NCBI RefSeq assembly: GCF_900142415.1
Contig: NZ_FRAU01000001.1
Location: 372,001 to 436,000 of the forward strand
Reading direction: 5' to 3'
Length of the DNA stretch: 64,000 nt
Origin: Rhodothermus profundi
GTDB taxonomy: Bacteria; Bacteroidota; Rhodothermia; Rhodothermales; Rhodothermaceae
Part shown: in pieces, positions 1-64,000 of the stretch
Position numbering within the stretch: position 1 is the stretch's first letter
Layout: each line of letters begins with the position of its first letter
Notes under the pieces: model-generated
What the model saw: only the letters and a program-made list of their open reading frames with translations
Database searches by the model: none
Told to the model about the DNA's origin: nothing
Made by a program: the position numbers and the translations under genes

Positions 1-1680
1 CTGGCCCTGTTGATGCAGGACACCAACGGCCTGCAGCAGGAGCTTGAACAAACGCTGGCTTCAGGCTACGCCATAGCGGGTGCCTTCCTTAACCAGGAAG
101 ATAGCGTTGTAGCAGCCCAGAACCTGGAGACGCTGCGCCCGGAAGACCTGGCCCCACCGTCCGACACCACGGCGGAAGCTCGCTTGCGCTGGAGCAAAAC
201 GCAGGCAGGGGTTCCCGTATTGATTGCCCAGGCACCCGTCACACTCGGAAGCGACGGGCAACAGCTAGGACGCGTGCTGGTAGCCATTCCTGCTGAGTCT
301 GTCCAGGCCCAGCAGCGCACGGGCTTCTGGCTGTCGATGCTGATTGCGGCGTTTATCACGCTGGTGGTGTGGCTGATTCTGGTGGTGGTTCAGCGAACCG
401 TCGTGCGGCCGGTTGATCAGTTGCGCCAGGCAGCCCGCGCTGTTGAGCAGGGAGACCTGAGCGTCCGGGTTGCTATTGATCAGCAGGACGAAATCGGCCA
501 ACTGGCCGCCTCTTTCAACGCCATGGTTGAGGCCAGCGAGCGCAATATGGAGGCGCTGCGCGAGCAGCAAGAAGCTGCAGAGGCGGCCCGCAAGCAGGCA
601 GAATCCCTGCGCCGACAGGCCGAAGAAACCAGCCGACGCCTGCAGGAACGTTTTCGCCAGATCTCGCAGGTCATTGCAGCCGTAACCCGCGGTGACCTGA
701 CCCACCGGCTTGAGGTGCCTGACGATGATGAGGTAGGCGCCCTCATGCGCCAGATCAATCAGATGATCGAAGATCTGACAGCGCTGGTACGGGAAATTCA
801 CGCCACGGGCAACGCCCTGGCCGAAGTTGCGCATAACGTGTCGACTTCGGCCGAGGAAATGTCGGCCGGCGCCAGCAGCCAGGCCCATCAGACCATGGAG
901 GTGGCCACAGCTATTGAAGAAATGACGCAGACCATTGCCTCCTCCGCGCAGAACGCGCACGAAGCGAATCGTATGGCCAAACGGGCCTCCGAGCTGGCTG
1001 CAAGTGGTGAAGAAATCTTTCGGAGAACCACCGAGGGCATGCATCGCATTGCCACCATCGTTAAGGATTCCACCCAGAAGGTCATGGCCCTCGGTGAATC
1101 CAGCGCGCAGATCGGCGAAATCATCCAGGTGATCAGCAGCATTGCCGACCAGACGAACCTGCTGGCGCTTAATGCTGCTATTGAAGCGGCGCGCGCGGGA
1201 GAGCAAGGCCGTGGATTTGCCGTGGTGGCCGACGAAGTGCGCAAACTGGCCGAGCGCACGACCAGTGCTACCAAGGAAATTGAGCAAATGATCACCCGCA
1301 TTCAGCAGAATACCAGCGAGGTGGTCGACTCCATGACTAAAGGCAATGCGGAGGTGGAAGCCGGTCTGAAGCTGGCCGATGATGCCTCGCATGCCTTCGG
1401 CGAAATTCTGCAGGCCATTGACCAGATGGTGCTGATGATCAACCAGATTGCCTCGGCCAGCGAACAGCAATCGGCCACCAGCAGCCAGATTTCGCAGAGC
1501 GTCGAGGAGATTTCGTCGGTGGCCAACGAGGTCTCGCGCGCCACTTCCGAACTGGCGGCTACGGCCAATGTGCTGAACCAGCACGTGCTGCAAATGCGTC
1601 AGCTTATCGAACGCTTCCGCATTCGACAGGAAAGCGGTGCGTCCACGGAAGTGGCGTCGCCTATTGGAGACGGGCTGTAG
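1..1680 (+). CDS. Methyl-accepting chemotaxis protein, 5' end outside the window
   Basis: A transmembrane chemoreceptor that would signal to a CheA/CheW array. The reading frame is open from base 1, so the N-terminus is cut off and the ATG at base 13 need not be the start. What is visible is the end of a periplasmic sensor region, a membrane segment at about residues 106-127 counted from base 10, a HAMP domain just after it, a coiled coil, a second HAMP-like segment near residues 212-265, and the signalling domain with the hairpin-tip motif [18 protein letters not shown]. No CheR-docking pentapeptide is present at the C-terminus. It is monocistronic at its 3' end, being followed directly by a strong terminator. 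The ligand cannot be read from the sequence. It lies far from the chemotaxis operon at 50-60 kb, so a link to that system is uncertain. Confidence 0.93.
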
Positions 1681-1698
1681 GCCACACGGGGGAGGTTC

Positions 1699-1732
1699 AA
1701 AAAGGCTGCCCAGACTGGGCAGCCTTTTTTTT
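1699..1732 (+). terminator. Rho-independent terminator, probably bidirectional
   Basis: A perfect 9-bp stem (GGCTGCCCA at 1704-1712, TGGGCAGCC at 1716-1724) with a three-base loop is followed by eight T residues and preceded by a run of A. It ends the chemoreceptor transcript. The A run also makes it a plausible terminator for the PAP2 gene arriving on the other strand, whose stop codon overlaps the T run. Confidence 0.93.
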
Positions 1733-2321
1733 ATGGCCAGAGTTGATGTACGGCCCAGGCCACCCCTGCTCCCAGCACGGCACCGGCCAGCACGTCTGTC
1801 GGATAGTGCACGCCTTTCCAGATGCGTCCAACCGCTACGCTGGTAGCCCAGACATAAACCGGGATTACGACATACCCCCGGGGGACTTCCAAGCTCCAGG
1901 CTGTAGCCAGCGCAAAAGCAAGTGCAGCATGGCCCGAAGGAAAAGCATAGGAATCTGGTGGATCCCCTCGCGGTGCAATGTCATCCCACAGGCGAAATGG
2001 ACGATCTCGCCGAATAATTGCCTTCATCCCGATGACTAAACCAGCCGTCGCTGCTGCTGAAAGCGTAATCCGCTCAGCCGCTGGACGAGCCATCTTCCCT
2101 ATCCATACCCCTCCCCAGGCCCCGACCGTCAGCCCGGCAAACATCGGATAAGCCGCTGCATCAACTGTCTGGAAATAGGCCGAAACGACAGCGCTGTCCC
2201 ATTGATACGTCAGGCAAAGCAGTCGGAGCTCCAGGGCCGTTTGCTCACAGGCAGCCTGCGCCCAGGCGTTACCCGTTACCAGAAGGGCCAGCGCAGGCCC
2301 CAGCCACAGACAACGCTGCAT
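1731..2321 (-). CDS. PAP2-family membrane phosphatase
   Basis: A 196-residue PAP2 superfamily phosphatase, the family that dephosphorylates lipid phosphates such as undecaprenyl pyrophosphate or phosphatidylglycerol phosphate. All three family motifs are present: K-x6-RP around KAIIRRDRP, PSGH in FPSGHAALAFA, and the final SR-x5-H-x3-D type motif in GRIWKGVHYPTDVLAG. The N-terminus looks like a signal peptide or first membrane helix ending at AWAQA. The start codon overlaps the recA stop codon (TAATG on the minus strand), so it is translationally coupled to recA. The natural substrate is not predictable. With pgsA upstream in the same run, a phosphatidylglycerol-phosphate phosphatase role is possible but only an inference. 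Confidence 0.9.
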   Translation of the reverse strand: MQRCLWLGPALALLVTGNAWAQAACEQTALELRLLCLTYQWDSAVVSAYFQTVDAAAYPMFAGLTVGAWGGVWIGKMARPAAERITLSAAATAGLVIGMKAIIRRDRPFRLWDDIAPRGDPPDSYAFPSGHAALAFALATAWSLEVPRGYVVIPVYVWATSVAVGRIWKGVHYPTDVLAGAVLGAGVAWAVHQLWP

Positions 2322-3364
2322 TATTCTTCCAGATAGACCTCGTCCAGCTCAGCCCGGCTGCGCGGCGGCTTCATCCCCAATGCTTCCTTAACCCGCCGCC
2401 GCACCTCTTCCTGCAACTCTGGATGCGCTTTGAGCCACGCTTTGGCAGCCTCCCGGCCCTGGCCAATTCGCTCTTCCCCATAGGCGTACCAGGAACCACT
2501 CTTCTGAATAATTTTGTGCTCGACCGCCAGATCGACCAGTTCCCCCAGAACTGAAATGCCCTCGCCGTAGATAATGTCGAACTCCGCTTCACGGAACGGA
2601 GGAGCCACTTTGTTTTTAACAATCTTCACCTTTGTACGGTTACCCACTACTTCGGTCCCCTCCTTGATCGCTCCGATGCGTCGAATATCCATGCGCACCG
2701 ATGCGTAGAACTTGAGCGCCCGGCCTCCGGTAGTGGTTTCAGGATTGCCGAACATGACGCCAATCTTTTCGCGGAGCTGGTTGATAAAGATGAGCACCGT
2801 ACGCGTGCGGTTGATCGTACCGGTCAGCTTACGCAGCGCCTGGCTCATCAGACGGGCCTGAAGCCCGACATGACTGTCGCCCATGTCGCCCTGAATTTCT
2901 GCCTGCGGTACCAGCGCCGCCACAGAGTCAACTACAATAACGTCAAGCGCTCCGCTACGCACCAGGGTATCGCAGATATTCAGGGCTTGTTCGCCGGTGT
3001 CTGGCTGCGACACCAGCAGGTTGTCCAGATCGACTCCCAGATTGGCAGCGTAGCGCGCATCAAAAGCATGCTCTGCATCAATAAAAGCACAGGTTCCCCC
3101 CAGCTTCTGCGCCTCCGCCATAATGTGCAGCGCCAGTGTCGTCTTACCAGACGACTCGGGGCCAAAGATCTCAATGATGCGTCCCCGAGGCACTCCTCCC
3201 ACTCCCAACGCTGCGTCCAACGCCAGCGAGCCTGTAGGGATTACGTCGACCGAAATGGCCGGCGCATCCCCCAGCCGCATGATTGCTCCTTTACCGTACT
3301 GCTTTTCAATATGCTTAACCGCCAGTTCCAGCGCCTTGGCTTTTGCCGAGTCCTGAATGGCCAT
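2321..3364 (-). CDS. recA: Recombinase RecA
   Basis: Full-length RecA of 347 residues, the ATP-dependent strand-exchange protein of homologous recombination and the co-protease in SOS responses. Walker A is GPESSGKT at residues 68-75, and the L1/L2 DNA-binding loop region is clear around [20 protein letters not shown]. The C-terminus is acidic, as usual. It follows cinA after about 70 bases that hold a perfect palindrome (separate entry). The cinA-recA order is common in bacteria. No LexA box of a known consensus could be recognised with confidence in the short leader. The recA stop overlaps the PAP2 start. Confidence 0.98.
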
Positions 3365-3420
3365 GATACCTGCTTTCGATTAATCGTTGTCGGTTAGCTC
3401 TTTTTGTAACATCAGTAGAG

Positions 3421-3444
3421 TCGGTGACATCTATCTGTCACCGA
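3421..3444. promoter_or_regulatory. Perfect 9-bp inverted repeat between cinA and recA
   Basis: TCGGTGACA at 3421-3429 and TGTCACCGA at 3436-3444 are exact reverse complements around a six-base spacer. The repeat overlaps the cinA stop codon at 3438-3440. There is no T run on the minus strand, so it is not a standard terminator. It could be an operator for a dimeric repressor of recA, or an mRNA hairpin between the two cistrons. A second short perfect palindrome, CGATTAATCG, lies at 3377-3386 just before recA. Confidence 0.5.
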
Positions 3445-4709
3445 TGAAATATAGCCGCCCTGGGAACCTTTTGTTGAAGTAAATGACGTCGCAAAAGATC
3501 CAGGGCTGCTGCGGTAGCCCGCTGTTTAAACCGTTTCCGATCGTCTGGTAGAAAGTAGCGCTGCGCAAAGGCTACCTGGTCATCGGCCAGTCCAATCCAG
3601 ACCGTACCCACGGGCTTGTCGGGCGTGCCTCCGGTTGGCCCGGCAATGCCCGTCGTTGCAAGTGCTACCTGCGCTCCGAGCCGCTTACGCACGCCCCGGG
3701 CCATTTGAATAGCCACAGCCTCGCTGACAGCTCCTTCGCGTGCGAGCAGCTCCGGCGCCACTCCGAGCACTTCGACTTTGACTGCATTATCATAAGCCAC
3801 GACGCCTCCTCGAAAGTAGGTGGAGGCGCCGCTCACGTTGGTTATGCAATCGGCCAGATGGCCTCCTGTGCAGCTCTCAGCTACCGCGACCGTAGCACCT
3901 AATCGTCGCAGCAACTTGCCGACCACCACCTCCAGCGTCTCTCCGGAAAGGCTTACCAGATACGGCTGGATGCGCTTCTGGATAAATGCAACCAGCTCGC
4001 TTAGCCGCTGCTGCGCCGCTTCACGGCTCGCAGCGCGCGCTGTCAACCGAAGGCGCACGCCGTAAGGGCTCGGCAAATACGCCAACTGCACTGCCTCATC
4101 AAGCAACGATTCCACCCCTTGGAGCCGCTGCTGCAGCTCGGATTCACCAATGCCGGCCGTTACCAGCGTGCGTTGTAGAATGGCAGGACGTCCGGGCAAT
4201 TGCTGCAGGCGAGGCAGTACAGCTTCGCGCATCAATCCCTGCAGCTCGTGCGGCACTCCGGGCAACACGACCACAATGCCGGAAGCATCCTGCAACCACA
4301 GTCCAGGAGCTGTGCCGAGCGGGTTAGGGATCGGAGTAAACCCCTCAGGAACCAGGGCCTGCACCTGATTGCGTTCGGGCATGTGTCGTCCGCGGCGCGT
4401 GAAGTACGCCTTGATCTGCTCCAGCAGCGCCGCGTGCATTTGCAATGGCCGGTTCAGGCAGTCGGCCAGCGCCTCTCGGGTTCGGTCATCGTGCGTCGGC
4501 CCCAGCCCCCCGCACACGATCACCACGTCTGCTTCTGCCCGGGCCCGCTGCAACGCCTGGCAGATCGCGTGGGGATCATCTCGGAGCGTTTCGGCGCGCA
4601 CCACGGTAAAGCCGTGGGCTGTCAATTCAGCTCCCAACCAGGCCGCATTGGTGTTGACCGTGGTTCCGGTAAGTAATTCATCGCCTATGGTCAGCAGAAT
4701 GATTTTCAT
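3438..4709 (-). CDS. cinA: CinA-like protein, nicotinamide-nucleotide amidase
   Basis: A two-domain CinA of 423 residues. The N-terminal half is a molybdopterin-binding-like (MoCF) domain opening with MKIILLTIGDELLTGTTVN and carrying CGGLGPTHDD, which in this family has ADP-ribose pyrophosphatase activity. The C-terminal half is the PncC amidase domain with VAVAESCTGGHLAD and TTGIAGPTGGTPDKPVG, which deamidates nicotinamide mononucleotide in pyridine nucleotide salvage. I chose the ATG at 4709 because the family begins at that methionine and the pyrE stop is at 4714; a longer frame to 4742 would run back into pyrE. It is probably co-transcribed with recA downstream. Confidence 0.95.
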   Translation of the reverse strand: MKIILLTIGDELLTGTTVNTNAAWLGAELTAHGFTVVRAETLRDDPHAICQALQRARAEADVVIVCGGLGPTHDDRTREALADCLNRPLQMHAALLEQIKAYFTRRGRHMPERNQVQALVPEGFTPIPNPLGTAPGLWLQDASGIVVVLPGVPHELQGLMREAVLPRLQQLPGRPAILQRTLVTAGIGESELQQRLQGVESLLDEAVQLAYLPSPYGVRLRLTARAASREAAQQRLSELVAFIQKRIQPYLVSLSGETLEVVVGKLLRRLGATVAVAESCTGGHLADCITNVSGASTYFRGGVVAYDNAVKVEVLGVAPELLAREGAVSEAVAIQMARGVRKRLGAQVALATTGIAGPTGGTPDKPVGTVWIGLADDQVAFAQRYFLPDDRKRFKQRATAAALDLLRRHLLQQKVPRAAIFHR

Positions 4710-4713
4710 GGCA

Positions 4714-5367
4714 TCATTCGCGGTGCGCTTCCGACCAGCCATATGGATCCGCCTGCCAATCCTCCAGAGCGGCTATGGTCTGCCGGTCAAGCAATCCATG
4801 TTCCCAGGCGACTTCCAGCAAAACAGACAGATTGGTCAGCGTATGCAGGGGAATGTCGGCCTGTGCGAAGCGCATTTCTGCTTCAGGAAACCCATAGGTA
4901 AAAATCGCCAGCACCGCCTGCAACCGGGCATCGGCCGCGAGCAATGCCTCCGCGGCAGCCAGCGATGAGCTGCCGGTAGAGATCAGGTCTTCGACCAGGA
5001 CAACGCGCTGCCCCGGCTCCAACCGTCCTTCAATCTGGCGGCGCTGGCCATGCGCTTTAGGTTTAGCGCGCACATAAACCATGGGCAGTTCCATCCGATC
5101 TGCCAGCCAGGCTGCATGGGGAATGCCCGCCGTGGCTGTTCCAGCGATTACCTCTGGCTCCAGCTCCCAGAATTCGATAATCTGGCGGAAGCCTTCTGCA
5201 ATGGTGCGCCGCAGATGGGGATAGCTGATCAGCAACCGGTTGTCACAGTAAATGGGCGCTTTCAGTCCAGAGGCCCACGTAAAGGGTCGCTCTGGCGAAA
5301 AAGACACGGCCCCAATGGTCAGGAGTGCTGTGGCTACCTGTCGGGACAATGCGTCTTCAGGCGTCAT
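4714..5367 (-). CDS. pyrE: Orotate phosphoribosyltransferase
   Basis: PyrE, 217 residues, joins orotate to PRPP to give orotidine 5'-phosphate in pyrimidine synthesis. The PRPP-binding loop is RVVLVEDLISTGSSSL, and the N-terminal substrate region contains FTWASGLKAPIYCDNR. The start at 5367 (MTPEDALS) fits the family and lies just inside the end of pgsA; a longer frame to 5406 would overlap pgsA by 50 bases. The gene sits between pgsA and cinA with 4-bp or overlapping junctions, so all are probably one transcript. Confidence 0.95.
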   Translation of the reverse strand: MTPEDALSRQVATALLTIGAVSFSPERPFTWASGLKAPIYCDNRLLISYPHLRRTIAEGFRQIIEFWELEPEVIAGTATAGIPHAAWLADRMELPMVYVRAKPKAHGQRRQIEGRLEPGQRVVLVEDLISTGSSSLAAAEALLAADARLQAVLAIFTYGFPEAEMRFAQADIPLHTLTNLSVLLEVAWEHGLLDRQTIAALEDWQADPYGWSEAHRE

Positions 5368-5950
5368 GGTGGTAGAGAATGGTTCGTCTCCACATACCCT
5401 GCACATACCAGAAGCCCGTAAGCACAGTCAGCGCTACCAGGCCCAGCAAAAACAGGCGAGGTACGGGCCCTTCCAGCAATTGAAGGGCATACATGCCCGG
5501 TGTTCCGGGCATCTGTCGCAGCACCAGCAGCAGCAACATGCCAATCAGAAAGACGAGCTGGACGGTTGTCTTGGTTTTGGCCAGCGGGAGCGTGCGCAGG
5601 CTCTGGCCGCGGGCTTCTGCCCAGGTGCGCAGCGCGGTCACCAGCAAATCGCGTCCGGCGATAATGCCCACGGCCCACCAGGGTATCTGGTGCGGCAGCA
5701 GGATCGCCAGGCAGACAAACGTACCCAGCACCAGGACTTTATCGGCAAACGGATCCAGAAATTGGCCCAATCGAGAACGAGCTCGAAAGCTGCGAGCCAA
5801 CTTGCCATCCAGATAATCTGAGATCGCTGCGGCTACAAACAGACCCAGAGCAGCAAGCTGCCCGGTAAAGGTTCCGCTGAGCAGCAGTACCAACAAAACA
5901 GGAGTCAGCACAATGCGCGCAATGGTCAGCGCATTTGGCAGATGTCGCAT
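5357..5950 (-). CDS. pgsA: CDP-diacylglycerol-glycerol-3-phosphate phosphatidyltransferase
   Basis: An integral membrane enzyme of 197 residues that makes phosphatidylglycerol phosphate from CDP-diacylglycerol and glycerol 3-phosphate. The CDP-alcohol phosphatidyltransferase signature is complete (SDYLDGKLARSF, then GQFLDPFADKV) with the spaced aspartates of the DG-AR-G-D-D motif. Several hydrophobic helices follow. PgsA is preferred over other CDP-alcohol transferases because of the size and the N-terminus (LPNALTIARIVLTPV). It is the first gene of the leftward run through pyrE, cinA and recA. Confidence 0.92.
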   Translation of the reverse strand: MRHLPNALTIARIVLTPVLLVLLLSGTFTGQLAALGLFVAAAISDYLDGKLARSFRARSRLGQFLDPFADKVLVLGTFVCLAILLPHQIPWWAVGIIAGRDLLVTALRTWAEARGQSLRTLPLAKTKTTVQLVFLIGMLLLLVLRQMPGTPGMYALQLLEGPVPRLFLLGLVALTVLTGFWYVQGMWRRTILYHHDA

Positions 5951-5991
5951 GATCGAACGAAATACCGGTTTCGCTTAAAATACAAAAATTG

Positions 5992-6043
5992 CCTCTGACA
6001 CCAGAGGTCGCTGCACGAACGTCCGCATAGGCGGCAGGTTCGT
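5992..6043. promoter_or_regulatory. Two adjacent inverted repeats in the pgsA-dnaK divergent region
   Basis: CCTCTG at 5992-5997 pairs with CAGAGG at 6002-6007. A longer structure pairs ACGAAC at 6015-6020 with GTTCGT at 6038-6043, with an inner CCGC/GCGG stem at 6023-6026 and 6031-6034. The region lies between two divergent genes, so it should carry both promoters. Neither repeat is a CIRCE element. They may be regulator sites for the dnaK heat-shock gene or RNA structure in its leader. Confidence 0.4.
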
Positions 6044-6179
6044 ACGCCGATGCGAAAAGCCTATGTATGACTGGCTGACATTCTGACGCACCTTACAAGT
6101 CGGCATTGTTCTTGAGCAGCGGCCTTCGCAGCATCCAAGCCGTGCAAATTGTCGGACTTTAAAACATCAGCAGTGAACG

Positions 6180-8102
6180 ATGGGCAAGATCATCGGCATC
6201 GACCTGGGCACCACGAACTCCGTTGTGGCTGTCATGGAAGGCGGCGAGCCTAAGGTTATCATTAATCCAGAGGGCTCGCGGGTTACGCCATCGGTGGTAG
6301 CGTTTACGTCAGACGGTGAGCGCCTCGTCGGCGCCCCGGCCAAGCGGCAGGCGATTACCAATCCGAAAAATACCATCTTTTCGATCAAGCGCTTTATGGG
6401 GCGCTTTTATGACGAGGTGACCGAAGAGATCAAGATGGTGCCCTACAAGGTCGTGCGGGGCGAGAATAATACGGTCCGCGTCGAAGTTGAAGTCGGCGGT
6501 GAAAAGCGTCTCTACACGCCTCAGGAGATCTCGGCCATGATTCTGCAGAAGCTGAAGCAGACGGCCGAGGAGTACCTGGGCGAGCCCGTTACGGAGGCGG
6601 TAATTACGGTGCCTGCTTATTTCAACGATGCCCAGCGCAAGGCCACCAAAGAAGCCGGTGAAATTGCTGGCTTGAAGGTGCGCCGGATCCTTAACGAGCC
6701 GACCGCCGCAGCGCTGGCCTATGGGCTGGACAAGAAAGAAAAGGAGCTCAAAATTGCTGTCTACGACCTTGGCGGAGGTACCTACGACATTTCGATCCTG
6801 GAGCTAGGCGATGGCGTCTTTGAGGTCAAGGCCACCAGTGGCGACACGCACCTGGGCGGTGATAACTTCGACCAGCGACTGATCGACTACATTGCCGACG
6901 AATTCCAGAAGCAGGAAGGTATTGACCTGCGGAAAGATCCGATGGCGCTGCAGCGGCTCAAAGAGGCGGCCGAGAAGGCCAAGATTGAGCTGTCCAGCGC
7001 CATGAAGACAACGGTCAACTTGCCCTTCATCACCGCAACCGCCGAAGGGCCCAAGCATCTGGTCATGGAGATTACGCGCGCCAAGTTTGAGCAGCTTATC
7101 GAAGACCTGGTGGCGCGCACTATTCCGCCCATGGAGCAAGCCCTCAAGGATGCTAAGCTTCGAAAGGAAGACATTGACGAAGTCATCCTGGTGGGTGGCT
7201 CCACGCGCATTCCGCTGGTGCAGCGGACCGTTGAGGAATTCTTTGGCAAAAAGGCCAACAAGTCGGTTAACCCGGATGAGGTCGTGGCCATTGGCGCGGC
7301 CATCCAGGCCGGTGTCCTCGCGGGCGAAGTGGAGGATGTGCTCCTGCTGGACGTAACGCCACTGAACCTGGGCATTGAGACCCTGGGTGGTGTCATGACC
7401 GTACTGATTCCGGCCAACACCACCATTCCAACCCGTAAAAGCGAGATCTTTACGACGGCGTCGGACAACCAGACTTCGGTCGAAATCCATGTCCTGCAGG
7501 GCAACCGCGAGATGGCGTCCGACAACCGGAGCCTCGGACGCTTCATCCTGGATGGCATCCCCCCGGCTCCGCGGGGCGTACCGCAGATTGAGGTAACCTT
7601 TGACATTGACGCCAACGGCATCCTGCATGTGTCGGCTCGGGACAAGGCCACCGGCAAAGAGCAGTCAATCCGCATTGAAGCCTCCAGTGGCCTGACCCCT
7701 GAGGAGATTGAACGGATGCGCGAGGAGGCGCGTCGGCATGCGGCCGAAGACCGAAAGCGGCGCGAGCAGGTCGAGAAGCTCAACCAGGCCGACTCGCTTA
7801 TCTACATGACCGAAAAGAACCTGCGCGAGTATGGCGACAAGCTGCCAACCGAAAAGCGGGCAAAAATTGAGTCGGCTCTTGAACGCTTGAAAGAGGTGCA
7901 CAAAGCGCGCAACTTTGACGAGCTGGATTCGGCCATTGCCCAACTGAACCAGGCCTGGAACGAAGCCAGCCAAGAGCTCTACCAGGCCCAGCAAGCGGCC
8001 GGTGCCCAGGCTTCCGACGGCGCCTCCACGCAGTCCAGCTCCGGAGGCGTTCGCGAGGCCGACTATGAGGTAATTGACGAGGACGACAAAGACAAGCAGT
8101 AA
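6180..8102 (+). CDS. dnaK: Molecular chaperone DnaK (Hsp70)
   Basis: A complete 640-residue DnaK, the ATP-driven chaperone that works with DnaJ and GrpE on unfolded proteins. The nucleotide-binding domain starts [20 protein letters not shown] and includes the phosphate-binding [18 protein letters not shown]. The substrate-binding domain begins after the linker [18 protein letters not shown], and the tail ends with the acidic [12 protein letters not shown]. The gene stands alone; no dnaJ or grpE is adjacent. It is preceded by about 230 bases of leader or divergent promoter and followed by a strong terminator. Confidence 0.98.
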
Positions 8103-8141
8103 GCGCGTCCATGCGGTTCGGCTGCCGCCTGTAAGTAGAGC

Positions 8142-8175
8142 AACGCCCCGGCTGAACGCCGGGGCGTTGTTTTTC
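8142..8175 (+). terminator. Rho-independent terminator of dnaK
   Basis: An 11-bp GC-rich stem (CAACGCCCCGG at 8142-8152 with CCGGGGCGTTG at 8160-8170), a seven-base loop and five T residues, 40 bases after the dnaK stop. Confidence 0.93.
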
Positions 8176-8194
8176 GGGCGGTCCACAGGCCCTG

Positions 8195-8992
8195 CTACCC
8201 TACGGGGCCTGGCAGTCGAAAAAGCCGACGGGCATTTTCGGTCGTAATCCGCGCTACTTCCTCCAGCGGTACCCCCTTGATTTCCGCCAGTTTCTCTGCC
8301 ACATGACGCACAAAAGCGGGTTCGTTGCGTCGGCCGCGATGCGGCACCGGTGCCAGAAAGGGCGCATCCGTCTCTAAGACAAGCTGTTCTAGAGGTAGCG
8401 TGCGTACTAGCTCTGCCAGTTTGCTCTTTTTGAACGTCAGGATACCGCCAATGCCCAGCAGAAAACCTAATTCAGCCGCGGCCTCAGCTACCCAGGCCGG
8501 CCCTGTAAAGCAGTGAAAAATTCCCCGCAATCGCTCTGGATGCGCGCTGGCCGCCTGCTCTTCCCGCAGAATGCGCACCAAATCCTCCGACGCTTCCCGA
8601 TTATGCAAAATCAATGGTAGATCTTTTTCGATCGCCAGCCGAATGTGCCTTCGGAAAAACGCCTGCTGGCGGTCGTCAAACGAACGATCCCAGTAGTAGT
8701 CCAGGCCGCTTTCTCCTACGGCCACCACGCGCGGATCATCGCACAGGCGGGCGATTGCCTCAAAGTCTGCCTCGGTAGCCTGCCGCGTCTCTGAAGGATG
8801 CAGGGCGGCCATTGCGTACACGCCGGGGTAGCGATCGCAGAGCGCCAGCGCACGATGGACCGACGGCACGTCGATCGCCGGCAGGATCATAGCGACCACA
8901 CCCGCATCCCGAGCGCGCGCTACAACTGCATCTCGATCCGCATCAAAAGCCTCCAGATACAGATGCACGTGCGTGTCAATCAGCGAGACCAT
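8195..8992 (-). CDS. TatD-family metal-dependent hydrolase
   Basis: A 265-residue TatD/YcfH-type TIM-barrel hydrolase; relatives are 3'-5' DNases and D-tyrosyl-tRNA quality-control enzymes. Metal-binding motifs visible are the N-terminal DTHVHL, the glutamate in GESGLDYYWDRS, LILHNREASED, FHCFTGP and the ETDAPFLAPVPHRGRRNEP segment near the C-terminus. It converges on dnaK and is divergent from the sensor kinase gene. The exact substrate cannot be told from sequence. Confidence 0.93.
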   Translation of the reverse strand: MVSLIDTHVHLYLEAFDADRDAVVARARDAGVVAMILPAIDVPSVHRALALCDRYPGVYAMAALHPSETRQATEADFEAIARLCDDPRVVAVGESGLDYYWDRSFDDRQQAFFRRHIRLAIEKDLPLILHNREASEDLVRILREEQAASAHPERLRGIFHCFTGPAWVAEAAAELGFLLGIGGILTFKKSKLAELVRTLPLEQLVLETDAPFLAPVPHRGRRNEPAFVRHVAEKLAEIKGVPLEEVARITTENARRLFRLPGPVG

Positions 8993-9166
8993 AGGCTGAA
9001 GTTATTAGTGACATCAGGTCATATGCGCGCACGTACGCACAGACGTCCTTCAGGATCGGACCTTTTTAAGAGGTTGATCCGGACTTCAAGGCCGGGGACG
9101 GAATCTTGCAGCCGGCGTTTATTTAATTTGTAGTGAACGCAATCTTTCCACAGACTGCTGACCGTC

Positions 9167-11668
9167 GTGTCCGCTCTCCGTCGTCGGCTGGGGCTTTTGC
9201 TATTACCCCTGGTAGCCATCGTGGCGGTGTGGCCTATTGGCCGCATGGTTCACGACGGATGGGAGCTGGTCCAGCTAACGGGCCAGGTCCCTCAGGCGCC
9301 GCCCCGGGGCTTCGATTGGGTACACTGGGTAGCAGATGAAGGGCGCATTGTGGCCGGCTACGTTTTTCCGAATGGGCCGGCAGCGCGCGCAGGCATTCGA
9401 CCGGGCGATGTGTTTTACCTGCTGGACTTTCAACAGTTTTTCAATCTGGAAGATCTCAAGCAGGCGATTGACGGACAGCCCCCCGGCAGCGTTCATACCT
9501 ATGCCCTGTTTCGAGACGGTAATTACCTGGAAGCTCGGGTGCGTTTCACGCGCTACCCGACGTTTCTTTATCCCCTTTCGCCTACCCTCTGGCAATTTTC
9601 GCTCTGGGGATTTGCGCTGGGGTCGTTCGTGCACGTACTGGCGTTGCTGTTGCTGTTTCCACTGGCTCGCCGCAGTCGTCGCGCCCGTTTTTCGCTGCTG
9701 CTCATTTGCGTTTCAGGGCTCTGGTTTTTTAGCAACTTGGGCCGGCTTCTGCTGATAACCTTTCTGGGGCCTCCGCTTCCCGGAGGGATGCAGGATCGGG
9801 TATTTCAGTTGCTTACGTTTACTGGTCTGGTTGGCTGGATTGGCTTTCCTGCGCTGCTGCTTCGCCAGATCGTGCATGATCTGCGGCTGAACCGCCCTGT
9901 CCTTTACCATCGCATCTGTTATCTTCCGCCACTGATTCTGGCCCTGGCCATGGTGCTGACCACGTTTCATCCGAGCCTGCTTCCCTTCTCGGTGGAAGCA
10001 CTGATTGCCCCGATCCTGTTTTACGTTTGCTGTTACGTAGCTCTAGCAGCTGGGCTGACCCTGCTCCTTCGATCAGGCCGCAGCACCCCCTCAGAAAGCT
10101 GGAATCGTTCGGGAAGCTGGCTGACATTAGGCTTTTCAGTACTGCTAGGCCTTTCGGTGCTGGATGTCGTCCCCCTGCTCGGGCTCGTCACCGACAGCAT
10201 GGTGGGCTGGCTCATTGTAAGCGTCCAGCTCCTGTCGGTGGCGCCAATTGGCCTGGTTTCATTGGCTACGCTCAAGCTAGGCAAAGTGGATCTGGTACTG
10301 GAACGCACCCTGGTCTACAGCACAGTTCTGGGCGCCATTTTTCTGGCGTTTGTCGGTGGCATGTCGCTCATGGAACCTCTCCTGCAGCGCATTAATGCCC
10401 CATGGCAGGTCGTAGCTGGCCTTTACGTGGTCGTGCTCCTGGTACTCTTTGAGCGCTTTGCCCGCTGGCTCCGCCGGGAACTTCCCGCTTTCTTTTCGAC
10501 TGAGCGGCAGCGTACCCGTCAAATGCTGAGCCGCCTGCAGGAACAGCTGCGACAGATGTTCAGCCTGGAAGAACTGGCGCAGCGAACAGTTGAAGTAGTC
10601 GGCGCTGCGTTTCAGGCGCGATCCGTTCGCCTCTTTTTCCGGCCCACGGAATCGACACCCTGGATCTCAGCCGCTTACCATCCGGAGCCTCCTTACCTGA
10701 CAGAACGTATCGTGGAGACGATCTGGCCCCACTTTCGTCAGAAAAGTGCTATCTGGGCCTGCAATCCTGAACTGAACGAACATCGGCTTCCCGGTGAACT
10801 GCACGCGCTTCTTGAAAGCCGGAACGTGGCACTCGTTATCCCTATCACCGGCGAGCAACGCCCCCTGGGATTGCTTATTCTGGGCGATAAGCGCAATCGC
10901 CATGAATTCTATAACCTCGAAGATCTGGATCTGCTTCGTATGTTGAGCAGCCAGCTCGCCCTGGCCATTGAACGCCTGCACTTACTTGAACGTGAGCGTG
11001 CCCTGATTCGTCAGAACGCAGAAGCCCAACTGGTTGCCCTGCGGGCGCAGATCAATCCTCACTTCCTGTTCAATGCGCTCAACACCATTGCTGCGCTGAT
11101 CAATGAGCGACCGGAAGAAGCCGAGGCGGTCGTTGAACACCTGGCAGCCATTTTCAGGCATACGCTAAACACCGGAGGACGCTCGTTTGTCACGCTAGAA
11201 GAGGAGCTTCGGCTCGTTTCGCACTACCTGGAGATTGAACGGGCACGATTTGGCGGCAAGTTACAGGTTTCCATAGACCTGCCTGCTACGCTCCAATCAT
11301 TTCCCGTCCCTGCCTTTGCGGTGCAGACCTTAGCCGAAAATGCCGTCAAACACGGCCTGGAGAAACTTCGCGCAAGCGGAACGATTCAGATCCAGGTGCA
11401 ACGTTTGGAAAATGGACTTGTTGAAATCCTGGTTGCTGATACCGGGGTAGGCATCCCGGCACTCTGGGAACAGAACGGCCAGGCTACCGAAGGGCCTCTC
11501 CCCTTTTTCGGTCTGGGATTGCGTAATGTGATGGCCCGTTTGGAACAACTCTACGGACGTCGCGATCTGCTTCGCTTTGAAAGCGCTCCTGGCCAGGGCA
11601 CGCGCGTGCGTTTGCTGCTGCCTACACCACAGACCGAACCGGCTTCGTCTGCAAACCTGAATCCCTGA
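9167..11668 (+). CDS. PDZ-containing LytS/YehU-type sensor histidine kinase
   Basis: An 833-residue membrane kinase that pairs with the LytTR regulator encoded immediately downstream. Order: a membrane helix at about residues 9-27; a PDZ-like domain at about 45-128 (GYVFPNGPAARAGIRPGDVF is its core); several membrane helices between about 135 and 440; a GAF-like cytoplasmic domain around 460-600; and the His_kinase core with the phospho-acceptor His632 in QINPHFLFNALNTI, then LAENAVKHGLE, DTGVGIP and GLGLRNV for ATP binding. The start is GTG at 9167; no closer ATG leaves the first helix intact. A PDZ domain outside the membrane suggests sensing of misfolded envelope proteins or peptides, which is inference. 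Confidence 0.9.
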   Translation: MSALRRRLGLLLLPLVAIVAVWPIGRMVHDGWELVQLTGQVPQAPPRGFDWVHWVADEGRIVAGYVFPNGPAARAGIRPGDVFYLLDFQQFFNLEDLKQAIDGQPPGSVHTYALFRDGNYLEARVRFTRYPTFLYPLSPTLWQFSLWGFALGSFVHVLALLLLFPLARRSRRARFSLLLICVSGLWFFSNLGRLLLITFLGPPLPGGMQDRVFQLLTFTGLVGWIGFPALLLRQIVHDLRLNRPVLYHRICYLPPLILALAMVLTTFHPSLLPFSVEALIAPILFYVCCYVALAAGLTLLLRSGRSTPSESWNRSGSWLTLGFSVLLGLSVLDVVPLLGLVTDSMVGWLIVSVQLLSVAPIGLVSLATLKLGKVDLVLERTLVYSTVLGAIFLAFVGGMSLMEPLLQRINAPWQVVAGLYVVVLLVLFERFARWLRRELPAFFSTERQRTRQMLSRLQEQLRQMFSLEELAQRTVEVVGAAFQARSVRLFFRPTESTPWISAAYHPEPPYLTERIVETIWPHFRQKSAIWACNPELNEHRLPGELHALLESRNVALVIPITGEQRPLGLLILGDKRNRHEFYNLEDLDLLRMLSSQLALAIERLHLLERERALIRQNAEAQLVALRAQINPHFLFNALNTIAALINERPEEAEAVVEHLAAIFRHTLNTGGRSFVTLEEELRLVSHYLEIERARFGGKLQVSIDLPATLQSFPVPAFAVQTLAENAVKHGLEKLRASGTIQIQVQRLENGLVEILVADTGVGIPALWEQNGQATEGPLPFFGLGLRNVMARLEQLYGRRDLLRFESAPGQGTRVRLLLPTPQTEPASSANLNP

Positions 11669-11673
11669 GTACA

Positions 11674-12492
11674 ATGCTGCGCATTTTAATCGTCGACGAC
11701 GAACCACCGGCCCGACGCCGTCTTCGCAAGTTGTTAGAACCGCTCCGAATTGCCGGACGCGTGGCTGCGATTGAAGAAGCAGCCGACGGTATCGAAGCCC
11801 TTGAAAAATTACGCCAGCCCTTTGACCTGCTGTTGTTGGACGTTCGGATGCCTGAGCTAGATGGGTTCGAGGTGCTCGAACGCCTGGATCCCGAACATCG
11901 CCCTTTCGTGGTATTCGTTACGGCTTATGACGACTATGCGTTGAAGGCGTTTGAAGCTCACGCCATTGATTATCTGCTCAAACCGGTAAACCAGGAGCGT
12001 CTGATGAAGGCGGTTGCTCGCGTGGAGCAAATGCAAGCCGCCACCTTACGCAAAGAACAGGAGCAGCGTCTGGCGCAACTGCTCGACTGGCTGGAATCGC
12101 AACAACAGGCTGCTTCGTCCGCCCCATCAGGTCCCTATCTGGAGCAACTCTCGGTCGCCTACCGGGATCGCATCCTGATTATTCCGGTTACGCACTTAGT
12201 TTCTGCCGAAATCCATGACGGCATTACGCGCCTGTACGTGCTGGACGAGGAGACGGGTGCCCACCCGAGACTACGTCAGCACGTTGTCAGCTACACGCTC
12301 GACCAACTGGAAGCGCGGCTGAACCCGCATGACTTTATGCGGGTTCACCGCTCAGCCATTGTGCAGCTCCGCCATATTCGGGAGCTGATACCGTGGTTCA
12401 GCGGCCGCTACAAGCTAAAGCTCACCGGCGACCATGAAGTAATCGCCAGCCGAGAGCGTTCAAAATTGCTAAAGGAACGGCTTGTACTTTGA
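11674..12492 (+). CDS. LytTR-family response regulator
   Basis: A 272-residue AlgR/LytR-type regulator. The receiver domain occupies residues 1-120 with acidic residues DDE at 8-10, the phospho-acceptor Asp56 in LLLLDVRMPE, and a conserved lysine in YLLKPVN. A linker leads to a LytTR DNA-binding domain at about 160-272 (MRVHRSAIVQLRHIRELIPWF). It starts 5 bases after the kinase gene, and the next gene begins 3 bases after it, so the two-component pair is co-transcribed with the SpoIID-like gene. LytTR proteins bind paired direct repeats; no such pair could be recognised with confidence here. Confidence 0.94.
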   Translation: MLRILIVDDEPPARRRLRKLLEPLRIAGRVAAIEEAADGIEALEKLRQPFDLLLLDVRMPELDGFEVLERLDPEHRPFVVFVTAYDDYALKAFEAHAIDYLLKPVNQERLMKAVARVEQMQAATLRKEQEQRLAQLLDWLESQQQAASSAPSGPYLEQLSVAYRDRILIIPVTHLVSAEIHDGITRLYVLDEETGAHPRLRQHVVSYTLDQLEARLNPHDFMRVHRSAIVQLRHIRELIPWFSGRYKLKLTGDHEVIASRERSKLLKERLVL

Positions 12493-12495
12493 GAT

Positions 12496-13851
12496 ATGAG
12501 GCCCCCTTTCCCCATCCTCGTGCTTGCGGCCCTTGCGGTCCGGCTGGGCTGGACCCAGCCTGTCGACACGCTGCGCGTGCAGCTATTCACGCAGTTCCAG
12601 CCAGACGTACTGGCCATTGCCCCAACAGGCACCGCCTGGGTATTTGCAGCAGACTATGCGCAGCCGCTACTGCGCCTTTCCACTGGCATGACGTTGCTGG
12701 TTGACCGCCGCGGCAGCGAGCTCCGCCTGCGCACGGCCGACCGAACCCTCTTTGCCCGGTGGATCCGCATTTATCCCTCTGCCGAAGGGCATCTTCAGTT
12801 AACTGCTCGACGGCCTGGTCAGACCGCCGGCCCCTTCACCTATCCAGGCTGGATTCGCATTGCTCCCACCCCCTCCGGTTTACAGGTCATTAACTATGTC
12901 GCTCTCGAAGACTACGTAGCGGCCGTGCTGGCGCGGGAGCATCACTTCGATGACCTGGAAAGCACCAAGGCACTGGCCGTAGCCATTCGCACCTATACGC
13001 TTCGTCGGCTGCAAATGGGCGATACGCTGCTGGATCACGCCACCCATCAGATGTATGAAGGCATAGACCGCGTTACGCCGCTGATCCGAGAAGCGGTGCA
13101 GCAGACCCGCAATGAGGTGCTCACCTATCAGAACACCTTGATTGAAGCCGTATACTTTGCGGCCAGCGGGGGCCATACGGCCAACAATGAAGACGTATGG
13201 GACGGTCCTCCTCGTCCCTATCTGCGCGGCCAGCCAGACCCCTATGACCGCAACGCACCTTTCCAGCACTGGGAGGCTGCTATCCCGCGCACTCAACTGC
13301 TGGAGGTCCTCTCCCAACAGTACAACGCGCGCATCATCGACCTGCGCATCGGACGCCATAGTCCTGATGGCCGAGTTGCTACCATCGAACTACTCCGCGA
13401 ACGCGGCGCTCCGCTCACCATCCGCGCAAACGCCTTCCGATTGCTGGTCAACGCACACTTCGGCCGGCATACCCTCCGCAGCACATTCTTTACGGTTCGT
13501 CGGCAGGGTAATATCTATCATTTTGAAGGAAAAGGTTTTGGTCATGGGGTAGGGCTTAGCCAGTACGGCGCGCTGGAGATGGCTCGCCAGGGGTATTCAT
13601 ACCGTGACATTCTGGCATTCTACTATCCTGGCACCACGCTACACCGTTATGAAGCCGGCACGCTGCTGGCTGCCCGGCATACTGCGGCAACGGTCGGCAC
13701 CGACGAGCTAGCACCGCCGCCTCGCCGCACGCGTCCTACCGCCTCCACAGCCATGCCGCCTGAACGGCTGGCTGCCACCACAGCGATTGGCTGGAGTGCT
13801 TCCCCCGTACGTTCAGACAAACGTCAATCCTCCCGTCGTATCGGCTGGTAA
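12496..13851 (+). CDS. SpoIID/LytB-domain protein, secreted
   Basis: A 451-residue protein with an N-terminal signal sequence and a SpoIID domain. In sporulating bacteria SpoIID is a lytic transglycosylase acting on denuded glycan strands; in non-sporulating bacteria related proteins are thought to act in peptidoglycan remodelling. Domain hallmarks are YVAAVLAREHHFDDLESTK (the catalytic-glutamate region), LAVAIRTYTLRR and GFGHGVGLSQYGALEMA. The C-terminal 60 residues are low-complexity and rich in Thr, Ala and Arg. It is packed between the regulator (3 bases) and the TonB receptor (2 bases). No sporulation is implied. Confidence 0.9.
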   Translation: MRPPFPILVLAALAVRLGWTQPVDTLRVQLFTQFQPDVLAIAPTGTAWVFAADYAQPLLRLSTGMTLLVDRRGSELRLRTADRTLFARWIRIYPSAEGHLQLTARRPGQTAGPFTYPGWIRIAPTPSGLQVINYVALEDYVAAVLAREHHFDDLESTKALAVAIRTYTLRRLQMGDTLLDHATHQMYEGIDRVTPLIREAVQQTRNEVLTYQNTLIEAVYFAASGGHTANNEDVWDGPPRPYLRGQPDPYDRNAPFQHWEAAIPRTQLLEVLSQQYNARIIDLRIGRHSPDGRVATIELLRERGAPLTIRANAFRLLVNAHFGRHTLRSTFFTVRRQGNIYHFEGKGFGHGVGLSQYGALEMARQGYSYRDILAFYYPGTTLHRYEAGTLLAARHTAATVGTDELAPPPRRTRPTASTAMPPERLAATTAIGWSASPVRSDKRQSSRRIGW

Positions 13852-13853
13852 CC

Positions 13854-15890
13854 ATGCGCTGGTTTTGTTTGCTGTTCATCCTGAGCCTGCCGGCTCTACA
13901 GGTGCAAGCTCAGCAGCCTTCGCCCTCCCGCATTCGCTCTGAGCCAGACAGCCTTACCCTCTTTCAGCTTCCCCCCATTCTGGTGGAGGCGACGCGGGGG
14001 GTTACGGCTCCCTGGGGCGATGCGCTGCCGCTGCTCACGTTTACACGGCAGCCGCTGGAAGTGCGCTTTCGTCCGGCGCTCACGCTGACCGAGACGTTGC
14101 GCGACCTACCGGGACTCTGGCTGAACGACCGCCAGAATTATGCACTGGGTGAGCGGGTACTGGTGCGCAGCGCCGGATGGCAGGCCGCCTTCGGGGTGCG
14201 CGGCGTGCAGGTCGTGCTCGACGGAGTTCCTCTGACCATGCCCGACGGCCAGGCGGTGCTCGATCCGGTTGATCCTGCCTTTGTGCGCCGCGCCGAGCTC
14301 CTGCGCGGCCCGGCTGCCCTGTTCTGGGGCAATGGTAGCAGTGGTGCCCTGGTTCTTTCTACCTGGCCTGACCCGTTTCAACCAGGCTTTCGCCTGCGCT
14401 TCCTCAGCGGAAGCTATGGCCTGCGTCGCCTGGGAGGTGAAGCTGCGTTACGCTTTGGTTCACATGCGCTGGTTGCTCATGCTTCTCATTTTGAGCAGGA
14501 GGGTTATCGGGCCCACAGTCGCACCCGACTGAGCCGCTTTGGCATGCAAGCCGGTCTGCGGCTGAGCCCTGTCAGTCGGTTGCGGATCACCCTGGCGGGC
14601 TCCTGGTTAGACGCACGGCATCCAGGCGCGCTGACGGCCGACGAGGCAGCCCGCAATCCTGAGCAGGCCAGCGTCCGCTATGTGGCTACCCGTGCCGGCA
14701 AAGAAAGCCGTCAGCTTCAACTTGGCACCACTTTCGCCCACCAGCTTCCGTTGGGTTGGCTCACGCTCACTACCTATGTGCTGACGCGCCACCTGGATAA
14801 TCCCCTGCCCTTCGCTTACATTCGCCTGCGGCGTCAGGTAGCTGGCCTACGCACCACGTGGACCCATCAGCGCGGCCCCTGGCGCACGGGGCTGGGCTTT
14901 GACTTCACCTTCCAGAAAGACGACCGCCAGAACTTCCGCAACGAAAACGGCCGCCCGGGCACAACCCTGTTGCGAGATCAGCGTGAGCGCGTTCGTGAGA
15001 CAGCCCTGTTTGGGCTGGCACGGTATGCTTTCTCCCCGCACCTGCAGGCACTGGCCGGACTGCGCCTGAGCTACCTACACTTTGCCCTGACCGACTACCT
15101 GCTCACCAACGGCGACCAATCCGGTCGTCGCACCTTCCAGATCTGGACGCCCACCCTGGGTCTGATTTATTATGCTTCCCCGACGACGCAGCTTTTCCTC
15201 ACCCTGGGAACCGCTTTCGAGTCGCCGACCACGACCGAGCTGGTCAATCGCCCGGACGGCCAGGGTGGCTTTAACCCATCGCTGAAGCCCCAGTACCTCT
15301 ACGGCATCGAACTGGGAGGGCGCCAGCAGCAGCCTGGACTGCATGCTGAGGTGACGTTGTTCTACCAGTGGGTACGCGGCCGCATCATTCCTTTCCAGCT
15401 TGAAGGGAACGGCCGCACCTTCTATCGAAATGCTGGTCGCAGTCGGCAGTATGGTATCGAGGCCTGGCTCCAGGCGCAGCTAACCACGGCCCTGCACGTG
15501 CGCCTGGCCTACACAGGTGCTCGCTTTGTCTTTGAGGAGGCCACCCTTCGGGGCAATCGCCTGCCTGGCCTCCCGGAGCACCGAGCCGCTCTGACCCTGC
15601 AATTTCAGAAAGGGCTTTTCTGGCTGGAAACAACCGGCATCGCCGTAGGCCCTTACTATGCCGACGATGCTAACACCGTACGAATAGACGGCTATGTTAC
15701 CCTGGACGTTACGCTGGGATTAAGACGCTCGCTCGTCTCCGGCCTGCATATCCAACCTTTCATCTCCATGCATAACGTGCTGGACCAGCGTTACATTGGC
15801 TCCGTCGTTGTAAACGCCGGCGGGGGACGTTATTTCGAACCTGCGGCTGGCCGCAGCGTTCGTTTCGGGCTTAACCTGGGTACTCCCTGA
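13854..15890 (+). CDS. TonB-dependent outer-membrane receptor
   Basis: A 678-residue receptor that would import a ligand across the outer membrane using TonB energy. It has a signal peptide ending near VQAQQP, a TonB-box-like stretch around LPPILVEATRG, a plug domain with VRSAGWQAAFGVRGVQVVLD and DPAFVRRAELLRGPAALFWG, and a 22-strand-type barrel ending in an aromatic-rich terminal segment (RYIGSVVVNAGGGRYFEPA). It is similar to siderophore, cobalamin or metal receptors; the ligand cannot be assigned. It is tightly linked to the SpoIID-like gene before it and the NUDIX gene after it. Confidence 0.92.
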   Translation: MRWFCLLFILSLPALQVQAQQPSPSRIRSEPDSLTLFQLPPILVEATRGVTAPWGDALPLLTFTRQPLEVRFRPALTLTETLRDLPGLWLNDRQNYALGERVLVRSAGWQAAFGVRGVQVVLDGVPLTMPDGQAVLDPVDPAFVRRAELLRGPAALFWGNGSSGALVLSTWPDPFQPGFRLRFLSGSYGLRRLGGEAALRFGSHALVAHASHFEQEGYRAHSRTRLSRFGMQAGLRLSPVSRLRITLAGSWLDARHPGALTADEAARNPEQASVRYVATRAGKESRQLQLGTTFAHQLPLGWLTLTTYVLTRHLDNPLPFAYIRLRRQVAGLRTTWTHQRGPWRTGLGFDFTFQKDDRQNFRNENGRPGTTLLRDQRERVRETALFGLARYAFSPHLQALAGLRLSYLHFALTDYLLTNGDQSGRRTFQIWTPTLGLIYYASPTTQLFLTLGTAFESPTTTELVNRPDGQGGFNPSLKPQYLYGIELGGRQQQPGLHAEVTLFYQWVRGRIIPFQLEGNGRTFYRNAGRSRQYGIEAWLQAQLTTALHVRLAYTGARFVFEEATLRGNRLPGLPEHRAALTLQFQKGLFWLETTGIAVGPYYADDANTVRIDGYVTLDVTLGLRRSLVSGLHIQPFISMHNVLDQRYIGSVVVNAGGGRYFEPAAGRSVRFGLNLGTP

Positions 15891-15896
15891 AAATGC

Positions 15897-16499
15897 ATGG
15901 GTAAGCAAAAATTACAGGCAGGTGTTTTACCGGTCCGGTTCCGCAACGGACAGATCGAAGTCCTGCTGATTACCTCGCGTACGGTAGGCCGGTGGGTTAT
16001 ACCGAAAGGCAACGTCAAACGACGTCAATCGCCGCTTGAGGCGGCTCGCCAGGAAGCCTATGAGGAAGCCGGCGTTCGTGGACGTCTTCACCCTGAACCC
16101 CTGGGCCGCTACCTGCATGGCCGCCCAGGTGACCAGCGCTGGGTCGAAGTATATCTAATGACGGTGGCGGAAGAGCTAGACGACTGGCCCGAACAGGCCG
16201 AACGTCGTCGCTGCTGGGTTCCCCTGGAAGAGGCCCGCCAGCTCGTCTATGAAGAGGGACTTCGCCGGCTGCTGGATCGCCTTCCTGATGAATGGGAACG
16301 GCGCCGTCAGGGACGGTTGCTGACGCCTCAGGCGTCGCGCCTGCTGGTGCTCCTTTTTCTTTTGATTTCGCTGGTGCTTGCCTTTGGCGGCACGTACTAC
16401 CTGGCCCACTTACTGACCCAACCCGAAGTGCAACAACGCCTGCAGGAATTGCAACAAGGCACGCCCCCTTCGCTTTCGGCTGACTCCGTCCGTTCTTAA
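15897..16499 (+). CDS. NUDIX hydrolase with C-terminal membrane anchor
   Basis: A 200-residue protein with a NUDIX domain at residues 1-130 of the diphosphoinositol-polyphosphate or Ap4A type (GRWVIPKGNVKRRQSPLEAA, then RQEAYEEAG). The canonical Arg of the REXXEE core is replaced by Gln, although the catalytic glutamates remain. A basic linker is followed by one strong membrane helix at about 149-172 and a short polar tail, so the catalytic domain would be held at the inner face of the membrane. A tail-anchored NUDIX is unusual. It begins 6 bases after the TonB receptor stop and is probably in the same operon. Confidence 0.88.
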   Translation: MGKQKLQAGVLPVRFRNGQIEVLLITSRTVGRWVIPKGNVKRRQSPLEAARQEAYEEAGVRGRLHPEPLGRYLHGRPGDQRWVEVYLMTVAEELDDWPEQAERRRCWVPLEEARQLVYEEGLRRLLDRLPDEWERRRQGRLLTPQASRLLVLLFLLISLVLAFGGTYYLAHLLTQPEVQQRLQELQQGTPPSLSADSVRS

Positions 16500-16605
16500 C
16501 ATCCCCTCGCTGCAGAATTCACGTTAAGCCAAACGTCCTTTTCCGCTACGCGTTGTAGTTTCCGGAAGCTGTTTCAAACCAGGAAAACAATCAGTTACGC
16601 CATCT

Positions 16606-18063
16606 ATGAGTCAGCCGCAGGAGAAACATCGGGTCACCATTGCCTATGGCGACGGCATTGGACCAGAAATCATGCGAGCTACCCTGGCCGTGCTTGAAGC
16701 GGCCGGTGCTCCTCTGGAATATGATGTGATTGAAATTGGAGAAAAAGTCTATCGCCAGGGCATTACCTCGGGCATTCCCGATGAGGCATGGGACGTGCTG
16801 CGCCGCAACCGGGTCTTCCTCAAGGCGCCGATCACTACACCCCAGGGCGGTGGCTACAAAAGCCTGAACGTAACGATTCGCAAGGCGCTGGGTCTGTTTG
16901 CCAACATACGCCCTACCAAGTCGTTGCATCCATACGTTGAAACGCCTTACCCTCACATTGATCTGGTCATTGTTCGCGAAAACGAAGAAGACCTGTACGC
17001 TGCTATTGAGCACCAGCAGACAACCGAAGTGGTACAGGCCCTTAAGCTGGTTACCCGTCCGGGAAGTGAAGGTATCATTCGCTATGCCTTCGAGTATGCC
17101 CGCGCCTACGGCCGTCGCAAAGTGACCTGCATGTCAAAGGACAACATTCTCAAGATGACCGACGGCCTGTTCCATAAAATCTTCGACGAGATTGCCGCCG
17201 AATATCCGGACATCGAAGCTGAACACCGCATCATTGACATTGGCGCCGCCCTGGTAGCTGCCCGTCCGGAGACGCTGGATGTAATTGTTACCCTGAATCT
17301 CTACGGCGACATTCTGTCCGACATTGCGGCCCAGGTGGCCGGTTCGGTAGGGCTGGGCGGCTCAGCCAATGTGGGTACGCACGCGGCTATGTTTGAGGCA
17401 ATTCACGGCTCGGCACCCGACATTGCCGGCCGGGACATTGCCAACCCTTCTGGCCTGCTCAACGCTGCGGTAATGATGCTGGTGCATCTGGGGCTGGCTG
17501 ACATTGCCGCCCGCATTGAAAATGCCTGGCTGCGCACCATCGAAGACGGTATCCACACGGCCGATATTTACCGTCCGGGCAAAAGTAAGCAGAAAGTGGG
17601 CACGCAGGCTTTTGCCGAGGCGGTCATTGCCCGATTGGGGCAGAACCCCCAACATCTGAAGCCTGTGCACTTCCGTAAGCCCGGCGTCTCTGTAGCGATC
17701 CGTCCCACTCCCCGCCAGCCCAAACAACTGGTAGGGGTGGATGTGTTTATCGACTGGGACGAAGCCGGGCGCGATCCCAACGTGCTGGGGCAGCAGCTTG
17801 AGGCGCTGGCCGGCGACGCATTCCGCCTGCGCGTTATCACGAATCGGGGCGTAAAGGTTTATCCCGGCGGTCTGCCGGAGACGTTTTGCACCGACCACTG
17901 GCGCTGCCGCTTCGTGGCTGCCCGCGAGGGCGGTACGGTCACCCCGGTACAGGTGTTAGAGCTGCTGCGCCGCATTCACGAAGCGGGCCTGACGTTCATC
18001 AAGACCGAGCATCTGTACACGTTCGACGGCCGGCTCGGCTACTCACTCGCCCAGGCGGAATAA
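16606..18063 (+). CDS. icd: NADP-dependent isocitrate dehydrogenase, long form
   Basis: A 485-residue enzyme of the citric acid cycle that oxidatively decarboxylates isocitrate. The N-terminal part is a standard beta-decarboxylating dehydrogenase: AYGDGIGPEIM, the substrate-binding LNVTIRKALGLFANIRP, VIVRENEEDLYAAIEH and HGSAPDIAGRDIANPSG. After about residue 340 comes a further C-terminal domain (VFIDWDEAGRDPNVLGQQLE, EHLYTFDGRLGYSLAQ), as in the Thermus-type enzyme of about 490 residues. Isopropylmalate dehydrogenase is unlikely given this extension. The gene appears to stand alone. Confidence 0.93.
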   Translation: MSQPQEKHRVTIAYGDGIGPEIMRATLAVLEAAGAPLEYDVIEIGEKVYRQGITSGIPDEAWDVLRRNRVFLKAPITTPQGGGYKSLNVTIRKALGLFANIRPTKSLHPYVETPYPHIDLVIVRENEEDLYAAIEHQQTTEVVQALKLVTRPGSEGIIRYAFEYARAYGRRKVTCMSKDNILKMTDGLFHKIFDEIAAEYPDIEAEHRIIDIGAALVAARPETLDVIVTLNLYGDILSDIAAQVAGSVGLGGSANVGTHAAMFEAIHGSAPDIAGRDIANPSGLLNAAVMMLVHLGLADIAARIENAWLRTIEDGIHTADIYRPGKSKQKVGTQAFAEAVIARLGQNPQHLKPVHFRKPGVSVAIRPTPRQPKQLVGVDVFIDWDEAGRDPNVLGQQLEALAGDAFRLRVITNRGVKVYPGGLPETFCTDHWRCRFVAAREGGTVTPVQVLELLRRIHEAGLTFIKTEHLYTFDGRLGYSLAQAE

Positions 18064-18314
18064 CAGCGAAAGAACTGCACTGGCCTACGAACCGGGTAGC
18101 TGCGTCCGCAATCTCCTACGCAGGGCAGCCTGGTTTCTGCAGAAGCTGAGAAAGCCGGTGTAAAAATCGATAGGCCGGCCGCACTATCGCTTCGAGCTGT
18201 CGGCTCAGGCCGGAGTGGAGCTTCGCATGCCGGAGCGGGTCCGGATCACTACCAGACAATGGTAGACAGGATTCCCACCACGATAAGCGCCTGCGTAATC
18301 AAAGAAATACCGCT

Positions 18315-18584
18315 TCAAGCCTGGGGATTCTCCTCGGAGGCGGGGGATTTGCGGGCCGCGGGAAGCGCTTTAAGCTGATGTTCCAGGGCTTCAATCCGGG
18401 CGATCAGGGGGCGCTGCGCTTCTTCAACGGCCTGTCGCACCAGGTGCTGCAGCTCCCGTGCCCCCAGCGATGGCCCTTGCTTCAGTTTGAGTTTTTCCCG
18501 TCGATAGCTCAGCCACATGTTCATCATAGCCAGCGGCAGCCCGAATGCCACAGCGATCAAAAACACAAATTCCCAGAAATTCAT
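18315..18584 (-). CDS. Small membrane protein with coiled coil, PspB-like architecture
   Basis: An 89-residue protein not assigned by any strong motif. It has one membrane helix at about residues 4-25, a basic juxtamembrane stretch (YRREKLKLKQG), then an amphipathic helix or coiled coil (RQAVEEAQRPLIARIEALEH) and a polar tail. The layout matches phage-shock-type PspB proteins: N-terminal helix, then a cytoplasmic leucine-rich coil. Sequence identity to PspB is too weak to claim homology. The 250 bases between it and the icd stop contain no recognisable gene. Confidence 0.7.
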   Translation of the reverse strand: MNFWEFVFLIAVAFGLPLAMMNMWLSYRREKLKLKQGPSLGARELQHLVRQAVEEAQRPLIARIEALEHQLKALPAARKSPASEENPQA

Positions 18585-18767
18585 GGCCCCTTATCTTTGA
18601 GTGGTCGATCCCGCATCTCAAAAATACGTACGCGTTATTCAACAGGTTACGCGGGTTTCAACAAGACCTTACAGGCCCATGCTTTTTCTATGCGCCAGAA
18701 TTTCTAAATTTCCGACGCGCCTGTTGGCCAGTCGGATGATGCTGTGCCGTCAATCCATACAGAAGCC

Positions 18768-19262
18768 ATGAAACGCCGCCCGTGCCTTCTTTTTGCGCTG
18801 TTGCTGCTAATGGCCGGAACAGCCTTCGCCCAGCGCCAGACCCGCGTAGGCCTGGGCTTTAATGCTCTGCTCACGACGGCCGAGGGGCTCGGCCTGGGCG
18901 TGCGGGCCCGCGCCGCTGCTCCGGTCAGCGCCGATCTGTCGCTGGCTGTGGATCTGGGATTTACCGGCTTTATTTTTCGGGGCCGGGACGAGGCCAGTTA
19001 CGTGTTTGATCCGCAGCTTTCCGCGATTGTGACGTTTCCGCCCCGCGAGCGGCAGGCGTTCTATATCCTGGGAGGCGTTGGCGCCTATGCACCGCTGTCG
19101 GATCGGTACCGTGGAGAAAGCGGCCCAACCGTGCACTTTGGCTTTGGCTGGGTGCAGCTCTTGCGCGAAACCCAGGTTTTCTATGAAATCAACCCTGCAC
19201 TGGTGGTCGGCGAACGCAGCGTGGACGTTGTGCTGCCTCTACGCGTCGGTGTGATTTTTTGA
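18768..19262 (+). CDS. Small outer-membrane beta-barrel-like protein
   Basis: A 164-residue protein with a clear signal peptide (MKRRPCLLFALLLL, cleavage after AFAQ). The rest alternates hydrophobic and polar residues with many glycines and aromatics, as in small eight-stranded barrels (LGFNALLTTAEGLGLGV; VHFGFGWVQLL). I prefer the ATG at 18768 to the upstream one at 18744, because the signal peptide starts there. It converges with the HAS-barrel gene, their stops being only 3 bases apart. Function is unknown. Confidence 0.8.
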   Translation: MKRRPCLLFALLLLMAGTAFAQRQTRVGLGFNALLTTAEGLGLGVRARAAAPVSADLSLAVDLGFTGFIFRGRDEASYVFDPQLSAIVTFPPRERQAFYILGGVGAYAPLSDRYRGESGPTVHFGFGWVQLLRETQVFYEINPALVVGERSVDVVLPLRVGVIF

Positions 19263-19265
19263 GCG

Positions 19266-19850
19266 TCACACAACCCGACGCAGAATAGCCTGAAGCCGCT
19301 CATGGTCGTCGCGTAGCAATCGGCTCAGCACGCGCCCTGCTGCAATGAGTGCCTGTTCTCGCTCGGCATCCCTGTGGCCATTGTAGATTTGCCGCAGCAC
19401 GGCCACCAGCAGATCATCGACAGGCACAGCCGGATCGGGGTTTTGCACCAGCGTGCGCAGAAAGTCGTATGGTGGTCCTAGCCGCTGGACAATGTCGGGC
19501 GGACAGACTTCGACAAACGCGTGAATACTGGCCGGATACGGTGGAAGCGTCTGGCGAATCGGTCCTCCTGGCTCCTCATAGGCCAGCACCTGCGCTCGAA
19601 ACGTCGTACGGATTAACTCCAGTACGTGCGGCATTTCGCGGCGCAGTTCGTCAGGAGAGCGCCCCAGGGCCACAGGACGTCGTCCGGGTTCGACGCTGCC
19701 TATCTCAACATGGCTGACCAGTCCATAAACGGTCTGCCCATCAGGCTGTCTCACCTGCACCCAGCTTCCCAGCGCAGGGGGAGCCTGTTCCCGGTATACC
19801 TCGGCTACAAACTGCCGCGTGCTTGACTCGATAACCTCTCCTATCGGCAT
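19266..19850 (-). CDS. HAS-barrel domain protein, nurA partner
   Basis: A 194-residue protein whose first 90 residues read as a HAS barrel (IGEVIESSTRQFVAEVYRE, LGSWVQVRQPDGQTVYGLVS), the small domain that in HerA precedes the hexameric ATPase and contacts the NurA nuclease. The remainder is helical with no Walker motifs, so this is a barrel without a motor. It starts 21 bases after nurA and is surely co-transcribed with it. The likely role is an adaptor for NurA or for a HerA encoded elsewhere. The family call rests on motif resemblance plus context. Confidence 0.7.
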   Translation of the reverse strand: MPIGEVIESSTRQFVAEVYREQAPPALGSWVQVRQPDGQTVYGLVSHVEIGSVEPGRRPVALGRSPDELRREMPHVLELIRTTFRAQVLAYEEPGGPIRQTLPPYPASIHAFVEVCPPDIVQRLGPPYDFLRTLVQNPDPAVPVDDLLVAVLRQIYNGHRDAEREQALIAAGRVLSRLLRDDHERLQAILRRVV

Positions 19851-19871
19851 CGTTGCTGTCCTGTATTGGCT

Positions 19872-21032
19872 TCAAAGTACTGGTCGGCGTTTACTGGTCT
19901 GCTTACGGGACTGCTCCATGGCTATACCGCCCCGCCAGAGCTGCCGGCCGATCAGTTCGTAGAAGGCCTCCCGTTCCGGCGCTCGAATCACAGCCTGTTC
20001 ATGTGCTTCTGCCAGCACCATGGGATAGCCGTTGCCCTTCACGCATTCCTTTAGCAACACTGCACAGATCAACGCCACCCACTCGGGCTGTTCGGCCACC
20101 CATCGAGGAAATTCAACCCGAGCAATTTCAGCCTGCCCGTAGGGTCCTGGTACCGACAGATAGGTATAGACGATGCGGTGCGGATCGGCATACGCCTGTT
20201 GAATGTGCGAGCCCGACAGGAATAGCCCGGAACGTTCACCGGGCTGAAGCAGGTGCGCAAACAGCAACCGATCGGTCAGTCCGTCCAGTGACAGAGCCGG
20301 CGGATCAGGGGTGCATTCCCCTCGTGCGACGCGCAATAGATTGACCACTTCCGCTCCACCGGGCATGCTAATGTAGGAAGCAACAGGTATCCGGGCCTTC
20401 TGAAACTGCTCCAGCAGGCACACATAGCGCTGAATGAACCGCTCTTCCAGCTCGCGTTGGTGGAGCCGGCGAATCATCCAGCGAATGAGCGTCCCATCCA
20501 GCAGCGCAACCAGAGGGCGGCCATCGCGCCGGACTTCCCGTGCCAACTGCAGCAGCTCCTCCAACTCAAACTCGTCCCGCAGGGCTGAAACTATTTCTAC
20601 GGACACCGATGCCAGTCGTTCGTCCAGCACCTCCTGTAACTCCTCCCGACGGAAGCAAAATCGGGGGATTGATTCGAGCCGAACCGGCTCGTGCGTTCCC
20701 AGTTGGAAAGCTACCCGCCCTACGTTCAGCAGAAAACACGGAGGCTCCACATGCCGATCTGGGAAGATCTGAGAGCCGTCAGCCGCCACGACCGTTACCT
20801 GCGCGGGCCGCTCTGGTACGGTGACGCGCGTCTGGAGCCGCTCGCCCAGCGGCCGGGCTACCAACCAGCTTGGCCGAGCGCGTTCCACCTGTTCCAGCAG
20901 CTCACCTACGTCCCCTATCGCACGCCAGGTGTCCAGTGCAGCCGCCAGCTTTTCCTGCAACAGATCCCGCTGTTGCTGCTGGTAGGTAGCAAAACCTTGC
21001 AGTTGCTGCTGAAGACGCACAAAATCAAGCAT
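19872..21032 (-). CDS. nurA: NurA-domain nuclease
   Basis: A 386-residue NurA-family protein. In archaea and some bacteria NurA is a 5'-3' exonuclease and endonuclease that resects DNA ends together with the HerA helicase. The first catalytic acidic residue is Asp85 in VVAADGSQIFPD. A second conserved acidic segment is LVALLDGTLIRWMI, and further motifs include FLSGSHIQQAYADP and the C-terminal LAEAHEQAVIRAPERE. The N-terminus is helical. It lies in a two-gene unit with the HAS-barrel gene and is divergent from hemW by about 80 bases. No herA is in the window. Confidence 0.88.
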   Translation of the reverse strand: MLDFVRLQQQLQGFATYQQQQRDLLQEKLAAALDTWRAIGDVGELLEQVERARPSWLVARPLGERLQTRVTVPERPAQVTVVAADGSQIFPDRHVEPPCFLLNVGRVAFQLGTHEPVRLESIPRFCFRREELQEVLDERLASVSVEIVSALRDEFELEELLQLAREVRRDGRPLVALLDGTLIRWMIRRLHQRELEERFIQRYVCLLEQFQKARIPVASYISMPGGAEVVNLLRVARGECTPDPPALSLDGLTDRLLFAHLLQPGERSGLFLSGSHIQQAYADPHRIVYTYLSVPGPYGQAEIARVEFPRWVAEQPEWVALICAVLLKECVKGNGYPMVLAEAHEQAVIRAPEREAFYELIGRQLWRGGIAMEQSRKQTSKRRPVL

Positions 21033-21112
21033 CAGCGCGCTGGATTGGAATAGGGGGCGTGCTCCACGCGTTTAAGTTCTCAACAAGTAAGGGCACACGC
21101 AACCCTTTGACA

Positions 21113-22264
21113 ATGGCCGGGCTTTACCTTCACATTCCTTTTTGCAAGCAACGCTGCATTTACTGCGATTTTTACTTTGTTACAGGCCAGCGGCTTTACG
21201 CAACCTTTGTACAGTCGCTCTGCACGGAGATTGCTTATTACGGGCAGCTCTACGGCCGTCTGGAGCCTATCGAGACCATTTATTTCGGGGGTGGTACCCC
21301 TTCCCGCCTGTCGCTTGACGAAGTCGCCCAGTTGCTGAACGAGCTTGCTCGCTTTTTCGACCTGTCAGCCCTCCAGGAAGTTACGTTTGAAGTTAACCCA
21401 GAAGATGCTTCGCTGGACTATCTACGGGGCCTGCACCATCTGGGGATTAACCGCCTCTCCATCGGCGTGCAGTCGTTCTATGAGGCAGACCTGCGCTTTA
21501 TGAATCGGGCGCACACAGCGGCCCAGGCCGAAACAGCTATTGAAAACGCGCGTCGCGCTGGCTTTGAAAACCTTAACATTGATCTGATCTTCGGCCTGCC
21601 TGATCAGCCGCTTGAATACTGGATGGCTAACCTTCAGAAAGCAGCCGATCGCAGCATTCCCCACATTTCAACCTACAGTCTGACCATTGAACCGCGCACC
21701 GTGCTCTACAAGCAGGTAGAACGAGGCCTGGTGCAGCCAGCCGATGAAGAAACGTACCGGGCCTGTTATGATTTTGCGATGGAGTACCTGGAAGCGCGCG
21801 GTTATGTGCATTACGAGATCTCCAACTTTGCGCGCCCGGGGTACCAGTCGCGCCACAATCATACCTACTGGCGGCATGGCAACTATCTGGGCTTCGGACC
21901 GTCGGCGCATTCGTTCTGGTGGGGCCAGTTGCCCGAACCCGGTGCCTATCGCTGGGCTAACGTCCGCAACATCCGGCGTTACGAAGCCCTGCTGGCCCAG
22001 CACCACCTGCCGCTGGAATTTCGGGAAGGCCTTTCCTACGATCAATTGGCGGAAGAGTACCTGCTATTGCGCCTGCGCACCGCAGAAGGCCTGGACCTTG
22101 ACCACTACGCTGAGCGCTACGGCGTTGATCTGCTCAGCGAGCGTCTGGACGAGCTGGCCGAACTAGAGGCGGAAGGGTTGATCGAACCGATTCGTAACGG
22201 CACGCTCCGCCTGAGCCGCAAAGGACGACACGTCTGCGACGCTATCATTGCACGTCTTCTCTAA
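21113..22264 (+). CDS. hemW: HemW-like radical SAM protein
   Basis: A 383-residue HemW, a radical SAM protein of the coproporphyrinogen dehydrogenase family now regarded as a haem chaperone. The motif is FCKQRCIYCDFY (CX3CX2C) near residue 10, followed by IYFGGGTPSRLS and the conserved INRLSIGVQSF and INIDLIFGLP-type segments. The C-terminal HemN domain follows. I chose the ATG at 21113 (MAGLYLHIPFC) because the family begins about ten residues before the cluster; the upstream extension to 21059 has no family similarity. True HemN has an extra N-terminal Cys region, absent here. Confidence 0.92.
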   Translation: MAGLYLHIPFCKQRCIYCDFYFVTGQRLYATFVQSLCTEIAYYGQLYGRLEPIETIYFGGGTPSRLSLDEVAQLLNELARFFDLSALQEVTFEVNPEDASLDYLRGLHHLGINRLSIGVQSFYEADLRFMNRAHTAAQAETAIENARRAGFENLNIDLIFGLPDQPLEYWMANLQKAADRSIPHISTYSLTIEPRTVLYKQVERGLVQPADEETYRACYDFAMEYLEARGYVHYEISNFARPGYQSRHNHTYWRHGNYLGFGPSAHSFWWGQLPEPGAYRWANVRNIRRYEALLAQHHLPLEFREGLSYDQLAEEYLLLRLRTAEGLDLDHYAERYGVDLLSERLDELAELEAEGLIEPIRNGTLRLSRKGRHVCDAIIARLL

Positions 22265-22389
22265 GCGGCACTGACTTTGCGGCTTGTCATGCTAAAGCCT
22301 CAAAGCGCTTCGTCGATACCCGCAAAGAAGCGTCAGGCGTTCTGCTTGTCTTTGCACCGTGCAACCCAAACGGAATTACAAAGCTACCC

Positions 22390-23886
22390 ATGCAACGCAT
22401 TTTTTCCCTCCTGCTGGCTGGCTGCTTGCTCTGGACCGGGTGTGACCAGACAACTCCGGACGAAACGGCCGGCATGGTTACCCTGACCGGTCAGGTGCTT
22501 GACGCAGAAACCAATGATCCTATTGTAGGCGCGCTGGTGCAGTTGCAACCGCAAGGTCTTATCACCGACACGGATTCGCTGGGACGCTATCGCTTCGAGG
22601 TAACGATCGATAGCACCATGCAACTGACGCTCAGCGCTACCAAAACAGGCTACACCAGCGCCTCGCTGCCGGTGCTGGCCGTACCGGATCGCACCATTGA
22701 GGTGCCGGTGCTTCGGCTGACCCGCACTGCTACCGAAGAGCCCGTTTCTGGCGAAGCAGCCAACATTTTGCTGCTGTCGCAGTCGGACCAGGCCATTGGC
22801 GTGCGCGAAAGTGGCTCAAAGGAAACAGCAGAACTGGTTTTCCAGGTAGCCGATTCCATGGGCCGCCCCGTTGTGCTTGACCATGCCGTGCGCGTGCGCT
22901 TCCGCTTCGGCGTACAGCCCGGCGGCGATGAATACCTGTTCCCGGAAGAAGCCCTGACAGATAACAGTGGGCGCGTGCGCGTGCACGTGGCCAGTGGTAC
23001 CCGGGCCGGCATCGTCCAGATCGTAGCCGAAGCGACCGTAAACGGCCGCACCATCCGCTCACAGCCCGTTAGCCTGGCCATTCACGGGGGCCTCCCCGAC
23101 TCGAACTTTTTCACCCTGGCTCCAACGCAGTACAATTTTCCAGGCTGGGTAGCTTACGGCCTGGAGAACAAGATCACGGTCATTGTAGGCGACCAGTATG
23201 GTAATCCTGTCAAACCCGGCACAGCCGTCTACTTTACGACCACGCATGGCATTATTACCGGCTCTATCCTGACCGACGCAAAGGGCCAGGGAAGCGTTAC
23301 GCTCTTTTCAGCTAATCCGCTCCCCTCCGATGGCATCGCCATTGTCACGGCTACTACGGCCGACCGCAACCAACAGCCTGTCACGCGCAGCATTCCAATC
23401 CTCTTTTCCGGTCCTCCACGGGTTGAGCTATGCATGCTCAATGATCAGAATAACTGCCTTAACCAGCCTCTGGTCGCTGCGCTCAATCAGTCGTACTTGC
23501 TTACGTTGACCGATCATTTAGGCAATCCGCTAGCCCCAGGCACAAAACTGACCATCGAAGCCCAGGGCACCAAGGTAAAAGCGGTCGGCGCCGTTGACGT
23601 CGAGCTGGGGGACACAGGCTTCCGGACGCTGAGCGCCGAAACAACCTATGACGATGTAGTCCGAGGCCCTGGCATTACCGAGTTCTTTTTCCGCGTGGTC
23701 GCAGATCAGACGCTGGATGAAGGAGGATCCCCTACCGTAGAGGCCATTGTCATCAACATCGATAGTCCAAACGGCAAACTTTCTCTGGCATTTGGCCCGA
23801 CTCCTGGCTCAGCTCGTATCCTTTCGGAAGAGGGCGAGCTGCAAAGGGACGGTGCGCTCCTGAAGGCTTTTATTTTAAAACGCTAA
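22390..23886 (+). CDS. Lipoprotein with carboxypeptidase-regulatory and Ig-like domains
   Basis: A 498-residue putative lipoprotein: the signal peptide ends in a lipobox at LLWTGC. Next comes a carboxypeptidase-regulatory-like domain (MVTLTGQVLDAETNDPIVGA, about residues 33-110). It is followed by several bacterial Ig-like (Big_1/invasin-type) domains marked by repeats such as DQYGNPVKPGTAVYFTT and DHLGNPLAPGTKLTI. Such proteins are exposed at the cell surface and bind partners or span the envelope. Its ligand is unknown. It appears monocistronic. Confidence 0.85.
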   Translation: MQRIFSLLLAGCLLWTGCDQTTPDETAGMVTLTGQVLDAETNDPIVGALVQLQPQGLITDTDSLGRYRFEVTIDSTMQLTLSATKTGYTSASLPVLAVPDRTIEVPVLRLTRTATEEPVSGEAANILLLSQSDQAIGVRESGSKETAELVFQVADSMGRPVVLDHAVRVRFRFGVQPGGDEYLFPEEALTDNSGRVRVHVASGTRAGIVQIVAEATVNGRTIRSQPVSLAIHGGLPDSNFFTLAPTQYNFPGWVAYGLENKITVIVGDQYGNPVKPGTAVYFTTTHGIITGSILTDAKGQGSVTLFSANPLPSDGIAIVTATTADRNQQPVTRSIPILFSGPPRVELCMLNDQNNCLNQPLVAALNQSYLLTLTDHLGNPLAPGTKLTIEAQGTKVKAVGAVDVELGDTGFRTLSAETTYDDVVRGPGITEFFFRVVADQTLDEGGSPTVEAIVINIDSPNGKLSLAFGPTPGSARILSEEGELQRDGALLKAFILKR

Positions 23887-24000
23887 GCAGCGCTCCGACC
23901 GGGCAAGCTACGGGCGTGGCGAGACCTGCCTTTTTGTGCAAACCTCTGGCCAGAAACTTATTTTTGGGTTGTTGTCTGGCAACAACAACCTGCATGATTC

Positions 24001-24510
24001 ATGCGTCCCACCATCACCCTGGCTCTGGGGATATTCCTGCTGTTTCTGGCTACCCATTGCCAACGCCCTGCGCCTCCCCCACCCACTGAGCTGTCGATCC
24101 CCTTCCGAGAAGACGGACAATTGGCCTTTGTGCGCAATGGCGATACGCTGGTGACCATTGCGATCGAAATTGCCGAGACCGACTCTGCGCGTCAGCGTGG
24201 GCTGATGGGCCGCACGCACCTGCCTGAGCGTAGCGGCATGCTCTTCATTTTTGAGCGCGAGGAAATGCAGGGTTTCTGGATGGCCAACACGCCCCTTTCG
24301 CTGGACATCATCTTTGTTAATGAGGACTCGCAGATTGTCTCCATCGCCAAATATACGCGACCGTACTCGACCGAAACGATCTCGTCGCAGTTTCCAGCGC
24401 GTTTTGTGGTAGAAGTGCCGGCCGGTTTTGCCGACACGTATGGCGTCCTAGAAGGGGATCGCATTCGCTGGCGCCGCCATGAGCAATCACTCATCGCTAC
24501 CCGGCCTTAG
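24001..24510 (+). CDS. DUF192 family lipoprotein or exported protein
   Basis: A 169-residue protein with an N-terminal hydrophobic signal and a Cys at the end of it (LLFLATHCQRP), consistent with lipidation. The DUF192 domain is recognised by RQRGLMGRTHLPERSGMLF, GFWMANTPLSLDIIFV and AGFADTYGVLEGDRI. The biochemical function of DUF192 is not established. It converges on the oxidase operon and shares the bidirectional-looking terminator region at 24574-24605. Confidence 0.88.
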   Translation: MRPTITLALGIFLLFLATHCQRPAPPPPTELSIPFREDGQLAFVRNGDTLVTIAIEIAETDSARQRGLMGRTHLPERSGMLFIFEREEMQGFWMANTPLSLDIIFVNEDSQIVSIAKYTRPYSTETISSQFPARFVVEVPAGFADTYGVLEGDRIRWRRHEQSLIATRP

Positions 24511-24573
24511 CGTTGCCTGCCGGCAATCCTCCTCGCAAAAGCGATCTGGCAACCTTCTTCCGCCATGCGGAAC

Positions 24574-24605
24574 AAAAAAACGGGGCAGCCTTGAGGGCTG
24601 CCCCG
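24574..24605 (-). terminator. Rho-independent terminator of the ba3 oxidase operon
   Basis: A perfect 10-bp stem (CGGGGCAGCC at 24581-24590 with GGCTGCCCCG at 24596-24605) and a five-base loop. On the minus strand it is followed by seven T residues (24574-24580), 28 bases after the subunit I stop. Confidence 0.92.
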
Positions 24606-24632
24606 TCCTGTTGATCCAATCACTTTACCTCC

Positions 24633-26318
24633 TCAGAAAATCCGGAATCCTGGCGAGACGTAGTTGGGCGGCAGATAGCTCAGGAAGAACGGACCGTAGG
24701 CGATCACAATCAGGATAATTGCCACAATAACCCAGAAGCCGATCCGGTCCATATGGGCCGCCCATCCATTCCGGGCTGGCTCCGTAAGCGTCTCAGACCA
24801 GGGAATATCTCGGGGCGCCTCGCCTGGCTTTCCTTTCCAGACCGTCATGAGAATCACCACAAAGAACAGCGCGATGCCCACAAACATGAGCGTACCGCCC
24901 ACCCCTGTAAGCACACGCCCCACCAGCCAGTCTGGGTCCATATAGGGAGCCTGCACCAGAAACGTTCGGCGCGGCATGCCTTCCAGACCGGCCGAAATCA
25001 TGCCGCGTGCGAAGATAAACAGGCCAATCGTATAGATCCAGTTGGAGGCCAGCGCTACCTTGCGTCCCCAGAGTTTCTTGCCAGTCAGGTAGGGAACCAT
25101 CCAGTAGGCCACGCCCATGAACGTCATGGCTACGGCACTTCCCACCGTCATGTGGAAGTGTCCGGGCACCCAGGTCGTGTTATGAATGACCTGGTTCATG
25201 GTGAACGAGGCATTGATCAGGCCTGTGATGCCCCCAAAGACGAACGTGATCATGGCCAGTAGTTGCGCCGACAGCGAGGGATCCCCCCAGGGCAGCTTGG
25301 GAATCCAGCCCAGCAACCCCCGCCCTCCATGCGCCCGACCGCCCATTTCCAGCGACGCCATGACGCTGAAGGCCGTGATCAGGCTCGGGAAGAAGACGCC
25401 AAAGGTGAGGATAGCATGGACAAACTTTAATCCTTCATGGATGCCCGGGTCCGTGTACTGATGATGAAAGCCGGTTGGAATTGACAGCAGCAAAAAGAGA
25501 ATAAACACCAGGCGCGTGAGCGCATCGCTGACCACCTTTCCCCCGGCCTGACGCGGCACCAGCGCATACCATGACACGTAGGCTGGCAACAGCCAGGCAT
25601 ACACGATAGCATGGCCCGTAAACCAGAAAAGCGTGCGCGTCAGTAAGGGGTCGGTTCGCTCTACCCACCCGAACGACCAGGGAATCAGAAAGAACAGAAA
25701 TTCAACCGCAATGGGTAGCGATGCCAGAAACCACATGACGTAGGAAACGATCGAGATATGGGCCAGCAGCGGCATGCGCTTTTCGGGATGCTCCCGTTTC
25801 CAGGCGCGCCAGATCTGCAGCATGCTCAGCAAAGCCAGCCATGTACTGATCACCACGAAGACCAGCCCCACATAGTACGTCCAGTGCGCCTGAAGGGGCG
25901 CGTAAGACGTGTACAGCACGCTTGCTTTGTTGGTAACTACCGCGTAGATCACCAGCAAATTACCCAGCACCAGCGTGCCAAAGCTGGCCCAGAGCAGCCG
26001 CTCATCCAGAGGGCGCGAAAGCGCGCGCGCTACCATAAGCGGCAGAAAGGCATTGGCAAAGGAGAAGGTGAAAATAATGGCGTTGGCCACGCCATGGGCG
26101 GTCAGCCCCTGATAGTAGCTGCGAAGGGCCGGAAAGTATCCCAGAATATCAATGCCTGCGTAAGAGAGGGCCTGGGCCAGTCCATGAAAAATACCGGCCG
26201 TTAGCGCCGCGTAGCCCACGTACAGCGTCCAGCGCAGCAGCCGGCGCTGCGTTTCCGGCAGCGTGAACGGGGTCGGATCGGCTACGACCGGCGTCGAAGC
26301 TGCAATGTACTCTGCCAT
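24633..26318 (-). CDS. cbaA: ba3-type cytochrome c oxidase subunit I
   Basis: A 561-residue subunit I of the B-type haem-copper oxygen reductases, the catalytic, proton-pumping terminal oxidase of aerobic respiration. Ligands visible are His75 for low-spin haem (LTAHGVANAI), His236 with the cross-linked Tyr240 for CuB (GHAIVYAWLLPAY), the pair His285-His286, and His387/His389 for the haems (WVPGHFHM). The stretch HHQYTDPGIHEGLKFVHAIL closely follows the Thermus ba3 enzyme, as does the length. An A-type caa3 enzyme is excluded because it would be longer and have GHPEVY with D- and K-channel motifs. It is the last gene of the operon. Confidence 0.95.
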   Translation of the reverse strand: MAEYIAASTPVVADPTPFTLPETQRRLLRWTLYVGYAALTAGIFHGLAQALSYAGIDILGYFPALRSYYQGLTAHGVANAIIFTFSFANAFLPLMVARALSRPLDERLLWASFGTLVLGNLLVIYAVVTNKASVLYTSYAPLQAHWTYYVGLVFVVISTWLALLSMLQIWRAWKREHPEKRMPLLAHISIVSYVMWFLASLPIAVEFLFFLIPWSFGWVERTDPLLTRTLFWFTGHAIVYAWLLPAYVSWYALVPRQAGGKVVSDALTRLVFILFLLLSIPTGFHHQYTDPGIHEGLKFVHAILTFGVFFPSLITAFSVMASLEMGGRAHGGRGLLGWIPKLPWGDPSLSAQLLAMITFVFGGITGLINASFTMNQVIHNTTWVPGHFHMTVGSAVAMTFMGVAYWMVPYLTGKKLWGRKVALASNWIYTIGLFIFARGMISAGLEGMPRRTFLVQAPYMDPDWLVGRVLTGVGGTLMFVGIALFFVVILMTVWKGKPGEAPRDIPWSETLTEPARNGWAAHMDRIGFWVIVAIILIVIAYGPFFLSYLPPNYVSPGFRIF

Positions 26319-26321
26319 GGC

Positions 26322-26789
26322 TTATTCCACGATGATTTTTCCATACATGTTATGATGCCCGGCGCCACAGTATTCGTGGCAGATGATCAGGTATTCCCCC
26401 GGTTTCCGGAACCGGTAGGTCAGGCGGGAGATCTGGCCGGGAATGAGCATCATATTGACGCGCGTCCCTTCAATGTGAAAGCCGTGAATGACATCGAAGG
26501 TCGTCGCAATGAAATTCAGCTCAGCCCCGACCGGCACCCGGATCTCCATAGGATGAAAACGCCAGGCCTGTCCGATGATGACTACGTCGTACTGGTTAGG
26601 GCCTGTCTGATGAACACCGGGGTTATCAAAAGGCGGCGTGGTGAAGACCTTACCCGGCTCAATTTCGCCCGCGCGTCCGGGCAGGTGAATGCCCATCGCC
26701 ACCGTCGCATAGACGAGCGCTGCCATACATAGCACCAGCAGCACGCCGCCCAGTATCAGGAAAGCCCGTTCGTAGGTATGCACTTTCAT
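26322..26789 (-). CDS. cbaB: ba3-type cytochrome c oxidase subunit II
   Basis: A 155-residue CuA subunit that takes electrons from cytochrome c or a copper protein. It has a single N-terminal membrane helix at about residues 9-32, then a cupredoxin domain. The CuA ligands are His102 (DVIHGF), Cys137, Cys141 and His145 with Met148 in CHEYCGAGHHNM. One N-terminal helix and the short length are typical of ba3 oxidases. It is separated from subunit I by 3 bases. Confidence 0.94.
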   Translation of the reverse strand: MKVHTYERAFLILGGVLLVLCMAALVYATVAMGIHLPGRAGEIEPGKVFTTPPFDNPGVHQTGPNQYDVVIIGQAWRFHPMEIRVPVGAELNFIATTFDVIHGFHIEGTRVNMMLIPGQISRLTYRFRKPGEYLIICHEYCGAGHHNMYGKIIVE

Positions 26790-26793
26790 GGCC

Positions 26794-26937
26794 TTAACGG
26801 TTTAGCAACAGGTAGTAGACAATCACCCAGAAACCCACCACCATTGCCAGAAATAGCATGGTCAGAAACAGAGTGCCCCGCACGTCAGGCTCTTCCGGCG
26901 GAGCAGACTCCGGTCCCTTGGATTGCAATTCAGCCAT
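26794..26937 (-). CDS. Small single-helix oxidase subunit (subunit IIa-like)
   Basis: A 47-residue protein starting at 26937 (MAELQSKG). It has a short polar N-terminus and one membrane helix near the C-terminus (LFLTMLFLAMVVGFWVIVYY). It lies 4 bases upstream of subunit II, and its size and position match the small subunit IIa of Thermus ba3 oxidase. A longer frame to 27045 exists but its extra residues look non-coding. The function is inferred from position. Confidence 0.75.
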   Translation of the reverse strand: MAELQSKGPESAPPEEPDVRGTLFLTMLFLAMVVGFWVIVYYLLLNR

Positions 26938-26974
26938 AGCGCCTCCTGGGGTTAACGTTGGTCCACGGTTGCTT

Positions 26975-27208
26975 TCAAGGGCCTGCTTCCATCCAACGCT
27001 GCGCCTGCCGCGCCAACCATCGTAGCCAGACGATAAAGACTGCAAGCAGGGGCAGCGAGATCAACAAACGCATGGGATTTACATGCAACGAGAGCAACTG
27101 GTTGAGCGTCTCCCACAGATAGGCTACCACGGGCATTCCCAGCAACACGACCAGCCCCATCTGCAATACGGCCCGCGTCGTCGATACCGACGTCCGTGTC
27201 TCCTGCAT
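26975..27208 (-). CDS. Small two-helix membrane protein at the head of the oxidase operon
   Basis: A 77-residue protein with two predicted membrane helices (LQMGLVVLLGMPVVAYLW and LLISLPLLAVFIVWLRWL) and a basic C-terminal tail. I use the ATG at 27208 because the upstream part of the open frame is not hydrophobic-patterned and would run into the promoter region. It precedes the oxidase genes on the same strand with a 37-base gap, so it is likely an assembly factor or an extra subunit. I do not recognise the family. Confidence 0.65.
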   Translation of the reverse strand: MQETRTSVSTTRAVLQMGLVVLLGMPVVAYLWETLNQLLSLHVNPMRLLISLPLLAVFIVWLRWLARQAQRWMEAGP

Positions 27209-27304
27209 AGCATTCGCTTGATTGGCCGTAGGTTGGCGTACAAAAAAAGCGTTCCAGATCTTTAAATCAACTACTCCACGGCAAGGGAATTGTAACATTT
27301 GCAT

Positions 27305-27369
27305 GAATATGACGAATAAAAGATATAATATTATTTTATCTTATTTAAATCATAACTTCACAATAAATC
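27305..27369 (-). promoter_or_regulatory. AT-rich promoter region of the oxidase operon
   Basis: About 65 bases are very rich in A and T within otherwise GC-rich DNA. They include an imperfect palindrome around ATAATATTAT (about 27324-27340) and TTATTTAAAT. The stretch lies between the metG stop and the first oxidase-operon gene, all on the minus strand. The AT richness suggests an UP-element-like promoter or a regulator or nucleoid-protein site. No exact FNR-type or sigma consensus could be fixed. Confidence 0.5.
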
Positions 27370-27388
27370 CTGACGGTGCCGTTCCTGA

Positions 27389-29488
27389 CTACCGCACGAC
27401 AGCACCCGGTTCGCTCTCGGCCGTAACCGGCACCAGCCGTCCTTCTCGATCTTCGGCCATAAGCAGCATCCCCTGGCTCTCAAGCCCCATCATCTTGCGA
27501 GGCTTCAAGTTGGCTACGACGACCACGCGCCTTCCTTCCAGGTCTTCAGGCGCCATTTGCTGGGCCACACCGGCCAGAATCTGTCGTTTCTCAAAGCCCA
27601 GATCGACTTCCAGGCGCAGCAGTTTTTTCGACTTGGGCACGCGCTCGGCCTTTTGCACGACCCCTACCCGGAGGTCCAGTCGATCAAAATCGTCATAGAG
27701 AATCTCCGGCTTGAGCGGCGCGTAGGGTGGCCCATCGGTCTGTGCCGCCGCCTGCTGCGCTCGCGTCCTGAGCCGGGTGATTTGCCGTTCGATCACGGCA
27801 TCGTCGAGTTTGGTAAATAAGATCTCCGGCTGACCAATGGCATGGCCTTCCGGCAACAGCGGACGTGCTGCGTCGTCCCATCCGAGCTGTCCCTTCCCGC
27901 CCGGCGTGCTGGGCCGCACCCCGTCGAGTCGGAGCATGGCGCGCAGCCGCACTGCAGCAAACGGCAACACCGGCTCCATCAGGATGCTCAGGGCCGCGCA
28001 AATCTGAAGCGAGACATGGATTGTATTGGCACAGGCCTGCGGATCGGTCTTACGCGTATGCCAGGGGGCTGTGTCGTTGAAGTATTTATTGCCCAGCCGG
28101 GCCAGGTTCATCGTTTCCTGTACGGCTTCCCGGAATCGAAACTGCTCGTAGGCCGAGCCAATGCGTTCTGGAAAAGTTGCCAGTTCCTGCAAGGCCTCCT
28201 GATCCGCAGGATTCGGGTTGCGCAGCGGGGGCACCCGGCCTTCCGCAAACCGCTGCGCAAAGGTTAGCGTGCGATGGACAAAATTGCCCAGAATATCGGC
28301 CAGCTCCGCATTGACGCGTTGCTGGAATTCCTTCCAGCTAAAATCTGCGTCGCGCGTCTCGGGCAGCATGGTGGCCAGTGCGTAGCGAAGCAGATCGGGC
28401 GGGAATTCCTCCAGGTATTCGTGGAGCCAGACTGCCCAGCCGCGACTGGTTGATAGTTTCTGGCCCTCCAGGTTCAAAAATTCGTTAGCGGGGACGTTGT
28501 CGGGCAGCACAAAATCGCCATGCGCCATGAGCATGGCCGGAAACATCAGGCAGTGGAAGACAATGTTGTCCTTCCCGATGAAATGAATAAGCCGGGTGCG
28601 TTTATCCTGCCAGTAGCGTCGCCAGGCTTCCGGATCGCCCTGCTGCTGCGCCCACTCACGCGTGGCCGAAATGTAGCCAATAGGAGCGTCAAACCAGACG
28701 TAAAGCACCTTACCTTCGGCATCAATTCCATGACGCCGGGCCACGTCCTCTGGCACCGGTACGCCCCAGGGAATGTCCCGCGTAACGGCTCGGTCGCGCA
28801 ATCCCTGCTGGAGCCAGCTCCGCACCTGGCCCAGCACGTTAGGTTTCCACTCCGGATGCGTGGCAATCCAGGCTTCCAGCTTAGGTTGAAAATCACCCAG
28901 GGGAAGATACCAGTGCGTCGTCTCTCGAAGCTCCGGCGTTGCGCTGGAAAGCACGCTGCGTGGCTGGATGAGATCGGTTGGACTGAGCGACGAGCCGCAG
29001 CGTTCGCACTGGTCGCCATACGCATCTTCATAGCCGCAGACGGGGCAGGTGCCGCGTACAAACCGGTCGGCCAGGAAGAGCCCGGCTTCAGGATCGTAGA
29101 GATGCTTTTCTGTTTTCAACTTGAACACGCCCTTTTCGTCCAGGCGTCGGAAAAAGTCCTGGCTGGTCTCAAAGTGCACCGATGAGGTGGTCCGCCCGTA
29201 ATAGTCAAAGCTCATTCCGAAGCGCTCAAAACTATCGCGAATCATGGGGTGGTAGCGATCCACGATAGCTTGCGGCGTAGTTCCTTCTTCGAGCGCGCGC
29301 ATCAGGATCGCCACGCCCAGTTCATCGGACCCGCAGATGAACAGTACATCACGGCCTTTGAGGCGCTGATAGCGGCAGTAGAGGTCGGCTGGCAGATAGG
29401 CCCCTGCCAGATGCCCGATATGGATAGGGCCGTTTGCGTACGGTAGCGCCGCGGTTACCAGAATGCGGTCAAATCGCGTGTCGTCCAT
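27389..29488 (-). CDS. metG: Methionyl-tRNA synthetase
   Basis: A 699-residue MetRS charging tRNA-Met. The class I signature is PYANGPIHIGHLAGAYL near residue 16. A zinc-knuckle insert has CPVCGYEDAYGDQCERCG, and the KMSKS loop appears as KLSTSR. After the anticodon-binding helical domain there is a C-terminal tRNA-binding EMAP-like domain (LDLRVGVVQKAERVPKSKKL to the end), which makes the enzyme a dimer in relatives. No T-box leader is visible in the 140 bases before it. Confidence 0.97.
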   Translation of the reverse strand: MDDTRFDRILVTAALPYANGPIHIGHLAGAYLPADLYCRYQRLKGRDVLFICGSDELGVAILMRALEEGTTPQAIVDRYHPMIRDSFERFGMSFDYYGRTTSSVHFETSQDFFRRLDEKGVFKLKTEKHLYDPEAGLFLADRFVRGTCPVCGYEDAYGDQCERCGSSLSPTDLIQPRSVLSSATPELRETTHWYLPLGDFQPKLEAWIATHPEWKPNVLGQVRSWLQQGLRDRAVTRDIPWGVPVPEDVARRHGIDAEGKVLYVWFDAPIGYISATREWAQQQGDPEAWRRYWQDKRTRLIHFIGKDNIVFHCLMFPAMLMAHGDFVLPDNVPANEFLNLEGQKLSTSRGWAVWLHEYLEEFPPDLLRYALATMLPETRDADFSWKEFQQRVNAELADILGNFVHRTLTFAQRFAEGRVPPLRNPNPADQEALQELATFPERIGSAYEQFRFREAVQETMNLARLGNKYFNDTAPWHTRKTDPQACANTIHVSLQICAALSILMEPVLPFAAVRLRAMLRLDGVRPSTPGGKGQLGWDDAARPLLPEGHAIGQPEILFTKLDDAVIERQITRLRTRAQQAAAQTDGPPYAPLKPEILYDDFDRLDLRVGVVQKAERVPKSKKLLRLEVDLGFEKRQILAGVAQQMAPEDLEGRRVVVVANLKPRKMMGLESQGMLLMAEDREGRLVPVTAESEPGAVVR

Positions 29489-29574
29489 ACGAAGTTTCGT
29501 TTTTTAAGAAAAACGCTGAATTCTGGAATATACAGTAGCGTATCGCTTCAAACTTTAAGAAATTTGCGGAGCGC

Positions 29575-29590
29575 GCACGCGTAGGCGTGC
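29575..29590 (+). other. Short GC hairpin in the metG-hisB divergent region
   Basis: GCACGC at 29575-29580 pairs with GCGTGC at 29585-29590 around GTAG, 43 bases before the hisB start. No his-leader peptide with a run of His codons is seen, so classical attenuation is unlikely. It may be an incidental structure in the hisB leader. Confidence 0.3.
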
Positions 29591-29632
29591 AAGCAGCGCG
29601 TAGCGAAACGCCCCAATTAGCCTTTCGGTTCG

Positions 29633-30241
29633 ATGGCTTCCACGCCCGCTTTTACGCCCCGCACGGCCTCCCGTCGCCGCCTTACAGGCGAAACCCAGGT
29701 TGAAGTCTCCCTCACACTCGACGGTACGGGCCGCGCCGACTGCCAGACTGGCGTTGGTTTTCTGGATCACATGCTAACGTTGTGGGCGCACCACGGTGGC
29801 TTTGACCTGACCGTCCGCTGCCAGGGAGATCTGCACGTAGATGAACATCACTCTGTTGAAGACGTGGCCATCACGCTGGGCCAGACGTTTGCAGAAGCGC
29901 TGGAAGATAAAGCGTACATCGCCCGTTACGGGTACGCCTATGTTCCAATGGATGACGCGTTGGCCCGGGCCGTCGTGGACCTTTCCGGCCGCTTTTATTT
30001 TGTGTTTATCGCCGACTTCGATCGGCCCACGGTCGGTGATCTGGCAACGGAGTTGGTCTCCCATTTCTGGTATGCATTTGCTGAGCAGGTGCGGTGTAAC
30101 CTCCACATTCAGGTGTTCTACGGTCAGAACACGCATCATAAGATTGAAGCCATCTTCAAAGCGGTTGCCCGCGCGTTGCGCGAAGCCGTGCAGCGCGACA
30201 GACGGTTTGGTCCCGTACGTTCAACCAAAGGCGTCCTATGA
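29633..30241 (+). CDS. hisB: Imidazoleglycerol-phosphate dehydratase
   Basis: A monofunctional HisB of 202 residues catalysing the sixth step of histidine synthesis. The manganese-binding motifs are FLDHMLTLWAHHGG and DEHHSVEDVAITLG, with a second copy of the pattern near ELVSHFWYAFAEQ and NTHHKIEAIFKAVARALREA. The histidinol-phosphate phosphatase domain of enterobacterial HisB is absent. First gene of the his cluster; its stop overlaps the proC start as ATGA. Confidence 0.96.
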   Translation: MASTPAFTPRTASRRRLTGETQVEVSLTLDGTGRADCQTGVGFLDHMLTLWAHHGGFDLTVRCQGDLHVDEHHSVEDVAITLGQTFAEALEDKAYIARYGYAYVPMDDALARAVVDLSGRFYFVFIADFDRPTVGDLATELVSHFWYAFAEQVRCNLHIQVFYGQNTHHKIEAIFKAVARALREAVQRDRRFGPVRSTKGVL

Positions 30242-31083
30242 GTACGGTTCCTCCGTTGGCCCATCAGACCATCGCCATCATTGGCGCCGGCAACATTGGA
30301 CGTGCCCTGATAGGCGGACTGCTGCGCGGCCACGAACTGGCCCCTGAGCAAATTCGGGCTACGCGACGCAATCCCGCTGCCCTGGAAGCCCTGCAGGAAG
30401 AGTTTCCAGGCATTCAGACCACGACCAACAACCTGCTGGCCGTGCGCGACGCTTCGCTGGTGGTGCTCGCCGTCAAACCCCAGAACATCCGGGAAGTAGT
30501 CGATGAGATTCGGGCTCAGGTGCAGCCTGACGTGCTGATTCTCTCTGTACTGGCCGGGGTAACAACGGCTACGCTGGAACGGCTGTTTGGAAGGCCGTTG
30601 CCGATGGTGCGGGCTATGCCTAACACGCCAGCCCTGGTCGATGAAGGGGCTACTGCGCTGGCTGCCGGCACCCATGCCCGCCCGGAACACCTGGCGTTGT
30701 GCCGCCAGATCTTCGAAGCAGTCGGCGCCGTTGAGGTCGTGCCCGAATACCTGATGGATGCCGTTACGGGGTTGTCGGGAAGTGGTCCGGCCTATGTATT
30801 CATGTTTATTGAGGCGCTGACCGATGCCGGCGTTAAACAGGGACTGCCCCGACCGGTGGCTTTCCGACTGGCCGCCCAGACCGTCTACGGCGCCGCCAAA
30901 CTTGTGCTGGAAACGGGGCGCCATCCTGCTATCCTACGCGACGAGGTCACAACGCCGGGTGGGACGGCCATTGCAGCCGTGGCGGAACTTGAAGCGCATG
31001 GCCTGCGCACCATGTTGATTAACGCGGTCGCTACCGCGACCCGCCGTTCTCAGGAGCTCAGCCAGCTTAACGACCACGGCTAA
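30238..31083 (+). CDS. proC: Pyrroline-5-carboxylate reductase
   Basis: A 281-residue ProC, the last enzyme of proline synthesis, reducing pyrroline-5-carboxylate with NAD(P)H. The Rossmann motif is TIAIIGAGNIGRALIGGLL. The catalytic C-terminal signature is present (VTTPGGTAIAAVAELEAHGL), as is the conserved VRAMPNTPALV. It is wedged between hisB (ATGA overlap) and hisH (9 bases), so proline and histidine genes share a transcript. Confidence 0.95.
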   Translation: MSTVPPLAHQTIAIIGAGNIGRALIGGLLRGHELAPEQIRATRRNPAALEALQEEFPGIQTTTNNLLAVRDASLVVLAVKPQNIREVVDEIRAQVQPDVLILSVLAGVTTATLERLFGRPLPMVRAMPNTPALVDEGATALAAGTHARPEHLALCRQIFEAVGAVEVVPEYLMDAVTGLSGSGPAYVFMFIEALTDAGVKQGLPRPVAFRLAAQTVYGAAKLVLETGRHPAILRDEVTTPGGTAIAAVAELEAHGLRTMLINAVATATRRSQELSQLNDHG

Positions 31084-31092
31084 ACCAAAGGC

Positions 31093-31719
31093 ATGGTTAC
31101 GCTCATTGACTACGGAATCGGGAACCTACGCTCGCTGGAAAAAGCCTTTCAGGCCGTGGGCGCTGAGGTGCAACGCACCGATCAGCCCGACGCCCTGCAG
31201 CGAGCCAGACGCCTAGTGCTGCCTGGCGTAGGCGCCTTTGGAGCCTGCATGGCTGAGCTGCATCGCCGCCGGCTGATCGCCCCCATCCGCGAAGCTGTCC
31301 GCCGGGGCATTCCGCTTCTGGGCGTGTGCGCCGGCCTGCAACTACTTTTCGAGGAAAGCGAGGAGCACGGCCGGCACGAAGGATTGGGTCTGCTGCCGGG
31401 ACGCGTTGTTCGCTTTCCGGAGGCCACCTCAGACGGCCAGCGTCTGAAGGTTCCCCACATGGGGTGGAATACCATCACTCCCCACCGTCCCTCCCCCCTC
31501 CTCAACGGCATTCCGGCAGGGACGTACTTTTACTTCGTGCACTCTTACTACGCCGTAGCCGCCGACCCTAACGATGTGCTGGCTACCTCCTGCTACGGAG
31601 GCGTGTCGTTTCCAGCCATTGTCGGACGCGGCCGGGTCTTTGGCGTGCAGTTTCACCCGGAAAAAAGTCAACAACGTGGGCTGCGAATCCTGAAAAATTT
31701 TCTGGATCTATCTGCTTGA
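31093..31719 (+). CDS. hisH: Imidazole glycerol phosphate synthase, glutaminase subunit
   Basis: A 208-residue class I glutamine amidotransferase that feeds ammonia to HisF. The nucleophile Cys lies in LLGVCAGLQLLFEES. The catalytic His and Glu are in GVQFHPEKSQQ near the C-terminus, and the N-terminus is the usual IDYGIGNLRSLEKAF. It sits in the his cluster before hisA and hisF. Confidence 0.96.
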   Translation: MVTLIDYGIGNLRSLEKAFQAVGAEVQRTDQPDALQRARRLVLPGVGAFGACMAELHRRRLIAPIREAVRRGIPLLGVCAGLQLLFEESEEHGRHEGLGLLPGRVVRFPEATSDGQRLKVPHMGWNTITPHRPSPLLNGIPAGTYFYFVHSYYAVAADPNDVLATSCYGGVSFPAIVGRGRVFGVQFHPEKSQQRGLRILKNFLDLSA

Positions 31720-31760
31720 ACAGGCTTTAGAAGCTATAGAACCGTCGGCGTGCGAAAACA

Positions 31761-32561
31761 ATGCTCCTGGTCATTCCGGCCATCGACATCCGCGGCGGGC
31801 GTTGCGTGCGGCTCTATCAAGGCGCGTACGAGCGGGAGACGGTCTACTTTGACGATCCGGTCAAAATGGCCTGTCTGTGGCGGGTGCAGAACGCCCGGGT
31901 GCTTCACGTCGTAGACCTGGATGCAGCGAGGGGCCAGGGTCATAACCGGGAAGTCATTGGCGCCATCTGTCGCACCCTCGACATTCCAATCCAGGTCGGC
32001 GGCGGCATCCGAACGTTAGAAGACATCGAAAGTCTGCTCCAGCAGGGCGTCTATCGGGTGGTGCTGGGCACCGTAGCCGTCCGCGAACCGGACCTGGTCT
32101 CTGAAGCGATTGCGCGCTACGGTTGCAGCCGCGTAGTAGTAGGTATAGACGCCCGAGATGGAGAGGTGCGGGTGCAGGGCTGGACAGAAGGCACAGGCGT
32201 GGATGCTGTCGCGCTGGCGCTTGACATGGAGCAACGGGGCGTGCGGCGCTTCGTCTACACCGACATCAGCCGCGACGGCACCCTGGAAGGCCCCAACGTC
32301 GATATGTACCGCACGCTGGGCATGCACCTGAAAAAGGCGCGCATCACGGCTTCGGGTGGCGTAGGCGGCTATCGCGACCTGATGCGGCTGCAGGAACTGG
32401 CGCCGTACCGGGTCGATTCGGTAATCATTGGACGAGCCCTCTACGAAAATCGATTCCCCTGCCAGCAGTTCTGGTGCTGGCATGATAAGGAAAACGTAGA
32501 CCTGACGCGCTTTTCGACAGCTCCCTTGAGACGTAAAATCAAATTACCAACGGCGAAGTAG
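31761..32561 (+). CDS. hisA: ProFAR isomerase HisA
   Basis: A 266-residue beta/alpha barrel isomerase of the fourth histidine step. Characteristic segments are [35 protein letters not shown] and the second-half phosphate site [12 protein letters not shown]. The catalytic aspartates are in PAID near the start and in [14 protein letters not shown]. It is somewhat longer than usual at the C-terminus, with a basic tail of about 25 residues after the barrel. Confidence 0.95.
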
Positions 32562-32568
32562 TCTCCCC

Positions 32569-33360
32569 ATGCCGCTGGCCCGCCGCATTATTCCCTGCTT
32601 GGACGTTGACCGCGGTCGCGTGGTCAAAGGGGTAAACTTTGTGGATCTGGTCGATGCCGGCGATCCGGTCGAGCAGGCGCGCTTCTATGACCAGGCCGGT
32701 GCCGATGAACTGGTATTTCTGGACATTACGGCCACCCACGAAGGCCGCGCTATTATGCATGAGGTGGTGCGCCGCACGGCCGATCAGGTATTCATTCCAT
32801 TGACAGTGGGTGGCGGGCTCCGCACGCTCGAAGACATGCGGGCCATGCTCCAGGCCGGAGCTGACAAGGTGTCGATTAACTCTGCCGCTATTCGCTCACC
32901 TGAACTGATCACCGCCGGTGCGGAGGCCTTTGGAAGCCAATGCATTGTAGTTGCCATCGACGCCCGACGCGTTTCGGACGATCCACCCCGCTGGGAAGTG
33001 TACACCCATGGCGGCCGGCGTCCCACGGGTATTGATGCCGTGGCATGGGCCCAGGAGGCCGAAGCGCGCGGTGCGGGGGAGCTGTTGGTTACCTCCATGG
33101 ATCGGGATGGGACTCGGGACGGCTACGATCTGGAATTGCTGCGCGCCATCAGCACGCACGTCTCTATTCCGGTGATTGCCTCTGGCGGAGCTGGCACGCT
33201 GGAACACCTGCGTCAGGCTTTCGTCGAAGGCCAGGCTGATGCGGTGCTGGCCGCTTCGATCTTTCATTTTCGCCTGTACACGATTCAAGAAGCCAAAGTG
33301 TACCTGCATCGCGCAGGCATCCCCGTACGTCTGACTGAACCAGTTGATGCGGTCACCTGA
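32569..33360 (+). CDS. hisF: Imidazole glycerol phosphate synthase, cyclase subunit
   Basis: A 263-residue HisF that uses ammonia from HisH to form the imidazole ring. The first catalytic Asp is in [18 protein letters not shown] and the second in [10 protein letters not shown]. The phosphate-binding motifs are [14 protein letters not shown] and [12 protein letters not shown]. Last his gene of the cluster; hisG, hisD, hisC, hisI and hisE are not in this window. Confidence 0.97.
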
Positions 33361-33673
33361 AATTCGCCAGACCGTTCGCTTGCTGCGAGGGGCAGCCCTG
33401 CTTTTTGGCCTTCTGGGCCTGAGCATTGCGCTCTGGCTGGCCGACAAGGCCATACGCTATCCTCATATCCTGGCCCGTCAGGGCAGCGCCGCGGCTCCCC
33501 TCTGGATTCCCATGCTGCTGTTCGTGTTGGTCTGTATAGGGGCCAGCATTTTCCTGTTTTTACGGGCAGCCCGCCGGGTAGCGCAAGGGGAAGATCTCTA
33601 CGCCCGGCGCCACCGTCGTCATCCATCCGAACGCGCTGCCAGCACGCGAAACAGTGCGGTTAGCACGTCATAG
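33347..33673 (+). CDS. Small two-helix membrane protein
   Basis: A 108-residue protein with two membrane helices (about residues 14-32 and 51-69) and a basic, Arg/His-rich C-terminal tail. I do not recognise a family. Its ATG lies inside the hisF stop region, so it is probably coupled to hisF. The 3' end overlaps the convergent gene at 33619-34113 by about 55 bases, so the true end of one of the two may be less certain. Confidence 0.6.
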
Positions 33674-34113
33674 GCCCGGTGATAAATGCCTGGCGCCTGG
33701 CTTTCTCGCGGACCGGCCACGTTAAGCACGCGAATGTTCTGAGCCTTAAGCCACTGGGCGATTTCCTGAGCCAGCGCATCGGCCGGTCGATCCAGGGCCA
33801 GCACCAGACAGGGTTTGCGCAGGCGCCGCGCTGCCTTTTCCGTTTGCGCCGTACCGCCACGCAGCGGGCCGCCCAAATGCAGAATGAGCGTGCCGTCACT
33901 GTCGCGCACGTTCCAGGTCGTGCGAACCAGAGGATCGGCTGAGGGTGTCTCCTGCAGGGGATAGCTTTCAGGAATCGTGCCGTCCTCAGCCCAGCGGCCT
34001 TTAGGACACCAGCCGCCGATGGGAACCCCGGCCGCCCGCGCAGCGTCGAGCGCCGCACGATCCACACCGGTCTGCCCACCGGAAACAACACGTTTAAGCT
34101 TTCCGCCTTCCAT
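33619..34113 (-). CDS. Putative molybdenum carrier family protein
   Basis: A 164-residue Rossmann-like protein of the putative molybdenum-carrier/YpsA-like group. The N-terminal LKRVVSGGQTGVDRAALDAA and GGWCPKGRWAEDG are diagnostic, followed by RTTWNVRDSDGTLIL and GTAQTEKAARRLRKP. The name comes from homology to a cofactor-binding protein; the activity is not established. Its start codon overlaps by two bases with the divergent thpR start (CATG at 34111-34114), so each promoter must lie within the other gene. Confidence 0.85.
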   Translation of the reverse strand: MEGGKLKRVVSGGQTGVDRAALDAARAAGVPIGGWCPKGRWAEDGTIPESYPLQETPSADPLVRTTWNVRDSDGTLILHLGGPLRGGTAQTEKAARRLRKPCLVLALDRPADALAQEIAQWLKAQNIRVLNVAGPRESQAPGIYHRAYDVLTALFRVLAARSDG

Positions 34114-34651
34114 GTTGCGATTGTTTATTGCACTGGATTTGCCGGCAGCGCATAAACATCAACTCTATGACCTACGCGAACCTTCCTGGAAGGCGCGCTG
34201 GGTCACGCCAGAACAGTTTCATCTGACGCTGCGTTTTCTGGGTTCCGTTGAAGCTTCTCTCCTGCCGGAGCTGACCCATTCGCTGGCTACAATTAAAGCC
34301 CCTGCTTTTGAGCTGGCGCCTCGCGGACTGATTGCGCTGCCCTCGCCCGCGCGTCCCCGTGTGCTGGCTGCTGCCGTTGAGTTACATCCAGCGCTGCAGG
34401 CGCTGCAGGCCGAAATCGAACGCCGCGTGGTTGCACTGGGCTTTGCACCTGAGGCGCGGCCGTTTCGCCCGCACATCACGCTGGCTCGCCTGAAGCAGGT
34501 CCCGGCCACCGCAGTGCGCGCCTTTTTGCAGCAACACCGTGATTTTTCACTGCCGCCGTTTTCCGTTCAGGCTTTCCATCTGTACCAGAGCCATTTACAT
34601 CCCGATGGAGCTCGCTATGAAATGCTCTACCATTTTCCGCTGCAAGGCTAA
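34112..34651 (+). CDS. thpR: RNA 2',3'-cyclic phosphodiesterase
   Basis: A 179-residue 2H-phosphoesterase of the LigT/ThpR type that opens 2',3'-cyclic phosphates on RNA. Both catalytic HxTx motifs are present: HLTLRFLG near residue 38 and HITLARL near residue 121. I take the ATG at 34112 (MLRLFIALDLP), as the family starts there; upstream sequence in this frame is antisense to the neighbouring gene. Its 3' end overlaps the start of the LolA-like gene by 35 bases. Confidence 0.92.
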   Translation: MLRLFIALDLPAAHKHQLYDLREPSWKARWVTPEQFHLTLRFLGSVEASLLPELTHSLATIKAPAFELAPRGLIALPSPARPRVLAAAVELHPALQALQAEIERRVVALGFAPEARPFRPHITLARLKQVPATAVRAFLQQHRDFSLPPFSVQAFHLYQSHLHPDGARYEMLYHFPLQG

Positions 34652-35282
34652 CATACTTGGAGTGCTCGGAATCTGGAGTTGCCTTCAGACAACCGCGGTT
34701 CTGGCGCAAGATGCTGCCCGGCAGCTCATGGAGCAGCTACGCGCGCGGTATCAGCAGGTTGAGACGCTTCAGGCCTCGTTTGTGCAGATTATGCAGACGC
34801 CCTATGCCGACGCTCCCGACACGCTTCGCGGCATGTTATGGTTGCAGGGCAACCGGTACCGCGTTGAAACCCCTTATCAGACGGTGGTTACGGACGGTCG
34901 CACCACCTGGGTCTACCTGCATGACACGCGCCAGGTCTTAATCAACGACTATATACCTGACGAAACCGGCTTTTCCCTCAACGAATTTTTGCTCACTTAC
35001 CCTGACCGCTACGAAGTAAGCGCCGGAGAGACCATACGCCAGGCAGGGGAAACCTATCATCGACTGCGTCTGCGTCCCCGACAGCCCGATGCTCTGTTTC
35101 AAGAAGTGGTGCTCTGGATACGCGACCGCGACTTTCTGGTCACGCGTGTGGACGTACGCGACGTGAACGATACGCACATGACGTTTGTGCTGTCCGATCT
35201 GGTGTTGAATCCTTCCCTTTCAACGGACATGTTCACGTTTCGCCTGCCGGAAGGTGTCGAAGTGGTGGACTTACGTCAGTAA
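34617..35282 (+). CDS. LolA-like outer-membrane lipoprotein carrier
   Basis: A 221-residue periplasmic protein of the LolA superfamily, which ferries lipoproteins from inner to outer membrane. A signal peptide ends near VLAQDAA. The body has LQASFVQIMQTPYADAPDTL, GMLWLQGNRYRVETP and the later DTHMTFVLSDLVLNPSLSTD, which follow the LolA pattern. I take the start at 34617; 34605 is an alternative. It is translationally linked to thpR and followed 3 bases later by the YbhN-like gene. Confidence 0.88.
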   Translation: MKCSTIFRCKANILGVLGIWSCLQTTAVLAQDAARQLMEQLRARYQQVETLQASFVQIMQTPYADAPDTLRGMLWLQGNRYRVETPYQTVVTDGRTTWVYLHDTRQVLINDYIPDETGFSLNEFLLTYPDRYEVSAGETIRQAGETYHRLRLRPRQPDALFQEVVLWIRDRDFLVTRVDVRDVNDTHMTFVLSDLVLNPSLSTDMFTFRLPEGVEVVDLRQ

Positions 35283-35285
35283 TTC

Positions 35286-36356
35286 ATGGCCCGATCCAGA
35301 ACGCTTCGGACGCTGTTGTTTCGCCTGGGCAGCCTAGCCCTGGGCCTTGCCTTGCTGTACCTGGCGCTGCGCGGCGTCGAACTACGGGAGGTCTGGCAAG
35401 ATCTGCAGCGCGCTGATTATCGATGGCTGGCTCCCCTTGTTGTGCTGACGCTGCTGAGCCATATTCTTCGCGCCTGGCGCTGGCGACTGCTCCTGGACGT
35501 CCTTCCAGACTCTCCTCGACGGCAACGACTCACGGTAGGCCGCGCCTTCCAGGCGCTTATGATCGGCTACATGGTCAACTACGCCGCGCCACGCCTGGGC
35601 GAACTGGCCCGCGCAGCCAGCTTAAGCCGTACCAGTGGACTTCGTTTGAGCAGCGTCTTGGGAACCGTCGTAGCAGAGCGTCTGCTGGACTTGCTTGTGC
35701 TGGCTCTTGCGCTGCTTAGCGTGCTGGCGCTGTTGCTGGATCGGTGGATTGAGCTTCACCAGCTACTGGTAGTACCCTTGCTGCAGGGGGACTGGCTGCA
35801 GGGAATTGGACTGAGCGTATTGCTTGTCTTGTTGCTAGCTGGAGCGGTCGTTTACGTGGGACGCCGCAGTCGCCTGCTTCAGCGTCTTGCCCGCCCTCTG
35901 CGTTCACCGCTTCAAGCATTCAAGCATGGACTTTTCACCATACATCGAACGCACCATCCGGTCGCTCTCTTCAGCAGCACGTTGCTCATGTGGATCTGCT
36001 ACTGGGGGATGGCCTACTTGCCGCTGGTTATGTTGCACCTGGAGACTGCCTATGGTCTGGGGTGGACGGAAGCCTGGATTTTGCTGGTTCTGGGCGCTGT
36101 CGGCGTAGCCCTTCCCGCCCCTGGCGGATTAGGGTCCTATCACTACATCACGGTACTGGTCATGACGCGCCTTTTTGCAGTCCCTCAGGAGGCAGCAGCT
36201 ACCTACGCAGTGCTCACCCATGCGGCCCAGATGGTGCTTTACACTGCGACCGGCTTTGTCTGCCTGATGCTGCAAGGCGGGCACTGGCATTCTCCGGATG
36301 ATCCTGATTTAGAAGCGCTTCCAGGCTCGCTGCGTCCCCCTGCCGCGTCTCCCTGA
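35286..36356 (+). CDS. YbhN/UPF0104 family integral membrane protein
   Basis: A 356-residue membrane protein of the lysylphosphatidylglycerol-synthase transmembrane (flippase-like) family. About eight membrane helices are visible. Family marks are HILRAWRWRLLL, MVNYAAPRLGELARAASLSR with the conserved P and GE, and LPAPGGLGSYHYITVLV. Members move lipids or polyprenyl-linked substrates, or are of unknown role. No synthase domain is fused. Confidence 0.88.
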   Translation: MARSRTLRTLLFRLGSLALGLALLYLALRGVELREVWQDLQRADYRWLAPLVVLTLLSHILRAWRWRLLLDVLPDSPRRQRLTVGRAFQALMIGYMVNYAAPRLGELARAASLSRTSGLRLSSVLGTVVAERLLDLLVLALALLSVLALLLDRWIELHQLLVVPLLQGDWLQGIGLSVLLVLLLAGAVVYVGRRSRLLQRLARPLRSPLQAFKHGLFTIHRTHHPVALFSSTLLMWICYWGMAYLPLVMLHLETAYGLGWTEAWILLVLGAVGVALPAPGGLGSYHYITVLVMTRLFAVPQEAAATYAVLTHAAQMVLYTATGFVCLMLQGGHWHSPDDPDLEALPGSLRPPAASP

Positions 36357-36510
36357 ACAACAGCTCAGGGACGCTTCTTTTCCACTTGTTCAGGAAAATC
36401 AACCATTCAGCCAGTTGCTTCTGCAAAACCAGCTTCCTTCATGTACACTTTTTACGGTTGCACAGCCATACGTGCCCGGGTTCTTTTGTAACCATTCAGC
36501 AGCCGGACCT

Positions 36511-36765
36511 ATGGAAGCCCTGGTGAAGCAACACAATCCGCTCTCTGATCTGATCAGCGACGAGGTGTATCAGGTGCTGGTCGAGCACAACCTGTTGGAC
36601 GCAAAAAGCGTCCGCAACTATCAAATTCGCAAACGATTCCGTCAACTGCGGGCTCAAAACGTACCTGCTTACGACGCCATCGAGCGCATCCAGGAAGAGT
36701 ATCCCCAGTTGCAATTCGATACGATTCGGAAGATCGTCTATCGGAGCAACGGCTCGCGTCACTGA
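36511..36765 (+). CDS. Small helical protein of unknown function
   Basis: An 84-residue, highly charged, mostly helical protein (MEALVKQHNPLSDLISDEVY at the start). Segments such as AKSVRNYQIRKRFRQLRAQN and YDAIERIQEEYPQLQFDTIR suggest a helix-turn-helix fold, but I do not recognise the family. I chose the ATG at 36511 because the upstream part of the open frame is non-coding in character. It overlaps the 3' end of rlmB by 7 bases. Confidence 0.65.
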   Translation: MEALVKQHNPLSDLISDEVYQVLVEHNLLDAKSVRNYQIRKRFRQLRAQNVPAYDAIERIQEEYPQLQFDTIRKIVYRSNGSRH

Positions 36766-37517
36766 CGGGAACGGGTGGCTGCAAACAAAAGAATGCCGGC
36801 AGCCACCGAAACGTTGAGTGACGCCACGGGGCCGCGTAGCGGTATCGAAACAAGCAAATCGCACGCCTGCACAACGCGCGGACGCAATCCACGTCCTTCG
36901 TTGCCCAGCACAAGTACAAGTGGCCGGTGCCAGTCCATTTCCCATACCGACACGCTGCCGGTCGGACTGGCACCGGCCACCCAGAATCCGTGCGTTTTGA
37001 GCGTCTCCAGGGCCCGCGCCAGATTGGTGACGCGGGCAATGGGCACGCGCAGTGCAGCTCCGGCGCTGGCCTTCAAGGCCACTGTGTTGAGCGGAGCCAT
37101 GTGGTGGCGAGGCACCAGCACGCCGGCTACGCCAGCGGCCACCGCTGTCCGCAGGATCGCTCCATAGTTGTGCGGATCTTCAATCTGATCCAGCGCCACT
37201 AAAAGCGGCTGTCGCTCCTGCACAGCAGCAGGAGAAGGGGCCACTTCGCGCAATAGATCCTCCAACGTCCGGTAAGCTACCGGCGCCACAAAAGCCACAA
37301 CGCCCTGGTGGGTTGCGCCCGAGGCAAGGCGATCTAAGCGCGCTTTAGGAACTATCTGGACCGGAATCCCCTGTGCCCGGGCTGCCCGACGAATGGCTTC
37401 AATTGCCGATCCCCCTGCGCCCTCCTGAACGAAGACCTTCTCTACCCGCGTATCATTCTGTTCCAGGGCTTCCCGCACAGGGTTACGTCCTACCAGGCGA
37501 TCCACCAGAGCGCTCAT
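36759..37517 (-). CDS. rlmB: 23S rRNA 2'-O-methyltransferase, TrmH/RlmB family
   Basis: A 252-residue SPOUT methyltransferase using SAM to methylate the 2'-OH of rRNA. The N-terminal L30e-like domain (GRNPVREALEQNDTRVEKVF) is followed by the knotted domain with LVALDQIEDPHNYGAILRTA, LVLGNEGRGLRPRV and IPLRGPVASLNVSVAAGILL, the three SPOUT motifs. RlmB is the most likely subfamily. It starts 2 bases after the end of the decarboxylase gene. Confidence 0.92.
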   Translation of the reverse strand: MSALVDRLVGRNPVREALEQNDTRVEKVFVQEGAGGSAIEAIRRAARAQGIPVQIVPKARLDRLASGATHQGVVAFVAPVAYRTLEDLLREVAPSPAAVQERQPLLVALDQIEDPHNYGAILRTAVAAGVAGVLVPRHHMAPLNTVALKASAGAALRVPIARVTNLARALETLKTHGFWVAGASPTGSVSVWEMDWHRPLVLVLGNEGRGLRPRVVQACDLLVSIPLRGPVASLNVSVAAGILLFAATRSRQ

Positions 37518-37519
37518 GG

Positions 37520-38911
37520 TCAGGCAGGCATTTGGATGCGACGCGCCAGCCGTAGCAACCGCTCATGCAAACGAGAGACGTACGTTTCGTGCTCAGGCTT
37601 CATCAGTACGCTTCGAAGCACCCGTACTTCCGGACGGTCCGGTTGCAGCGCCGGCCATTGGCAGCGTAGCACGTCCGTGCGCAGGCGTAACACGCTGAGA
37701 AACACGGGATCCTCAGGGTCTTCCATCGCCTCCTGAAACAGGCGCTGGCTGGCGGCATCTACGGCTGAAGCTTTTGGCGACTCGGGCACCGGATAGAACG
37801 TCAGGATATCCAGCTCAGGTGGCTGCACGGGTCGCAACATCTCAGAGTCGCGCATGAGCTGCGCCCATTGTCGCGCTGCCCGCAGACAGGCTGTAAGAAC
37901 AGGTCCCAGCCCTCGATCCGCCTCAAGAGGCAGCACCTGAAGCGTGAGCCAGAGCGCTCCCGCGGCAGCACCAGCCCGAGAACACTCCAAACTGATTTCA
38001 CCCAGATGCAATGCGTCGGACGTGAAATACGTGTAGGGAGAGTCGTGTTGATAAAAGCGGCCTACCGACGGATCTCGGAAGAGAATAGCCCCACACCCGT
38101 ACGGTTGCAAGCCATGTTTGTGGGGATCTATGGCCACGGAGTCGCAGTGCGCAATCGCTTTTAGATGGCGTCGGGTTTCTGGAGCCAGTTCCGGCGCTTC
38201 AGCATGCGCCAGCAACGTAAAGAAGCCTCCATACGCAGCGTCTACATGCACCCGGCAACCGTACTGTCGGCAGAGAGGAAGCACATCGGCAATCGGATCG
38301 ACTACGCCGCGTCCGGTTGTGCCCGCCGTCACCACGACGGTTCCGATACGTCCTGTGCGAAGCGCTTCCTCCAGGGCCTGCACCTCCAGGCGCCCTTCTG
38401 GATCCGTGGGCACCTCAACAGCCTCCAACTGCAGAACGCTGCTCATCCGGCTGTGCGTGTAGTGGGCCTCCCGCGAGAACGCCACCCCACGATCGGGATG
38501 CAGGCAACGCGCCACCCACAGGGCTTCCAGGTTGGCCATGGTGCCTCCACCGGTCAGATGCCCGAGCGTAGTCTCCGGCAGACGCAGCATAGCCGCCAGC
38601 GTCCGCACCACCTCCTTTTCCATTTCACCTGTAGGCGGCCCGCCATCCAGCGCATGATTATTGGGATTGATTAGCTGAGCGGCCAGGTAGCCAATCACTG
38701 CCACCGGGTGAGGCGGTTTAAGCATTTGCCCGGCATAGCGTGGGTGGAAGAAGGGATAATTACCCCGCAGGCGTTCCAGGTAACGGTTCAGGGCTACTTC
38801 CAGAGCATGCGGTGCTACCTGACCCGCTGGATGCGCCTCAAACGGTCCCCACGAGGCCTCCCATTCTCGGATGGCCGCAACGACCCGTTCAAGCCAGGGT
38901 GTCAGTTCCAT
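37520..38911 (-). CDS. Pyridoxal-phosphate-dependent decarboxylase
   Basis: A 463-residue group II decarboxylase of the glutamate/aromatic amino acid/diaminobutyrate type. The PLP-binding lysine is in SVAIDPHKHGLQPYG, the PLP-contacting Asp in VHVDAAYGGFFTL, and the active-site glycine loop in LTGGGTMANLEALW. The N-terminus contains the substrate-region HPRYAGQMLKPPHP. The substrate is not determined; similar proteins have been annotated as aspartate aminotransferase family, tyrosine or glutamate decarboxylases. It is paired with rlmB downstream. Confidence 0.85.
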   Translation of the reverse strand: MELTPWLERVVAAIREWEASWGPFEAHPAGQVAPHALEVALNRYLERLRGNYPFFHPRYAGQMLKPPHPVAVIGYLAAQLINPNNHALDGGPPTGEMEKEVVRTLAAMLRLPETTLGHLTGGGTMANLEALWVARCLHPDRGVAFSREAHYTHSRMSSVLQLEAVEVPTDPEGRLEVQALEEALRTGRIGTVVVTAGTTGRGVVDPIADVLPLCRQYGCRVHVDAAYGGFFTLLAHAEAPELAPETRRHLKAIAHCDSVAIDPHKHGLQPYGCGAILFRDPSVGRFYQHDSPYTYFTSDALHLGEISLECSRAGAAAGALWLTLQVLPLEADRGLGPVLTACLRAARQWAQLMRDSEMLRPVQPPELDILTFYPVPESPKASAVDAASQRLFQEAMEDPEDPVFLSVLRLRTDVLRCQWPALQPDRPEVRVLRSVLMKPEHETYVSRLHERLLRLARRIQMPA

Positions 38912-38929
38912 GGTTTTCGTGGTGCGAGT

Positions 38930-39466
38930 TTAAGCTTCCGGCGCCCGAAATGCCGGATCGCCCTGCCGCCGAAGCAACCGGTTCCACCACGCCACTCCAA
39001 TAGCCAACAACACGCCCCCTACCAGACTCATGCCCGCCTGAATTAGGGCCATACGCCACTGCGCCCGGACCAGCTCTACAATAACGACCTCCTGCGGACT
39101 CTCCGGCCGAACCCGCACCGCTACCGAATCACGCCCGCGCAGCAGGGGAGCCAGTGTATGCGGCAGGCTCAACTGCTTTCGCTCCAGCACCTGTCCATCC
39201 GGCAGCCGAATACGAAGATCTACGTAGTCGTAGGTAACGTCCACCCGCTGCGAGATCTCCAATGCCGTAATCTCAGCAACGGCTGGAATGCCTTCCTGCC
39301 AGGTGCGGTGCAACCAGTAAGCCGCCCAGCCCAGATATAGTGCCAGTGCAAACAGCAGCCCCGGAGCTAGCCAGAGCAGCCGGGCAATCCACAGGGAAAG
39401 CGACGTTCTCTTCAAGACCGTTCGGTTTTGTTTGCATGACCGGGTGTGCTTCCCCAAACGTCCCAA
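38930..39466 (-). CDS. DUF3592-like membrane protein
   Basis: A protein of up to 178 residues with two membrane helices flanking an extracytoplasmic domain (LPDGQVLERKQLSLPHTLAP), the layout of DUF3592 proteins. The start is uncertain: the first ATG at 39466 gives a 17-residue basic leader, and TTG at 39415 is a possible alternative. The function is unknown. It ends 18 bases before the decarboxylase start. Confidence 0.65.
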   Translation of the reverse strand: MGRLGKHTRSCKQNRTVLKRTSLSLWIARLLWLAPGLLFALALYLGWAAYWLHRTWQEGIPAVAEITALEISQRVDVTYDYVDLRIRLPDGQVLERKQLSLPHTLAPLLRGRDSVAVRVRPESPQEVVIVELVRAQWRMALIQAGMSLVGGVLLAIGVAWWNRLLRRQGDPAFRAPEA

Positions 39467-39511
39467 TCGCCCGCTGGTTTTAGGGCTTACGGATTCTTCG
39501 AAGGCCTGCCA

Positions 39512-40012
39512 TCAAGCCATGAACAGATACGGCTTCCAGGCTTCGTCAATGGTACCCACAAATTCCCGTATAAACATGATATGGCTGGGCCGAAACGGCC
39601 GGCCCCGCAGCTTCATGCCTGCCTCTTCGGGCGTGCGATTCCCCTTACGGTTATTGCATCGGGTGCAGGCGGTTACCAGGTTCTCCCACGTGTCGCGTCC
39701 GCCCCGCGAGCGCGGAATGATGTGGTCAACCGTCAGGTTCTCTCGACTGCCACAGTACTGGCAACGATAGCGATCCCGGCGCAGAATATTCTTTCGGTTC
39801 AGCATGATGTGCTTATAAGGCACCCGCACGTACCATTTAAGACGCACGACACTCGGCCAGGGTAGCTGAAGGCTAGGAGAGCGCACAAACCGACCCGGCC
39901 GTGCCGCTACTACCTCGGCCTTACGCATCAGTACCAGTATAACAGCACGCTCTACACTGCAAACGGTCAGCGCGCTGTAATCCTGGTTTAAGACCAGTAC
40001 CTGCCCTTTCAT
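39512..40012 (-). CDS. HNH endonuclease
   Basis: A 166-residue HNH-family nuclease. The C-terminal part has the zinc-finger-like CQYCGSRENLTVDHIIPRS followed by GGRDTWENLVTACTRCNNRK: two CX2C pairs around the HH and N of the HNH motif. The N-terminal part (VLVLNQDYSALTVCSVERA) matches the common standalone bacterial HNH family of unknown role. I chose the ATG at 40012 (MKGQVLVLN). The 238-base stretch before it contains a tandem CACCCCGGG repeat at about 40146-40163. Confidence 0.9.
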   Translation of the reverse strand: MKGQVLVLNQDYSALTVCSVERAVILVLMRKAEVVAARPGRFVRSPSLQLPWPSVVRLKWYVRVPYKHIMLNRKNILRRDRYRCQYCGSRENLTVDHIIPRSRGGRDTWENLVTACTRCNNRKGNRTPEEAGMKLRGRPFRPSHIMFIREFVGTIDEAWKPYLFMA

Positions 40013-40277
40013 GACACCCACCAGCGGGCTGAAGTGCACCGAACTACCTGCACGGTGTGCCCGCAGGCGCGTGCCGGGAGCCGTCCTGCTATGTGCGTGT
40101 GGCGGTACGGGAAGGCTGCTGGGAAGTTACAATAACGGTACACACACCCCGGGCACCCCGGGATTTAGCTAAAATTTACAACAAAAACGCTTCTTTACAA
40201 AGCGCAATAACACGCTCCTGGGCACAATAAAAGCGATGTGCTCTAACACGTTTTCCCGTGCGTTTCGTTCCCTCTGC

Positions 40278-40550
40278 TCACTCCCGGCAGTGCACCAGGC
40301 CTTCCTGTTGCAATGCGTCCAGAAATGCCCGAACCTGCCGCTCTGCTTCTTCCCGCGTTACCTCGTAATGGGCCAGCAACGCTTCTACCAACTCGTCAAT
40401 GGTCTGTCGCCCCTGATCTAATTGCTCCCAGATAAAAACACCGGTGGCGTTAAGTGTGTAGTACGACTTCGTTTCCAGGTGCAGTAGCACCCCTTCGCCT
40501 TCATCGAACCGCGTAAAGTTCACGCGTGGATCTGGCTCGTAGCGTGCCAT
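40278..40550 (-). CDS. PqqD-family peptide-binding protein (RiPP recognition element)
   Basis: A 90-residue PqqD-like protein, start at 40550 (MARYEPDPRV). The fold is recognised by VLLHLETKSYYTLNATGVFIW, then DELVEALLAHYEVTREEAER and a final FLDALQQEGLV helix. PqqD-like proteins bind leader peptides of ribosomally made, modified peptides; in lasso-peptide pathways the same protein is called B1. The nearest partner is the B2-type protease at 41123-41590, 572 bases upstream on the same strand. No PQQ genes are present. Confidence 0.85.
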   Translation of the reverse strand: MARYEPDPRVNFTRFDEGEGVLLHLETKSYYTLNATGVFIWEQLDQGRQTIDELVEALLAHYEVTREEAERQVRAFLDALQQEGLVHCRE

Positions 40551-41122
40551 TTTTACGGTCCGTTCTGGTGAACCGATTCCTGCTAATTCAAGCGCGTGGT
40601 TACGGCCAAACAACTGATCCGAACCGCAGAACTGACTAAGCAGGGTGCCTCACCCTCACCTACAGGATAGGTCGACACCTGCCAAGCCAACCGCCATCCT
40701 GCGTGCAGCAAATGCCGTTCCGCTGGCATTGCTCATACCGGACTCGCGTCCAATCCGGTTCCTGCATCATCCAGACTCTTAGCGCGCCTATCTTGTGAAA
40801 GCCTGCCAGCGAAGTGCCGCATCCCAACAGCGCAACACAACCAGTCCCGCCCCCCATCACACGCCATGGTTACCTGAGGCTGACGGTAATCTGACCAGGC
40901 AATTACTACACGCCCTTTCGAACCTGGACGTTTTCACCGCGCTTCATTTTAAAATCAGATGCGCGCTTCACCCGGCGCATACCTGAAACGCCCTCCACAC
41001 ACCGGGTTGCAAGCCATCTCGCGATTCTGGACCGCTCCAGGCCCTTTGCACAAACGCATCAGTTTCCAGCAACAGGCTTATTGCTGTCCCTTCCTGGGAT
41101 CGGATGAAGTGCACCGACGGGT
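40551..41122. other. Weakly coding gap between the PqqD-like and B2-type genes
   Basis: A 572-base stretch with no confident gene. Short frames on both strands look partly protein-like: on the plus strand a segment at about 40880-40970 reads NLTRQLLHALSNLDVFTALH, and on the minus strand there is a 66-codon Cys-rich frame (separate entry). Neither recalls a known family. It could be decayed coding DNA or hold a small precursor gene. Confidence 0.4.
40660..40860 (-). CDS. Candidate small Cys-rich peptide, 66 codons
   Basis: A low-confidence frame between the B2-type protease and the PqqD-like gene, same strand. The first part is glycine-rich and hydrophobic (MMGGGTGCVALLGCGTSLAG), the middle is charged, and the end carries four cysteines in YEQCQRNGICCTQDGGWLGR followed by CRPIL. 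If there is a precursor peptide here this is one candidate. A lasso core would need Thr at leader position -2, which is missing before the Gly of GICC. It may be chance. Confidence 0.2.
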   Translation of the reverse strand: MMGGGTGCVALLGCGTSLAGFHKIGALRVWMMQEPDWTRVRYEQCQRNGICCTQDGGWLGRCRPIL

Positions 41123-41590
41123 TCATTTACCAGATGGATGCGTATAGGTAATGGCAAATTGCTGTCTTGGATTAACTGCTTCGGCTATAGGCTGATTGTT
41201 CCATTCCACCCAGGCATGTCCCCGTAACTGGCCATTTTCCCGGGCAACGCCAAAGCGAATGCAAACCGGTACCCCGGCCCTTCGATAGAAGTGGTACAGT
41301 AGCAGCGCCTGCTTCATGCAAAAGTCGCGTCCATAGAGTCGTCGCAAAACGGCCAGCGTGAGCCGCTCCGCGCGCTTGAGTTCCTTTTCCTGAAGCGGCG
41401 CGTCACCCGGTTTCGGTTCAAACCGCTCCAGCAGAGCCGGCAACGGCAGTCGCCGCTGATTCCACTCGACCCGGACGATCAGTCGAAAGATCTGCCAGAG
41501 CCATTTCAGATCTCCCCGTTGCCATCTGCGCCAGACGCGATGCCGCCAGCTCAGTCGAAGCAGCCGTCGAAGCGAAGGTGGCTGCACCAT
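41123..41590 (-). CDS. Lasso-peptide-type B2 protease (transglutaminase-like)
   Basis: A 155-residue protein of the lasso peptide biosynthesis B2 family, a cysteine protease of transglutaminase fold that removes the leader peptide bound by B1. The catalytic Cys91 lies in RDFCMKQALLLYHFYRRAG and His125 in LRGHAWVEWNNQPIAEA, both with typical spacing. The N-terminal region (RRLLRLSWRHRVWRRW) is the usual basic-hydrophobic segment. The frame is open to 41656; I prefer the start at 41590 because the family begins near this segment. No asparagine-synthase-like cyclase is present in the window. Confidence 0.8.
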   Translation of the reverse strand: MVQPPSLRRLLRLSWRHRVWRRWQRGDLKWLWQIFRLIVRVEWNQRRLPLPALLERFEPKPGDAPLQEKELKRAERLTLAVLRRLYGRDFCMKQALLLYHFYRRAGVPVCIRFGVARENGQLRGHAWVEWNNQPIAEAVNPRQQFAITYTHPSGK

Positions 41591-42729
41591 GTCAGGCGTG
41601 GCGGGTGCCTGGCGAACACGTCCCTGATCCTGCAATTTGCACCAATGGGTCAGCATACTTTGCTCAGGCTTGAATGCTTCGCAGCAAACGCGTTGTGTAA
41701 AAAACGGAGTAAACAGCAGGTAGCCCAGATGCGCAACCGGATGCTTTCGGCGCTGCCTGTGAAACGCAACGCGATGCCGGAAAGCTTGCCGAACGACCGG
41801 TCGGTCCCCCTCTTTCCAGGCGCCCTGGTCTATTTACCGCCCGGTTTCGTGCTACCGGGCGCAGCATTGCAGATGCAAGCGGAATGCCCGGTCCTTTCCA
41901 CCCGTCTGCATGCATGGCCAGCGATGAGCCCGTGTCCCCCCACATCCCCAGTTCATCTGCTGGAAAGCATGTAGCAGTCCGGCCACGTCTCCTACCCACT
42001 TCAGGCGTTGCCATTGGGAGCTGGCACGATGCCCACACACGCCAGGCGCCAAGGCTGCAGGCGAAGGCGCCTGTCCCCTGACCTGTCAACAATCCTTCTG
42101 GTCCTAACGGCCGAGCCAGACGCCAGGGTGTTATCTCGGTGGGCAAGTTACCCATCGGTAAGCGGTCTCTGTGCACGTTAATGCTGCATGCCGGCTTCCT
42201 CCTTAATACGACGCACCTTCCCCGAGATCCTGGCGGCCCGTCCAAAATCAGCCGCTGCTCCCAGTCGATCCGTAGCACAGGTCAAACGCAATGCAGGATT
42301 TCCACAGCCTGACTTCTTTTGTAAAAAGGCATGTCGCCTTTTCAAACGTCGGTTGCCGTTGCTGCGCGGCCTGCACTTGAATCTCAGCGTGGAGAGCAGC
42401 CGCCAGCTCACAGGACCGCAGCATCTCGCGCAGCCGTTCGGGAACCTTTACGAAGGATGCTGCGCTTCAGCGCCCGTGCCACAACGGTCCTTCCCAACCG
42501 CCTGGGAGGCTACCTGAATCGGGCCTGTCAGACCGGTGGGAGTGGGCACTGGGCCATCCTACCTGTAAACGCGTAGCCAGGCCTGCAGGTAACCCGGCAA
42601 GCCTCATGGGCTACGGATCTGCCCCGCTAACCGGGATCGTATCCGGACCATACGTATGTCATAAAGAAACGATCACAAATTTTCCTGCTATCTGCTTTTG
42701 GCGCAAGCCAACCCCGACGATTGACGCGT
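41591..42729. other. About 1.1 kb with no convincing gene, probably decayed DNA
   Basis: Between the B2-type protease and tsaC no frame has domain-like sequence over a useful length. Short protein-like pieces occur in several minus-strand frames separated by stops: LPGYLQAWLRVYR, then LTGPIQVASQAVGKDRCG, then VPERLREMLRSCELAAALHA, and further left LKWVGDVAGLLHAFQQM. A sound ribosome-binding site (GGAGGAAG, about 42195) precedes an ATG that meets a stop after three codons. This pattern fits broken remnants of genes. Confidence 0.45.
42248..42424 (-). CDS. Candidate 58-codon frame in the decayed region
   Basis: The first 30 codons look like a real amphipathic helix with host-like codons (MLRSCELAAALHAEIQVQAA). 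The later part is less convincing but has three Cys and ends with CYGSTGSSG. The coding look extends upstream of the ATG (VPERLRE), which argues for a gene fragment rather than a complete small gene. No ribosome-binding site is evident. Confidence 0.2.
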   Translation of the reverse strand: MLRSCELAAALHAEIQVQAAQQRQPTFEKATCLFTKEVRLWKSCIAFDLCYGSTGSSG

Positions 42730-43683
42730 ATGTCTTTCCACAATACCGTGCTTACGCAAGATGTCCGTCAGGCAGCCGCATGGATTCGGCAGGGGGAACT
42801 GGTAGCTTTTCCCACCGAGACGGTTTATGGACTGGGAGCCGACGCTTTTAATCCGACCGCTGTCCGCAAAATCTTCGCGGCCAAAGAGCGACCGCGCGAC
42901 AATCCGCTTATCGTACACATTGCGCATATACACCAGCTCGACCGGCTGGTCATTGACGTGCCCGAAACAGCCCAACGGTTTATGGAGCGCTTTTTCCCCG
43001 GACCGTTAACGCTTGTTCTCCCCCGTCATCCAGCGGTGCCTGATGAGGTAACGGCAGGTCTGCCTACCGTGGGGGTCCGCATGCCCCGGCATCCGGTCGC
43101 CCGGGCTTTTCTGGAGGCCTGCGGCACGCCGGTGGCGGCTCCTTCTGCGAACCGATCCGGACGCCCCAGTCCAACCCGATGGGAAGCAGTCTATGCCGAT
43201 TTGAACGGCCGCATTGCCTGCATTCTTCAAGGCGACCGCAGTGATATGGGCCTCGAATCGACTGTCGTGGACTGCACTGGCCCAGAACCGGTCGTACTCC
43301 GCGCCGGCGCGGTATCCCTGGAAGCGCTCCGTGACGTTGTGCCAGAAACGCGCCTGGTAGCCCGCAATGAGTCTCTTAAAGCACGCAGCCCGGGCACGCG
43401 CTATCGCCACTATGCCCCCCAGGCTCGCGTGGTGCTGGTTGATCATCCAGACGAAGCATTGCCTGATCCCCGCCATGCCTACATTGGCCTGAGCCCCCCT
43501 GCCCACCCCGAAGCTTTCGGGGCCTGCTGCATCTGTCCAGATGTCCCTACCTATGCGTACGAGCTGTTTGACTTTTTCCGACGCTGCGACGCGCAGGGCT
43601 GCACGCACATCTATGCGCAACGCGTTCCCCGCACCGGACTGGGACTGGCGCTCATGGATCGACTCGAACGTGCGGCTGCCTAA
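42730..43683 (+). CDS. tsaC: L-threonylcarbamoyladenylate synthase (Sua5/YrdC)
   Basis: A 317-residue long-form Sua5 that makes threonylcarbamoyl-AMP for the t6A37 modification of tRNAs reading ANN codons. The YrdC domain has AFPTETVYGLGADAFNP, KIFAAKERPRDNPLIVHI and VAAPSANRSGRPSPT. After residue 200 comes the Sua5-specific linker (SPGTRYRHYAPQA) and the C-terminal domain. Start at the ATG 42730; an upstream in-frame TTG is nine bases earlier. It converges with tpiA, the stop codons overlapping. Confidence 0.93.
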   Translation: MSFHNTVLTQDVRQAAAWIRQGELVAFPTETVYGLGADAFNPTAVRKIFAAKERPRDNPLIVHIAHIHQLDRLVIDVPETAQRFMERFFPGPLTLVLPRHPAVPDEVTAGLPTVGVRMPRHPVARAFLEACGTPVAAPSANRSGRPSPTRWEAVYADLNGRIACILQGDRSDMGLESTVVDCTGPEPVVLRAGAVSLEALRDVVPETRLVARNESLKARSPGTRYRHYAPQARVVLVDHPDEALPDPRHAYIGLSPPAHPEAFGACCICPDVPTYAYELFDFFRRCDAQGCTHIYAQRVPRTGLGLALMDRLERAAA

Positions 43684-44435
43684 CCTTTTCGACAGGCAGC
43701 CTGCACAATGGCGGCGAAATCAGCTGCCTTCAGGCTGGCCCCTCCGATGAGGCCTCCATCGACATCCGGCTGCGCGAACAGATCGGCTGCATTGCTCGGC
43801 TTGACGCTCCCGCCATACAGAATATGCAATGCGCGGCCTACCTCCTCACCGTACTGCTTCACCAGCAGATGCCGAATCAGGGCGTGCATCTCCTGCGCCT
43901 GCGCGGGCGTAGCAGTGTGGCCCGTCCCGATCGCCCAGACGGGCTCGTAAGCGATCACCAGGGCCTCTGCTGAAGGGAGCGCTACCCCATCAAGTGCTGC
44001 GCTTACCTGACGCTCCACAACCGTCGCCGCTTTTCCGGCCTGTCGTTCTTCGAGCGTTTCTCCCACACAGACGATAGGGATCAAGCCGTACTGGAGCGCT
44101 CGTTTGATTTTGCGGTTTACCGCTGCATCCGTCTCGCCGAAATACTGCCGCCGCTCTGAATGTCCCAGAATCACGTAGCGACAGCCCACGGCCTTAAGCA
44201 TTGGCGCCGACACTTCGCCGGTATAGGCGCCTGCAACCTCCTCATGCATATGCTGCGCGCCCAGATGGATTGGCGTATGTTCAACGATCTGTCGGACCAC
44301 TTCTAAATTCACAAATGGCGGGCACACAGCTACCTGTACCGGACCGGGATCCCCTACTTCCGCGACAACTGCTTGCGCCAGTTGAATCGCTTCCTCCCGG
44401 TTGGTGTGCATCTTCCAGTTGCCAGCTACCAGCAT
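43680..44435 (-). CDS. tpiA: Triosephosphate isomerase
   Basis: A 251-residue TIM interconverting dihydroxyacetone phosphate and glyceraldehyde 3-phosphate. The catalytic Lys is in AGNWKMHTNREEA, the His in VILGHSERRQYFGE, and the Glu in VIAYEPVWAIGTG. The phosphate-binding loop is YGGSVKPSNA. It follows the thioredoxin-fold lipoprotein gene by 18 bases on the same strand. Confidence 0.97.
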   Translation of the reverse strand: MLVAGNWKMHTNREEAIQLAQAVVAEVGDPGPVQVAVCPPFVNLEVVRQIVEHTPIHLGAQHMHEEVAGAYTGEVSAPMLKAVGCRYVILGHSERRQYFGETDAAVNRKIKRALQYGLIPIVCVGETLEERQAGKAATVVERQVSAALDGVALPSAEALVIAYEPVWAIGTGHTATPAQAQEMHALIRHLLVKQYGEEVGRALHILYGGSVKPSNAADLFAQPDVDGGLIGGASLKAADFAAIVQAACRKG

Positions 44436-44453
44436 CGTCTTCTGTGGAGTTTT

Positions 44454-45824
44454 TCAGGAAGGAGAAGATTCGCGTGCTCTGGCTGCCAGGCGAACCAGCA
44501 TCTGCTGCAAGCGCGCCAGCGCGCCGGCCCCCTCGAAACGTCCCAGAATCCGTCCATCTGGATCAATCAGCCAGCGCACCGGAAGCGCGCTGACGTTGTA
44601 GCGCACGGCAAGCGGGTTTTGCAACCCACCTGGTAAAATGACCGCCTGGCCAGCCTGCACAAAACGTTCGAAGAAGGCTTCGTTAACCGTCGTATCAGGC
44701 TGCACCGAGAGTGCCAGCACGTTCAGCGGTAATGTGCGATAGGTTTCTGCCAGGGCGTTGCGATACGCCAGCTCGTTCAGATAGGTTGGATCCTCCGGCC
44801 AGAAAAATTCCAGCAGGACATAGCTACCTCGCAGGTCATCCAGCGTGAGGGTGCGCCCTGCTGTGGTCGTAACCACGAAAAAGGGCGCTTCCATGCCGGG
44901 CCGCAGATGGTCGAGTTCGTAGCGCATGCGCTTGGCCCAGCGCAGCCAGGTGCTATCGGTGGTCATACGTGCCAGCTCATCAAGCGCTGCCCGGGCTGCT
45001 TCGTCCTGCAAGCTATCCATGTAGGCCTGGATCAACTCGGCCTGCACGGCTACCTGCAGCGCCGGATCTTGCAAGCGCTGCCGGACTGCCCGCAGCCAGT
45101 CAGCCGCAGCCTGCTGGCCCTTCCAACGGGCTATAGCCTGCCGGACAGCTCGCACCGCTTCCAGGTAGCGCGGATTGTCCGGTGACAGGCGGTCGAAGCG
45201 AGCCAGCGCCAGCGAGTCGTTCCAGCCCGTCAGCAGTCGAACAGCCTCGGCGGCGGCCCACTGCGCCCCCAGCGTGTTGGGATAGGTCTGCTCTACGCTC
45301 TGCAGAAGTACAAGGGTGCGTTCAACGATACGCGCCAGCGCCGCCGAGTCAGGGGCCGTTTGCAACTGACGCAGCAGATCCTGGTTGTGTTGCGTAATGG
45401 CATTTTGATAGGCGAGCCAGGCAGCGTTTTCGCGCGAGCGCACCAGCAGACGCCGCCCTTCCAGAGGAAACGTGGCGCGGAGCGTAGCGGAATCACCATC
45501 GGCTACCACCAGCACCGTACTGGCCAGCGCTACGCCGCGCCGACTGATGCGCAGGGGGTAGAGTCCGGCCGCCGGCGCCCGGATGGTCATCGTGAAATAG
45601 CCTGTGCTGTCCGTAATGGCCAGCCCCAAGGTGTCAGGCGCGCCGGCCACCTGTCGATAGACCAGTACCTCGAAGTCGCGATAGTCCGGGATGGAATCTA
45701 TCTCGGGCCGCACCGTTAGCCGTCCCTGGAGTACGCTCTGCACAGCCGGTTCTGGCGTGCGCGTGCGACAACCCACCAGCAGCGCCAGGCCAAAGGCTGT
45801 CAGGAAGGCTAGGCGGTACTTCAT
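44454..45824 (-). CDS. TlpA-like lipoprotein lacking the CXXC motif
   Basis: A 456-residue lipoprotein (lipobox LALLVGC). Residues about 35-110 form a beta domain like the DUF4369 region of Bacteroidota TlpA proteins, and a long helical middle follows. The last 140 residues are a thioredoxin-like AhpC/TSA fold (GMEAPFFVVTTTAGRTLTLD, VLLEFFWPEDPTYLNELAYR, LPVRWLIDPDGRILGRFEG). Where TlpA has WCXXC this protein has WPEDP, so it cannot be a dithiol oxidoreductase. It may be a structural or binding relative. Confidence 0.85.
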   Translation of the reverse strand: MKYRLAFLTAFGLALLVGCRTRTPEPAVQSVLQGRLTVRPEIDSIPDYRDFEVLVYRQVAGAPDTLGLAITDSTGYFTMTIRAPAAGLYPLRISRRGVALASTVLVVADGDSATLRATFPLEGRRLLVRSRENAAWLAYQNAITQHNQDLLRQLQTAPDSAALARIVERTLVLLQSVEQTYPNTLGAQWAAAEAVRLLTGWNDSLALARFDRLSPDNPRYLEAVRAVRQAIARWKGQQAAADWLRAVRQRLQDPALQVAVQAELIQAYMDSLQDEAARAALDELARMTTDSTWLRWAKRMRYELDHLRPGMEAPFFVVTTTAGRTLTLDDLRGSYVLLEFFWPEDPTYLNELAYRNALAETYRTLPLNVLALSVQPDTTVNEAFFERFVQAGQAVILPGGLQNPLAVRYNVSALPVRWLIDPDGRILGRFEGAGALARLQQMLVRLAARARESSPS

Positions 45825-45837
45825 TGCGTGGTCCTGC

Positions 45838-47352
<1,515 letters not shown>

Positions 47353-47482
47353 GGTTTTCAAGGGCTCCGGTCTGAATCGGTGTCGAAACGATCAAGCCGT
47401 TGCGCAAGATCCTCGTAAGTTACGTTACAAAGGAGCGGATGTGCTCCCTTCATGGATCTTTTGGGTCGCGGGATATAAGCTC

Positions 47483-47962
47483 CTACGCCAGGCCAAATTC
47501 TTTCAACACCTCGTCAGCGTGCTGGTCAACTCTGGGGCGGCGAATGACCCGACGGATCATACCATTTTCATCAATCAGAAACGTAGTGCGCCGTATTCCC
47601 AGAAATTTGCGTCCGTAGAGCGTTCGCTCGCCCCAGACGCCGTAGGCCTGGCAGATTCTGGCTTCCGGATCGGCAATTAGCGGAAACGGCAGGCTATATT
47701 TTTCGGCAAAGCGTCGATGACTTTCCACATCATCAGCCGATACGCCCAGTACAGCAATGCCCGCTTGCTGCAGTTGGACATACCCATCGCGCAGGCTACA
47801 GGCCTGCTTCGTACAGCCTGGCGTGTCGTCTTTTGGGTAGAAATACAGGGCAACCTTTTTGCCCCGAAAGTCGCGCAGTCGAATGGTACGTCCGTGTTGA
47901 TCGACTCCCTCAAAATCCGGGGCTTCCTGGCCCACCTCGGGCATCGCCGACGTTGCGCTCAT
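47483..47962 (-). CDS. bcp: Thioredoxin-dependent thiol peroxidase (BCP/PrxQ)
   Basis: A 159-residue peroxiredoxin reducing hydroperoxides. The peroxidatic Cys is in DDTPGCTKQACSLRDGY, with the resolving Cys five residues later as in BCP/PrxQ. The N-terminal VGQEAPDFEGVDQHGRTI and the later FLIDENGMI are typical. It is 14 bases downstream of the E1 dehydrogenase gene on the same strand. Confidence 0.95.
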   Translation of the reverse strand: MSATSAMPEVGQEAPDFEGVDQHGRTIRLRDFRGKKVALYFYPKDDTPGCTKQACSLRDGYVQLQQAGIAVLGVSADDVESHRRFAEKYSLPFPLIADPEARICQAYGVWGERTLYGRKFLGIRRTTFLIDENGMIRRVIRRPRVDQHADEVLKEFGLA

Positions 47963-47976
47963 GGTGGTTCGTATTT

Positions 47977-49953
47977 TTAAAAGTGCAGTAACCGTTCCAG
48001 AGCCGGCCGCAGGCGCGGCCGGGCCGAAAAGATACGTTCTTCAAGTGGACGGGCGAAAGGTACCGGCAAATCCTCAGCCGCCACCCGCACTGGAGGCGCA
48101 TCGAGCAGCTTGAACCCCAGCTCGGCAATCTCCGCGGCAATTTCGGCACCGAATCCAGCGGTTCGGGTGGCTTCGTGCAGCACGAGCAGCCGATTGGTTT
48201 TCTGCACGGAGGCCAGTACCGTTTCCCGGTCCCACGGAATAAGCGTTCGCAGGTCGATCACTTCCAGCGACACGCCCTGCTCGGCCCACCAGGCTGCCTC
48301 TTCCAGAGCCCAGTGCACGCCTACGCCGTAGGTAACGATCGTAGCATCTGTCCCGACCCGCGCAACGCGCGCTTTGCCCAGGGGCACGTGGTAAACGCCC
48401 TCCGGTACCGGTCCACGCACCGAACGATAGAGCAGCTTGTGTTCAAAAAACAGGACGGGATTGGGCTCTTCAATGGCCGTCAGCAACAGTCCCTTAGCGT
48501 CTTCTGGCGTGGCCGGAACGACTACCTTCAGGCCGGGCACGTGGCAGAACCAGGCCTCTTTGGATTGCGAATGGAACGGTCCGGCTCCCAGTCCCCCGCC
48601 AAAGGGGGCCCGGATCGTCACGTTCACCGGCTGCCCCCACCGGTAGTGCGTCGTAGCCAGGTTGTTTACGATCTGGTTAAAGGCGCAGGAGATGAAGTCC
48701 GCGTACTGTATTTCTACGACCGGCTTGAAGCCTTCGATCGCCAGTCCCAGTGCTGCGCCGACCGCTCCACTTTCGATGATAGGCGTGTTGCGCACCCGTT
48801 CTTTGCCGAAACGCTCCACGAATCCCTGGGTTACCTTGAAGACGCCCCCGTACTCAGCAATGTCCTGGCCCATGAGCAGCACCCGTTCATCCCGTTCCAT
48901 GGCCAGGCGAAGGGCTTCGGAGATGGCATCCACAAAGCGCAGCTCTCGTTGCGTAGCAGGCACCGGTGCATCAGCAGCCACAAATGCAGGGGCAAACAGG
49001 TCGGCCCGTTCTGCTTCCGGCGTGCTTTCAACTTCTGGCTGGGCCAGTGCGTACTCAGTAGCAGCCTGCACTTCGCTTTCCAGCTCAGAGCGAATAGCTG
49101 CCCGTTCTGCCTCCGACAGGATACCTTCTCGTTCCAGATACGCTTCGAAGCGGTCGATGGGATCTTTTTTCCGCCAGTGCTCAAACAGCTTCTTCGGTAC
49201 ATACTTTGTCCCGGAGGCCTCCTCGTGGCCCCGCATGCGGAAGGTTTTCATTTCCAGTAGCGTAGGCCCTTCTCCGGCACGAGCCCGCTCGGCGGCCCGA
49301 CGCACCGCCTCGACTACCGCCAGCACGTCGTTGCCGTCCACCACTTCGCCCGGCATTCCATAGCCGACGGCAGCGTCGGCCACATCCTCTACCGGGATTG
49401 CTTCATGGGCAGGCGTTGACAGTCCATAGCCATTGTTTTCTACCACAAAGATGACTGGCAGCTTCCAGACTGCTGCCAGATTCAGCGCCTCATGGAAGTC
49501 CCCTTCCCGCGTGCCCCCTTCGCCCGAAAAAGCCAGCACGACGAAATCTTCGCGTTTCAGGCGGGCTGCGAGTCCAAGCCCACAGGCTACGGGCAACATG
49601 GCCGCCATATGCGAAATCATACCAATGATGCGGCGCTCCGGCAGTCCGAAGTGGAAGGTGCGGTCCCGGCCTTTCGTAAAGCCGCCAGCGCGCCCCATGA
49701 GCTGGCAGAAAAGCGGTCGCAGCGGCACGCCCCGGGTGGTCCACACTCCCAGATTGCGATGCATCGGCAGGATGTAATCCTGCTTTTCCAGCGCCCAGGT
49801 ACATCCTACGGCAATAGCCTCCTGGCCGTAGCCGCTGAACCACTTGGAAAGACGCCCCTGGCGAATCAGCCGGAGCATGCGTTCTTCAATGACGCGGGGT
49901 AGCAAGAGGGCGCGGTAAAGCGCTTTGAGCTCCAGCGCCGTAGTCGTTTCCAT
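47977..49953 (-). CDS. Fused alpha/beta E1 component of a 2-oxo-acid dehydrogenase
   Basis: A 658-residue thiamine-diphosphate enzyme in which the E1 alpha and beta chains are fused. Residues up to about 320 form E1 alpha (TPP-binding AFSGEGGTREGDFHEALNLA and VVENNGYGLS). About 345-658 form E1 beta (RVLLMGQDIAEYGGVFKVTQ, FGKERVRNTPIIESGAVGAA). The layout resembles branched-chain 2-oxo-acid dehydrogenases; pyruvate is also possible. No E2 or E3 gene is adjacent. The start at 49953 (METTTALELK) is preferred; GTG at 49977 follows a weaker alignment. Confidence 0.93.
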   Translation of the reverse strand: METTTALELKALYRALLLPRVIEERMLRLIRQGRLSKWFSGYGQEAIAVGCTWALEKQDYILPMHRNLGVWTTRGVPLRPLFCQLMGRAGGFTKGRDRTFHFGLPERRIIGMISHMAAMLPVACGLGLAARLKREDFVVLAFSGEGGTREGDFHEALNLAAVWKLPVIFVVENNGYGLSTPAHEAIPVEDVADAAVGYGMPGEVVDGNDVLAVVEAVRRAAERARAGEGPTLLEMKTFRMRGHEEASGTKYVPKKLFEHWRKKDPIDRFEAYLEREGILSEAERAAIRSELESEVQAATEYALAQPEVESTPEAERADLFAPAFVAADAPVPATQRELRFVDAISEALRLAMERDERVLLMGQDIAEYGGVFKVTQGFVERFGKERVRNTPIIESGAVGAALGLAIEGFKPVVEIQYADFISCAFNQIVNNLATTHYRWGQPVNVTIRAPFGGGLGAGPFHSQSKEAWFCHVPGLKVVVPATPEDAKGLLLTAIEEPNPVLFFEHKLLYRSVRGPVPEGVYHVPLGKARVARVGTDATIVTYGVGVHWALEEAAWWAEQGVSLEVIDLRTLIPWDRETVLASVQKTNRLLVLHEATRTAGFGAEIAAEIAELGFKLLDAPPVRVAAEDLPVPFARPLEERIFSARPRLRPALERLLHF

Positions 49954-50052
49954 CGGTTCCGTTGGTTCTCCTTCCACGCGATAAAGATACAGCGCCGCCC
50001 GTGGTTCTGGAAGCGCTTGTATCGGCTTTCACCTGGAGCTCAAAAGATGAGC

Positions 50053-51414
50053 TTAGAGGAACAGCTCAATGCGGGTCGTGCCTTCGCCATCTTCTTTCTG
50101 GCGCCCCATCGTGGCCTGATGAACCGCCCGCTGGCCGGCCGAAACGTAGCGCTGATAGAGTTCTTCCGGGTCAAGAATCTCCGGCGGCGGCTGGTCGGGG
50201 TGTTGTTGATAGTGCACGGCTGCTTCCAGAAAATCGGCCAGCTTCTCCAGGGCTTCTTTGACCAGATCAATTTTCTGCCGCAGCACATCTTGAAATTGAA
50301 TGCGTCCCAGCAGATCGGCCAGCGAGCGGCTCAGCATTTCGTCGTTGAGCTGACTCACCTGGGACACCGTGTCGGAGGTCACTTCTACAATTTGCTCCAG
50401 GCATCCATTTAGCGCGGTGTTCAACGACCGCATCTGGCTGAGTTGATCGTGCTCCCGTTGCAGTTGGGCTTCGATCTGTTCGATTTCCTCCTGGATGCGC
50501 TCGCTAACCACCTGAATCTGACGCCCCATGCGCTCAGCCAGTGCGGTCGCCTGCGCGGCCAGTTGCCGCACGGCGTCGGCTACGACCGCGAATCCTTTGC
50601 CTTCTTCGCCCAGACGGGCAGCTTCAATGGCAGCATTCAGAGCCAGCAGGTTGGTTCGCCGCGCAATATCGGCCATTTCATCGACCAGCGGATCTAACTG
50701 CTCCACTTCAGAAGCCATGCTATGAATGCGCTGCAGGCTTTGCTCAATCCGCATCTGGTGCTGATCCACGAAGTCGTTCATCTGCTGGCCAGCCGCCCGG
50801 ATCGAGTCGGCCTGGTGCGTGTTGTTCTGGACCATGCGCTCCATCGAGTCAGCCAGCTTCTGGACCTGGGCAATCTGGAGCTGCGCCGCCTCATGCAGGC
50901 GCTGCAACTCGGAAACGATCTCCAGAGCGGCCTGCTCGGTCTCCTGCTGCACATGGCCCAACTGGTCTTCCAGCAACTGCAAATAGGGCTGCAGACGCTT
51001 CCAGCTCTGCATCCAGAATTGCTGAAGTGCCACCTGTGGGTCGTTGTCTGAGGTTCTGGAGGCTTCGCATTGCTCTGGAGCAGCCTCCTCCAGATGTCTG
51101 GCAGCAGCTTCCAGCGTCTGGAGGCGTTGCCGAAGCGCTTCCCGCTCCGCGAGCAGCGCTGCCCGTTCTGCTTCCCATTGCTGTTGCCGGGCCTGCCACT
51201 GGCTTTTCTGATGCGCGGCCCATGCTCGCAATGCGCGGAGAAGCTGCCATCGAACCAGCAGGCTCCCTACGCTGGCCGCCAGAGCCGCCACCAGGAGATC
51301 AGAAAGCACCCCGGCTATGCCGTTAAGCCCCAGGCCAACGGCTGCTCCGATTAATCCCCCGGTTGCGCTGCTGACCAGCAGCGCTCGTCCGTTAGCGCCT
51401 GCCAGTTCCTCCAT
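50053..51414 (-). CDS. MCP-like protein with a CheZ-like C-terminal motif
   Basis: A 453-residue protein with two N-terminal membrane helices ([34 protein letters not shown]), a long coiled coil, and an MCP signalling tip ([20 protein letters not shown]). There is no HAMP and no extracytoplasmic sensor domain. After the tip, [18 protein letters not shown] contains FQD-x3-Q with Asp376 and Gln380, the same spacing as the FQDLTGQ catalytic motif of CheZ phosphatase. It is the last gene of the chemosensory operon, 6 bases after a CheY gene. Confidence 0.88.
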
Positions 51415-51420
51415 ATGAGC

Positions 51421-51795
51421 TCAGGTGCCCGGTAGCACTTTGCGGATCGTGTTCACCAGATCGACTCCTGAGACCGGCTTGACCAGCCAGCCGGTCGCCC
51501 CCAGTCGTCGGGCTTCTTCGCGTTTGGCCTGCTGGCTTTCTGTGGTGAGCACCAGAATGGGCACAAAGCGAAAGCCTGGCAACTTCCGGATTTCCCGGAT
51601 CAGTGTCAGGCCATCCATTTTGGGCATATGAATATCGGTTAGAATCAGGTCAGGTTTGAGGCCATTTTTGAGTTGTTCCAGGGCCTCAGCCCCGTCTGCG
51701 GCCATCTTCACCTGAAACCCCTGCATTTCCAGATTAGCTTTTAGACTGGAGCGCATCACGGCAGAGTCGTCCACCACGAAGATAGTTCGTCCCAT
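51421..51795 (-). CDS. CheY-like response regulator
   Basis: A 124-residue stand-alone receiver. The acid pocket is VVDDSAVM, the phospho-acceptor Asp54 lies in LILTDIHMPKMDGL, the Thr is in LVLTTES, and the Lys is in GWLVKPVSG. It has no output domain. It lies between the STAS gene and the last MCP in the operon and is the second CheY of the set. Confidence 0.93.
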   Translation of the reverse strand: MGRTIFVVDDSAVMRSSLKANLEMQGFQVKMAADGAEALEQLKNGLKPDLILTDIHMPKMDGLTLIREIRKLPGFRFVPILVLTTESQQAKREEARRLGATGWLVKPVSGVDLVNTIRKVLPGT

Positions 51796-51813
51796 GATCC
51801 CTCCTCAGATGGT

Positions 51814-52050
51814 TCACGGAATCCACAGCATGCCCAGCCAGCGCCGCAAGTCCGGGTCTGAGGGCACGGCTCGAACGCGAGGCTGCGCAGCCAGCAACAC
51901 CTGCAAGCAGGCCGTGTGCAGATGTCGACAGGATTTCAGGTTGACCTGTCCCCGAGGATGCTCCTGGAGCCAGCTTAGCAGCGGCTCGGCCTCCTCTACG
52001 GTTACATGGTCACGTAAGACGACGCTTCGCTTCCGGAATTCGACCGGCAT
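51814..52050 (-). CDS. Small STAS-like protein
   Basis: A 78-residue protein resembling STAS domains of anti-anti-sigma factors and sulfate transporters (RGQVNLKSCRHLHTACLQVL is the core helix-loop segment). The usual phospho-acceptor Ser appears replaced by Thr or Cys in HTACLQ. Its only Met start lies 49 bases inside the end of cheA, so translation is coupled. STAS proteins of this size occur in several chemosensory operons. The assignment rests on a short motif and is moderate. Confidence 0.65.
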   Translation of the reverse strand: MPVEFRKRSVVLRDHVTVEEAEPLLSWLQEHPRGQVNLKSCRHLHTACLQVLLAAQPRVRAVPSDPDLRRWLGMLWIP

Positions 52051-54392
52051 GATGCCAACAGCGTTTTGGGGTTTAGAATCATCAGAACGGTTCCATCGCC
52101 CAGCAGCGCTGACCCGGCATAGAGGGAAAGACCGGCCAGCACGCCGGGCAGCGGCTTCAGCACCACATCCAGGGTTTCGCGGAAGTCATCCACCAGAAGT
52201 CCCACGCGGGTGGTCTCCAACTGCAGGACCACGACAGCTAAGGTATCGGCGGCTTCGACCGAAGGTTTACATCCGTTCAGTCGATATTGCAGAGATTCCA
52301 CAGGAATTACTTGATTTCGGAGCACCAGGGCCTCCTGATGATGGATGCGCTGAATGGCTTCGGGCGCTACCCGAACCGTCTCCACGACCGCCTCAACGGG
52401 TAATCCATAGAGCTGTCCCTGCACTTCCACAATCAGCACCTGCGTGACCATCATGGACAGCGGCAGCGACAGGATGAAGCGCGTTCCCTTTCCGGGCTCA
52501 CTTTCCAGGCGCACGCTGCCGCCCAGTTGCTCTACGGTGCGCTTGACGACATCCAGTCCTACTCCCCGCCCGGAAATGTCGCTGACGCTGCTGGCCGTCG
52601 AAAACCCCGGACGAAACAGGAACTGCAACGCTTCAGCAGCGCTGATGCGCTCCAGGGCTGCTTCGTCGAGCAGGCCTTTTTCGTAAGCTTTTCGTTTGAT
52701 GACCTCTGGATCGATTCCGCGCCCGTCATCGCTTACCTCAATCCAGATGCGATCGCCTTCCTGGCGCGTGCGGATGCGCAGCAATCCTGTTTCGGGCTTT
52801 CCTCTTGCTTTTCGCTCTTCTGGCGGTTCAATTCCGTGATCCAGACTGTTGCGAATCAGGTGAATCAGTGGATCGGCCAGGCTCTCAATAATCCGTTTAT
52901 CCGCTTCGGTATCTTCTCCTATGATTTCCAGACGCACCTCTTTGCCCAGCCGACGCGCCAGATCGCGCACCAGCCGAGGAAAGCGTTGAAACACGTGTGC
53001 AAAGGGGAGCATCCGCACCTGCATGACGGCGTCCTGCAACTCCTCGGCAATGCGATGGATGGCCGCAAAATGCAGTTTGATCTCGCGGCTCAGTTCCGGC
53101 AAGTCATAGTCGCGCTGCACGCGGCTGGCCAGATACGCCAGTCCATTTTTGGCCACGACCAGCTCTCCGACCAGACTCATCAGCGCATCAATGCGTTCTT
53201 GCGAAACGCGCAGCGTCGAAGCGGTTCGCGGGCGAGCCTCGGCCGGTCGTTCATGAGAGGGAGTAGCAGGCTCCTGGGAAACAGGCGGTGCCGCAGAGCC
53301 GGTCTGGCTGGCAGGCGAACCCGCATCCGCTCGGGGAGCAACGCCAAAGACCTGATCGATCCAGCGACGCAGCGGCTCTGGATTCCGTTTCCGACGGGCT
53401 TCGTCCAGCGCTGCTTCCAGTGTGCTTTGATCGCTTTCGCGCCCCAGCACCCGCAACAGACCCTCCAGCGCTGCTTTCACGGCCTGCATCCGCCCCTCAA
53501 ATCCGTCATCAATGGGGCTTTCCAGGACGGCCCGCTGGGCTTCCAGAATCTGACCAATGGCCTCCTCTGAGACGATGGGCGGCTTCGATTCGGTCGGGGC
53601 TACGCCCGCATCTGCCGCATCCAACTGCGCTGCTACCGGCTGCAAACGTATCTGGTCGGCCACGTAGCGGAAATGCTCCTCCAGCTCTGAAAGCGGCGCT
53701 TCCGATAGCAGCTCAAAGCGAAGCACGCAGCGGTACGGATCCATCTGGTCAAGAGGAGGCCAGGGAGCCCGTGGGACAATGCGCCCCCAGCACACCCCGG
53801 GTGTCTGACGCACCAGCAGGAAGGGGTCATCCCCTTTGAAAAAGCAATCCTCTTCCGGCTCGTACACAACCCAGTAGAGCGGTCGGTCTTCCTGAAGCCG
53901 TTGCGCGGCGATTTCCTGAGCCTCCGGCGGAAGGCTTTCTATGGAGACAGCAGCCCTGCTGTGATCCGAGGCTGCCCTGAAAGCTTCCGACTCTTCTGCT
54001 GTCTTTTCTTTTCCGTCCAGCTTCTGCAGGGCCTGAATATGGCGGGTGGCTTCGTGCTCGTGGGCGGCCTGAATGCTTCCTTCTTGCTCCAGTTCGTCCA
54101 CCAGAAGGGCTACGAAGTCGAACGCTTCCAACAGGGCATCGGCCAGGTCCCTGGAGAACGTTTGCCGCCCTTCGCGCACAGCACCGATTACGTCTTCCGC
54201 CACATGCAACACCCGGGTCATAGCCGGGGCTTCTACCAGCCCGCTATTGCCCTTCAGCGTATGCACGAGCCGGAAAAGCTCATGCATAGCTTCTGCATGG
54301 TCTGGCTGGGCTTCCAGCGTCAGAATCTGCTCACTGATGCCCTGCAGCAGTTCGCGGGCCTCGATGACAAATTGTTCTACCAGGTTGCTCAT
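52002..54392 (-). CDS. cheA: Chemotaxis histidine kinase CheA
   Basis: A 796-residue CheA. The N-terminal Hpt (P1) domain has the phospho-acceptor His44 in RLVHTLKGNSGLVEAP. A region at about 165-270 (LDQMDPYRCVLRFELLSEAP) resembles an accessory domain found in many CheA proteins where P2 would be. Then come a dimerisation domain (LRVSQERIDALMSLVGELVV), the kinase core with LIHLIRNSLDHGIE, SDDGRGIDPEV and GRGVGLDVV, and the C-terminal CheW-like P5. Its start overlaps the upstream CheY stop as ATGA. Confidence 0.96.
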   Translation of the reverse strand: MSNLVEQFVIEARELLQGISEQILTLEAQPDHAEAMHELFRLVHTLKGNSGLVEAPAMTRVLHVAEDVIGAVREGRQTFSRDLADALLEAFDFVALLVDELEQEGSIQAAHEHEATRHIQALQKLDGKEKTAEESEAFRAASDHSRAAVSIESLPPEAQEIAAQRLQEDRPLYWVVYEPEEDCFFKGDDPFLLVRQTPGVCWGRIVPRAPWPPLDQMDPYRCVLRFELLSEAPLSELEEHFRYVADQIRLQPVAAQLDAADAGVAPTESKPPIVSEEAIGQILEAQRAVLESPIDDGFEGRMQAVKAALEGLLRVLGRESDQSTLEAALDEARRKRNPEPLRRWIDQVFGVAPRADAGSPASQTGSAAPPVSQEPATPSHERPAEARPRTASTLRVSQERIDALMSLVGELVVAKNGLAYLASRVQRDYDLPELSREIKLHFAAIHRIAEELQDAVMQVRMLPFAHVFQRFPRLVRDLARRLGKEVRLEIIGEDTEADKRIIESLADPLIHLIRNSLDHGIEPPEERKARGKPETGLLRIRTRQEGDRIWIEVSDDGRGIDPEVIKRKAYEKGLLDEAALERISAAEALQFLFRPGFSTASSVSDISGRGVGLDVVKRTVEQLGGSVRLESEPGKGTRFILSLPLSMMVTQVLIVEVQGQLYGLPVEAVVETVRVAPEAIQRIHHQEALVLRNQVIPVESLQYRLNGCKPSVEAADTLAVVVLQLETTRVGLLVDDFRETLDVVLKPLPGVLAGLSLYAGSALLGDGTVLMILNPKTLLASCRSNSGSEASSYVTM

Positions 54393-54763
54393 GACGGCTT
54401 CTCTCCCAGTAACAGTTGGACGTACTGGCTCAAAACGTCCGGTTTGACCGGTTTGACCAGATAAAGGTTAGCGCCGGCCTGAAAGGCCTGGCGACGGTCG
54501 ATGTCGGCGGCTTCCGTGGACACCATGATCGCCGGCGTCTGGGGTAGCTCCGGCTGTTGCCGGAGCGCTCGCAGGAATCGATACCCATCCATCTCCGGCA
54601 TATTGATGTCCACGACGTACAGGTCGTAGGGATGGGTGAGGGCCTTTTCGAGCGCTTCGACGCCGTTGTAGGCCTCATCAACAGTCAGGCCAATGGATTC
54701 CAGAATCTCTCGGTGGTACATGCGCACCGTAGGCGCATCATCCACAACCAGCACACGTTTCAT
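54389..54763 (-). CDS. cheY: CheY-like response regulator
   Basis: A 124-residue receiver with acidic DDAPT, the phospho-acceptor Asp52 in YVVDINMPEMDG, Ser or Thr in VSTEAA and Lys in YLVKPVKP. A strong ribosome-binding site (AGAGGAGAT) lies just before the start, inside the end of cheR, which it overlaps by 26 bases. It ends in an ATGA overlap with cheA. Confidence 0.93.
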   Translation of the reverse strand: MKRVLVVDDAPTVRMYHREILESIGLTVDEAYNGVEALEKALTHPYDLYVVDINMPEMDGYRFLRALRQQPELPQTPAIMVSTEAADIDRRQAFQAGANLYLVKPVKPDVLSQYVQLLLGEKPS

Positions 54764-55607
54764 AGATCTCCTCTGGTTTCTGGTACACGATGGCCTCTGG
54801 GAAACGGCGTACCTGAAACAGGGACGAAATACGGCTCATCGACTCGGAGTGCCCCAGGCACAGGTATCCGCCGGGTTCCAGCGCTTCGTACAGGTGATGC
54901 GCCGCCGTTTTGCGAGAGGCCTCATCGAAGTAAATGAGCAGATTACGACAGAAGATTACCGCGAAGTCTCGGTAGGGGCGCATTTCCTGGGCATCGCATA
55001 GATTCACGCGCGTAAAGGTCACCACTTCGCGCAGCATTTCACAGATCTGATAGTCGTTGCCTACACGCGTGAAATACTTGCGGCGCAGGTGATGGGGCAC
55101 GTGCTGCACAGAACGAGCACTGTACCGTCCCTGGCGGGCCCGTTCCAGGGCTCTGGTGTCGATGTCCGAAGCGACCAGTTCGACATCCCAGTGCTCCAGA
55201 TCGGGCCAGTATTCCAGCAGATAAATGGCAATAGAATAGGGCTCTTCCCCTGTCGAAGCCGGAATGGACCAGATGCGAATAGGCCGCCGGTCAGTGCGCC
55301 GACGGGTCAACTCTGGCAGAAGGTGCTGCACCAGGCACCGCAGCTGGTGCTCTTCGCGGAAGAAGTAGGTTTCATTAACGGTCATCAAATTGATCAGGGT
55401 CTGGAGCTCCTCTCCTGATGCCTCAAAGCGCAGGCGGGTAAAGTAGGTGCGAAAGTCCGGGGCGCCGGTTGCCTTCATGCGTTCAATCAGACGGCGATCA
55501 ACGAAGTAGCGTTTTCCTTCGTCAAAGTAGATGCCTGTCTTCCGGTAAAAGAAATCACGGAATCGTAGGAAGTCTTCGTCGCGTATGTGCAACTTTGAAG
55601 TTTGCAT
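54738..55607 (-). CDS. cheR: CheR chemoreceptor methyltransferase
   Basis: A 289-residue CheR that methylates glutamates of MCPs with SAM. The N-terminal helical domain (LHIRDEDFLRFRDFFYRKTG) precedes the Rossmann domain with NETYFFREEHQLRCL, IRIWSIPASTGEEPYSIAI (the SAM site; Ser-Ile-Pro replaces the more common Ser-Ala-Gly), VASDIDTRALERARQG and CRNLLIYFD. It has no TPR repeats. It follows the HEAT gene by 3 bases. Confidence 0.94.
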   Translation of the reverse strand: MQTSKLHIRDEDFLRFRDFFYRKTGIYFDEGKRYFVDRRLIERMKATGAPDFRTYFTRLRFEASGEELQTLINLMTVNETYFFREEHQLRCLVQHLLPELTRRRTDRRPIRIWSIPASTGEEPYSIAIYLLEYWPDLEHWDVELVASDIDTRALERARQGRYSARSVQHVPHHLRRKYFTRVGNDYQICEMLREVVTFTRVNLCDAQEMRPYRDFAVIFCRNLLIYFDEASRKTAAHHLYEALEPGGYLCLGHSESMSRISSLFQVRRFPEAIVYQKPEEIYETCAGCG

Positions 55608-55610
55608 GGT

Positions 55611-56231
55611 TCACGCTTCGCCCCCAATACGTCGCAGCGCCTGTTTCACCGCAAACTGCACGTACGGCTCATTGGCAAAGCGGCGTCTGGCTGCTTCCAG
55701 CGCCGGCCGAGCTGCTTCGGTACCGACCTCACAGAGCAGATCGATTGCTGCTGCGCAGACATTTACATGCGGGTCGTGCTCCAGCACCTGAATGAGCCAG
55801 GTTTCGGTTTGCGGCAGCGCCAGCGTTCCCAGCAGACTCAGCGTCAGGATCCGCACATCTGGATCGGGATCCTGCAGCAGTTGCTCAACCAGCGAAGCGG
55901 CTTGATCGGGATGCTGCCGCAGCGCGTCTAAGGTGGCGTTCCGCAGGGTAGCCTGGTCGCTGCGCAATCCCTGGACCAGCGCAGCCCGAGCCTCTGGCGT
56001 AGCCGCGCGGACCAGTTCCTGGAGCAGGACCTCCAGTACCGAGACGTCCGTTTCTTTTTCCAGATGGGCCATCAGATAGGAAAGCCCTTCTGGAACATCT
56101 GCTAAGCGACGCACGGCCTGGCGTCGGCGGGCAGGGTTGGGGTCCTGCAACGCCTCCTGTAGCGCAATCAGATCGTCCTCAACGGTTTCTGGAGGAAAGG
56201 ACGACGTCTGGCTGAACTTCTTCAACCCCAT
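55611..56231 (-). CDS. HEAT-repeat protein in the chemosensory operon
   Basis: A 206-residue protein, start at 56231 (MGLKKFSQTS), made of four to five HEAT/PBS-lyase-type helical repeats (DPNPARRRQAVRRLADV; RNATLDALRQHP; DPDPDVRILTLSLLGTL; DPHVNVCAAAIDLL). Such repeats form scaffolds for protein contact. The start overlaps cheB by 53 bases, and cheR starts 3 bases downstream, so it is an integral part of the operon. It may link CheB or CheR to the receptor array, an inference from position. Confidence 0.85.
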   Translation of the reverse strand: MGLKKFSQTSSFPPETVEDDLIALQEALQDPNPARRRQAVRRLADVPEGLSYLMAHLEKETDVSVLEVLLQELVRAATPEARAALVQGLRSDQATLRNATLDALRQHPDQAASLVEQLLQDPDPDVRILTLSLLGTLALPQTETWLIQVLEHDPHVNVCAAAIDLLCEVGTEAARPALEAARRRFANEPYVQFAVKQALRRIGGEA

Positions 56232-57315
56232 GGCGTCCGGCTGGTTGAATCCACCGGATGAGTTGATCGGCAATCTTTTCGGCCGGTAGGATCTTGGTTG
56301 CACCTCCGCGCTTGATCACCTCGGCCGGCATGCCAAAAACCACTGCCGACCGTTCGGATTCGGCAATGACCCGCCCGCCCTGCCGGCGAATCTCGGTGAA
56401 GGCGTCTGCGCCATCGTAGCCCATACCGGTCAGCATGACGGCAACGATCTGGCGAGGCTCAACGTAGCGCAACGCCGAACGTCCCAGCAGCTCAACCGAG
56501 GGATGCCACAGATAATCAGGATGCGCCGGGCGGGCCAGCGCAATCAACTGCGTGCCGCGGCGGCTGATCACCAGATCCGCTTCCCCCTTGCCGATGTAAA
56601 CGGTTCCGGCTTCCAACGGCATAGGCCGCGCCACTTCTACCACGTGCACCGCGCAAAGCCGATCCAGCCGCTGGGCAAATGGCCCGGTAAAAGCGGCCGG
56701 CATATGCTGCGCTACCAGCACCGGCCAGGGAAAATCGGCGGGCAACTTGGGCAGAATCTCCTCCAGTGTTGCCGGACCTCCGGTTGAGACGCCAATGAGG
56801 ACCACGCCTTGCTCTTTTGCCGGCCGCGTGCGCGTGCGAGCAGGTCGAACCGGAGTGGTAACGGAGGGGCTCGCCTTCTGCACGCCCGTTCCGACCGTAG
56901 CTTGAGGCTTTCGCCGGCGCAAACGCGCTGTCGCTGCCGCCCGCACTTTAGCAATCAATTCTTCACGCACGGCCTCCAGCGACAGCGTAATCGTACCGCC
57001 TGGTTTGGCTACATAGTCGACGGCCCCCAGGTTCAGCGCCTCGAAGGTAGCCAGAGCCCCCTCCTGGGTCAGCGACGAAAACATGACCACGGGCACGGGC
57101 CGCTCCGCCATGATATGCGCCAGGGCGGTCAGCCCGTCCATACGCGGCATATGAATATCAAGCGTAATGACGTCGGGCTCGAAAGACCGATTGAGTTCAA
57201 TCGCTTCGGTTCCATCACGCGCTGTTCGAATCTCAAATCCGCCGGCTTCTTCGAACAGACGCGTCAACTGCCGCCGCATCAGGGCGGAATCATCAACGAT
57301 CAACAATCGAATCAT
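56179..57315 (-). CDS. cheB: CheB receptor methylesterase
   Basis: A 378-residue CheB that removes methyl groups or deamidates MCPs when phosphorylated. The receiver domain (Asp53 in VITLDIHMPRMDG) is followed by a basic linker and the esterase domain with catalytic Ser177 in IGVSTGGPATL, His in VAQHMPAAFTGPFAQRL and Asp in AVMLTGMGYDGADA. The start overlaps the CheW gene as ATGA. Confidence 0.95.
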   Translation of the reverse strand: MIRLLIVDDSALMRRQLTRLFEEAGGFEIRTARDGTEAIELNRSFEPDVITLDIHMPRMDGLTALAHIMAERPVPVVMFSSLTQEGALATFEALNLGAVDYVAKPGGTITLSLEAVREELIAKVRAAATARLRRRKPQATVGTGVQKASPSVTTPVRPARTRTRPAKEQGVVLIGVSTGGPATLEEILPKLPADFPWPVLVAQHMPAAFTGPFAQRLDRLCAVHVVEVARPMPLEAGTVYIGKGEADLVISRRGTQLIALARPAHPDYLWHPSVELLGRSALRYVEPRQIVAVMLTGMGYDGADAFTEIRRQGGRVIAESERSAVVFGMPAEVIKRGGATKILPAEKIADQLIRWIQPAGRHGVEEVQPDVVLSSRNR

Positions 57316-58334
57316 ACGGCTGTCGCTAATGAGTGAGCAGGGATGCGCACCTGCGCCAGCAGTTGCTCGGGTTGCAGTAGCTGCACAATCTGTCCCCGGT
57401 CGGCCAGATGGATCACCTGGTCCCTTAATGGGCTGGCGGCTTCTGCTGGACGAGCGGCTGGTTGCAACGCGCTTTCCGGCACCTCACAGACCTCAATAAC
57501 TGCATCAACGATGAATCCGGTAGGCTGCTCGTCGGCAAGCAGCACCACAATGCGCTGCTGAGGCGTCCGCTCTGTCACGGGAAAGCCAAGTTGCTGGCGC
57601 AAGTCTACCACGGGCAGCACGCCGCCCCGCAGGTTGACCACTCCCACAATCGCTGGAGGTGCCTGGGGAACGACTGTGTATGTCTCGGGAGGCTCCACGA
57701 TTTCCTGCACATAGTCAATGGAAACGCCAAATACTTCGGTGCCCAGTCGGAAAAAGAGAAAGCTCTGCCCTTCTGTTTCGGCCTCTTCCGGCGAAGCGGC
57801 TTTTTCCTCTTCAGAAACGGCATCGTACCCCCAGGCAGCCGCTTCATCCAGCGCAATGCGTCGCAGCAGGCGTCGAAGATCCAGCAGGCTCAGCAGCCGT
57901 TCTCCTTCCACCCGACAGACGGCGACAATTTCCTCATAGGTAGACTCCTGCTGCAGCGAGGCGGGTGGCTGCTCCAGCGCGTCAGGCGGCAGGCTCCGCA
58001 CTTCATGTACCTGGTCAACTCCCAGGCCGAGACGACGTCCACCTGCCTGCAGCACCAGGACACAGGCTGGCTGATCCGCGCACTCCAGTTCAAACAGACG
58101 AGCCAGCAACACTACCGGAATCGTCTCGCGTCGCAGCGTCATCAAGCCAGCCAGCCAGGTAGGAGCTTGCGGAATAGGCGTAATGTGCTCTGGCCAGGCG
58201 ACCACTTCCTGCACCCAGTGCACCGGCAGGGCATACCGCTGGCCTCCAACGACAAACTGCACCACCTGCGGTTCTTCCTCTTCTGCCTGGGCAAGCGCCT
58301 CCCCAAAGAGTTCCTTTAACGTGTCCGGACCCAT
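57312..58334 (-). CDS. Double-CheW coupling protein
   Basis: A 340-residue protein with two CheW domains, one at about residues 22-165 (QVVQFVVGGQRYALPVHWVQ) and one at about 195-335 (LFFRLGTEVFGVSIDYVQ, then GVVNLRGGVLPVVDLRQQLG), joined by an acidic linker. CheW links CheA to receptors; a tandem form could bridge two receptors or two array rings. The ATG at 58334 is the right start: upstream codons in the open frame are antisense-like and overlap the MCP gene. Confidence 0.9.
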   Translation of the reverse strand: MGPDTLKELFGEALAQAEEEEPQVVQFVVGGQRYALPVHWVQEVVAWPEHITPIPQAPTWLAGLMTLRRETIPVVLLARLFELECADQPACVLVLQAGGRRLGLGVDQVHEVRSLPPDALEQPPASLQQESTYEEIVAVCRVEGERLLSLLDLRRLLRRIALDEAAAWGYDAVSEEEKAASPEEAETEGQSFLFFRLGTEVFGVSIDYVQEIVEPPETYTVVPQAPPAIVGVVNLRGGVLPVVDLRQQLGFPVTERTPQQRIVVLLADEQPTGFIVDAVIEVCEVPESALQPAARPAEAASPLRDQVIHLADRGQIVQLLQPEQLLAQVRIPAHSLATAV

Positions 58335-58347
58335 AGGCGGTATCGGT

Positions 58348-60255
58348 TCAATGGCTTTGAAGTTCGTCGGCCAGCACCGCGATTTCTTCCACTGCCGCAG
58401 CCAGCGATTCCATTCCCTGGGCCTGCTCATGGGCTGCACTGGCTGCTTCACTGGTTGCCTGTTCGGCTTCCTGAGCAGCAGCGGCGATCTGATCAACACC
58501 TGTGCGCACCTGTGCAATCGCGGTGGCAATGCGCTCGGCTTCGCGCAGGATAGCTTCAGCTCCTGCGTGCACCTGTGCCATTTCCTGATCCAGCCGTTGC
58601 AGGCTGCGCGTAACGGCCTGCGCCTTTTCGGCCTCGGCAACCGTTCGCGCCATCAACTCCTCGACATCGCGGGCTACTGTCTGGATATGATCCTGAATGG
58701 TGCGCAGGGTGTCTTTGATGCGGTCTGCATTGTCGGCTGAATCGTGCGCCAGGTTGCGAATATCGGCAGCCACGACGGCAAAGCCTTTGCCAAACTCGCC
58801 GGCTCGTGCTGCTTCAATCGCACCGCTAACGGCCAGCATGCTGGTCTGAATGGCCACCATCGTAATGGCATCCACGATCTTGTCGATGCGGCGCGAACGC
58901 AGCTCTAGCTGTTTGATGCGTTCCAGGCTTTGCTCAACGCGTCCAACCGCCTGCTCAATGCTGGCTATCAGGGCTTCGACGGCCTTACGGTTCTGCGTCA
59001 GGCGCCGCTGTTGCGCCTCCAACCGTTCTTGCCCCTCCTGCGCCTGCTGCCGGGCTACCTCCAGGCCCTTTTCGATCTCGGCGATGGCGGCGGCCGACTC
59101 TTCGGTAGCGGCCGCCTGCGTCTGCGCTCCCTTGCGAATTTGCTCGATAGCTGCTGAGATCTGGGCAGCCGCCCGGGTCATCTCATCCAGCGCAGCCGAC
59201 AGTTCCTCGGCCGCCGTCGCCACATCACTCGCACTTTTGCTCAGATCTGTCGAAAGCTTGAGATCCTCGGCCAGTTCGGAGAGGTTTTCGGCCGACTGTT
59301 CGCACTCGGCCAGCACCTGCACCTGTTCGCTGACGGTGCGGCTCCACTCTTCAACCGCCGCTGACTGCTCTTCGGCGGCTGCGGCAATCTCGTCAAATCC
59401 GCGCAACGCCTCTCGCACAGCCTCTTCGGAACGCGCCGCGCCTTCGGCAACCTCTTGCGCCCCCTGCACAATGCGCAGAAATCCTTCTCCAATTGTCGCC
59501 AGTTCTTCTCCGATTTGTTGCCCTTTTTGCGCTTCTTCCTGAATGGCTTCGGCCGCAGCCGTGATGCTTTGCACCACTTGCTGCACGTCGGCCTGAATCT
59601 GTGTAATCAGCTCCTGAATCTGACGAGCACTCTTTTCGGACGTCTCGGCCAACGTGCGCACCTCGCCGGCCACTACGGCAAACCCTTTCCCATGCTTGCC
59701 GGCCCGCGCGGCCTCAATAGCGGCGTTCAGCGCCAGCAGATTGGTCTGATTCGCAATGCGACTTACGGCCTGGATCACCTCACCAATCTGGGCAGCCTGC
59801 TGCTCCAGCTCAGCTACCCGGGCCACCGAACGTTGCTGGCGCTCGGCGGCCATCACCACATTCTGGATCAGATGTTCAACCTGCTCCCGAACCTGCTCAG
59901 CCAGTGCCTGCAACGCCTCGCTTTTCTCTTGCGCCTGCTGAGCAGCCATCCGCTGACGTTCCACGGCTTTCCCCACTTCCCGAAACGCCGCCAGCGACTC
60001 CTGCGTAGCCCCCGAAGCCTCTGTGGCTCCAGCAGCAATCTGATCGGCCGCACTCTTTAATTCCTGGGCGGCGGAGGCCGCCTCGCTGATACCAGAAGCT
60101 AACTGAACTGCTGCCGCGGCAATGCGCTCGGCCAGTTGCTGCCGCCGAGCCATCGTACGCGCCCGGCGACGTTGCTGCGCTGCTTCCCGCGCCGTTGCAC
60201 GCGGTGCCACCTCGGTGCCATCAGACTCCGAATGCGTCTTGCGTACAAAGGGCAT
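58348..60255 (-). CDS. Soluble MCP with two signalling tips
   Basis: A 635-residue coiled-coil protein with no membrane helix, HAMP or sensor domain. It contains two MCP hairpin tips: the first at about residues 165-190 ([18 protein letters not shown]), the second at about 465-490 ([18 protein letters not shown], followed by [16 protein letters not shown]). Between and around them are long Ala/Glu/Gln heptads. The second tip matches a subclass known from alphaproteobacterial and cyanobacterial receptors. It is the first gene of the ten-gene operon and lies 6 bases after a Shine-Dalgarno sequence within the leader structure at 60262-60310. Confidence 0.9.
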
Positions 60256-60261
60256 AGGAAT

Positions 60262-60310
60262 CTTCCTGCGGGTTTTTACTTACAGATTTTTCCCGCAGGA
60301 AGGAAAAATC
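60262..60310 (-). promoter_or_regulatory. Structured operon leader enclosing the ribosome-binding site
   Basis: Read on the minus strand, GATTTTTCC (60310-60302) pairs with GGAAAAATC (60293-60285). The eight-base loop between them, TTCCTGCG (60301-60294), is an exact complement of CGCAGGAA (60270-60263). The last segment contains the AGGAAG ribosome-binding site (60267-60262) six bases before the ATG. The parts can form either an H-type pseudoknot with an A-rich 14-base connector or two competing hairpins (the longer an 11-bp stem, 60302-60292 with 60272-60262). A TATGCT box at 60320-60315 could place the transcript start at the first arm. Confidence 0.65.
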
Positions 60311-60424
60311 CAAAAGCATACCAGCCTGAAGTGTTGAGGCCAGACTCCGCTTTTTCTATACTGTTTGATTGAATGGCCTGGGTATCTGCCCGCGTTGTTG
60401 CTTCGATTTTCAGGCAAACTTTTC

Positions 60425-61858
60425 CTACTGCCCCTTACCGGCCAGCATAGTGTAGATGGTTCGAAAGAGAATTTTCAGATCCATGCGAAGGCTCATATTT
60501 TCGATATAGAACAGGTCAAATTTGACTTTCTGCCGCACGTCGTCCAGACTATTATCATACTTCCAGCGGACCTGCGCCCAACCGGTAATGCCTGGCTTTA
60601 CGCGATGGCGGCGATTGTAAAGGGGAATTTCCTGCGACAGCTTTTCGACAAAGTAGGGACGCTCGGGCCGCGGCCCCACCAGACTCATCTCGCCTTTGAG
60701 TACGTTCCAGAACTGAGGCACTTCGTCCAACCGCCAGCGACGCAGCCAGCGTCCAATGGGCGTTACGCGCGGATCATCTTTAGCGGCCCAGACCGGGCCA
60801 GTGCGCGCCTCGGCATCCACATACATCGTGCGAAACTTATATAGCGTAAAGATGCGTCCATGCTGCCCTACGCGCTGCTGCCGGTAAATGGCCGGACCAG
60901 GTGACGTCAGCCGGATCAGCAAACCGATTACAATCCAGAGCGGGAGTCCCAGTCCCAGCACTGCCAGTGAAACAGTCACATCCATTACCCGCTTCATGCT
61001 CTGCTCCCAGGCCGGCATGGGCTCAGGAAGCACCTCAATAAGCGGCAGACCGTACATGTGCTCGGTGCGGGCCATGCCGCCAATGAGGGTATAGAAGTCG
61101 GGTACCAGCTTGAGTTTGACCGGCTTGCCATCACACAGCCGAAGCACTTCGAGCAGCGCGTCATGGTCTCGCCCGTCCAGAGCAATCAGCACGTCCTGCA
61201 CGCCGAGCTCGTCGATCAGCCGCGGTAATGCCTCGATGGTGCACGCTGACGTGCCGACCTGGACGGCCGCAACCGCTGCTCCATCGCCCGTGGTCTCCTG
61301 GCTTTCGGCCGGTTCTCCCGGCCGCGCCAGCCGAATCGCTCCTACAATTTTCAAACCGGCTTCGGGATAGCGCCTGACCTCCTCATAAAGCTGCGCTACC
61401 TTGTCGCTCCAGCCTACCACCAGCGCCTTATGCACGCCGTAGCCGCGCAGCAACAGGGCTTTCTGCACGGTGCGCACGCCCAGACGCCCTGCCGACACCA
61501 GTCCATAGACCGAGGCCCAGTAGAAGAAGATGGCTTCTCGGCTCGTGCTGGGCTCCAGGGTATCGATAAAGATGGCAAAAACCAGGATTAAAACACCTAC
61601 CGTGACCACCTTGAACAGCGAAACCAGCTCGTCAAAACGACTCGCTGCGTACCGCTCCCGATACATACCTGAAAAAGCAAACAGCAGCACCCAGTAGGCG
61701 GTCATCAGCAGCATCGGCAGCCAGAATACCATCGGATACAGCTTGGGCTGCCCAAACCACTGCCACTTGAACCGGGCCAGATACAGCAGGGCATACGCCA
61801 GGCTAAACATCAAGGCATCAATCACCAGTAAGGCGATCAGCTCCACGCGGCGCGACAC
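60425..61858 (-). CDS. Polyprenyl-phosphate glycosylphosphotransferase (WcaJ-like)
   Basis: A 477-residue initiating enzyme of exopolysaccharide synthesis that transfers a sugar phosphate to undecaprenyl phosphate. Four to five N-terminal membrane helices precede a CoA-binding-like region (KALVVGWSDKVAQLYEEV). The C-terminal bacterial sugar transferase domain has KRVMDVTVSLAVLGLGLPLW, YKFRTMYVDAEA, LDEVPQFWNVLKGEMSLVGP and KPGITGWAQV. Sugar specificity is not known; undecaprenyl-phosphate glucose phosphotransferase is most likely. It precedes the chemosensory operon by 170 bases on the same strand. Confidence 0.93.
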   Translation of the reverse strand: MSRRVELIALLVIDALMFSLAYALLYLARFKWQWFGQPKLYPMVFWLPMLLMTAYWVLLFAFSGMYRERYAASRFDELVSLFKVVTVGVLILVFAIFIDTLEPSTSREAIFFYWASVYGLVSAGRLGVRTVQKALLLRGYGVHKALVVGWSDKVAQLYEEVRRYPEAGLKIVGAIRLARPGEPAESQETTGDGAAVAAVQVGTSACTIEALPRLIDELGVQDVLIALDGRDHDALLEVLRLCDGKPVKLKLVPDFYTLIGGMARTEHMYGLPLIEVLPEPMPAWEQSMKRVMDVTVSLAVLGLGLPLWIVIGLLIRLTSPGPAIYRQQRVGQHGRIFTLYKFRTMYVDAEARTGPVWAAKDDPRVTPIGRWLRRWRLDEVPQFWNVLKGEMSLVGPRPERPYFVEKLSQEIPLYNRRHRVKPGITGWAQVRWKYDNSLDDVRQKVKFDLFYIENMSLRMDLKILFRTIYTMLAGKGQ

Positions 61859-62006
61859 GGGAACGCTCTGAAGTTTTAGCTATTGGATTGTATTATCGAA
61901 GGATGCGGTAACAAACAACGCGCCGTCGATAGGCTCCCGTCTGGTTGCGGTGTTGACTCGTTCCCGGATGCAATATACGAAAAACGGCCAGCAAAAACCC
62001 AGCGAC

Positions 62007-62978
62007 ATGCCGCGTCCCTGGCCTGCCTACCGGTCTCTAAGCCGCGCTGAATGGCAGCGCCGCGTCGAACAGGCACGAGCAATGTTGGCCGACTGCCGGG
62101 CCTGCCCTCGCGACTGTGGCGTCAACCGGCTGGAAGACCGGTACGCGGCCTGTAAAACGGGTCGCTATGCGCTTGTGAGCAGCTACTTCCCGCATTTCGG
62201 GGAAGAAGACTGCCTGCGTGGCTGGAACGGCTCGGGCACCATCTTTTTCGCCCATTGCAACCTGCGCTGCCAGTTCTGCCAGAACTACGACATCAGCCAG
62301 GCCATCAAACCGCACAAGGCGCCTCCGGGACATCCGCCCGAAGCCATCGCCGCCATGATGCTGGAGCTGCAGGAGTTGGGTTGTCACAACATCAACCTCG
62401 TAACGCCCGAGCACGTCGTTCCGCAGATCATTGAAGCCCTGGCCATTGCCGTCGAACACGGCCTGCGTCTCCCCATCGTTTACAACACCAGCGCCTACGA
62501 CAGTCTCGAAAGCCTGCGCCTGCTCGACGGCATTGTGGACATTTACATGCCGGACTTCAAATTCTGGAGCACTGAACGCAGCCGGCGCTACATGAAGGCT
62601 GCCGACTATCCCGAACACGCGCGAGCAGCCATCAAGGAAATGCACCGGCAGGTAGGAGACCTGGAGCTGGACGACGAAGGACTGGCCCGACGCGGTCTGC
62701 TGATTCGCCATCTGGTCATGCCTGGCTGTCTGGACGAAACGCGGGCTATTCTGGAATGGATTGCGCGCGAACTGGGCCCTCACACGTACGTCAACCTCAT
62801 GGATCAGTACTATCCAGCCGGCCGTGTTAACGAGACTACCTTTCCAGAACTGAACCGACGCCTAAGCGCCGAAGAATTTGCCGAAGCGCTGCAAATCGCC
62901 GCTGAACTGGGCCTGCACCGGCTGGATCGCCGCCGCCCCCATCCCCGCCTGCTGATGAAGGGTCCCTGGTTTTATTGA
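62007..62978 (+). CDS. Radical SAM protein, PflA/AmmeMemoRadiSam-like
   Basis: A 323-residue radical SAM protein. The cluster motif is FFAHCNLRCQFCQNYDISQ (CX3CX2C). It is preceded by a Cys-rich segment, DCRACPRDCGVNRLEDR, which could bind a second metal site as in pyruvate-formate-lyase-activating-like proteins. Later motifs include LVTPEHVVPQIIEAL and DIYMPDFKFWSTE. The target is unknown and no glycyl radical enzyme is in the window. The start is uncertain: ATG at 62007 (MPRPWPAYRSL) or at 61968. Confidence 0.88.
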   Translation: MPRPWPAYRSLSRAEWQRRVEQARAMLADCRACPRDCGVNRLEDRYAACKTGRYALVSSYFPHFGEEDCLRGWNGSGTIFFAHCNLRCQFCQNYDISQAIKPHKAPPGHPPEAIAAMMLELQELGCHNINLVTPEHVVPQIIEALAIAVEHGLRLPIVYNTSAYDSLESLRLLDGIVDIYMPDFKFWSTERSRRYMKAADYPEHARAAIKEMHRQVGDLELDDEGLARRGLLIRHLVMPGCLDETRAILEWIARELGPHTYVNLMDQYYPAGRVNETTFPELNRRLSAEEFAEALQIAAELGLHRLDRRRPHPRLLMKGPWFY

Positions 62979-62989
62979 AAAACGGAAAA

Positions 62990-63014
62990 GGCCGGCCCCG
63001 GGAAAAGGCCGGCC
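62990..63014. terminator. GC hairpin between convergent genes
   Basis: GGCCGGCC at 62990-62997 pairs with GGCCGGCC at 63007-63014 around a nine-base loop, between the radical SAM and acetamidase stop codons. The T tract is weak on the plus strand, and the minus strand has T residues after it. It is probably a shared terminator. Confidence 0.6.
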
Positions 63015-63039
63015 TCTCTGCCAGCACGCAGGGAGCGGC

Positions 63040-64000
63040 TCAGCCGATTCCGTACTGCTCCCGCACAAAGGGAAGCAATCCGGCGGCCTCTAGCTTCGAC
63101 AGGGGCGCCAGGAACGTTACCTGGATCACCCCGGGATGCCGTCCAATCTCAATAGCCCCGGTAATGGTCGCGCGATTGCGCACTTCGGCCACGCTCATGT
63201 CCAGCAAGCGCGCCGCTCGCTGCAACCCGACTTCAGTGGCCGTGTTCAGATCCGGACCGGTACCGATTACCGAAATGGGCGCGCTCTCTTCCAGGTCCGA
63301 CAGTCCCCACCGGCGCGCCAGTGCACGCGCGCGCGCTTTCTCCTCCTCGGTGAGCGGCCGCGCCAGCGGTGGCAGGTCCTCTGGCAGCGGGAAGAGCACC
63401 GGACCTTCTAGCGTGCGGCCTTTCAGCACCTCAACCTGCAACGTGACCGTACCTGACACGTCCATGGTATGCCCCGCAATCTCTCCATCTCCCTGCAACG
63501 CGTGCATATCGCCCAGATAAACGCCCGCTCCCGGCACCTTGACCGGCGCCAGCAGAATGGCTCCGGCGCGCACGGCGTCGATGTCCATGTGCCCGTCGGT
63601 CCGCTTTTCCAGCTCCTCAGCCGTCAGGGCATACTCATGGGGAGCGCCGATCAGAGCGGCCCCGAAATCTCCCGCGTTATGCGAGTCGGGCATGCGTACG
63701 GCCGGCGTGGTACCTAACTGCCCCAGGAAAGGCCGCAGGCGCACAGCCACGCCCACCAGATCATGGGGGGCGTACAGCACGATGGGATGCTGCACCGACC
63801 GATCCGGCAACGCCATGACCTGCGCAGCCTGCCGGGCCAATTGCTCGGCTGTTTCCTGCGCAACGGTTACCCCCACCTGACGCGTCTCATCAAACACCAC
63901 GGTATAGCCGTGCACGAACTGAAACGGTGTAACCGGTGTGCCGCAGCGAGCACACCGCACCGCCTCGGGCCCAATCCCCTCGACGACCGTTTCCGGATAC
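63040..64000 (-). CDS. Acetamidase/formamidase, 5' end outside the window
   Basis: The C-terminal 320 residues of an acetamidase/formamidase family enzyme that hydrolyses short amides to ammonia and the acid. The frame stays open to base 64000, and the visible part starts within the conserved YPETVVEGIGPEAVRCARCG segment, so the gene continues beyond the edge. Catalytic-region marks are RMPDSHNAGDFGAALIG and GVYLGDMHALQGDGEIAG. The family is about 400 residues or more, so roughly 100 residues are missing. Confidence 0.92.
   Translation of the reverse strand, partial: YPETVVEGIGPEAVRCARCGTPVTPFQFVHGYTVVFDETRQVGVTVAQETAEQLARQAAQVMALPDRSVQHPIVLYAPHDLVGVAVRLRPFLGQLGTTPAVRMPDSHNAGDFGAALIGAPHEYALTAEELEKRTDGHMDIDAVRAGAILLAPVKVPGAGVYLGDMHALQGDGEIAGHTMDVSGTVTLQVEVLKGRTLEGPVLFPLPEDLPPLARPLTEEEKARARALARRWGLSDLEESAPISVIGTGPDLNTATEVGLQRAARLLDMSVAEVRNRATITGAIEIGRHPGVIQVTFLAPLSKLEAAGLLPFVREQYGIG

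Follow-up and report, generated by a model that had tools for sequence, protein, structure and literature searches.

Hairpins that occlude the ribosome-binding site (RBS) are well-known, ordinary control elements. RBS-sequestering hairpins have been documented for the phage T4 genes e, soc, 49 and I-TevI, and the native late transcript of gene e avoids the inhibitory structure (PMC3014915). RNA thermometers of the ROSE and fourU types also hold the Shine–Dalgarno (SD) sequence within a stem, and the preQ1-I and SAM-II riboswitches occupy short leaders near the start codon. In Rhodothermus marinus no SD logo was reported (PMC3155529). We analysed a window of 64,000 nucleotides, the whole stretch of Rhodothermus profundi DNA presented above, and found at the head of a chemosensory operon a hairpin that probably hides the ribosome landing site and limits translation. 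It resembles the T4 hairpins in masking the ribosome-binding region with a simple stem and no ligand, and differs from them in belonging to a cellular chemosensory operon of a thermophile with little SD use. The element type is ordinary, and the present hairpin has good comparative support.

The operon leader runs from 60424 to 60256 on the minus strand, and direct reading of that strand confirmed, at the positions below, the inverted repeats described by the initial annotation. The leader was compared with orthologous leaders from three genomes of the same genus (G003, G005 and G006; n=4 with this one). The features are as follows.

60308–60322, minus strand: promoter-like box GGTATGCTTTTGGAT, four-species consensus GGyATGCTTTTnGrT, kept in every leader compared
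60285–60310, minus strand: competing 9-bp hairpin with loop TTCCTGCG, species-specific, not conserved in G003 and G006
60292–60302, minus strand: 5′ arm CTTCCTGCGGG of the conserved hairpin, in which 4 of 11 positions covary with the 3′ arm
60273–60291, minus strand: hairpin loop, A-rich and unstructured, 19 nt by direct reading (26, 15 and 16 nt in the orthologues)
60262–60272, minus strand: 3′ arm CCCGCAGGAAG, including the AGGA ribosome-binding element at 60267–60264, supported by covariation
58348–60255, minus strand: first gene, a soluble chemoreceptor with an MCP signalling domain, 635 aa, with a conserved N-terminus
52002–58640, minus strand: rest of the operon, encoding CheW-type, CheB, HEAT-repeat, CheR, CheY-like receiver and CheA proteins

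The 9-bp stem pairs GATTTTTCC (60310–60302) with GGAAAAATC (60293–60285), and its loop (60301–60294) is an exact complement of CGCAGGAA (60270–60263); the 11-bp stem pairs the two arms listed above. The pseudoknot helix proposed initially and the alternative stem overlap: all eight loop–SD pairs of the former belong to the 11 pairs of the long stem, which leaves at most two competing structures, not three. The start codon (ATG, 60255–60253) is well supported, since the N-terminus MPFVRK or MPLVRK of the chemoreceptor aligns with MALVKK of two Thermodesulfovibrio homologues (55–58% identity).

We found that the long stem is kept in all four leaders. It consists of CTTCCTGCAGT/ACTGCAGGAAG in G006, of CTTCCTGCAGC/ACTGCAGGAAG in G003, with a single mismatch at the loop end, and of CTTCCCTGTGG/CCACCGGGAAG in G005, again with a single mismatch. 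Orthologues of the first gene have 92% protein identity to this genome, and their four-fold sites are only 47–49% identical, indicating that the stem match is not mere recent ancestry. To count covariation, the two arms were aligned ungapped by hand around the stem and the variable-length loops were removed. Across the four leaders 95.5% of cells were paired, and both sides had changed at 4 of the 11 pairs, one of them in two different ways. The covariation score was reached by 1 of 500 shuffles, and pairing fell to 30–58% when the partner was slid by 1–3 columns; with four sequences from one genus and a hand-made alignment, these numbers are supportive, not final. Furthermore, a model built from three leaders recovered the fourth (23 bits, E 3.5e-4 in 28 kb). 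The 11-bp stem thus passed the test of compensatory changes suggested by the initial annotation, and the proposal that the leader can bury its ribosome-binding region was borne out, as the stem includes AGGA and its changes are compensated in the orthologues. A stem with covariation support that lies over the SD and start region is what is expected of a cis-acting RBS-occluding hairpin.

The loop was not conserved: its lengths differ by up to 11 nt and it shows no conserved sequence, which fits an RNA hairpin and not a DNA operator with two half-sites. In such an operator the inverted repeat would bind a transcription factor dimer and form no RNA structure; its symmetric half-sites would adjoin the promoter-like box, as they do here, and changes in both halves would be expected there too. 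However, the spacing between the halves is not constant, the half-site centres lying 30, 37, 26 and 27 bp apart (loops of 19, 26, 15 and 16 nt) with no fixed helical phase. In addition, the 3′ half extends into the region where translation starts, and no convincing further copies were found in the genus. We regard an operator as very improbable.

The rarity of such a hairpin was examined in a 464-kb sample of this genome, window included, with 330 gene leaders. Perfect 11-bp inverted repeats with loops of 3–30 numbered 33 in the 464 kb against 2–5 in Markov sequence, indicating that the long stem is not due to chance. Among the 330 leaders this was the sole one with a perfect stem of at least 10 bp reaching to within 7 nt of the start codon. 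Two 13-bp stems in other leaders end at −19 and −20; one of these, with its T run, resembles a terminator belonging to the preceding gene. The region before the chemoreceptor start had the fifth lowest accessibility of the 330 leaders at 65 °C. An SD sequence was present in 13% of leaders against a background of 10% (464 kb, starts chosen without regard to SD); with almost no SD enrichment in the genome, in keeping with the missing SD logo of R. marinus, occlusion of the entire initiation region may count for more than that of AGGA itself. Seven genomes of the genus were searched with a sequence pattern and a covariance model, and no convincing further copy of the hairpin, and thus no regulon, was found.

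Folding predictions placed the long stem at 98–99% of the ensemble from 37 to 65 °C in this species and at more than 90% formed at 65 °C in all four. These predictions bear on the suggestion that the leader is a thermosensor opening at high growth temperature. A hairpin that sits over the start region in a thermophile would suit such a role, the stems of G003 and G005 are weaker, and that of G005 was predicted to be partly open at 75 °C, when the others were closed, and about half open by 80 °C. However, with energy parameters extrapolated for high temperature, closure at 80 °C was still predicted to be 92–97% in this genome and G006, and no melting point is shared between the species. Thus, in comparison with ROSE and fourU elements, the present stem is perfect and GC-rich, has a large loop, lacks a shared melting point and is predicted to be closed at growth temperature. 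The predicted closure at 65 °C in all four species speaks against the thermosensor, and a simple thermometer appears very unlikely.

We then considered the 9-bp stem, from which the initial annotation had derived an H-type pseudoknot or a small translational riboswitch like preQ1-I or SAM-II. The exact complementarity of its loop to the ribosome-binding region and the A-rich connector are features of this one sequence. Pairing across the four leaders was 65.7%, close to slid and shuffled controls, with no covariation above them. The predicted energy of this early stem was −1.5 kcal/mol in G006 and 0 kcal/mol in G003, which amounts to nothing there, and G005 had a shorter, shifted analogue (−8.1 kcal/mol) over the same loop. 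Moreover, a zero-base connector cannot span an 8-bp helix, a difficulty that the initial annotation had raised as well, so that the full pseudoknot is sterically implausible. No Rfam match was obtained at the gathering score, and a permissive search returned chance-level hits to unrelated families. Whereas preQ1-I and SAM-II have conserved aptamer bases, the present leaders share no conserved unpaired nucleotides, their loop varies in length and the pseudoknot stem is unconserved. With no conserved loop, no Rfam match and no further copy found in the genus, the riboswitch lacks support, and we consider either form of this proposal extremely improbable.

The more cautious part of the same proposal, an on/off pair of hairpins, does not extend to G003 and G006, which lack the early stem. 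Such a pair could exist at most in this species, where both stems are present, and perhaps in G005. In a two-state switch of this kind the weak early hairpin (60310–60285) would be the first to fold as the RNA is transcribed and would delay the SD-burying stem or compete with it, which would open a time window or allow a regulated choice. The two stems are mutually exclusive, with predicted energies at 37 °C of −11.9 kcal/mol (early) and −19.4 kcal/mol (long), and the analogue in G005 is consistent with the idea. Nevertheless, the dominance of the long stem in the predicted ensemble, the loss of the early stem from two species and its control-level covariation leave little likelihood for a two-state switch.

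To place the hairpin on a transcript, we examined the DNA upstream of it. The promoter-like box lies a fixed 16–17 nt (counted from its ATG) before the hairpin in all four species, and it is conserved although the remaining intergenic DNA is not. Elsewhere in the genus the box occurred in two places besides those before these operons. In G005 (contig C65) the sugar transferase gene is separated from the box by about 1 kb of unrelated, repeat-rich sequence, with box and hairpin intact. We infer that the box is an extended −10 element (TGG-TATGCT, hexamer 60320–60315) and that transcription would start near 60310–60303; if so, the 5′ end of the mRNA falls shortly ahead of the 5′ arm, and the hairpin is transcribed in full. 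A general −10 motif was not clearly enriched across the 330 leaders of this genome, and the literature offered nothing usable on a chemoreceptor-leader thermometer or a Rhodothermus promoter map. Several other candidates were rejected. Sigma-54 and sigma-28 promoters misfit in spacing and sequence when read by eye. A leader peptide from the conserved upstream ATG (60319) is not conserved, since its frame differs between species (distances to the main ATG of 1, 1, 2 and 0 modulo 3 by hand count) and in G005 the frame ends after some 10 codons. An intrinsic terminator of the upstream gene would have a T run after its GC stem, whereas the stem here is followed by ATTCCTATG.

The gene upstream of the operon encodes a bacterial sugar transferase, and the main rival to translational control is that the hairpin insulates the operon against read-through from it. 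On this reading only read-through transcripts from the sugar transferase gene would carry the whole hairpin and stay untranslated, whereas transcripts from the operon's own promoter would have their 5′ ends within or beyond the 5′ arm and be freely translated, as in gene e of phage T4. From the upstream stop (about 60425) to the hairpin this strand showed no terminator-like site, which makes read-through plausible, and hairpins of this type are documented for the T4 genes e, soc, 49 and I-TevI (PMC3014915). Unlike in T4 gene e, however, the conserved box would put the transcription start before the 5′ arm, and the hairpin is kept in G005 despite about 1 kb of other DNA between the genes. Insulation is accordingly an unlikely account of the hairpin.

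The reading we prefer, and consider likely, is that a 5′-terminal RBS-occluding hairpin following a promoter-like box limits translation of the first gene. Transcription would begin from the conserved box just upstream, and the chemosensory mRNA would carry a single hairpin at its 5′ terminus. The 11-bp stem of this hairpin, CUUCCUGCGGG with CCCGCAGGAAG, covers −47 to −7 before the AUG, AGGA included, and is the dominant predicted fold, closed at 65 °C. With the hairpin formed, the 30S subunit would be denied access to the start, and synthesis of the chemoreceptor would be low or conditional; release would depend on breathing of the stem, on a helicase, or on a protein or RNA acting in trans. 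Neither a ligand pocket nor a pseudoknot is necessary. In a genome that hardly uses SD sequences an unstructured start should matter more, and a stem over −47 to −7 would therefore be expected to inhibit strongly.

The distribution of the operon gives this control a setting. Among the sampled genomes of the phylum the first gene was found only in Rhodothermus (search at E 1e-100), and it is missing from three other Rhodothermus genomes. Beyond this genus, the closest relatives found were in Thermodesulfovibrio, with 55–58% identity and the same MCP-CheW-CheB order, suggesting that the operon is likely shared with Nitrospirota by horizontal transfer, in either direction. The Thermodesulfovibrio leaders are open and carry GGAGG, and no such hairpin was seen in them by eye nor any convincing model match; the hairpin thus appears specific to the Rhodothermus side. 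Several features of the operon itself are also worth recording. The soluble chemoreceptor (58348–60255) matches the MCP signalling domain twice, at separate places, which is an unusual layout for one protein. The HEAT-repeat protein (55611–56303) is encoded between cheB and cheR, its open frame overlapping the end of cheB, and a second MCP-domain protein (50053–51414) lies on the same strand just downstream of cheA.

A more specific idea, to which we give a small chance, is that the hairpin is a dedicated switch, opened by a trans-acting factor, that gates a horizontally shared operon in SD-poor Rhodothermus, with the competing stem adding co-transcriptional timing in this species. Leader RNAs described in Rhodothermota seem few, and the RBS-occluding hairpin would be a covariation-supported translational control element in a group with weak SD-led initiation. 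Were it regulated, it would reveal how the host holds down or turns on an apparently transferred chemosensory operon.
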